A DNA stretch of 32,037 bases from an uncultured Oscillospiraceae bacterium (GTDB lineage: Bacteria; Bacillota; Clostridia; Oscillospirales; Oscillospiraceae). Shown here in pieces: positions 1-32,037 of this stretch. The stretch spans positions 1 through 32,037 of the forward strand of contig CALXCQ010000034.1 of assembly GCA_944386835.1 (NCBI GenBank). The letters run 5' to 3'. Numbering within the stretch: the first letter of the stretch is position 1; every line of letters starts with the position of its first letter. The notes beneath the pieces are model-generated. The model did no database searches. It was given only the letters and a program-made list of their open reading frames with translations, and was not told where the DNA came from. Both the position numbers and the translations under genes were made by a program.

Positions 1-26
1 GGACATCTATTTTGTAACAGTTAGTC

Positions 27-64
27 GCGTTGGAGCAAAGTTTTCTTTTCTCCAACGCTTTTTG
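27..64 (+). terminator. Rho-independent terminator of a gene left of the window
   Basis: A perfect 9-bp stem (GCGTTGGAG at 27-35, CTCCAACGC at 50-58) with a 14-base loop is followed directly by a run of five T. It probably ends a plus-strand gene whose body lies outside the window. In-frame stops at 15-17 and 22-24 are possible ends of that gene, but too little coding sequence is left to identify it. Confidence 0.75.
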
Positions 65-407
65 GTATCCGCAGACGACGGCATCATTTTCCCGGAGACC
101 GTACGTTTCCTTGTAACCGGTTGCCAATAAGCGGTCGTCTTTTTGGTGTATTTCTGCCGTTAGAGTCTGCTCACAAAGTAGGAACTCTCTGTCCCTTCTT
201 CCGTGGCAGCCAGACTTTCCGGCGCCACCTTTTTTGTATTTACAGACCATTGGCTTTTCCGTCAGTACCGTTCCAGCGTACTCTCCGGCTACAGCTCCCC
301 GGTCTGGTGTTTCCCCTCGAAAAAACTGAAACGTTCTGTTTCCAGTCCCTCCTATCCGTATACTCTGTTCCTTCCGGGAAATACTATCTCGTAAGGGAGG
401 CGAGTTT
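65..407. other. Non-coding spacer before the DUF2892 gene
   Basis: I see no convincing gene in these roughly 340 bases. Open frames exist, but they lack a ribosome site and their translations are low-complexity Pro/Phe/Ser strings. The stretch has imperfect hairpins, including GACCG/CGGTC arms around 96-138 and an AAAC/GTTT hairpin near 329-345. The latter resembles GGAAAC/GTTTCC hairpins in the hutH-hutU spacer. No clear sigma-A promoter could be assigned; a strong ribosome site (AGGGAGG) lies at about 393-399. Confidence 0.4.
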
Positions 408-824
408 ATGTTTTCATTACCACCAACTGCCCAGCGGGTAGCCCGCAATACCAGTCAAACAACAAACAGACATCTTGCAGCCAAAACTGCAAAGCGACTG
501 ATGAAGTTGTCTCTGGAGGACACCCAAGCCATGAAAAACCGTATTCGCCAGTTAGACCAGGAATGGGATACAGAGCGGATTTTGGAAACCGAGGCAGCTG
601 GCTTGATTCTCTTGGGCCTGGGATTGGGCGCAACCATCCACAAACGTTGGTACCTCCTGTCCGGCATAACCGCAGGCTTTCTCATGCAGCACGCCCTGCA
701 GGGCTGGTGCCCCACGCTCCCCTTTCTGCGCAGTATGGGAGTCCGCACTGCCCAGGAAATTGAAGCCGAACGCGCCAACATACAAGCCATGATGGCGCAA
801 CGAATAGGAGATGAATGGAATTGA
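408..824 (+). CDS. DUF2892 (YgaP-like) membrane protein
   Basis: A 138-residue protein. Residues 1-60 are charged and helical (Lys/Arg-rich, then an acidic stretch with several Glu and Asp). Residues about 62-95 form two hydrophobic segments joined by a short HKRWY turn. The segment GWCPTLPFLRSMGVRT and the following EIEAER match the family tail of DUF2892, the membrane domain found on the rhodanese YgaP, where it reads GWCPL...LRxLGVRT. There is no rhodanese domain here. The function of stand-alone DUF2892 proteins is not established. The ATG at 408 is well supported by an AGGGAGG site 8 bases upstream. The gene overlaps the next by 10 bases, so the two are probably translationally coupled and transcribed together up to the terminator at 1229. 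Confidence 0.75.
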   Translation: MFSLPPTAQRVARNTSQTTNRHLAAKTAKRLMKLSLEDTQAMKNRIRQLDQEWDTERILETEAAGLILLGLGLGATIHKRWYLLSGITAGFLMQHALQGWCPTLPFLRSMGVRTAQEIEAERANIQAMMAQRIGDEWN

Positions 825-1246
825 AAGATATTGAGCTTTTGCAATTTATTCACAAAACGGCACAGATGGGTATTTCCGGCCTGCAAACCGTGGAAGGAAG
901 AATCCACAGCCGTAACATGTTGCAGGCAGTAAAAGGACAGATCTCAGAGTACCAGTCCATTGCCAAAGACGCTACCAACCTGCTGCAAAAGAAGGGTGAG
1001 CAGCCTGTCAATCCCAGCAAATTTGCTCTATTGTCATCTGAACTCATGTCCGCTGTGAAAACCATAACGGATCCTTCTGCCTCAAAAATTGCCGAAATGG
1101 TGATACAGGGCAACAACATGGGGATTACCAAAGGAATTAAGCATTTACACGACTATGCCGGTAATGACTGTCAGGTACGGGCACTGGCCGAAAGACTGGT
1201 CCAGACAGAACAAAACAACGTGGAACAAATGAAGCCATTTCTTTAA
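815..1246 (+). CDS. Small helical-bundle protein of unknown function
   Basis: A 143-residue soluble protein, predicted by eye to be almost entirely helical with no signal peptide or membrane segment. It is rich in Gln, Lys, Glu, Ala and Met with few prolines, consistent with a three- or four-helix bundle. I do not recognise a named family with certainty; ferritin-like or DUF2383-type bundles are the closest in character, but no di-iron EXXH pair is visible, so this is only resemblance. The start is chosen because an AGGAG site lies just upstream and the ATG overlaps the 3' end of the DUF2892 gene. Its stop codon sits in the loop of a strong terminator, so the transcript ends here. Pairing with a membrane protein suggests a partner role at the membrane, which is inference. 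Confidence 0.65.
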   Translation: MELKDIELLQFIHKTAQMGISGLQTVEGRIHSRNMLQAVKGQISEYQSIAKDATNLLQKKGEQPVNPSKFALLSSELMSAVKTITDPSASKIAEMVIQGNNMGITKGIKHLHDYAGNDCQVRALAERLVQTEQNNVEQMKPFL

Positions 1247-1264
1247 TGAAATGGCTTCATTTTC
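1227..1264 (+). terminator. Terminator of the DUF2892 gene pair, containing the stop codon
   Basis: The arms at 1229-1241 (ATGAAGCCATTTC) and 1248-1260 (GAAATGGCTTCAT) are a perfect 13-bp inverted repeat with a 6-base loop, extended by AA/TT pairs and ending in TTTT. The TAA stop of the preceding gene (1244-1246) lies within the loop, so the last codons form one arm. Confidence 0.9.
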
Positions 1265-1404
1265 TGCCTTGCAACTTCGTTTTCCTGCAGCGTAAGCTTA
1301 CTTTCCAAACCGCTTTCCAGTCTCGGGTCTGAGGACCTCCCTTTCCAGGCCGGACGCCAACTTCTGACGCAGTGAAAACCTGCTTTCCAGATTGAGGTTT
1401 CGTC

Positions 1405-1665
1405 TCAAGGCAGCGGGAACTTGTCTTCCGTCCCGGACTCCAGCTTTCGCAGCAAAACGTCTTTTTCTTCTCCCCTGGCTTTTGCTAAGGTAAGCAGCGG
1501 CAAATATTCCTGAATTCGCTCAGGACGGATCGGCCGGAAAAATGGCTCCCTGTCAAAAACCAAAACCAGCGCCTTTCCGATTCGGGGATATTGCCAAGTC
1601 CAATAATACGTTTGCAGCTGACCAGTCAAAATTCGCTTTTTGATATGATTGTGGTAGGGGTACAT
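1405..1665 (-). CDS. Small protein of unknown function downstream of the LysR gene
   Basis: An 86-residue protein beginning MYPYHNHIKKRI. The core has a YPRIGKALVLVF strand-like segment followed by PFFRPIRPERIQEYLPLL, then a charged helical tail. The pattern of a short basic helix, a hydrophobic strand and an Arg/Pro-rich turn resembles small conserved proteins of unknown function in Clostridia, but I cannot name a family. An upstream in-frame ATG at 1704 would add 13 residues. The start at 1665 is preferred because a GGAG lies 10 bases upstream and the conserved-looking sequence begins there. It follows the LysR gene on the same strand after 78 bases and may be co-transcribed. No function is proposed. 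Confidence 0.5.
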   Translation of the reverse strand: MYPYHNHIKKRILTGQLQTYYWTWQYPRIGKALVLVFDREPFFRPIRPERIQEYLPLLTLAKARGEEKDVLLRKLESGTEDKFPLP

Positions 1666-1743
1666 AGAATGGCGTCTCCATCTTTGTGTAATTTCCATCT
1701 GCAAATACTAGGATATCCATTCGGAAGGAAGTTACCCCGGCCG

Positions 1744-2601
1744 TTATGGAAAATCCGGAAAAATTCCTTCCATCACCGGCTCCACATCTGCCCCTTTCAG
1801 ATAGACAAAGTGAAACGCATGGTGCTCGGGGAGGCCTTCCAGATGGAACGGAACCACCGAAGGCAATTCTCTGGCGACCGAAGAATAGGCAAACGTGATC
1901 CCAATCTTCTCGGCCAGCATACGGCAAATGAGGGAAAAATTGTTGGCACACACGACTCTTGGAAAGCTGGAAATGCCATAACCAAAATCTTCCAGCATAT
2001 TTTCAAAAATAGCCCGTGTACCAGAGCCTTTTTCCCGCAAGATAACAGTCTGGGAAAACAAGTTCTCCAAAGTGACTGTTTTGCCGGCAAAGGGGTGACT
2101 TTTGTGGCAAAGGCCTACAAACTCCGCCCTTTGAAAGAGACGAAACGCATACCGCTCCTTGTCGAAGGCACCTTCAATCAGCGCAAAGTCCAGTTCCCCG
2201 TGCTCCAGCATCCATAAGAGGGTCTCTGTGTTCTCCACCGTAACGGTAAGGCTGTGTTCCGGTTTGTGCAAATAGCGGCACAAAGCATCGGCGATTTCAA
2301 ATTCGCCTATGGTTTTGGTGGCCCCCATGCGGACAGGATGCGGTTCCGGCTTTCCCAGCTCCTTGCGCAACTGGTCCTCATTAAACACTGCAGCCCTGGC
2401 ATACTCAGCCATCCGTTCCGCTTTTTGGGTGCGGTGCAGTCTCTTTCCATCATAAAAAAACAGTTTGCAGCCAAATTCCTGCTCCAGCGCCCGGATATGC
2501 TGAGAAACTGCCGGTTGGGACAGTCCCAGCTGCTCTGCCGCCTGATGATAATTCATGGTGTCGTACACTTTGAGAAAGCTAATCATTTTATAGTCGACCA
2601 T
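1744..2601 (-). CDS. LysR-family transcriptional regulator, CysL-like
   Basis: A 285-residue LysR-type regulator of normal length. The N-terminal winged helix (about residues 3-62) carries NYHQAAEQLGLSQPAVSQHIRALEQEFGCKLFFYDGKRLHRT, a textbook LysR helix-turn-helix. The rest is the two-lobed effector domain, with a typical G-x-G-TR motif (EKGSGTRAIFENML) at about residues 178-191 and the usual closing Phe/Pro-rich segment. A longer reading frame begins at 2697, but the start at 2601 has an AGGTGAT ribosome site just upstream and is where LysR similarity begins. It is transcribed away from the sulfite reductase fusion across a 164-base AT-rich gap. Divergence usually means the LysR protein controls the neighbour, and CysL in Bacillus controls sulfite reductase, so control of 2766-6118 is likely. 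The effector is unknown. Confidence 0.9.
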   Translation of the reverse strand: MVDYKMISFLKVYDTMNYHQAAEQLGLSQPAVSQHIRALEQEFGCKLFFYDGKRLHRTQKAERMAEYARAAVFNEDQLRKELGKPEPHPVRMGATKTIGEFEIADALCRYLHKPEHSLTVTVENTETLLWMLEHGELDFALIEGAFDKERYAFRLFQRAEFVGLCHKSHPFAGKTVTLENLFSQTVILREKGSGTRAIFENMLEDFGYGISSFPRVVCANNFSLICRMLAEKIGITFAYSSVARELPSVVPFHLEGLPEHHAFHFVYLKGADVEPVMEGIFPDFP

Positions 2602-2633
2602 AGTATCACCTGATAAAAATAAATAATCAAATA

Positions 2634-2677
2634 ATAAGTTTTCATAAGTTTCTTTAATTATATATTTATGGTATACT
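2634..2677 (+). promoter_or_regulatory. Promoter and candidate LysR site for the sulfite reductase operon
   Basis: An extended -10 element, TGG followed by TATACT (2672-2677), lies upstream of the fusion gene; the -35 region (near 2649) is weak, as expected for an activator-dependent promoter. Just upstream, ATAAGTTTT (2634-2642) and ATAAGTTTC (2644-2652) form a direct repeat with a 10-base period, one helical turn. The position between divergent genes suits binding by the LysR protein. The repeat and the -10 are seen; the binding is inference. Confidence 0.5.
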
Positions 2678-2765
2678 ATTTGCAACAGAATTCCCACAAA
2701 AACCCAGTAATCTATGTCTTTCGCGGTGTAACTGGTCTGGAATCGGATTTGGAGGAGGTAACTTT

Positions 2766-5333
2766 ATGAAAATTTTGGTGGTTGGTGGCGTAGCCGCCGG
2801 TACCAAAGCTGCAGCAAAGCTCATGCGGGAAGATCGCAGTGCAGAAGTGAAAATTCTGACAAAAAGTCAGGATATTTCCTATGCCGGATGTGGCCTTCCC
2901 TATTATGTCGGCGGATTCATTGGCACACGGGAAGAATTGATTGTCAACACGCCCCAGAAATACGCAGGACTTACAGGCGTAGAGGTAGTCACCGGTTGTG
3001 AAGTCACGGCTATTGACCCTGCACAGAAGTCCGTTACGGCCGTTCAAAACGGCACAACCTATACAGAGTCCTACGATAAACTGATTCTCGCTACCGGCGC
3101 GACTCCCTTTGTTCCGGACATGCCTGGAGTCCATCTGCCGGGCGTATTTTGCATGCGCACACCGGACGACGCCACGGAGCTGCGTGCCTATCTGGAAAGT
3201 CACAATTGTCGCCGTGCCGCCGTGGTAGGGGCCGGATTTATTGGCCTGGAAATAGCAGAAAATCTGGCTACACAAGGCCTGTCGGTCACCATTATCGATG
3301 CTGCTCCTCAAATTATGCCCAATGCCTTTGACCGGGAAATGGCAGACTTTGCGAAGCGGAAATTAAAAGAAGCCGGTATGCGGGTTCTCACCGGGAACAA
3401 GATTCTTTCCATTTCCGGCACGGATGCCGCCACCGGCATTGTGGCAGAAACCGGCCCCATCGCCGCCGATGTTGTCGTTCTGGCAATCGGCGTCCGGCCG
3501 GCCACCGCTTTTCTGTCCGGCAGTGGCTTGGAACTTTTCAAGGGCACCGTTGTCGTTGATGCTTATATGCGCACGAATCTGCCAGATATCTATGCCGTGG
3601 GCGACTGTGCTATGGTGCGCAACGCCATGACCGGAAAAGGTCAATGGTCCGCTATGGGTTCCACTGCCAATTTGGCTGCCCGGACTTTGGCTAAGACCAT
3701 TGCCGGTACGCCGGCCGTTTACGGTGGATGTCTGGGAACCGGCGTGGTCAAGCTCCTCCCCGAATTTAACGCAGGTCGGACGGGTCTGACGGAAGCTCAG
3801 GCCAAAGAAGCCGGGTTCGACCCAGTGAGTGTCATCTGTGCTACCGATGACAAGGCTCACTATTATCCCGGTGCCTCCACCTTTGTGACCAAGCTGATTG
3901 CCGATAAGGCAAGCCACAAGCTTCTGGGTATTCAGGTCTTCGGGGCCGGCGCTGTAGATAAAATGACCGATATCGCTGTTGTGGGTATTACCAAATCCAT
4001 GGCTCTGGAAGAATTCGATACACTGGACTTTTCCTACGCGCCCCCCTTCTCCACAGCCATTCACCCCTTTGTACAGGCCTGTTACATTCTGGAAAATAAG
4101 CTGGCCGGTAAATTGGAAACCATGTCCCCGGTGGAATACGCCAATGGCGCTGCTAAGGGGTATCAGGTCATTGACGTACAGCCGGAACCCGCAATTCCCG
4201 GTGCCAAATGGGTAGACCTGGAAAAAGTCAATGGTAAAATTCCCGGCTTGGACAAAGAAGACAAACTGCTTCTGGTCTGTGCCAAGGGTAAGCGGGGCTA
4301 TTTCCTGCAAAATCGCCTGAAATACTGGGGTTATACCAACACCAAGGTTCTGGAAGGCGGCGTCACCTTTAATGTCGTCCGGGTGGAGTCTCCCACCGGC
4401 ACTTTGTCCCCTACTGAAATTAAGCGTGTAAAGGGTTTGGGCTGTCTGCAGGACAAGCGGTATCCCGACCGGTTTAACGTCCGGGTCATCACCCGAAACG
4501 GTAAGCTGACAAGTCAGGAGCAGCGTGCCGTGGCGGAAGCTGCCGAGCTTTACGGCAGTGGCGAAGTCACCATGACAACCCGACTGACCTTGGAAATCCA
4601 GGGAGTTCCCTATGCCAACATTGAACCCTTGATTGAATTTCTCAACAAAGCCGGCTTAGATACCGGCGGAACCGGCTCAAAAGTACGGCCTGTTGTCTCC
4701 TGCAAGGGAACAACCTGTCAATATGGCCTGTGCGATACCTTTGAACTCAGCGAAAAGCTGCATGACCTGTTTTATATTAACTACCATAATGTGGTCCTGC
4801 CGCACAAGTTCAAACTGGCAGTCGGCGGTTGTCCCAACAACTGCGTCAAGCCCAACTTGAACGACCTGGGCATTATCGGACAGCGGATTCCGGAGCCGGA
4901 ACTGGATAAATGCCGTGGCTGTAAGGTCTGTCAGGTAGAGGAAGCTTGTCCCATCCATGTCGCCAAGGTTGTGGATGGCAAACTGCACATCGATCCGGAG
5001 CTCTGTAACCACTGCGGCCGTTGTGTGGGAAGCTGCCCCTTTAAGGCTCTGGAAGAGGGCACCTATGGATACAAAATTTATATTGGCGGCCGCTGGGGCA
5101 AGCAAGTGGCACAAGGGCAGCCTCTTAATAAGATTTTCACTACAGAACAGGAAGTTCTGGACACCGTGGAAAAAGCCATTCTCTTCTACCGCGATGAAGG
5201 TATTACCGGCGAACGGTTTGCTGACACCATTGCCCGACTGGGCTTTACCTATGTAGAAGACAAGCTTCTCAACAGCAAAATTGACAAAGAGACCATTTTG
5301 CAGAAAACAGTCATTGGCGGGGCAAAATGTTAA
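2766..5333 (+). CDS. CoA-disulfide-reductase/rhodanese/siroheme sulfite reductase/ferredoxin fusion
   Basis: An 855-residue fusion of four modules. Residues 1-445 are a flavin- and NAD(P)H-binding disulfide reductase of the CoA-disulfide reductase/NADH oxidase class: FAD motif VVGGVAAGTKAAAK at 5-18, single redox Cys42 in SYAGCGLPYY, NAD motif VVGAGFIGLEIA near 152, and FAD motif YAVGDCA near 280. Residues about 460-545 are a rhodanese domain with Cys505 in CAKGKR. Residues about 558-705 are a siroheme-[4Fe-4S] half-domain with Cys646, Cys651, Cys689 and Cys693 (CKGTTC, GGCPNNC). Two further [4Fe-4S] sites follow (Cys716/719/722/728 and Cys747/750/753/757). The likely activity is NAD(P)H-driven reduction of sulfite, or of a sulfur species carried by the rhodanese. 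The enzyme has no signal peptide. The start has a GGAGGAGG site. The next gene overlaps it by 7 bases and encodes a siroheme-type chelatase. The exact substrate and direction are not shown by sequence. Confidence 0.9.
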   Translation: MKILVVGGVAAGTKAAAKLMREDRSAEVKILTKSQDISYAGCGLPYYVGGFIGTREELIVNTPQKYAGLTGVEVVTGCEVTAIDPAQKSVTAVQNGTTYTESYDKLILATGATPFVPDMPGVHLPGVFCMRTPDDATELRAYLESHNCRRAAVVGAGFIGLEIAENLATQGLSVTIIDAAPQIMPNAFDREMADFAKRKLKEAGMRVLTGNKILSISGTDAATGIVAETGPIAADVVVLAIGVRPATAFLSGSGLELFKGTVVVDAYMRTNLPDIYAVGDCAMVRNAMTGKGQWSAMGSTANLAARTLAKTIAGTPAVYGGCLGTGVVKLLPEFNAGRTGLTEAQAKEAGFDPVSVICATDDKAHYYPGASTFVTKLIADKASHKLLGIQVFGAGAVDKMTDIAVVGITKSMALEEFDTLDFSYAPPFSTAIHPFVQACYILENKLAGKLETMSPVEYANGAAKGYQVIDVQPEPAIPGAKWVDLEKVNGKIPGLDKEDKLLLVCAKGKRGYFLQNRLKYWGYTNTKVLEGGVTFNVVRVESPTGTLSPTEIKRVKGLGCLQDKRYPDRFNVRVITRNGKLTSQEQRAVAEAAELYGSGEVTMTTRLTLEIQGVPYANIEPLIEFLNKAGLDTGGTGSKVRPVVSCKGTTCQYGLCDTFELSEKLHDLFYINYHNVVLPHKFKLAVGGCPNNCVKPNLNDLGIIGQRIPEPELDKCRGCKVCQVEEACPIHVAKVVDGKLHIDPELCNHCGRCVGSCPFKALEEGTYGYKIYIGGRWGKQVAQGQPLNKIFTTEQEVLDTVEKAILFYRDEGITGERFADTIARLGFTYVEDKLLNSKIDKETILQKTVIGGAKC

Positions 5334-6118
5334 CTGTAAAGTTTGATGCCCTGGTAGTCGCTTGTTTTGGCACTACCGACGTCTGCGAGTTTTCCAAAAC
5401 CTTTGGGGTTCTGGCCCAGAAAATTGCCTCTCACTTTCCCGGCATTCCCTGGGAGATTGCCGTCACCAGCCGTCTGGTTCAAACAGCGCTGCAGGACAAA
5501 GCCAATTGTCCTGCAGCCCATGTGGCGGATGTCCTTGATCGCTTTTCCTGTCTGGGAAAACGCCGTGTTCTCGTCGTCTCTTTGTTTTTATTTGACGGAA
5601 CAGAATTTGGGAAGCTGTGGGATCTGTGTCAACAGTTTGCTCCCCGTTTTTCCACACTCACGGTGACGCCTCCGCTTTTGCGTCACCATCCGGAACAGGT
5701 AGCCGCCTTTTTGGCCAACGTTTATCCCCAGACGGCCCAAACAGGTTACCTTCTACTTGGCCATGGCAGCCGCCATTCCAGTAACCGGCAATACTGGGAC
5801 CTGGAAGCTTTTTGGTCCCGGATAGGCCGTCCGGATATTCGGCTTGCCCTTCTCAATGGGGAGCCCGGAATTGAGGAGGCGGGACAAGCCCTCCAGGCTC
5901 AGGGAATTTCCCAAGTGAACCTGGCCAGCTTTCTAATTTGCAATGGTCATCATGGGAAAGAAGCTCTCGATACTTTGTCGAGTCCTTCTTCCCAGTTAGC
6001 CAGAATGGGCTTTCAACTTTTCGCAAACCCCGTTTCTTTGGGACAGCTTTCCGGAATGGACTCCTTGTTTTTACAGGGGATTTTCCTGTCCCGGCCTACT
6101 CTTCTTACAATTGGATAA
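5327..6118 (+). CDS. cbiK: Sirohydrochlorin chelatase, CbiK family
   Basis: A 263-residue protein of the anaerobic cobaltochelatase class (CbiK, class II chelatase fold). It begins with a strand leading into ACFGTTD, the family's phosphate-like loop. Its two halves carry His146 in LLLGHGSRH and His208 in CNGHHGKEAL; the known metal-binding histidines of Salmonella CbiK are His145 and His207, so spacing and numbering agree. CbiK-type enzymes insert Co(II) into sirohydrochlorin for B12, or Fe(II) for siroheme. A 7-base overlap with the siroheme-dependent reductase upstream, and the absence of other cobalamin genes here, favour an iron chelatase making siroheme. No signal peptide is present, unlike periplasmic CbiK of Desulfovibrio. 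Uncertainty lies in the metal rather than the family. Confidence 0.85.
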   Translation: MLTVKFDALVVACFGTTDVCEFSKTFGVLAQKIASHFPGIPWEIAVTSRLVQTALQDKANCPAAHVADVLDRFSCLGKRRVLVVSLFLFDGTEFGKLWDLCQQFAPRFSTLTVTPPLLRHHPEQVAAFLANVYPQTAQTGYLLLGHGSRHSSNRQYWDLEAFWSRIGRPDIRLALLNGEPGIEEAGQALQAQGISQVNLASFLICNGHHGKEALDTLSSPSSQLARMGFQLFANPVSLGQLSGMDSLFLQGIFLSRPTLLTIG

Positions 6119-6164
6119 TTGTCTGTCATTACAAAAGCGGATTTGCCGTACCGAAGACGTCGGG

Positions 6165-6214
6165 TTTAAGGCCTTAAAAAATCCTTTGTAATAAAAGCAA
6201 AATTTGTTTTTATT
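6165..6214 (+). promoter_or_regulatory. Palindrome and hairpin before the ABC transporter gene
   Basis: A perfect 14-bp palindrome, TTTAAGGCCTTAAA, occupies 6165-6178. A second inverted repeat follows (AATAAAAGC at 6190-6198 and GTTTTTATT at 6206-6214, one G-T pair), ending directly at the GGAGGA ribosome site (6215-6220). The first could be an operator, the second an RNA hairpin affecting translation. I do not recognise either as a known regulator site or riboswitch. Confidence 0.35.
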
Positions 6215-6227
6215 GGAGGATCTTGTT

Positions 6228-7400
6228 ATGCCTAAAAAGCTCGTCGTCTTTCTTTTTTTGCTGGTAACTGCCTTTACACTCTGCGCCTGCGTACAAGAAG
6301 GCGCCCCATCGGAATCACCGGAATCCGGTGCCTCCGGTACCGCTACCCAAGGCGGTTTCCAAACAGAAAACGCTGCAAATACTGCCGTAGCGGGTGATTC
6401 CCAAATGGGAAACACTGCGGATACGTCGGACAGTTCTGAATCAGGAACTGCCGTAGAATCAGAAGTTGAGCAAAACAGTTCTTCTGACGGCGAAAAAACT
6501 TCTGCGCAAGAAGCACCTGTATCTTTCCCTTACACCTTTACTGACTCAACTGGACAAACCATAACTCTGGAACAACGCCCCACAAACGTGGCGGTTCTGT
6601 TCTCATCCTATGCCGATATTTGGGTTACCAGTGGCGGTAATGTCAATATTACCGTTGGAGACAGTATTGACAGAGGTTTTTGCCCGGAAGGTACTCTTTT
6701 GGTAGACAGCGGCGCCGGTCTTAAAATTGACACGGAGCTTTTAGTCTCTTATGAGCCGGACTTCGTCATCGGATCGGCGGACATGGCTGCACAATACGAA
6801 GCTTGTCAACAGCTAACCGGCATGGGAATCCCCTGCGCTGCCTTTACGGTAGAGACCTTCGACGACTATTTGCAGATGTTGAAAATCTGTACAGATATCA
6901 CCGGCAATTCCCAGGCCTATGAAACGGCCGGCCTGGCTGTGCAGGAAGAGATTACTTCTCTTCTGGCAGATCTAGACGCCTATTTACAGTCTGAGACTAC
7001 AGAACCTACCAATGTTTTGTTCATCCGCGCCGGTTCCAGTGACTCCTCCACAAAGGCGAAAACCGCAAAAGACCACTTTGTCGGTGTGATGCTGGACGAA
7101 TTGGGTACCGTAAATATTGCCGATGCCGCCGGCGACTTGTCGGAAGGTCTCTCTCTGGAGAGTATCGTCTTAAATCAGCCGGACGTAATTTTGATTGTCA
7201 CCCAAGGCAGTGAAGATGCCGCTATCTCCTATGTAGAAGATTTATTTGGAAAAAGTGGATGGCGTGATTTGCAGGCAGTTGCCCAGGACCGGTACTACTT
7301 TTTGCCCAAGGATCTGTTCCACTATAAGCCCAATGCCCGCTGGGCGGAGTCCTATGCCTATTTAATGGATCTGATTTATCCGGAGTTCCAACATGCGTAG
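6228..7400 (+). CDS. ABC importer substrate-binding lipoprotein (iron/corrinoid type)
   Basis: A 390-residue lipoprotein. The signal peptide (MPKKLVVFLFLLVTAFTLCAC) ends in an LCAC lipobox, placing the lipid on Cys21. Residues about 22-100 are a low-complexity Ser/Glu/Thr/Ala/Gly linker with imperfect internal repetition, which would hold the domain off the membrane. The remainder is a class III periplasmic-binding domain (PF01497), starting YTFTDSTGQTITLEQRPTNVAVL and including EPDFVIGS and QPDVILIV. This family binds Fe(III)-siderophores, haem or cobalamin, and sequence alone does not say which. The start at 6228 has a GGAGGA site 7 bases away; an in-frame TTG at 6204 would spoil the signal peptide. 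The end overlaps the permease gene by 8 bases. Nearness to the siroheme reductase suggests iron or tetrapyrrole supply, which is inference. Confidence 0.9.
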   Translation: MPKKLVVFLFLLVTAFTLCACVQEGAPSESPESGASGTATQGGFQTENAANTAVAGDSQMGNTADTSDSSESGTAVESEVEQNSSSDGEKTSAQEAPVSFPYTFTDSTGQTITLEQRPTNVAVLFSSYADIWVTSGGNVNITVGDSIDRGFCPEGTLLVDSGAGLKIDTELLVSYEPDFVIGSADMAAQYEACQQLTGMGIPCAAFTVETFDDYLQMLKICTDITGNSQAYETAGLAVQEEITSLLADLDAYLQSETTEPTNVLFIRAGSSDSSTKAKTAKDHFVGVMLDELGTVNIADAAGDLSEGLSLESIVLNQPDVILIVTQGSEDAAISYVEDLFGKSGWRDLQAVAQDRYYFLPKDLFHYKPNARWAESYAYLMDLIYPEFQHA

Positions 7401-8376
7401 ACATCCACTTCTTCTCTTTCCTGTGTTATTTGCCCTTCTGGTTTTCGCTGCTTTCCTGGGGATGGCCTATGGCAGTGCTCAGCTAAGTTGGCAACAAATC
7501 TGGGGGGCCTTTCAGGCTGATTCCACAGACACAGCCCGGTTGATCCTGTTTCAGTTGCGCCTTCCCGGAGTCCTGGGTGCTCTACTGGCCGGAATGGGAC
7601 TTTCGGTTGCCGGACTTCTATTGCAAACTACTACTGGCAACGATCTTTGCTCCCCCAATGTCATTGGTGTCAATGCCGGTGCGGGCCTCGCTGTTATGAT
7701 TTTTTTGTGTCTGTTTCCCATGGCCCATAAGCTGCTCCCCATGGCAGCCTTCGTCGGTGCTTTTGGCGCTACCCTTCTGGTCCTCACGCTTTCTTTTTCC
7801 CTGGGAGGCCGCACCTCCAAGGCCACGGTCGTACTGGCTGGTGTTGCAGTAGGCACTTTGTTCAATGCCGGTATTTCTTTTCTTTCTCAGCTTTATCCGG
7901 AAGTCCTCTCCTCCTACTCTGCCTTTTCCGTAGGTGGGTTTTCCGGCCTTTATCTGGAAGACCTGGAAATTCCCGCAGTTGTCATTCTTCTGGGCATTGT
8001 GTTGGCCCAGTGCCTGTCTCCCAAACTGAACCTTCTTTGCCTTGGGGATGAGATGGCCTTTTCTCTGGGCGTACGGGTCAAATCTTTGCGGCTTGTCAGC
8101 TTAATTTTAGCCAGTGCTCTGTGTGCTGCCACGGTCTCTTTTGCTGGACTTCTGGGCTTTGTGGGGCTCATTGTCCCCCATATGGCCAGACGTCTGGCCG
8201 GCGAAAACATTCCGGTCCTGGTTGGCATCTGCGCATTGCTGGGCGCCATTTTGGTCATCCTGTCCGACCTTCTGGGGCGCACCCTATTCACCCCTGCCGA
8301 GTTGCCGGCTGGTATTTTAATGGCAATCATCGGCGCGCCATTTTTCCTGTTTTTGCTGTTCAAAAAAAGGAGGTAG
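7393..8376 (+). CDS. FecCD-family ABC importer permease
   Basis: A 327-residue integral membrane protein of the FecCD/BtuC family, normal in length, with about nine or ten hydrophobic segments. Hallmarks are RLPGVLGALLAGMGLSVAGLLLQTTTGNDLCSPNVIGVNAGAGLAV (residues about 56-100), the SLGVRV cytoplasmic loop and GLLGFVGLIVPHMAR (about 251-265), where the last part forms the coupling helix that contacts the ATPase. It works as a homodimer with the ATPase encoded next. The ATG overlaps the end of the binding-protein gene by 8 bases, so the three genes form one tightly coupled operon. Substrate is the same unresolved iron complex or corrinoid. Confidence 0.93.
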   Translation: MRRHPLLLFPVLFALLVFAAFLGMAYGSAQLSWQQIWGAFQADSTDTARLILFQLRLPGVLGALLAGMGLSVAGLLLQTTTGNDLCSPNVIGVNAGAGLAVMIFLCLFPMAHKLLPMAAFVGAFGATLLVLTLSFSLGGRTSKATVVLAGVAVGTLFNAGISFLSQLYPEVLSSYSAFSVGGFSGLYLEDLEIPAVVILLGIVLAQCLSPKLNLLCLGDEMAFSLGVRVKSLRLVSLILASALCAATVSFAGLLGFVGLIVPHMARRLAGENIPVLVGICALLGAILVILSDLLGRTLFTPAELPAGILMAIIGAPFFLFLLFKKRR

Positions 8377-8380
8377 CCGG

Positions 8381-9142
8381 ATGCTTCAGTGTCGTAATCT
8401 ATCTTTAACCCTGGGAAAACAGGAAATTCTCAGGGATATTTCCTTTCAGGCGCAGCCGGGAACCATTACCATTTTACTGGGTAAAAACGGCAGTGGAAAA
8501 TCCTCTTTGCTCAGCTGCCTGTCCGGTAACCAAACAAAGTATACCGGAAGTGTGGAACTAGACGGAAAAGATGTCCGGTCCATGGGTACCACGGAGCGGG
8601 CCCGCGCTCTGGCGGTTATGCCTCAGGTACTGCCTTTGCCTCCTGTAAGCGTCGCGGAATTGGTGTGTTTTGCCCGCCATCCTTACACCGGTTATACCGG
8701 AAGGCTGACTGCGAAAGACCGGGAAATTGCCAGACAGGCCCTGCAACACACTGGCATGTACGTCCATGAGAACCATAAAGTCAACCTGCTATCTGGCGGC
8801 GAACGTCAGTTGGCCTTTTTTACCATGATGTTAGCCCAACAGACACCAATCGTACTTTTAGATGAACCTGCCTCCAGTTTGGATACGGAATACCGCCGTA
8901 TGGTCTACCGTTTTTTGCGGGATTTTCGAAACCAGGGAAAAACGGTGATTGCCGTAATGCACGATCTGAGCGATGCCATTGCGTTAGCTGACACAATTGG
9001 TGTCCTTCATAGCTCTCATATGGTGTTTTGGGGTACCCCACAGGCCTTCCTATCAAGCGATGTTCCCGGAGACGTCTTTGGCTTGACTCCTGTTTCCGTG
9101 ACGGCGCAGGACGGAAGCCAGTTTACCATTTTCCGTTCCTAA
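8381..9142 (+). CDS. FepC/BtuD-type ABC importer ATPase
   Basis: A 253-residue ATP-binding subunit. The motifs are Walker A GKNGSGKSS (residues about 35-43), Q-loop MPQVLPLPPVSVAELV, signature LSGGERQLAF, Walker B IVLLDEPASSLD and switch His in AVMHDLSDA. The start is set by AAAGGAGG a few bases upstream, four bases past the permease stop. It completes the lipoprotein-permease-ATPase importer. Nothing is missing or truncated, and it is the last gene before a convergent CDF gene. Confidence 0.93.
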   Translation: MLQCRNLSLTLGKQEILRDISFQAQPGTITILLGKNGSGKSSLLSCLSGNQTKYTGSVELDGKDVRSMGTTERARALAVMPQVLPLPPVSVAELVCFARHPYTGYTGRLTAKDREIARQALQHTGMYVHENHKVNLLSGGERQLAFFTMMLAQQTPIVLLDEPASSLDTEYRRMVYRFLRDFRNQGKTVIAVMHDLSDAIALADTIGVLHSSHMVFWGTPQAFLSSDVPGDVFGLTPVSVTAQDGSQFTIFRS

Positions 9143-9452
9143 GCTACCTCTCCCGGCAAGCAGGCAAATGCCGAACCCCTCCCCTCTCTTCTACTGATAA
9201 AGCATTCGGTCTTCTCAGGAGGTATCCGGTATCCATGGGAAACTTTCCACAAAGAAGGTCGATTGGCAGACCCGCCAACAAAAAAGAACCCTTGGGAAAG
9301 ATTTTCCCAAAGGTCCTTTTCCATTTTACCATGCCTGTTAAGGCCTTGTGTTAGCGTTCTTAACTGGCCATATACGGTGCCCTGCTCCATGGGCTGTGAT
9401 CTGCTTTTGACCAAGGGTAGGCACCTTGTGTTCCCCGTAATCTTTTCCCCAG
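9143..9452. other. Convergent spacer between the ABC operon and the CDF gene
   Basis: About 310 bases without a supportable gene. It contains the terminator at 9281-9320 and a short GGGAAAC/TTTCC hairpin near 9238-9247. Open frames crossing it are shadows without ribosome sites, and I see no RNA gene. Confidence 0.5.
9281..9320 (-). terminator. Terminator, strongest for the minus-strand CDF gene
   Basis: The arms at 9288-9299 and 9303-9314 pair over 12 bp with a single mismatch. Read on the minus strand the stem is followed by TTCTTTTTT, a good U-tract, so it probably ends the CDF transcript. Read on the plus strand the tail is CCTTTTCCATTTT, weaker but possibly enough to stop the ABC operon as well. 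Confidence 0.7.
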
Positions 9453-10634
9453 CTACCCCATCACATAGGGCCGGTCAATTTGAACCACTGCATAACAGTT
9501 GGGGAATCGTTCCCGAACATGCTCGTTCACCCAAGCACGGATTTCCTGTGGCGATTTGTCCACATCATGGGGTACCACAATGTCATAGATCAGATTGGTG
9601 TGCGTCGGACCGGAAACCATACGAAAATCGTGGATCGTAACTTGCGGCGACAGTTTTTTCATTTCCTGTTCCACTTCCTGCCGCATTTGGATCACCACTG
9701 CATCATCTGCTTCAATGGGGTCCATATGGATCACAGCTTCACAGCCAAGCTTTTCCGCCAGGTCCCGCTCCATACAGTCAATTGCATCGTGGAGCTCATA
9801 GATATTCTCGTCTCCGGAAACTTCAACATGGAGGGAAATCATGACTCGTCCCGGGCCGTAGTCGTGGACCACCAAATCATGGATACCGCGGCTTACAGGA
9901 TAGGCCATCACCATCTGCTCAATCTCTTTTACAAATTCTGGATCTGGTGCCTGCCCCAACAGAGGATTCAGGGTATCCTTAACGGCCCCAATACCTGCCC
10001 GCAAAATGAATATTGCCACAAATACGCCACCGATTCCGTCCAGATTCCAATCCGTCACCCGCATTAAAATCATAGATGCAAGGACGACCGTAGTGGCAAC
10101 CGTATCGCTTAAGCTGTCGGCGGCGGTTGCTTTCATTGCCGCAGAGTCAATTTTTTTGCCGATTTGGCGATTGTAATGGGCCATATAAACTTTTACTAAA
10201 ATGGCTGCCACTAAAATCCCCATGCTGAGAAAACTGGTGTCAACAGGCTGGGGGTTTAGAATTTTTTCTACAGAGCTTTTTCCCAATTCCAGCCCCATCA
10301 GTAAAATCATAACCGACACTGCCAGTCCGGACAGATACTCCATGCGCCCATGCCCAAAGGGGTGCTCCGGGTCCGGTTTCTTTCCTGCCAGGCGAAATCC
10401 CAGAAGCGTTACAATGGAAGATCCGGCATCGGACAAATTGTTAAAAGAGTCTGCCATAATGGCAATGGAATGGCTTAACAGGCCCGCAAAATACTTGCCG
10501 GCAAACAGTAAAATATTGAGGACAATTCCCACTACACTGCACAATGTCCCATACTGCCTTCGCACCTGGGGATCTTTCACATTCTCCCCATCCGGGATAA
10601 ACCGGCGTACCAAAAAACGAATCATATTTTCCAT
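9453..10634 (-). CDS. Cation diffusion facilitator (CDF) metal exporter
   Basis: A 393-residue CDF-family antiporter, which exports divalent metals such as Zn, Mn, Fe or Co in exchange for protons. The family core is HSIAIMADSFNNLSDAGSSIVTLLGFRLAGKKPDPEHPFGHGRMEYLSG: the AD-x3-N-x2-D pair forms half of the metal site and HPFGHGR is the family signature. About six membrane segments lie in residues 20-215, with a second AD-x3-D motif (AADSLSDT) in the fifth. A cytoplasmic ferredoxin-like dimerisation domain follows (residues about 225-310), then an extra 80-residue domain containing HDFRMVSGPTHTNLIYDIVVP. The reading frame extends to 10739, but similarity and a GAGGAA site support the start at 10634. 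The metal is not decided by sequence. It is not obviously linked to its neighbours. Confidence 0.92.
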   Translation of the reverse strand: MENMIRFLVRRFIPDGENVKDPQVRRQYGTLCSVVGIVLNILLFAGKYFAGLLSHSIAIMADSFNNLSDAGSSIVTLLGFRLAGKKPDPEHPFGHGRMEYLSGLAVSVMILLMGLELGKSSVEKILNPQPVDTSFLSMGILVAAILVKVYMAHYNRQIGKKIDSAAMKATAADSLSDTVATTVVLASMILMRVTDWNLDGIGGVFVAIFILRAGIGAVKDTLNPLLGQAPDPEFVKEIEQMVMAYPVSRGIHDLVVHDYGPGRVMISLHVEVSGDENIYELHDAIDCMERDLAEKLGCEAVIHMDPIEADDAVVIQMRQEVEQEMKKLSPQVTIHDFRMVSGPTHTNLIYDIVVPHDVDKSPQEIRAWVNEHVRERFPNCYAVVQIDRPYVMG

Positions 10635-10832
10635 CTTTCCTCTCTGTCGTTCTCTCTGCCATCTTACCGGATTCCCCTTGGTTTCGCAAGAGTAATTGTG
10701 AAATGTTGGTAAATTTTGTAGAATGTGCAGGATTCTCATTAAAAACTTCCATTGGGATTGGGCAAGGGGAAAGGCAGCACAGGCAAAGTTATCGGCAAAA
10801 AGAATCCTGCCAGGGTTGGACAGAGGGCAGTA

Positions 10833-11822
10833 TCAACGGGATTTTTCCTGCATAATTTGATCCACCAGTTCTTCCACATGCATAAGAGAACCCCGGTCAA
10901 TAAAATAGTCGAAGGGAATAATCTTTCCCCCTTTGGCCTGATACTCCTGTACAGCGGTTTTTGAGACGGCCGGGTCCAAAAGGGGTAGGTCCGGCGCCAC
11001 AATCACCGCGTCAAATTTTTTCATAAATCGAATGGTGTGCTGCAAATCCGCCCCAAAATAGACCGGCAGGTTGCACCGGTTTCCTGTAAACAATTCCATC
11101 TGCTCACAAATCAGGTTGGAGAATTTATTGCTTTGACAAATAATGCCTACATTGGCCTCTGGTGGCAAAGTGGAAATACTGACAATAGTCTGTCGGCTGG
11201 GAGAAACGTCCACTGCCACCACCCGCAGCTCCGTACCGGCAAGACAGGCTGCCACTTGCTCATAGTGAGTCACTGTAGTCAGAACCAGATCGAAGCCGGA
11301 AAACAACTGTTGGGCATGGTCTTCCAAAATCACTGTGTCTACCAAAAAAACGGAACTGGAAATGCCGGGAATGTAATTCAGCTGCCGTTTGAACAGGGCC
11401 AGAGATTCCGGATTGCAGTCCACCAGAGCCAGCCGGACCAGTTGCTGCATAGCAGTGCGTTTTGCCAGAGACAAGCGGAGCATTGCGGAAATTTCATGGG
11501 GAGATAAATTCCAGCTTTCCAACTTGTCCAGCATTTGCTCAATCAGTTGAGACGCCAGTTTCCGGTGTTCCACATCATATACGTCCCGATCGTTGTAAAT
11601 ATAACTTCCGCTGCCCTGAATCACTTCAATAATGTTGTTATCGGCCAGTTCTTTATAGGCTTTTTTCACAGTTCCCCGGGCAATCTGCAGCTGTTCAGCC
11701 AATTCCCGCTCCGTAGGTAAGCGATCGCCAGGTTTCAGGATTCCTTCTTTCACTTGCCTTAAAATCTGCTCTACAATCTGCTTATATAATGGTCGACTGT
11801 TTTCAAAGCGGATGGTAATCAT
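10833..11822 (-). CDS. GntR-family regulator with an unrecognised effector domain, likely hut regulator
   Basis: A 329-residue protein. Residues about 5-73 are a GntR winged helix of the YtrA/HutC type: SRPLYKQIVEQILRQVKEGILKPGDRLPTERELAEQLQIARGTVKKAYKELADNNIIEVIQGSGSYI. The remaining 255 residues are neither the UTRA domain of HutC nor an aminotransferase domain. They alternate hydrophobic strands and helices (RLALVDCNPESLALF, FDLVLTTVTHYEQV, VGIICQSNKFSNL, FDAVIVAPDLPLL) like a two-lobed Rossmann-type ligand domain. The start at 11822 has GGGAGG seven bases upstream; a TTG at 11837 is less likely. It is divergent from hutH across 189 bases that hold four AATTGG-type repeats. Control of histidine use is therefore the natural guess; the ligand might be histidine or urocanate, but nothing in the sequence proves that. 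Confidence 0.85.
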   Translation of the reverse strand: MITIRFENSRPLYKQIVEQILRQVKEGILKPGDRLPTERELAEQLQIARGTVKKAYKELADNNIIEVIQGSGSYIYNDRDVYDVEHRKLASQLIEQMLDKLESWNLSPHEISAMLRLSLAKRTAMQQLVRLALVDCNPESLALFKRQLNYIPGISSSVFLVDTVILEDHAQQLFSGFDLVLTTVTHYEQVAACLAGTELRVVAVDVSPSRQTIVSISTLPPEANVGIICQSNKFSNLICEQMELFTGNRCNLPVYFGADLQHTIRFMKKFDAVIVAPDLPLLDPAVSKTAVQEYQAKGGKIIPFDYFIDRGSLMHVEELVDQIMQEKSR

Positions 11823-11861
11823 CTTACTGCCTCCCAAATTGGTATAGTTTCTTCTTTCCGT

Positions 11862-11884
11862 ATCCGGTAGAAAGCGTACCGGAT
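11862..11884. repeat. Perfect 8-bp inverted repeat with 7-base spacer
   Basis: ATCCGGTA (11862-11869) and TACCGGAT (11877-11884) are exact reverse complements. The element lies 40 bases upstream of the GntR start and about 43 bases before the hutH -35. It may be a second operator or a hairpin in the 5' leader of the GntR mRNA. Confidence 0.5.
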
Positions 11885-11926
11885 CCCTGTATATCCTCTG
11901 AATTGGTCCATTATTTTTCTAAAAAG

Positions 11927-11956
11927 TTGACCCATTTATTGATAATTTGGTAAACT
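11927..11956 (+). promoter_or_regulatory. Sigma-A-type promoter of the hut operon
   Basis: TTGACC (11927-11932) and TAAACT (11951-11956) are separated by 18 bases and are close to TTGACA and TATAAT. The start of transcription would fall near 11963, about 50 bases before hutH. Both boxes are embedded among the AATTGG repeats. Confidence 0.6.
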
Positions 11957-12011
11957 AAGTATGCCAATTCTAGCACAAAGATAAACCATTTACAAGGAGG
12001 CATTTGCATCC

Positions 12012-13535
12012 ATGCTGATGTTGGACGGAACCAAACTTACACTGAAAGACGTAGTTTCTGTAGCACGGGGTATGGAACCGGTGTCCTTTACTGAGGAAGC
12101 CGTTCAGGCCATTATAAAATCCAGAAACTATGTGGAAGAGAAATTGTCGGCAGGCGCCGTTGTTTACGGTCTGACGACCGGCTTTGGAAAATTTTCCGAC
12201 ACCTATATTCCCCAGGAACAGACTGCTACCCTGCAGAGAAATTTAATCGTTTCTCACGCTTGTGCCATGGGCAATCCCCTTCCCACCCCGGTTGTACGGG
12301 CCGCCATGCTTTTACGACTCAATGCCCTGAGCCGCGGCAACAGCGGCATTCGGCTGTCCACTTTGCAGACGCTTTTGGCCATGCTGAATCGGGGCGTTCA
12401 CCCTCGGATTCCAGAGAAGGGCAGTCTGGGTGCAAGCGGAGATTTGGCCCCTCTGGCTCACATGGTTCTGGTTATGTTGGGAGAAGGTGAAGCGGAATAT
12501 CAAGGTAACGTCCTCCCTGGCGCTCAGGCCATGGCGGCTGCCGGTATTCCCACCGTTACGCTGGCTGCGAAAGAAGGGCTGGCATTGATCAACGGCACCC
12601 AGATTCTCACTGCGATTGGCGCTCTGGCCACATACGACGCCCTTTGCCTCTGTAAAACCGCAGATCTGGCTGCCGCCATGACCTGCCAGGCGCAGTTGGG
12701 TATCACCTCCGCCTTTGATGCCAAAGTTCACAGTCTGCGGCCTCATCCCGGTCAACAGGCAAGTGCAGAAAATCTGCGCAAGCTTTTGCAGGGAAGTAAC
12801 CTTGCCCGCTTTACCCAGCCAGACAAAGTCCAGGATGCCTATTCCATCCGCTGTGCTCCTCAGGTACATGGAGCAAGCCGGGACGCTATCGAGTATGTCC
12901 TAAATGCCGTGGAGCGGGAGCTCAACTCCGTAACTGACAACCCGCTGATTTTCCCGGAAGCAGATCAGGCCATCTCCGGCGGTAACTTCCATGGGCAGCC
13001 TCTGGCACTGGCCTTTGATTTCTTAGGGATTGCGCTGGCAGAGTTGGCCAACATCTCCGAGCGCAGACTCGAGCGCATGGTCAATCCCCAGCTTTCCTTT
13101 GGACTTCCTCCCTTTTTGGTACCGGATGGCGGCCTCAATTCCGGCTTTATGATCGCCCAGTATGCTGCTGCCTCCATGGTCTCGGAAAACAAAGTTTATG
13201 CCCATCCTGCTAGCGTAGACTCCATTCCTTCTTCTGCCAATCAGGAAGATCACGTCAGTATGGGCACTACGGCAGCCAGGAAAGCGCAGATGATTTTAGA
13301 CAACGCCCAGAAAGTTTTGGGTATCGAGTTGGCAGCCGCTGCCCAGGCTCTGTGGCTCCGGGGTCCTGAAAATCTCTCTGCTGCCACGGCGGAAGTATAC
13401 CGGATCATTCGGGAAGAGGTTCCCCCTGTAGAAGAGGACGTAGTGATGTATCCCATTCTGGAAAAGCTGGATCAGATGGTCAAAAGCGGCCGCCTGGTTG
13501 CCGCAGCGGAATCTGTCTGCGGCCCGCTTGTGTGA
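12012..13535 (+). CDS. hutH: Histidine ammonia-lyase
   Basis: A 507-residue protein, the usual length. It removes ammonia from L-histidine to give trans-urocanate, the first step of histidine degradation in the cytoplasm. The self-forming MIO cofactor comes from Ala141-Ser142-Gly143 in GSLGASGDLAPLAHM. Other family markers are YGLTTGFGKFSD near residue 52, the FHGQPLA segment near 330 and a late SSANQEDHVSMGT segment. AAGGAGG lies 11 bases before the ATG at 12012; a second in-frame ATG two codons later would be too far. It is the first gene of the hut operon, with a recognisable promoter and candidate operators upstream. A 218-base gap, long for this operon, separates it from hutU. Confidence 0.97.
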   Translation: MLMLDGTKLTLKDVVSVARGMEPVSFTEEAVQAIIKSRNYVEEKLSAGAVVYGLTTGFGKFSDTYIPQEQTATLQRNLIVSHACAMGNPLPTPVVRAAMLLRLNALSRGNSGIRLSTLQTLLAMLNRGVHPRIPEKGSLGASGDLAPLAHMVLVMLGEGEAEYQGNVLPGAQAMAAAGIPTVTLAAKEGLALINGTQILTAIGALATYDALCLCKTADLAAAMTCQAQLGITSAFDAKVHSLRPHPGQQASAENLRKLLQGSNLARFTQPDKVQDAYSIRCAPQVHGASRDAIEYVLNAVERELNSVTDNPLIFPEADQAISGGNFHGQPLALAFDFLGIALAELANISERRLERMVNPQLSFGLPPFLVPDGGLNSGFMIAQYAAASMVSENKVYAHPASVDSIPSSANQEDHVSMGTTAARKAQMILDNAQKVLGIELAAAAQALWLRGPENLSAATAEVYRIIREEVPPVEEDVVMYPILEKLDQMVKSGRLVAAAESVCGPLV

Positions 13536-13544
13536 ATTGATTTT

Positions 13545-13705
13545 CCGTTTAGTTGCCCGCGGAAACTTCGTTTCCTGCTTGGGCAGTTACAAAAAGCCGT
13601 TCTCTATTCCGGCACTTGCGGAAACCCGGTTGCGGCTGGAAACTTTCTATTTCCCCGTTTCCCGGTTCCAGACACTTTTGGAAATCTCGTTTCTCCGTGC
13701 AGTCG
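13545..13705. repeat. Spacer with repeated GGAAAC/GTTTCC hairpins between hutH and hutU
   Basis: GGAAAC-type words occur at 13561, 13620, 13638 and 13680, each followed by GTTTCC-like words. The first makes a tight hairpin (GGAAAC, three bases, GTTTCC at 13561-13575), flanked by GCCC/GGGC. The third sits in a larger CTGGAA...TTCCAG stem (13636-13671). There is no T-tract terminator. No gene is supportable here, although an open frame runs into hutU. Confidence 0.5.
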
Positions 13706-13753
13706 TTGGTAGAATTTCCCCTTACCTTATGGATAAATAGGAGGTCTTTTCTC

Positions 13754-15775
13754 ATGTTGGAAAATGCTGCAATTTCTCAGGCAATGACCATTCAACTGGA
13801 CTCTGTCCTGCCGGACTACCCCGCCATGGACCCCACTGTCCGGCGAGCTCCGGACCGAGGTTACCGGCTTACCAAAGCGCAGACTCAGCTGGCTCTTCGC
13901 AATGCCCTTCGGTATGTACCGCCGGAACTTCACAGCGTTCTTGCCCCGGAATTTCTGGAAGAATTACAGACGCGGGGGCGGATTTACGCCTACCGATATC
14001 GCCCGGAGGGAAGAATTTACGGCAAACCTATTGACCAATACAAAGGCAACTGTATCGAAGGCAAAGCCTTTCAGGTGATGCTGGACAACAACCTGGACTT
14101 TGAAATTGCCCTCTATCCCTATGAACTGGTCACTTACGGCGAAACTGGCCAGCCCTGCCAAAACTGGCTGCAATACCGGCTCATAAAAAAATATTTGGAA
14201 GCCCTGACGGAAAACCAGACCCTGGTCATTGAATCCGGACATCCGGTCGGACTCTTTCCTTCCAAACCGGAAGCGCCCCGGGTAATTCTGACCAATGCTC
14301 TGATGGTGGGTATGTTTGACAATCTGGACGATTGGGAAATCGCCGAACAGCTGGGGGTTGCCAACTACGGACAGATGACGGCCGGTGGTTGGATGTACAT
14401 TGGCCCCCAGGGCATTGTCCATGGCACGTTTAATACCATCCTGGGGGGAGGTCGGAAATATCTGGGAATCCCCCAAGAGGGAGATCTGTCCGGACGGGTC
14501 TTCGTCTCTTCCGGTCTGGGTGGCATGAGCGGAGCGCAGCCCAAAGCGGCAAACATTGCCAACGCGGTCGGTATTTTTGCAGAAGTTGACCGCTCCCGTA
14601 TTGAAACCCGGTACCGTCAGGGCTGGGTAGACGTCATCAGCGACGACTTACAGGAGGTATTCGCCCTTGCCCGCAAGCATGTTTTGGAGAAAACCACTGT
14701 TTCCATTGCCTACCATGGCAATATTGTAGACCTGTTGGAAGCCGCTGTGAAAACCCAATTCCCCATCGATTTACTCTCAGACCAAACCTCCTGCCACAAC
14801 GTCTATAATGGCGGATACTGCCCCGTAGGTCTCACCTTCCAGGAACGTACTCGGCTTCTGCACCAGGACCGAGAGGCTTTCTGCAAATATGTGGATGCCT
14901 CCTTGCGCCGGCATTTTGATGCCATCGTGGCCCTGACCAAACAGGGCGCCCATTTCTTCGACTACGGAAACTCCTTTATGAAAGCCGTTTACGACAGCGG
15001 CGTAAGGGAAATTTCCAAGAACGGTGTAGATGAAAAAGACGGCTTTATTTTTCCCTCCTATGTGGAAGATATTATGGGCCCTATGCTCTTTGACTATGGA
15101 TACGGCCCCTTCCGGTGGGTCTGTCTGTCTGGAAACCCGGAGGATCTTCATAAGACCGACTTGGCTGCCATGTCCTGTATTGACCCGAATCGCCGGTTCC
15201 AGGATCGGGATAACTATATCTGGATCCGGGACGCAGAAAAGAATCACCTGGTAGTCGGCACCCAAGCTCGAATCCTCTATCAGGATGCGGAAGGACGAAC
15301 CCGCATCGCTTTAAAGTTCAATGAAATGGTCCGCAATGGAGAAATCGGCCCCGTCATGCTGGGCCGGGATCACCATGATGTCTCCGGAACCGATTCGCCT
15401 TTCCGGGAAACTGCCAACATTAAAGACGGTTCCAATGTCATGGCAGACATGGCTGTGCAGTGCTTTGCCGGCAATGCAGCAAGAGGTATGAGCCTGTGTG
15501 CCCTGCACAACGGCGGTGGCGTTGGCATCGGCAAAGCCATTAACGGCGGTTTTGGTCTGGTTCTGGACGGCAGTCATCGCGTCGATGAGATTATCCGCTC
15601 CGCCATGATGTGGGACGTCATGGGTGGCGTGGCCCGCCGCGGCTGGGCCCGGAATCCGGCAGCAATCGAAACCAGTATTCGCTACAATCAAAACCCTGCC
15701 AACGGCGGACACATTACTCTTCCCTATCTGGCAGATGACCAGTTGATCCAGCAACTCACCGAGCACTTGAGATAA
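13754..15775 (+). CDS. hutU: Urocanate hydratase
   Basis: A 673-residue urocanase of the longer type found in Clostridia; many proteobacterial forms have about 560 residues. It adds water to urocanate to form 4-imidazolone-5-propionate, using tightly bound NAD+ as an electrophile. Typical stretches are QYKGNCIEGKAFQVMLDNNLDFEIALYPYELVTYGETGQ, YGQMTAGGWMYIGPQGIVHGTFNTILGGGRKYLG and VFVSSGLGGMSGAQPKAANIAN, with DQTSCHNVYNGGYCPVGLT and MSLCALHNGGGVGIGKAINGGFG further on. The reading frame opens at 13553, but the ATG at 13754 with AGGAGG at about 13739 is the real start; the 67 extra codons do not look like protein. The gene ends 16 bases before ftcD. The 3' end is complete. Confidence 0.96.
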   Translation: MLENAAISQAMTIQLDSVLPDYPAMDPTVRRAPDRGYRLTKAQTQLALRNALRYVPPELHSVLAPEFLEELQTRGRIYAYRYRPEGRIYGKPIDQYKGNCIEGKAFQVMLDNNLDFEIALYPYELVTYGETGQPCQNWLQYRLIKKYLEALTENQTLVIESGHPVGLFPSKPEAPRVILTNALMVGMFDNLDDWEIAEQLGVANYGQMTAGGWMYIGPQGIVHGTFNTILGGGRKYLGIPQEGDLSGRVFVSSGLGGMSGAQPKAANIANAVGIFAEVDRSRIETRYRQGWVDVISDDLQEVFALARKHVLEKTTVSIAYHGNIVDLLEAAVKTQFPIDLLSDQTSCHNVYNGGYCPVGLTFQERTRLLHQDREAFCKYVDASLRRHFDAIVALTKQGAHFFDYGNSFMKAVYDSGVREISKNGVDEKDGFIFPSYVEDIMGPMLFDYGYGPFRWVCLSGNPEDLHKTDLAAMSCIDPNRRFQDRDNYIWIRDAEKNHLVVGTQARILYQDAEGRTRIALKFNEMVRNGEIGPVMLGRDHHDVSGTDSPFRETANIKDGSNVMADMAVQCFAGNAARGMSLCALHNGGGVGIGKAINGGFGLVLDGSHRVDEIIRSAMMWDVMGGVARRGWARNPAAIETSIRYNQNPANGGHITLPYLADDQLIQQLTEHLR

Positions 15776-15791
15776 AGGAGAGGAATACCTT

Positions 15792-16688
15792 ATGGCAAAG
15801 CTCATAGAATGTGTACCCAATATCAGTGAGGGCCGCAATCAGGCGGTCATTGACGCCATTGTAGATCAGGTACGGCAAGTCGCCGGTGTTACCCTCTTGG
15901 ACTGTAGCAGTGACACCAGCCATAACCGCAGCGTCATTTCCTTCCTTGGGAATCCGGAATCTGTCGTCGAGGCGGCGGTACGCCTTGCCAAAAAGGCGGT
16001 AGAATGTATCGACCTCACCCATCATCAGGGAGAACATCCCCGGATGGGCGCCGTGGATGTGATCCCCCTGATTCCCATAAAGGATGTCACCCAGGAGGAC
16101 TGCGTCGCCTGGTCCAAAGAAATCGGTAAGCGAATTTGGGAAGAGGCCCAGCTGCCCGTATTCCTCTACGAAAAATCTGCCAGCGCTCCCCATCGGGTCA
16201 ACCTGGCCGATATCCGGAGAGGACAGTTTGAAAATATGGGCGAAAAAGTCCGTCTGCCCCAGTGGCATCCGGATTTCGGCGGACCTGCCATTCATCCTAC
16301 GGCTGGAGTGGTGGCCGTAGGCGCCAGGCTGCCTCTCATCGCGTTTAACTGTAATTTGTCCACATCCGACGTGGAGATCGCCAAAAAAATTGCCGGTGTT
16401 ATCCGGCAGTCCAGCGGCGGTCTGTCCTGTGTCAAGGCGTTGGGTGTCATGTTGGAAGACCGAAACCTCGCCCAGGTCTCTATCAATATGACAGACTTTC
16501 AGACGACGCCTCTCTACCGGGTCATTGAACTGGTCAAAATTGAAGCAGCCCGCTGGGGCGTCCATCTGGTAGGGACAGAAATTGTTGGTCTGACACCTTT
16601 GCAGGCTCTGGTGGACACAGCACAATACTACATGCAGTTAGAAAACTTTTCCTGTGACAAGCAGGTTCTGGAACAGTATTTACTGTAA
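15792..16688 (+). CDS. ftcD: Glutamate formimidoyltransferase
   Basis: A 298-residue protein matching only the formiminotransferase half of mammalian FTCD. It transfers the formimino group from N-formimino-L-glutamate to tetrahydrofolate, releasing glutamate. The N-terminus LIECVPNISEGRN is the family signature, followed by LDCSSDTSHNRSVISFLG and the GEHPRMGAVDVIPLIPI segment, whose histidine belongs to the substrate site. The cyclodeaminase half is absent but encoded separately as fchA two genes later. AAAGGAGAGG precedes the ATG. Its presence defines this as the tetrahydrofolate-linked version of the Hut pathway, rather than the HutG or HutF route. Confidence 0.95.
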   Translation: MAKLIECVPNISEGRNQAVIDAIVDQVRQVAGVTLLDCSSDTSHNRSVISFLGNPESVVEAAVRLAKKAVECIDLTHHQGEHPRMGAVDVIPLIPIKDVTQEDCVAWSKEIGKRIWEEAQLPVFLYEKSASAPHRVNLADIRRGQFENMGEKVRLPQWHPDFGGPAIHPTAGVVAVGARLPLIAFNCNLSTSDVEIAKKIAGVIRQSSGGLSCVKALGVMLEDRNLAQVSINMTDFQTTPLYRVIELVKIEAARWGVHLVGTEIVGLTPLQALVDTAQYYMQLENFSCDKQVLEQYLL

Positions 16689-16700
16689 GAGGGATACTAT

Positions 16701-17927
16701 ATGGTTGTACTTACCAACATTGGCCTTCTGGCCACCCCTCTGGGCTCCGGGCCAGCTGCCGGAGACTGTCAGGGGGAAATTTCCCTGGCACAAGACCAGG
16801 TACTCTGGATAGACGGCCCGCAAATCTGTGGTATCTACCCGCGGCAGAAAGCACCCGCCCCACCAACCGGTGCAACGGTTGTGGACGCCCAGGGACTTCT
16901 GGTCACGCCGGGCCTGATAGATTGCCACACCCACCTGGTTTTTGGCGGTTGGCGCCAGCATGAAGTCCCTTTGAAACTCCGGGGTGCAAGCTATCTGGAA
17001 ATCCTCCAAATGGGAGGCGGCATTCTGGATACGGTGCGCCAGACCCGCCAGTGGTCGGAAGAAGATTTGTACACACGTGCAGTTTCCTTTTTGGATGACA
17101 TGCTCCGTCTGGGCGTCACAACCGCGGAGTGTAAAAGCGGCTACGGTCTCAGCCTTTCTCAGGAACTGAAACAACTACAGGTCCAAAGAAAGCTGCAGCA
17201 AACCCACTCGGTGGAAATCGTCTCTACTTTTCTGGGTGCACACGCTGTCCCCCCGGAATACGAAGGCCGCAGCGATGCCTATACCCAATTGGTATGTCAG
17301 GAAATTTTACCGGCGGTAGCTCAGGGCCACTGGGCAGAATTTTGCGATGTTTTCTGCGAAGAGGGCGTATTTACCGTCTCCCAGAGCCGAAAAATCCTGC
17401 AGACCGGTCAGGAGCTGGGTCTGGCCAGCAAAATCCACGCGGACGAAATCGCCGCCATCGGCGGTTCTCAGTTAGCCGGAGAGCTGGGCGCCATATCCGC
17501 CGAACACCTGATTGCCATTTCTCCGGAAGGCATTCAGGCACTGGCTGCCGGCGGTGTCATCGCCGACTTGCTGCCGGCTACGTCCTTTTATCTGAAAAAG
17601 CCCTATGCACCTGCCAGGGAGCTGATCCGCCAGAACGTTCCTGTGGCGATCGCTTCCGACTTCAATCCCGGCTCCTGCCCCAGCTATAATTTACAGTTTG
17701 CCATCAATCTGGCCTACCTTTACTACAGTATGACACCGGAAGAAATTCTCACTGCCGTTACCCGAAATGCCGCCGCTTCCCTTCACCGCAGCCATAAAAT
17801 TGGAACCCTGGAAGTGGGAAAACAGGCGGATCTGGTAATTTGGAACGCCAAAGACTTGCAGACTCTTTGTTACCGCTTTGGCTCCAATCTGGTTCACACC
17901 GTTTTTAAAAAAGGAAAAATTGTGTGA
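16701..17927 (+). CDS. hutI: Imidazolonepropionase
   Basis: A 408-residue amidohydrolase that opens 4-imidazolone-5-propionate to N-formimino-L-glutamate, the substrate of FtcD. His76 and His78 in LIDCHTHLVFGG bind the metal. Further conserved features are ECKSGYGLSLSQELK, the STFLGAHAVPPEY strand, His in KIHADEIAAIGG and Asp in ASDFNPGSCPSYNLQFAINLA. Length and order are normal for the family. The start follows ftcD by 12 bases. It lies before fchA with a 50-base gap that carries a small GGAAC/GTTCC hairpin. Confidence 0.95.
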   Translation: MVVLTNIGLLATPLGSGPAAGDCQGEISLAQDQVLWIDGPQICGIYPRQKAPAPPTGATVVDAQGLLVTPGLIDCHTHLVFGGWRQHEVPLKLRGASYLEILQMGGGILDTVRQTRQWSEEDLYTRAVSFLDDMLRLGVTTAECKSGYGLSLSQELKQLQVQRKLQQTHSVEIVSTFLGAHAVPPEYEGRSDAYTQLVCQEILPAVAQGHWAEFCDVFCEEGVFTVSQSRKILQTGQELGLASKIHADEIAAIGGSQLAGELGAISAEHLIAISPEGIQALAAGGVIADLLPATSFYLKKPYAPARELIRQNVPVAIASDFNPGSCPSYNLQFAINLAYLYYSMTPEEILTAVTRNAAASLHRSHKIGTLEVGKQADLVIWNAKDLQTLCYRFGSNLVHTVFKKGKIV

Positions 17928-17977
17928 TCTGATTGGGAACCGATTTCGTTCCTACCGCTTTAAAAAGGAGAAATTTT

Positions 17978-18592
17978 ATGAATTTGCTGACCTGTACCCT
18001 CATTGAGTATTTGAAAACTCTGGGCTCCGAAGAACCGGCACCAGGTGGCGGCAGCGCCAGTGCGCTCTGCGGCGCACAGGGCGCTGGATTGTGCGCCATG
18101 GTAGCCGCCCTGACCCTGGGAAGAAGCCGTTATGCCCAGTACCAGGATACCTGCGCCGCTCTTTTACCCCAGGCTCAGGCGCTGCAAAAGCAGTTGGCGG
18201 ACCAAATTGATTTGGATGCCCAGTCCTATGGACAGGTAGCCGCAGCCTTTTCCCTGCCCCGTCAGACTCCCCAGGAGCAGGCAGCCCGGCAGGCAGCCAT
18301 TGAAGACGCCACTGCCGAGGCCGCTCGCGTCCCTATGCACACTTTGGAGTTGGCTGTCCAGGCTTTGTCTCTGGCGGAAACTCTGTCTCACGGTTTTAAC
18401 CGCAATGCAGCAAGTGATTTGGCAGTGGCCGTTTGGAACCTGCGCACCTGTGCCCAAGGGGCGTGGCACAATGTAAAAATCAATGTGGAGTCCCTGAAAA
18501 ACCGGGAATTGGCAGAGGTTCTGGAAACGCAGGGGCTTGGCCTTTTACAAAACGCTGAGGACCTTGCCGCCGCTGTCTTGGCACAGTTATAG
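17978..18592 (+). CDS. fchA: Formimidotetrahydrofolate cyclodeaminase
   Basis: A 204-residue all-helical protein of the FTCD-C/FchA family. It converts 5-formimino-tetrahydrofolate to 5,10-methenyl-tetrahydrofolate plus ammonia, feeding the one-carbon pool. The conserved N-terminal loop PAPGGGSASALCGAQGAGLCAMVAALT is clear, and a NRNAASDLAVAVWNLRTCAQGAWHNVKIN segment near residues 145-173 matches the family's folate-site region. The frame opens at 17933, but AAAAAGGAG eight bases before 17978 and the family start support the shorter form. Last gene of the hut operon, followed by an exceptional hairpin. Confidence 0.93.
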   Translation: MNLLTCTLIEYLKTLGSEEPAPGGGSASALCGAQGAGLCAMVAALTLGRSRYAQYQDTCAALLPQAQALQKQLADQIDLDAQSYGQVAAAFSLPRQTPQEQAARQAAIEDATAEAARVPMHTLELAVQALSLAETLSHGFNRNAASDLAVAVWNLRTCAQGAWHNVKINVESLKNRELAEVLETQGLGLLQNAEDLAAAVLAQL

Positions 18593-18598
18593 CCAAAT

Positions 18599-18645
18599 CC
18601 CCCAAATAGGAGACGGCCCGTAAAGGGCCGTCTCCTATTTGGGGG
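18599..18645. terminator. Perfect 21-bp hairpin ending the hut operon
   Basis: Arms at 18599-18619 and 18625-18645 are exactly complementary over 21 bp, with a 5-base loop (GTAAA). The hairpin begins 7 bases after the fchA stop. Neither side has a clear run of T (ACTATT follows on the plus strand), so termination may depend on the stem alone, or the hairpin may protect the mRNA 3' end. It also lies between convergent genes and could serve both strands. Confidence 0.7.
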
Positions 18646-18706
18646 ACTATTGCTCGTTGCAATCCCTGCCTTTTCCATGTATGGGAGAAAAATTCATCCC
18701 TGCCGT

Positions 18707-19609
18707 TTACCTTTCCGTTTTCTTTGGATCCGACCGGTTTCTACTCTTTGCCAGTTTCTCTTTTCCTGTAAACGACCAGGGTTTAAACCCCAGGCCCCGC
18801 ACCTCCTGCACTTTGGACACAATCATAAAGGCCTGGGCATCAATGCTCTGAACTTTGGCCTGCACCGCCCTTAATTCATTCTGCGCAACGATGGAACAAA
18901 TCGCCCGCTGGCTTTGCTGATAGTATCCGGTTTCAATACAAAACAGCGTTACTCCTCTGTCTAACTCCTTCAAAAAGGCCTCCCGCAGAGCTTCATATTT
19001 TGATGAAATTACCACTACCTGACATTGGGTCTTTCCCAATGTCAGGATCTGATTGAGAACAAAAGAAGTGGTCAGAACCAGCAAAAGTCCGCACAAAATC
19101 CCATTCGGAGAAGAAAAGAGCATCTGGATCAGCAGCAAAGCCGTGTCCATACAGTACAGGCTGACCGACACTTTGATTCCCCATTTCTTTTCCAGGACCA
19201 GGGGCGGGATATCCATTCCGCCTGTCGATGCTCCCGACTGGATCACCAGTCCCAATCCCAACCCCATCAGGGCTCCTGCTACAACACAGGCAATGAGTGG
19301 ATCCTGGGTCAGGGTGAACAACTCTGACACCGTTGAGGTCAGTTGCAGAAAAAGCGGATAGACACAGGTCGATAGCAGGGTCGTCAGGGCAAACACCCTT
19401 CCCAATGCCACAAGTCCCAGAAAAAACATACTGACATTGATCCCCGTGGCAATCCAGGAAAATGGCAAAGGGATGATCCGTTGTAAAATCAGGGCCAATC
19501 CGGTGGCCCCTCCAGAGATAAAGTGGAAAGGTAAAATAAACATGTTGACAGAAAAGGCCAGAAGAAAATTGCCCAGTAAGATTTTCCCAAAGAGTTCCCA
19601 TTTTCGCAT
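18707..19609 (-). CDS. YitT-family membrane protein (DUF161 and DUF2179)
   Basis: A 300-residue protein. Residues about 1-190 hold five or six membrane segments with the YitT signatures ILPFHFISGGATGLALILQ and GLGLVIQSGASTGGMDIPPLVLEKK. Residues about 200-285 are the soluble DUF2179 domain (VVISSKYEALREAFLKELDRGVTLFCIETGYYQQSQRAICSIV...VQSIDAQAFMIVSKVQEVRGLGF). Such proteins are common in Bacillota and their transport substrate is unknown. The ATG is preceded by GGGGGT. It converges with the hut operon and diverges from the Crp/Fnr-type gene. A charged Lys/Arg tail of about 18 residues ends the protein. Confidence 0.92.
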   Translation of the reverse strand: MRKWELFGKILLGNFLLAFSVNMFILPFHFISGGATGLALILQRIIPLPFSWIATGINVSMFFLGLVALGRVFALTTLLSTCVYPLFLQLTSTVSELFTLTQDPLIACVVAGALMGLGLGLVIQSGASTGGMDIPPLVLEKKWGIKVSVSLYCMDTALLLIQMLFSSPNGILCGLLLVLTTSFVLNQILTLGKTQCQVVVISSKYEALREAFLKELDRGVTLFCIETGYYQQSQRAICSIVAQNELRAVQAKVQSIDAQAFMIVSKVQEVRGLGFKPWSFTGKEKLAKSRNRSDPKKTER

Positions 19610-19648
19610 TTTCTTACCCCCATTCTGTCTGCATGGTACCGAATTTTC

Positions 19649-19677
19649 TGGGCAAATAATGTAATCTATGCTACAAT
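19649..19677 (+). promoter_or_regulatory. Extended -10 promoter of the Crp/Fnr gene
   Basis: TG, one base, then TACAAT (19672-19677) forms an extended -10 element. The -35 region 17 bases upstream (TGGGCA, 19649-19654) is poor, as is usual with extended -10 promoters. Transcription would start about 15 bases before the GTGGGAGG ribosome site region. Confidence 0.5.
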
Positions 19678-19698
19678 TTGCTAGTGGGAGGTATCTTT

Positions 19699-20355
19699 AT
19701 GAATTCTGTGGACTTAGATACCCACCTGCTCCGTTACTGGGAACAGGCCGGGACCGTTTCCCATTTTTCGCCGGGACAGCCTATCTACTTTCAGTGGGAC
19801 CACTCGGACAGTTTTTACTACATCCGAAAAGGCCGGGTACGGGTTTTTTTCGTTGGCAGCGATGGCCGGGATGTGACTGTAGACATTGTAGGAGAAGGCA
19901 GAGTATTTGGGGAAACATCCTATCTCAATCACCTGCCCAGGCTCACCTCCGTTGTTGCCATTACCCAGGTGGAGTTAATTGTCTGTCAGCTCCAGAATCT
20001 GCTTCCCTATTTACAAACGTCCCCGGCGCTGATGGAGCAGGTTTTCTGGATTCTCTCCCAGACCGTGAAGAATCTTTCCTATCAAGTTCGCCGCCTCAGC
20101 TTTCTTTCTGCCGGTGAGCGAGTCGCCGCCTTTCTATTGGAGATGACGCAAAATCCGCACCCTTCTTTGGGAATTGGTCAGGACTGTCTTCCCTATTCTC
20201 ATCAGGAAATCGCAGAATGTACCAGCCTGCAAAGGGTGACCGTCACCCGACTATTACAAGCCATGAAAACCAAAGGTTGGATTACAACCGGGTATAAACA
20301 AGTACGCATCTGCAACCGGCCAGCCTTACAGGCCTACGCCTACCACAATCTGTAA
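19699..20355 (+). CDS. Crp/Fnr-family transcriptional regulator
   Basis: A 218-residue regulator. Residues about 15-125 are a cyclic-nucleotide-binding-type beta barrel (FSPGQPIYFQWDHSDSFYYIRKGRVRVFFVGSDGRDVTVDIVGEGRVFGETSYLN). A long helix follows and then a Crp-type winged helix (residues about 145-215) with HQEIAECTSLQRVTVTRLLQAMKTKGWI as recognition motif. No N-terminal Cys cluster for an Fe-S centre is present, so it is not an Fnr oxygen sensor. The usual cAMP-site RS pair is not visible either, so the ligand is unknown. The frame extends to a TTG at 19678, but the ATG at 19699 has GGGAGG eight bases upstream. Targets are unknown; the gene is divergent from yitT. Confidence 0.9.
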   Translation: MNSVDLDTHLLRYWEQAGTVSHFSPGQPIYFQWDHSDSFYYIRKGRVRVFFVGSDGRDVTVDIVGEGRVFGETSYLNHLPRLTSVVAITQVELIVCQLQNLLPYLQTSPALMEQVFWILSQTVKNLSYQVRRLSFLSAGERVAAFLLEMTQNPHPSLGIGQDCLPYSHQEIAECTSLQRVTVTRLLQAMKTKGWITTGYKQVRICNRPALQAYAYHNL

Positions 20356-20383
20356 TATCACCTTGTTGCCAGCTGCATTTTGG

Positions 20384-20412
20384 TTGCGGTTCCCTTCCTT
20401 TTTTGCTATACT
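20384..20412 (+). promoter_or_regulatory. Promoter of the dGTPase-like gene
   Basis: TTGCGG (20384-20389), a 17-base spacer and TATACT (20407-20412), the latter with an upstream TG making an extended -10. Transcription would begin near 20419, about 240 bases before the coding start, so there is a long leader. Confidence 0.65.
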
Positions 20413-20655
20413 GAATAGACAATGCCCTGAGGAAAGGCTTGGGGCTGTCTTTTCTATCCAGCGCAGTGATAGCTCGCCAGAAGGCAATTGCCATCTGCCG
20501 TTCCTGACATCCGGGAGGTCTGCTTCTGCCAAAAGGCAATGGCCAGCCGCTCTTACTGTTCTGGGCGGCAATCCCCTGACGGGAGCTTTCCTTTCCACTG
20601 CCACTTTCTTCCTATGGGAAAGATACGTCCAACCGGTCAAAAGGAGGTAACTGCC
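20413..20655 (+). other. Long structured leader of the dGTPase-like gene
   Basis: About 240 untranslated bases between a good promoter and the start codon. It contains several self-complementary pieces: TGCCAAAAGGCA near 20528, GGCAATTGCC near 20483, and GCCGC/GCGGC arms near 20546-20569. No known riboswitch, 6S, SRP or RNase P RNA consensus is satisfied. It may be an unrecognised regulatory leader or simply untranslated sequence. Confidence 0.3.
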
Positions 20656-22113
20656 TTGCAATGGGAAGCCCTACTTTCCGCCTTTCGCTTTGGGGGCCCG
20701 GAAGAAATGCCTTATGATGAAACCCGGTATCCTATCGGCGAATTTGAAAAAGATTACAACAAAATCATTACCAGTGCCTCATTTCGGCGGTTACAGGATA
20801 AGACCCAGGTTTTTCCTTTGGAAAAAAGTGATTTTGTCCGAACCCGGCTGACGCACTCCATTGAGGTTTCCTCTCTGGCCAAGCGGATTGGCTCCATGGT
20901 CATCCGCAATATCGCCGCATTTCAACAAGATAGCGGGTATACGCTGACAGGTGAGCAAGCTTCCAGTATTTTGGATATTCTTACTTGCGCAGGGTTGCTT
21001 CACGATTTGGGCAATCCACCTTTTGGCCATTTTGGAGAAGTGATTCTGAGCGATTGGTTTACCCGGCATTTTCAGGATCCCACCTTCACCTACAAAGGTA
21101 AAGCTATTGGTACCTGGCTCACGCCGTCCATGCAAGCTGATTTGCAAAATTTCGAAGGCAATGCCCAGACGTTGCGTATCTTGACAAAGCTTCACCCCTC
21201 TTTCCACACCTCTGGTATGAACCTTACAGCGGCTGTTCTCAATACCCTTGTAAAATATCCAACAGACAGCTGTCATTTTGATAAACATCATTCCAACAAT
21301 AAATTCCACAAGCTGGGCTACTATACGGCTGAGACAGCACAACTGACCGCCATTGCCGCCCAAACCGGAACCGTGATCCAGGGAGAAATGGTACGCCATC
21401 CTCTGGCCTACATTCTTGAGGCTGCCGACGATATTGCCTACGCAACGGCAGATCTGGAAGATGCCCATAAAAAGAAGCTATTCTCGCTACAGGAATTTAT
21501 GGGCTATTATCGCAGTCGACTGGCATATTATGCAAGTGACATGACGGAAAAGCAGAAAGAGAAATCTACTTCCCTGGTGGAAGAACTGGAACGTCAGATT
21601 GCCATATGTCCCTCAGAGCAAACAGCATTCCAAAACTGGGTGGAATATGCCCGTCATTGGTTAGCCTATTCTGCCGCATATGGTTTTACCTCTCAAGAAA
21701 ACTACGGAGCCATCATGGAAGGCACATACACCCATTCCATACTGCAGGATACCTTCCATCAGTTCTCTATGGAAATTTTGCAAAAGGATATTCCGTCAGT
21801 CTTTATTTTTTCCAACTCGTCCATTGTAAAATTGGAATTGGCCGCACAGACAATTTTAAGCGCGTTGCTAGACCGGTTTGTCCCGGCCATCTTCTATCTG
21901 GACGAAACCGCTGGACCATTCTGCCAAACCAAGGGAGATAAAAAACTTACTTCTTTGATTTCTGACAACTACTTACGCAGTTATTGGAATCAGCGGCGAG
22001 GAGTGGAATCCTATGATTTGTATTTACGGCTTCTTTTAGTGACAGACTATATCAGTGGGATGACCGACTCCTATGCAAAAGATTTGTATCAAATTCTGCA
22101 AGGGATTTACTAA
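20656..22113 (+). CDS. dgt: Deoxyguanosinetriphosphate triphosphohydrolase-like HD protein
   Basis: A 485-residue HD-domain protein of the dGTPase family, which splits dNTPs into deoxynucleoside and triphosphate. The metal-binding histidines are His67 in RTRLTHSIEVSSLAKRIG and His116-Asp117 in GLLHDLGNPPFGHFGE, both in the standard dGTPase context. A later DDIAYATADLEDA supplies the final conserved Asp. The N-terminal RRLQDKTQVFPL is also typical. The frame runs from 20488, but an AAGGAGG eight bases before a TTG at 20656 and the family start fix a TTG initiation. True dGTP specificity cannot be read from sequence; many bacterial members act on several dNTPs. It is followed after nine bases by the yihY-type gene. 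Confidence 0.9.
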   Translation: MQWEALLSAFRFGGPEEMPYDETRYPIGEFEKDYNKIITSASFRRLQDKTQVFPLEKSDFVRTRLTHSIEVSSLAKRIGSMVIRNIAAFQQDSGYTLTGEQASSILDILTCAGLLHDLGNPPFGHFGEVILSDWFTRHFQDPTFTYKGKAIGTWLTPSMQADLQNFEGNAQTLRILTKLHPSFHTSGMNLTAAVLNTLVKYPTDSCHFDKHHSNNKFHKLGYYTAETAQLTAIAAQTGTVIQGEMVRHPLAYILEAADDIAYATADLEDAHKKKLFSLQEFMGYYRSRLAYYASDMTEKQKEKSTSLVEELERQIAICPSEQTAFQNWVEYARHWLAYSAAYGFTSQENYGAIMEGTYTHSILQDTFHQFSMEILQKDIPSVFIFSNSSIVKLELAAQTILSALLDRFVPAIFYLDETAGPFCQTKGDKKLTSLISDNYLRSYWNQRRGVESYDLYLRLLLVTDYISGMTDSYAKDLYQILQGIY

Positions 22114-22122
22114 TAATCTCCT

Positions 22123-22989
22123 ATGTTCCCGAGATTTGAGAACACAGGGGAATCGCGGGGTGATGACTTGTTCCTGCAAAAAGTAAAAAGAGCAATCGCC
22201 TATTGTGGCTCTTTTCAGCTCTCCATTTATTCGGCGAATGCGGCATTTTTCCTTTTGTTATCGTTACTACCAGTCTTAATTCTATTGCTTTCTTTTATCT
22301 CCATTTCTCCTTTGACAGAAACGGATTTGCTGCACGTACTGGAACGGCTGATCCCGGAGACATTTATCCCGCTCTTCCAATATTTAATTCACACCCTTCA
22401 TACCTCGCAATCTGTCAGCTTTCTGTCTATCACTACCGTGACCTTGTTGTGGGCCGCTTCCCGCGGAACTTTGGGACTGATCAGTGGACTCAACGCCATC
22501 TATCACGTAGAAGAGCACCGGAATTATCTGTGGCGCAGGATTATCAGTATCGGACATACCTTGCTTATTGCGATCGCTCTTTTAGTTATGTTGGTACTCT
22601 ATGTATTCAGTGATTCCCTGTTGTCCCTGCTCACCAGATTGGGAATCGATATGGTAGGGCTCTTCCCTTTGGTTTTGTCTCTCAGGCATGTGTTCTCCAT
22701 GGCTCTTTTGATTCTGTTTTTCACTATGCTCTTTTCCATTCTGCCCAACCGCCATTTGCCGATTAAAAACACACTGCCCGGTGCAATTTTCAGCGCAGTA
22801 GCCTGGTTGGGTCTGTCTTATGGGTTTTCTTTCTACGTCAAATATATTTCCCGATATACCGATCTCTATGGTAGCCTGGGAACCCTTTTGCTTGCGCTTC
22901 TTTGGCTTTATCTGTGTATGAACATCTTGTTCTATGGAGGGATTCTCAACTACTATACCCTCTCCCGCCAGGAAAGAGAACATCCTTAA
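22123..22989 (+). CDS. YihY/BrkB-family membrane protein
   Basis: A 288-residue protein with six hydrophobic segments, of the YihY family once mislabelled ribonuclease BN. Family markers are YSANAAFFLLLSLLPVLILL, SVSFLSITTVTLLWAASRGTLGLISGLNAIY and a late LPGAIFSAVAWLGLSYGFSFYVKY...LYGSLGTLLLALLWLYLC. Function is unknown; a transporter role has been suggested for the family. The start is uncertain: the ATG at 22123 has no ribosome site but lies nine bases after the dgt stop, allowing coupled translation. A TTG at 22168 follows a GGGGTGAT sequence closely and would shorten the protein by 15 residues. Confidence 0.9.
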   Translation: MFPRFENTGESRGDDLFLQKVKRAIAYCGSFQLSIYSANAAFFLLLSLLPVLILLLSFISISPLTETDLLHVLERLIPETFIPLFQYLIHTLHTSQSVSFLSITTVTLLWAASRGTLGLISGLNAIYHVEEHRNYLWRRIISIGHTLLIAIALLVMLVLYVFSDSLLSLLTRLGIDMVGLFPLVLSLRHVFSMALLILFFTMLFSILPNRHLPIKNTLPGAIFSAVAWLGLSYGFSFYVKYISRYTDLYGSLGTLLLALLWLYLCMNILFYGGILNYYTLSRQEREHP

Positions 22990-23075
22990 GAAGTTGGGGA
23001 ATGTTCAGGATTCCGTAACAACTTCCCAGTTAATTTTATTGTATACTACTGAAAAAGCGACCTGTGAGGTGCTCT

Positions 23076-23918
23076 GTGTTCGGATATGTGATTGCCAACA
23101 AAGCTGCCTGTTCCCAAGCGCAATGGGAGCGATACCGCAGTTGTTATTGTGGCCTTTGTCGTACCATTCGGGCCAGATTTGGCTTTAGCGCCCGTATGAC
23201 TTTAAGTTACGATATGACATTTCTGGCTCTCCTTCTCTCCTCCTTATATGAGCCGGAGGAGTCTGGGGAGCAGTTTCGTTGCCTGGCCCATCCTCTCCAT
23301 ACGCAAAACAGTTGGGCAAACGCTTGCTTCGACTACTGTGCTCATATGAATGTGATCCTGTCTTATTACAAATTTCTGGACGACTGGCATGATGATAAAA
23401 ATCTGTGGAAACTGGGACAAGCCTCTGTTATGAAAAAAAGCGTTCTTCAGGCTGCCCAACAGTTCCCTCGTCAAGTCCAAACCATTCAAGCCTGTCTGGA
23501 ATCTCTATCACGCCTGGAGGCTCAGAATTGTTCCAGTCCAGATGAACCTGCCAATCTGTTTGGCACGCTTATGGGAGAACTTTTTGTCTGGCGGGAAGAT
23601 TTTTGGGCCCCAGTTTTGCGGAAAATGGGAGAAAGCTTGGGACGTTTTCTCTATACACTAGATGCTGTATTGGACCTGAAATCCGATCAGGAACACCAAC
23701 GGTACAATCCTTTGCTTACCTTATGGCCAGAATCCAGACCTTTGGCCTCCTATCAGTCCGAACTGGCAATTTTACTGGGCGAGTGTACGGAAGAATTTGA
23801 AAAACTTCCCCTGATACAAGACGTCGATCTGCTTCGGAATATTCTCTATTCCGGCATCTGGTCCAAATTTACCCTGGCTGTACAAAAGCAAGCCGGTACA
23901 AAGGAGGAAAATAAATGA
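23076..23918 (+). CDS. DUF5685 family protein
   Basis: A 280-residue soluble protein. It begins [36 protein letters not shown], matching the N-terminus of DUF5685 proteins with their Cys pair C-Y-C-G-L-C. A mostly helical body follows with conserved-looking [19 protein letters not shown] and Asn/Asp-rich [16 protein letters not shown]. Later [13 protein letters not shown] and [17 protein letters not shown] complete the family pattern; acidic clusters hint at metal or prenyl-synthase-like helices, but the function is unknown. A GTG at 23064 is possible, but the GTG at 23076 has AGGTG upstream and is where the family starts. A TATACT -10 box lies at 23042-23047. It overlaps the J-domain gene by four bases (ATGA), implying a joint function. 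Confidence 0.85.
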
Positions 23919-24544
23919 TCCAAGACCCCTATCAGGTATTGGGCGTTTCACCAGACGCGTCTGACGAAGAAATCAAACAGGCTTATCGTCGTCTGGCAAA
24001 AAAATATCACCCGGATCTCAACCCGAATAATCCGGAAGCTGCAAAAAAGATGAATGAAATCAACGCCGCCTATGAACAGATTAAAAATCCGGATAAAAGC
24101 GGTCCACAAGCCGGGGGCTATCAGCCAGGCTACGATCCGTTTGCCGGATTCTGGGGCAGGACGCAGTATGAGACCCGGCAGCCATCTGCCATGGAGGCTG
24201 CCAGACAGTATATGGTATTTGGCAACTATGCTGCTGCCATTCAGGCTCTGGCACAGGTTCCTCCCAATGGCCGAACTGCCCAATGGTATTATTTATCTGC
24301 TCTTGCCAATTCCAGAGTGGGAAATCGGATGCTGGCTCTGGAACATGCCCGCCAGGCCGTACAGATGGAGCCTGGCAATTACGAGTACCAGCGGACTCTG
24401 GAGCGGTTGGAACATCCCGGCCGGGTCTATGAAAAGACAGCCCAAGGCTACGGATATCACCCTCTCGGCAACGCCGATTTGTGTCTGGGACTTTGTCTGT
24501 GTTCCAGCTGCTGCCGTGTTCCTTGCTTTCCCTTTTATTGCTAG
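23915..24544 (+). CDS. J-domain protein with TPR-like region and Cys-rich tail
   Basis: A 209-residue protein. Residues 4-60 are a J domain ([35 protein letters not shown]) with the His-Pro-Asp motif that stimulates DnaK. A Gly/Pro/Tyr linker follows, then residues about 92-172 form two or three helical TPR-like repeats ([55 protein letters not shown]). The C-terminus is short, hydrophobic and has seven cysteines in about 25 residues, so it could bind metal or be membrane-associated. It is not a full DnaJ: the zinc-finger and substrate domains are missing. Overlap with the DUF5685 gene suggests a dedicated co-chaperone for that protein, which is inference. AAGGAGG lies upstream. Confidence 0.9.
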
Positions 24545-24586
24545 CCTTTCTTTTTCCAAACTCTCCATTACTTATGAATACCTGTA

Positions 24587-24623
24587 AAAGAGCCGGAACA
24601 GCCTGACACTGTTCCGGCTCTTT
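24587..24623 (+). terminator. Terminator of the DUF5685/J-domain operon
   Basis: Perfect 15-bp arms at 24587-24601 (AAAGAGCCGGAACAG) and 24609-24623 with a 7-base loop, ending in TTT. It is 42 bases after the J-domain stop and could also act on transcripts arriving from kdpE on the other strand. Confidence 0.85.
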
Positions 24624-24909
24624 GCCGCATCATTTTCTTCAGATTGCCGGACTTCGCGACAGCCTTGAGCTGGCGTAGTTCCGTGTTTTTCCCCGCGCAG
24701 TCCCGGTTCTGCCCGCCTACCGTATCGGTATCCCGGCAGATGCTGCATTTTTTCATCCGGAAATGAATCGCAATGCCTGGTTCTCGATAGCTAAGCCATA
24801 GCTGCACGTCCCGTTTCAGAGAAGGTCCTGGGAGTATGCCACAGTGTCCCGATTTTCTTTCCGGTCCGGCCTGTAACGTTGCAACCCTGCATCTGCGCCA
24901 TCCGGGTGC
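24624..24909. other. Spacer between convergent operons
   Basis: About 285 bases with no supportable gene. On the minus strand there is a stem CTGCC...GGCAG around an ACCG/CGGT core near 24709-24739. A 79-residue minus-strand frame crosses it, but it runs through the terminator arms, has no ribosome site and is rejected. Confidence 0.4.
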
Positions 24910-25626
24910 CTACAATTCGTCTCCACCCTGCTGACGAATCATTCGATACCCCACCCCAATATGCGTCTGAATAAACTGCGGATGGGCGGTATCCACCTCA
25001 ATTTTTTTCCGTAAAGTGGCCATAAATACCCGCAAAGAAGGTGTGTCAGACGGAGAGGTGCTGCCCCAGATTTTGTTGAGCAGGTAGTTATGCGTCAGCA
25101 CCTTTCCCGTGTTTTTTGCCAGGAGACACAAAAGTCTATATTCAATAGGCGTCAGATGTATCTCCTTTCCAGCCCGATAGACACATCCGGCGGCATAGTC
25201 GATCTTCAGATCCCCGTTTTCATAGGTACTGGCCTCATCTTTGACCTTTTCACTGTCATAGCGTACCCGCCGCAACGCCACCCGCAGACGCGCCAAGAGT
25301 TCCTCTACGGAAAACGGCTTGGTCAGATAGTCGTCCGCACCTGCATCTAACGCCTCCACTTTATCGCTGTCTTCATTGCGGGCCGAAACGACAATAATAG
25401 GCAAATTGCTCCAGGAGCGTACCTTCTTGATAATCTCCACGCCATCCATGTCCGGCAATCCCAAATCCAAAAGCATCACATCTGGCCGGTAGGAAATGGC
25501 ATCCAGCACTGCTCCCGTGCCATTTACAACCCGGTGAAACTGGTAGTTTTGCGTCTCTAAGGTTGTGGTAATTAAATTGGCGACTGCATTGTCATCTTCC
25601 ACCACTAAAATCTGTGGCTTATTCAC
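24910..25626 (-). CDS. kdpE: KdpE-type response regulator
   Basis: A 238-residue OmpR-family regulator. The receiver domain (residues 4-118) has the acidic pocket Glu10-Asp11, phospho-acceptor Asp54 in MLLDLGLPDMDG and Lys103 in YLTKPF. The winged helix (about 140-232) includes IHLTPIEYRLLCLLAKNTGKVLTHNYLLNKIWG and TLRKKIE...QFIQTHIGVGYRM. Sequence and pairing with KdpD identify it as KdpE, which normally activates the kdpFABC potassium pump. No kdpFABC lies in the window; the divergent neighbours are trkH-trkA, so these may be its target. The start overlaps the end of kdpD by 8 bases. No clear terminator is seen after it. Confidence 0.93.
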   Translation of the reverse strand: MNKPQILVVEDDNAVANLITTTLETQNYQFHRVVNGTGAVLDAISYRPDVMLLDLGLPDMDGVEIIKKVRSWSNLPIIVVSARNEDSDKVEALDAGADDYLTKPFSVEELLARLRVALRRVRYDSEKVKDEASTYENGDLKIDYAAGCVYRAGKEIHLTPIEYRLLCLLAKNTGKVLTHNYLLNKIWGSTSPSDTPSLRVFMATLRKKIEVDTAHPQFIQTHIGVGYRMIRQQGGDEL

Positions 25627-27208
25627 AGGATTTCACCTCCGGTGTTGGTAATGTAAAATAAAAACACGCGCCTTTTGGCACATTGTCCTTCACTCCGATG
25701 ATACCGCCATGGGCGCTGATAATCGCTTTACACAAAGACAGCCCCAGTCCAAGACCTCGCCTGCCGTCTCCCCGCTCATTGTTGGCCGTATAAAACATGG
25801 TAAACAAAGCGCCTTTATCAGCGTCTGAGACGCCCGGCCCGTCATCCGCAATGGTAACCAGAAGACGTCCGGGTTCCTGCCTGGCTGACAGCAAAATATG
25901 AGATCCAGGAGGGGTATAGGTAATGGCATTGTTCACAATATTAATGATCACCTGCACAATGAGCCTGGCATCCATCGGCGCCATGAGAAGCTCCTCTTCC
26001 AGCTGCACTTTTACCACATGCTCCGACGCTCTTCGGTCCAAATGGTCCAAAGCCTCCTGAAATACTTCCTCAATGAGCTCCGTTTCCAATTTGAGTCCCA
26101 TGGTTCCATTTTCAATTCTCGTCACAGATAACAGGTTTTCTACCAAATTGAACAGCCACATTGCATCATCATAAATGGTAGAATACAGCTGTTTTTTCTT
26201 TCCTTCGTCCAAAACCGCACTGTTCTCCATGAGAATTCCGGCATTTCCGGAAATACTGGTCAGCGGTGTGCGCAAATCATGCGAAATGGCTCGAAGCAAA
26301 TTGGCCCGCAATGCCTCTTGCTTTGCCTCCTGCTCAATTTTTTGCTTTGCCCGGCCCAATCGCTCTTTTTCCAGCGCCAGACCACATTCATCGATGATTG
26401 CAATCATCAAATTCTTTTCAAATGCATCTGGTTTTTCTTTTCCCGCCATAACAATACCGGCTACCGCCAGGACGCCACCGGCTCCCCGCACTGCTACATA
26501 CAAACAGTGGGCCGCTGGAAAAGTATTGGTGGTAGCGCCAGCGTGTTTATTGTTTTTCCACACCCACCTGGCTGCCTCCTGTTCCGACTCCGTCAAAAAT
26601 GGCGAAAGGTCTTCCCGTGCGGTGGGAAACTCCAAAGCGCTGCCCAATTGACCGGCATCGTCTACCGGGTAAAGTAAAACTGCCCGTTCCAGTAATTTAT
26701 TCAGCTGAGTCGCCATCACTGCCAAAATGGTGGATTCCTGCTCTGCCTTTTGGAGCTTCTGGCTGGTCTGCAACAGCACTTCCGTACGATAGGCCTTTTG
26801 GGCGCTTTCTACCGCCTGCCGCTTGACCCGGCTCGTCAAAGAGCTTCCCAGAACCGCAACCAAAAACATCACCAAAAAGGTAGCCACATATCCCGGTTCA
26901 CTGAATAACGTGAAATAGGGATACGTAAAAAAGAAATTGAAAATCAGCACCGAAAGACCAGAGGCCAGAAGGCTGTACCAACGGCTGCCTGTCAACATAG
27001 CCACTACCAAAACGCCCAGGATATAGATCATGATTACATTTGTAATGACAAAATTGAGGTCTGTTAACAGAAACCCAAACAGGGTGGAAATGGCAAGGAT
27101 CCCCAGTGTTTTCCCAAGATCTTCCAGGGACAGTGATTGCCTGGTACGATAGGTTTTTCCCTGCCCAACTTCCGGTTGCGTCTGGTCCGGAATGATGTAA
27201 ATATCCAA
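25619..27208 (-). CDS. kdpD: KdpD sensor kinase, C-terminal part after an in-frame stop
   Basis: This frame encodes the membrane and kinase half of KdpD. Four membrane segments lie at residues about 33-122, a GAF-like domain at about 145-270, and the kinase core with His in RAISHDLRTPLTSISGN (about residue 308), N-box IINIVNNAITYTPPG, and G boxes ADDGPGVS and GLGLGLSLCKAIISAHGG. The only difference from a normal KdpD is a TAA codon at 27245-27247, twelve codons before the possible TTG start at 27208, with the same frame continuing on both sides: the residues between read TVTDKLSALLPDL and belong to KdpD. No ribosome site precedes the TTG. The part is either made by reinitiation or readthrough, or the gene is freshly inactivated, or the base is a sequencing error. 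Confidence 0.8.
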   Translation of the reverse strand: MDIYIIPDQTQPEVGQGKTYRTRQSLSLEDLGKTLGILAISTLFGFLLTDLNFVITNVIMIYILGVLVVAMLTGSRWYSLLASGLSVLIFNFFFTYPYFTLFSEPGYVATFLVMFLVAVLGSSLTSRVKRQAVESAQKAYRTEVLLQTSQKLQKAEQESTILAVMATQLNKLLERAVLLYPVDDAGQLGSALEFPTAREDLSPFLTESEQEAARWVWKNNKHAGATTNTFPAAHCLYVAVRGAGGVLAVAGIVMAGKEKPDAFEKNLMIAIIDECGLALEKERLGRAKQKIEQEAKQEALRANLLRAISHDLRTPLTSISGNAGILMENSAVLDEGKKKQLYSTIYDDAMWLFNLVENLLSVTRIENGTMGLKLETELIEEVFQEALDHLDRRASEHVVKVQLEEELLMAPMDARLIVQVIINIVNNAITYTPPGSHILLSARQEPGRLLVTIADDGPGVSDADKGALFTMFYTANNERGDGRRGLGLGLSLCKAIISAHGGIIGVKDNVPKGACFYFTLPTPEVKSCE

Positions 27209-27244
27209 ATCTGGTAATAGTGCGCTTAGCTTATCTGTAACGGT

Positions 27245-28354
27245 TTATCTCTGGGCAAAAATTCCTTTTCTCCTGGGACTTCTTCCCAGCACGATTTTGG
27301 AAACACCGCCGGCTCTGGCATATTCCGCAATCTGGACCGCCGGTTCGTCTCCATATAAGGTAGTAATCCGGGCTCCCAGCTCTTCTGCCAGACGTAAATT
27401 CTCCCGCAATTGCTGTTTTTCCAGCTCCGGCTTTTCTCTTGTCCCCGAAGACTCTACATAAAGGGCTGTGAATTCCCCATGAAATGCTTCTGCCATTTTC
27501 GCCGCTGTCCGGATAACTTTACTATTGGTCGGCGCGCTGGACAAGCAGGCCAGAATATGGTCCGATACGCCAGCACTTTTCCTTGGGTGTCCCGTTTCCC
27601 AGCGGTTCAGGCGTTCTGCACATCTCCGCAGAGCGATTTCCCGCAAAGCCATCAATTTTCTCTTTTGCTGTTCCCGCTGTGCTGCCTCTTGCTCCAGATT
27701 CCAAAACGAGAACTGCTCCCGTCTGGCCAAAAGTGCTTCTGGTTCCATGTCAATCATTTCCACACCGTCTGCCTCTTCAAACAGAGCGTCGGGTATTTTG
27801 GCCTGTACTCTTGTACCGGTAATATGGGAAATGATATCCCACAGGCCCTCTAAATTTTCCACATTGAGTGTGGTGTAGACACAGATGCCTGACCGCAAAA
27901 GCTCCTGAATATCCTGATACCGCCAGACGTGCCTGCCACCGGGCGGATTTTGTAAAGCCAGCTGATCCATAACCAGGACTTGTGGTTTCCGGGCAATTGC
28001 CAGGTCCAATGGGAATCCTGTCTGTTGCCGCTGCTCCATCACCGGCACTGCGATTCCCGATTTCGGCGACAACAGTTCCAGCCCTTCCAGTAAAGCTTCG
28101 GTTTCCGGCGGCAATTCCGGAGCCATTGCACCAATCACCACATCTGTCCCGGTCTGCGCCAGACTCCTTGCTCTTTCCAGCATGGCGTAGGTTTTACCTA
28201 CCCCGCCGGCATAGCCAAAAAAGATTGTTAGTTTTCCGCGCCTGAAAAAGCTTTGTCCCACGGGATCGCCGTTTTTTTCCGGTAACTGTTTCTCCACCGG
28301 TGCCACCTTCTTCCTGCTATGTTTACCATACCACACAGCCTGTGAGGACTGCAT
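27245..28354 (-). CDS. kdpD: KdpD sensor kinase, N-terminal part ending at a premature stop
   Basis: A 369-residue fragment carrying the cytoplasmic N-terminal KdpD domain (RRGKLTIFFGYAGGVGKTYAMLERARSLA, a Walker A motif; VYTTLNVENLEGL; and a long helical region). It ends with the universal-stress-protein-like domain (VSDHILACLSSAPTNSKVIRTAAKMAEAFHGEFTALYVES...GGVSKIVLGRSPRRKGIFAQR). In intact KdpD the chain continues at once into the segment found after the stop; joined, the two parts give about 910 residues, close to E. coli KdpD (894). The frame opens at 28453, but upstream lies the promoter region with repeated motifs, so 28354 is used; a GTG at 28306 preceded by AGGA is an alternative. 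In some bacteria a stand-alone KdpD N-terminus exists, so the fragment could be functional. Confidence 0.78.
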   Translation of the reverse strand: MQSSQAVWYGKHSRKKVAPVEKQLPEKNGDPVGQSFFRRGKLTIFFGYAGGVGKTYAMLERARSLAQTGTDVVIGAMAPELPPETEALLEGLELLSPKSGIAVPVMEQRQQTGFPLDLAIARKPQVLVMDQLALQNPPGGRHVWRYQDIQELLRSGICVYTTLNVENLEGLWDIISHITGTRVQAKIPDALFEEADGVEMIDMEPEALLARREQFSFWNLEQEAAQREQQKRKLMALREIALRRCAERLNRWETGHPRKSAGVSDHILACLSSAPTNSKVIRTAAKMAEAFHGEFTALYVESSGTREKPELEKQQLRENLRLAEELGARITTLYGDEPAVQIAEYARAGGVSKIVLGRSPRRKGIFAQR

Positions 28355-28373
28355 TGCCCTTTTGTCTGAGAGC

Positions 28374-28466
28374 TTAAGATTCCATAAAGATTCCCGCTTA
28401 ATACAATCTTTATGCCCCAGCCGGAATCTTAACTGAACGCTCACCCATTGCATGGTACAATCTTAC
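28374..28466. promoter_or_regulatory. Repeated AAGATT motif between kdpD and trkH, with the trkH promoter
   Basis: Five copies of a (T/A)AAGATT(C/G) motif are present: TTAAGATTCC (28374-28383) and TAAAGATTCC (28385-28394) as a direct repeat with an 11-base period. Inverted copies lie at 28404-28412, 28423-28432 and 28458-28466. An extended -10 for trkH, TG-G-TACAAT, lies at 28453-28461, and the copy at 28423-28432 abuts its weak -35 region (CTGAAC, 28433-28438). Tandem sites one helical turn apart are typical for OmpR-family regulators, so KdpE is the obvious candidate to bind. Confidence 0.55.
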
Positions 28467-28517
28467 CACATATCCTCTGGACTTCCTACATTAACTTTAA
28501 AAGTGAGATAGATTGCC

Positions 28518-29864
28518 TTGTTGTGGAAAAAAACCAGCCGGATCACTCCGGCACAAATTATTATTTTGGGATTTCTTTTTCTGATTTTGGCTGGCGCTCT
28601 GCTTCTAACGCTTCCCTTTGCTTCCCGGCAGCCTGGCAGTGCTTCATTTTGGGACGCACTGTTTACGGCAACTTCCGCCACCTGTGTGACGGGTCTGGTC
28701 ATCTATGACACCGCCACTTTCTGGTCTCCTTTTGGTCAGTTTGTCATTATGATCCTCATTCAGATTGGAGGCATGGGCGTTGTCACCATGGCCATTGCCA
28801 TTACCATGTTCGCTGGCAAACGGATCGGTCTGAAACAACGTTGGGTCATGCAGGAGTCTATCTCCGCTCCCCAGGTAGGCGGAATCGTCCGGATGACCGG
28901 TTTCATTTTAAAGGCTGGGTTTATCCTGGAAGCTACCGGCGCCCTGTTGCTGGCCGTGCGGTTTATCCCCCAGCTGGGCATCCTGAAGGGCCTGTGGTAT
29001 GCGGTTTTTCACTCGGTGTCCGCCTTTTGCAATGCCGGCTTTGATCTGATGGGCTACAAAGCACCGTTCTCTTCTTTAACTGCATCTGTTGGCGATCCCA
29101 TTATCAATTTTACCGTGATGGGTCTGATTGTTCTGGGTGGCATCGGTTTTCTCACCTGGCATGACTTTTACGAACACAAGTGGCATTTTCGCCGGTTCCG
29201 CATGCAAAGCAAACTGATCCTGGTAACCACTTTTCTTTTAATCTTATTGCCAGCGCTCTTTTTCTTCCTCTATGAATTCCACTTGCCACAGTGGGAAGGA
29301 CTTACCCTTGGACAGCGTATTCAGGCCGCTTTGTTCCAATCCATAACGCCCCGTACTGCCGGCTTTAATACAGTGGACCTGACACTGCTCAGCCAGTCCA
29401 GCACCCTGGTTATCATTTTGCTCATGCTGATCGGCGGCTCTCCTGGTTCTACCGCCGGCGGATTTAAAACCACTACCCTGGCAGTTCTTCTGCTGACCAT
29501 TCGTGCTGTTTTCCATCGCCGGGAATGTGCCCAATGCTTTGGACGCCGGATTCCCGCCGATGTTTTGCGGAGTGCCGTTACCATTTTTTTGTTGTACTGT
29601 ATCTTATTCCTTGCAGGTGGTATCTTCCTGTGTTGCTTCGATGGTCTTTCCATGATGGAAGCTCTGTTTGAGACCGCCTCTGCAATCGGCACAGTAGGGT
29701 TGTCTTTGGGCGTAACCCCAACTTTGAGTTTTGCTTCCCGTCTGGTGATCATCTTTCTCATGTATTTTGGCCGCGTTGGCGGTCTGACGCTTCTTTACGC
29801 CGTCGCTTCCGGCTCTGCCTGTGTTCCGGCACAGCTGCCACAAGAGCGACTTACCGTAGGATAA
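28518..29864 (+). CDS. trkH: Trk/Ktr-type potassium uptake channel subunit
   Basis: A 448-residue membrane protein of the TrkH/KtrB family. It has the four pore loops of the superfamily: ATSATCVTGLVIYD (residues about 50-63), HSVSAFCNAGFDL (about 165-177), QSITPRTAGFNT (about 275-286) and ETASAIGTVGLSL (about 381-393), each with the filter Gly. The length suits KtrB-like members. Start: an in-frame TAG at 28509-28511 forces initiation downstream, and the first candidate is TTG at 28518, with a poor ribosome site. The final segment FLMYFGRVGGLTLLYAVASG is complete. It forms a unit with trkA, 18 bases downstream, and is divergent from kdpD. No c-di-AMP riboswitch is seen. Confidence 0.93.
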   Translation: MLWKKTSRITPAQIIILGFLFLILAGALLLTLPFASRQPGSASFWDALFTATSATCVTGLVIYDTATFWSPFGQFVIMILIQIGGMGVVTMAIAITMFAGKRIGLKQRWVMQESISAPQVGGIVRMTGFILKAGFILEATGALLLAVRFIPQLGILKGLWYAVFHSVSAFCNAGFDLMGYKAPFSSLTASVGDPIINFTVMGLIVLGGIGFLTWHDFYEHKWHFRRFRMQSKLILVTTFLLILLPALFFFLYEFHLPQWEGLTLGQRIQAALFQSITPRTAGFNTVDLTLLSQSSTLVIILLMLIGGSPGSTAGGFKTTTLAVLLLTIRAVFHRRECAQCFGRRIPADVLRSAVTIFLLYCILFLAGGIFLCCFDGLSMMEALFETASAIGTVGLSLGVTPTLSFASRLVIIFLMYFGRVGGLTLLYAVASGSACVPAQLPQERLTVG

Positions 29865-29882
29865 AAAAGGAAGGATCCAAAT

Positions 29883-30530
29883 ATGAAATCTATTCTTCTC
29901 ATTGGCTTAGGCCGTTTTGGCCGCCATATGGCCATGGAGCTGCAAAATCTGCGCCATGAAGTCTGGGCTGTGGATAAAGATGAGCAGCGGGTAAACGATG
30001 CTCTGGAGCTGGTCACCAACGCGCAGATTGGCGACAGTACCAATGAGGCCTTTATCGCCTCACTGGGCGTTCGGAATTTTGACCTGTGCGTCGTTGCCAT
30101 CGGCGACGATTTTCAAAGTTCTCTGGAAACAACTGCCCTGCTAAAAGAACATGGCGCACAATTTGTCCTGGCCCGTGCTGCCAGAGAAGTTCATGCAAAG
30201 TTCCTGCTACGCAACGGTGCCGATGATGTCATCTATCCGGAAAAACAAATGGCATCCTGGGCTGCTATGCGCTATAGCTCGGAGCACATTTTCGATTATA
30301 TTAAACTGACTCCGGATCACGCCATATATGAAACGGATGTGCCTCTATCCTGGGTGGGACGAACCATTGTACAAATCGGTGTCCGTCAAAAATACCACTT
30401 CAGTATTTTAGCCACCAAACGAGGCGAAATTCTCAATCCCCTTCCGGGGGCAGAACATCGCTTTCAGACTGGAGAAACCATGTTAATCCTGGGAAGCAAC
30501 CGGGATGTGCAAAAGTTTCTTCAGCTGTAA
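29883..30530 (+). CDS. trkA: TrkA/KtrA potassium-channel regulatory subunit
   Basis: A 215-residue cytoplasmic protein. An RCK N-terminal Rossmann domain (MKSILLIGLGRFGRHMAMELQNLRHEVWAVDKDEQRV) has the G-x-G-x-x-G nucleotide loop at residues 8-13 and the acidic residue Asp31. An RCK-C domain follows (about 140-215), ending ETMLILGSNRDVQKFLQL. It forms an octameric ring that gates TrkH/KtrB in response to ATP/ADP or NAD(H), and in Gram-positives RCK-C often binds c-di-AMP. It has a single RCK pair as in KtrA, not the double form of E. coli TrkA. GGAAGGATCC provides the ribosome site. It is the last gene before a strong terminator. Confidence 0.94.
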   Translation: MKSILLIGLGRFGRHMAMELQNLRHEVWAVDKDEQRVNDALELVTNAQIGDSTNEAFIASLGVRNFDLCVVAIGDDFQSSLETTALLKEHGAQFVLARAAREVHAKFLLRNGADDVIYPEKQMASWAAMRYSSEHIFDYIKLTPDHAIYETDVPLSWVGRTIVQIGVRQKYHFSILATKRGEILNPLPGAEHRFQTGETMLILGSNRDVQKFLQL

Positions 30531-30543
30531 ACTCCTATCAAAT

Positions 30544-30585
30544 ACCAAGGGAGCCTTCCGCTGCCGAACGGAAGGCTCCCTTGGT
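30544..30585 (+). terminator. Terminator of the trkH-trkA operon
   Basis: A perfect 17-bp inverted repeat (30544-30560 and 30569-30585) with an 8-base loop begins 14 bases after trkA. The T-run is absent on the plus strand (GTCAAAAAG follows), so strength rests on the stem. Read on the minus strand it could also terminate the small DUF2292-like transcript. Confidence 0.75.
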
Positions 30586-30731
30586 GTCAAAAAGAGTGTA
30601 ATTTTTGTATGTACGCAGAAATCAGGGGGATCCATTGCGAAACATACGGAAGCAGTCTTGAAAATGAAGTGCCGCAAACTTTTGGCACCACCGAAAGAAC
30701 TGTCGGAAAGAACTCCCAACAGAACATTCTT

Positions 30732-30899
30732 CTACTTTTGCTGTGGTAAATCAAAGACAACGCTCTGCCGGACACTTTCCGCGCGAATGGGCATACTATC
30801 CCGAATCACCAATTCCAATCGGCCGTATCCCAATTCCCGAATGAACTGTAAGAGACGACGTTCGTTTTCCGTAATGGGAAACGGTTCTTTTTTTTGCAT
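30732..30899 (-). CDS. Small DUF2292 (YezD-like) protein
   Basis: A 55-residue protein, too short for most gene finders' cut-offs. The reading MQKKEPFPITENERRLL, then FIRELGYGRLELVIRDSMPIRAESVRQSVVFDL, fits the DUF2292/YezD pattern: a short helix, then LxYGxxxLVIxDxxPVxxE...SVxF as paired strands. YezD proteins are often found near sulfur-assimilation genes; their role is unknown. A strong GGGAGGA site lies 8 bases upstream of the ATG. The gene stands alone behind a consensus promoter, a cobalamin-type riboswitch and a terminator, so its expression is probably switched off by corrinoid. No signal peptide, membrane segment or Cys is present. The reading was made directly from the bases at 30899-30732. 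Confidence 0.7.
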   Translation of the reverse strand: MQKKEPFPITENERRLLQFIRELGYGRLELVIRDSMPIRAESVRQSVVFDLPQQK

Positions 30900-30934
30900 C
30901 GTCTTTCCTCCCTATCAGCAAGTTTATCGTTCAT

Positions 30935-30966
30935 AAAAAATTGCCTATCGGCTTTCCGATAGGCAA
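30935..30966 (-). terminator. Intrinsic terminator of the riboswitch
   Basis: On the minus strand TTGCCTATCGG (30966-30956), a 4-base loop, and CCGATAGGCAA (30951-30941) make an 11-bp stem followed by six T. It lies between the riboswitch core and the small gene's ribosome site. Upstream, CGTATCGGCC (near 31005-30996) repeats the TATCGG of the first arm and could pair with the second arm as an antiterminator. Confidence 0.85.
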
Positions 30967-30969
30967 AGA

Positions 30970-31129
30970 AATTCTTCCAAACCACGAATCGAGTACAGGC
31001 CGATACGAGCAGCTGCTTTGCGTATCTGACTTATCCGTAACCACGGCTTCACAGTGACCGACTCGCGAGGCTTTTCACCTCATTCCGCATTTGCACAGGC
31101 AAAAAAAGCAACCAAATATGTACTTGTTT
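30970..31129 (-). ncRNA. Cobalamin-type riboswitch
   Basis: Reading on the minus strand, the leader contains the ordered conserved pieces of cobalamin riboswitches: GGAA followed by GGTGAAAAGCC (31079-31069), CACTGTGA (31056-31049) and the B12-box-like AAGTCAGATACGC (31032-31020). A GATACG...CGTATC hairpin and the terminator at 30935-30966 follow. The short arms suggest an AdoCbl-class or variant form. The B12 box lacks one G compared with the usual AGTCAGGA, so ligand class is uncertain. It would terminate transcription of the DUF2292-like gene when bound. Confidence 0.75.
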
Positions 31130-31135
31130 ACTAAA

Positions 31136-31164
31136 ATTATATCACTCTGCCATAACAATGTCAA
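31136..31164 (-). promoter_or_regulatory. Consensus sigma-A promoter of the riboswitch transcript
   Basis: On the minus strand TTGACA (31164-31159), a 17-base spacer and TATAAT (31141-31136) match the consensus in all twelve positions. Transcription should begin near 31129, just before the riboswitch. Confidence 0.9.
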
Positions 31165-31210
31165 TCCCGGCAGCTGGTTTTTGTCCTTGTGTTTCTGAGT
31201 TTATGTAAAG

Positions 31211-31242
31211 GTAAAACGGTAATGATACCATTACCGTTTTAC
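31211..31242 (-). terminator. Hairpin after the DUF1540 gene
   Basis: A perfect 14-bp inverted repeat (31211-31224 and 31229-31242) with a 4-base loop. On the minus strand the 3' arm ends GTTTTAC and is followed by CTTTACAT, a modest U-tract. It begins 13 bases past the DUF1540 stop and separates that gene from the riboswitch promoter. Confidence 0.7.
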
Positions 31243-31255
31243 TGACCATAATCGT

Positions 31256-31432
31256 TTAGAATGTTTTCTTACAGAAAGACTGACAGTCGGTGCACTGATC
31301 CATCTTGGGGTTGGCTTCGTGGGTACCTACTTGAATTTTGTCCAACGAGCAGTAGTTTTCACCGTTGCAGTGATGGGTACAAGAGGTTACGACGCATGCA
31401 ATGCTCTTATTGGCTTTGTCACAAGTGTTCAT
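31256..31432 (-). CDS. DUF1540 cysteine-rich protein
   Basis: A 58-residue protein starting MNTCDKANKSIACVVTSC, followed by HHCNGENYCSLDKIQVGTHEANP and QCTDCQSFCKK. The cysteine spacing and the GENYCSLDKIxVGTHEA...CTDCxSF stretch are the DUF1540 signature, a small presumed metal-binding domain common in Clostridia. It has eight cysteines and three histidines. AGGAGG lies 8 bases upstream of the ATG. A TATAAT-like box lies upstream at 31495-31490, without a good -35. Its biological role is unknown; expression with sporulation has been suggested for some family members, which this sequence does not show. Reading made directly from the bases. Confidence 0.88.
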   Translation of the reverse strand: MNTCDKANKSIACVVTSCTHHCNGENYCSLDKIQVGTHEANPKMDQCTDCQSFCKKTF

Positions 31433-32037
31433 GGTTTTTTCCTCCTTTTATTTGTTTATCACAACCTTAGTATGACCGTCATGAGAAAGATTATAGGTGT
31501 GAATTTCTGGTAAGGAAGGAAATTCTTTATAGAAACAAAAACCGTTTCCTCATATTGGCATGTAAGTCGGTTTTGTGAAGCCAAGCACCCATTTCGTGTC
31601 AAAAATAAGATGGCTCCCTCATCAGTGCAGGACGGTGTTACCATGCCGGAACTGACAGTTTGGAAAATCCTTGTTAAAGCCGTTAGATTATTGGATGAGA
31701 GGCTAAACACCCCTTGAAAGAAAGATAGTATGAGGCAAAACTGGCTGGAGAAAAGAATGATGCCTTTCTCCTCAAAAATGCTTTTTAACTGCGTAACACT
31801 TCCATGCAAACTGCTATTTGTTTAAACGAATCCTTTTTCATTCTGCTATCAACCATTCCTTAATTAAGGATAGGAAAAAGATACTCGTTCTGTAAAGTTT
31901 ACCTTTTTCTTCGTGAAAAAGACAAGGAAGATTTTTCCTTTTCGGAAATACTCCGTTTTATGTAAACCAGGATTGAAAGATTATCGAATTTCAAGAAACC
32001 AATATCTGCTCAGTGTTGCATTTTTCCCACTTAGATA
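31433..32037. other. AT-rich region without a supportable gene
   Basis: Six hundred bases with no convincing gene. A 116-residue minus-strand frame (31459-31809) overlaps the DUF1540 promoter region and has no ribosome site. A 14-bp palindrome, TCCTTAATTAAGGA, lies at 31857-31870. A CTTTTTC/GAAAAAG hairpin is near 31903-31921. The higher AT content and fragmentary frames suggest decayed sequence or the long upstream region of a gene beyond the window. Confidence 0.4.

Follow-up and report, generated by a model that had tools for sequence, protein, structure and literature searches.

Why would a corrinoid-sensing RNA stand in front of nothing but a gene for a 55-aa protein of the DUF2292 type? 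This question is raised by a short transcription unit on the minus strand (31164-30732) of the window, i.e., of the entire 32-kb stretch of DNA analysed here. An earlier note on this locus had described a promoter, a cobalamin-type riboswitch and a terminator in front of a single DUF2292-like gene, and had suspected a corrinoid-linked role for the protein, perhaps tied to sulfur metabolism. Our analysis bears out the layout and leads us to a different view of what the protein may do.

A short-variant corrinoid riboswitch precedes a lone DUF2292 gene

On the minus strand, a promoter is followed in order by a leader with a corrinoid riboswitch, an intrinsic terminator, a Shine-Dalgarno sequence and the DUF2292 ORF. 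The promoter consists of a TTGACA -35 box (31159-31164) and a TATAAT -10 box (31136-31141) separated by a 17-nt spacer, while the computed fold of the terminator, TTGCCTATCGG-AAAG-CCGATAGGCAATTTTTT (30935-30966), forms the expression platform. The Shine-Dalgarno sequence AGGGAGG (30907-30913) leads into an ORF of 55 codons (30732-30899). This gene is a lone unit because trkA converges on it from the other side and both have a bidirectional terminator (30544-30585) in common. Genes for a KdpD-like sensor, a TrkH-type potassium transporter and a TrkA-type regulator adjoin the unit (window positions 25619-30530), and a small cysteine-rich DUF1540 protein (PF07561, E 3.6e-13) is encoded just upstream on the same strand (31256-31432).

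Rfam at its gathering thresholds finds no riboswitch anywhere in the window, which is misleading here. At a lowered threshold, RF00174 matches positions 31122-31000 with 18.1 bits (E 0.022), short of its gathering score of 31.5 bits, and our covariance model R3 of 12 short relatives matches the window with 98.6 bits and has no other match in the 32 kb. Because R3 was built with the window excluded and matches it at E 3.1e-27, we take the element—an aptamer with P13 at 30981-31114 on the minus strand—to be a real member of a short-variant corrinoid (cobalamin) riboswitch subtype. The expectation that a riboswitch model would recognise this leader thus fails for Rfam and holds for the family-specific model, and the lack of a significant Rfam match, which taken alone would speak against a riboswitch, is overturned by R3. 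A DNA search of 60 relatives finds the core sequence in 12 genomes; most copies are not called by Rfam, and the subtype adds corrinoid riboswitches that escape Rfam cut-offs. Judging from the ORFs behind them, some members precede B12 genes, with ECF-S and DUF4430-like proteins at two loci (L026 and L032) and a CbiK-like chelatase at another (L038). At one locus, two short corrinoid riboswitches lie about 450 nt apart (L023, at 1079 and 1531; G029:C30) with a single secreted-protein gene behind them.

P1, P2, P3, P4 and P6 as well as the L5 and J6/3 sequences can all be placed by complementarity and by alignment with relatives. The 5' strand of P1, GTTGCTTT (31105-31112), is the complement of AAAGCAGC at 31019-31012; P2 reads TTTGC-CTGT-GCAAA, P3 ATGCG/CGCA, P6 CCGT-GGTT-ACGG and P13 CGTATCG/CGATTCG. 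L5 and core, GCGAGTCGGTCACTGTGA (31049-31066), are almost identical among relatives, J6/3 is ATAAGTCAGATACGC (31020-31034), and almost every invariant column of the relatives is retained, with the P3-P6 architecture and the conserved core present. P4 is GAGG/CCTC in the window compared to GGGG/CCCC in relatives, i.e., a compensated double change. The cobalamin riboswitches of RF00174/RF01482 have this core in common with the window (GGTGAAAAGCC-type P4, CACTGTGA and AAGTCAG-type J6/3) and show the same helix order with P13 and then a terminator. The window differs from them as a short-P2 subtype below the gathering score, by an L13 that is poorly complementary to L5 and by having a regulator-like small protein as its target. 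L13 is ACCG in relatives, complementary to CGGU of L5, whereas it is ACUCG in the window, where the L5-L13 contact would be either weak or shifted to CGAGU:ACUCG.

TATCGGC, in the 5' part of the P13 hairpin (30985-31007), is complementary to the terminator's GCCGATA, and we propose this duplex as a plausible antiterminator (-10.3 kcal/mol compared to -17.8 kcal/mol for the terminator stem). With its ligand and direction both predicted, the element is most likely an OFF switch: a bound corrinoid would let P13 form and preclude the TATCGGC:GCCGATA antiterminator, so that the terminator would halt transcription, and the DUF2292 protein would be produced when corrinoid is absent.

Riboswitch control of DUF2292 proteins is recurrent

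DUF2292 (PF10055) is the sole Pfam family found for the window protein, with 18.8 bits at a gathering cut-off of 22, and an HMM of 19 homologues from which this protein was left out matches it with 47.9 bits (E 3.5e-14). Used as query, the window protein finds homologues at E 1e-9; a search of genome contigs with it returns no relative, and the same search with the protein of G003 returns 12. NCBIfam has no family and the PDB no relative for the window protein, and its AlphaFold model is too poor (pLDDT 64, pTM 0.33) to reveal an RNA-binding fold. The 55 residues contain the I-R-x-L-x-Y/F-G core of the DUF2292/YezD/OscA family, but the C-terminus is of a P-V/I-R-A-E-x-x-x-K-S type instead of VQIEKNEKVRL, and the predicted input is a corrinoid rather than SAM. 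One other locus (L016; G028:C3) encodes two DUF2292 domains in tandem in a single ORF, with no hairpin of the kind described below seen nearby.

Close DUF2292 homologues from about 15 genera have a cobalamin riboswitch in front of them. Within the same taxonomic order, RF00174/RF01482 matches stand directly upstream and above the cut-off in G006 (RF01482, 57.8 bits), G080 (47.6 bits) and G218 (52.0 bits), and just below the cut-off in G326 (30.4 bits); in G011 the R3 model matches upstream of DUF2292 (24.7 bits, E 1e-5), and a locus from a more distant genus (L075) reaches 128 bits. All 8 class-level loci examined (L076-L082 and L086), likewise from more distant genera, have a riboswitch above the gathering score. 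Because cobalamin riboswitches precede DUF2292 in many genera, control by a B12 riboswitch is by this evidence a recurrent arrangement and not peculiar to the window. The earlier note, which had called for such a survey, was therefore right to place a DUF2292-like protein under a corrinoid-type riboswitch and to see a corrinoid-linked role in it.

Other members of the family have different inputs. Ten homologues (L064-L073) have no cobalamin riboswitch, and a metal-sensitive repressor gene of the RcnR/CsoR type (PF02583) lies divergently beside DUF2292 at one of these loci (L068). One homologue of the sulfur type (L090) comes with a SAM riboswitch, and the YezD leader on a Cytobacillus spongiae plasmid (L223; NZ_CP089998.1) reads as an S-box. 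The ten homologues also have in common an ATCCCCC(C)nnGGGG-CTTG motif over a -35-like element about 60-90 nt upstream of DUF2292. The suspected tie to sulfur holds for the family overall, with its SAM riboswitches, cysH, nitrogenase-like and sulfonate-type genes, but not for the corrinoid subfamily, whose neighbours are DUF4430 surface proteins, ECF/ABC transporters and a CobN chelatase instead of sulfur genes.

A conserved hairpin within a terminator accompanies DUF2292

Most DUF2292 loci have a hairpin of the form YGAC-N-GAA-N-AAC-N-G(c)AGG or TGACYNGAHAACNRGAGG 3' of the gene, and the 3' strand of this hairpin doubles as the 5' arm of an intrinsic terminator. It is about 25 nt long with few conserved unpaired bases and comes in two forms, YGA-CNG-AANAA-CNG-CA-GG and YGA-CNNG-AHAA-CNNG-A-GG. 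All 12 named loci have hairpin and terminator 12-33 nt past the DUF2292 stop codon, and a strict descriptor matches within 1.6 kb downstream in 35 of 45 DUF2292 loci (binomial P 2e-64); elsewhere it matches 4 times in 793 kb of strand, always at trans or 5' copies. The hairpin is visible by eye at L057, L097, L136, L166 and L217, where the strict rule for terminator or pairing is not satisfied. Among 34 aligned copies, covariation amounts to 54 double-change cells compared to 19.8 +/- 5.7 after shuffling, with lower values for slid controls. Across 42 sites, the mean energy is -7.7 for the hairpin and -21.8 for the terminator, and the latter is the predicted default in 40 of them; the hairpin would therefore need help to form. 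Matches of the R1 model that lack a terminator, such as the top-scoring one in G529, were rejected as chance occurrences in coding sequence.

DUF2292 is encoded in 10 of 148 class genomes sampled, and 8 of these 10 (G445, G448, G449, G454, G476, G533, G534 and G543) have hairpin and terminator within 5 kb, the window genome and G479 being the two without. The paired pattern is present in 5 of 10 genomes with DUF2292 and in 2 of 138 without it (P 9e-6), where the genome statistics partly reuse loci from which the motif was drawn (G454, G476, G543 and G445, but not G448, G449, G533 and G534). Model R2 at E<1e-3 finds 17 of 25 DUF2292 genomes and none of 14 others, with overlap between this sample and its training set. 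No hairpin was found at the DUF2292 genes of Priestia plasmids.

The same pair is found in phages. Nine viral contigs carry a phage DUF2292, and in seven of them the hairpin/terminator follows 218-1220 nt downstream; one more (L217) has a hairpin whose terminator is weaker. Two prophage regions have genes for terminase and portal proteins behind the hairpin/terminator. Conversely, a search of 2.9 million viral contigs for the exact 21-mer yields 9, of which 7 encode DUF2292; L232 has this 21-mer and no clear DUF2292, and contig L229 has only about 450 nt of sequence before the hairpin. It is possible that the phage pair serves as a compact switch for late-gene antitermination. A phage DUF2292 gene and then a hairpin/terminator can be seen in L130, L132, L214-L221 and L231.

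DUF2292 as a candidate hairpin-dependent antiterminator

Inputs upstream of DUF2292 differ (cobalamin riboswitch, SAM riboswitch or metal-repressor-like operator) and the hairpin is constant. Because this hairpin-in-terminator is the constant partner while the upstream sensor varies, we read DUF2292 as a readthrough factor that would stabilise it. The protein would bind the small conserved RNA hairpin overlapping the 5' arm of the terminator, and the stabilised hairpin would let RNA polymerase read through into uptake or salvage operons. In this way, a shortage of corrinoid would be signalled to genes for cobalamin/cobalt uptake and, in sister systems, a shortage of SAM to sulfur genes; phages would place the pair ahead of their late genes. 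Sequence comparison documents the riboswitch, its recurrence before DUF2292 and the association of DUF2292 with the hairpin/terminator in cis and in trans. For the window, we think it fairly probable that the OFF riboswitch and DUF2292 as a hairpin-dependent antiterminator together relay corrinoid scarcity, with RNA binding and antitermination as predicted steps. We also lean towards regarding DUF2292 (YezD/OscA) as a new family of RNA-hairpin-dependent antiterminators that would serve corrinoid, SAM and metal relays as well as phage late genes through a hairpin that is absent from Rfam.

The main rival explanation holds that the hairpin is itself a tiny riboswitch for a metabolite or ion, or the site of some other protein, and that DUF2292 is merely co-regulated and metabolic. 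Such an element might well lie upstream of DUF2292 itself, as the hairpin does in G757, or occur where DUF2292 is undetected, as the hairpin/terminators of G508 and G426 do. However, its small size and few conserved unpaired bases argue against a ligand-binding RNA, and so does its position behind genes that are already under riboswitches for differing ligands. Weakened further by the occurrence in phages, where hairpin and DUF2292 precede late genes, and by the strong coupling of hairpin and DUF2292, this explanation seems unlikely to us. We give still less credence to the proposal of the earlier note that DUF2292 serves sulfur metabolism as an accessory microprotein with a link to corrinoids and acts on an enzyme or transporter. 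DUF2292 relatives do adjoin sulfur genes and one of them resembles the OscA model, but in sulfur, corrinoid and phage contexts alike the constant partner is an RNA hairpin/terminator and not an enzyme family. This conserved partner, which had been missed, points to RNA-based regulation instead of a metabolic role.

For the window itself, the downstream arm of the proposed antitermination relay is drawn from homology because neither the window nor its genome has a recognisable hairpin: there is none in the window and none in the genome at E<=0.5, and the hairpin pattern has 5 chance matches in the genome, none combining pairing with a terminator. The target may have diverged or may fall into a gap of the assembly, which consists of 168 contigs; otherwise the unit is a remnant. 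A decaying unit that has lost its target hairpin operon would be compatible with the antiterminator reading for the family, and it would fit not only the absent hairpin but also the Pfam score below the cut-off (18.8 vs 22 bits), the diverged C-terminus and the weakened L5-L13 contact. We nevertheless hold decay to be doubtful, though a possibility to be reckoned with: ORF, Shine-Dalgarno sequence, consensus promoter and terminator are intact, the change in P4 is compensated, cobalamin riboswitch genes are still in the genome, and a target could be too diverged or fall between contigs.

Antiterminator proteins of the BglG/LicT and ANTAR (EutV) types act by stabilising a hairpin which shares sequence with a terminator's 5' arm, and the EutV system is likewise tied to a B12 riboswitch. 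No sequence relation of DUF2292 to these families or to NusG/LoaP was found, with DUF2292 as the only Pfam result and no relative in the PDB, and its hairpin is unlike RAT sites and the paired ANTAR hairpins. In Bacillus subtilis, anti-TRAP (rtpA/yczA) is a small regulator of an attenuation system under a T box leader that senses the same pathway, resembling DUF2292 as a small regulator made under the control of an RNA leader (PMC11255114). It differs by binding the TRAP protein, by its unrelated sequence and by its sensor. The processive antitermination systems LoaP (PMC12691694), conAn of pLS20 (PMC8955417) and phage N/Q/put also combine a small factor with an RNA element that is located towards the beginning of long operons or precedes the late genes of phages. 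They differ in that the element linked to DUF2292 sits inside the terminator and DUF2292 is no NusG paralogue. This location within the terminator itself suggests terminator-specific action. conAn was set aside as a parallel because its anatomy differs. In open-licence papers on YezD/DUF2292/OscA, we found no proposal of an RNA or antitermination role.

If true, the reading of DUF2292 as a hairpin-dependent antiterminator would provide a widespread family, so far only named DUF2292, YezD or OscA, with a function and would explain the tiny genes behind cobalamin and SAM riboswitches. It would constitute a two-step relay from one metabolite-sensing RNA to many operons via a protein of about 50 residues, and in phages it would amount to a compact switch for late genes.

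Genes behind the hairpins

DUF4430 domains are confirmed behind hairpins at five loci (L133, L128, L210, L134 and L139), and a CobN-type chelatase lies downstream at L064. On the Cytobacillus spongiae plasmid (L223), an S-box-like leader is followed by YezD, the hairpin/terminator and cysH/sat/cysC for sulfate assimilation, an arrangement that may explain how sulfate-assimilation operons are attenuated. Under the antiterminator reading, one could test directly how sulfur-assimilation operons behind yezD, and surface proteins for corrinoid capture, are regulated.

Copies in trans are found in several genomes. G448 and G758 each have a second hairpin 10-12 kb away, which in G758 precedes a family 3 ABC solute-binding protein, and G693, G642 and G772 have copies elsewhere ahead of secreted proteins. 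In G745, the one DUF2292 gene found stands behind a SAM riboswitch, and R2 has about 25 matches dispersed over the genome, many with overlapping terminators. These copies precede nitrogenase-like, NifH-like, O-acetylhomoserine-sulfhydrylase-like, radical-SAM and transporter genes, and some are arranged in tandem arrays. At L202 (G745:C13 1436-1814 and 2933-3009), hairpins of this type stand close together in tandem arrays of two or three.
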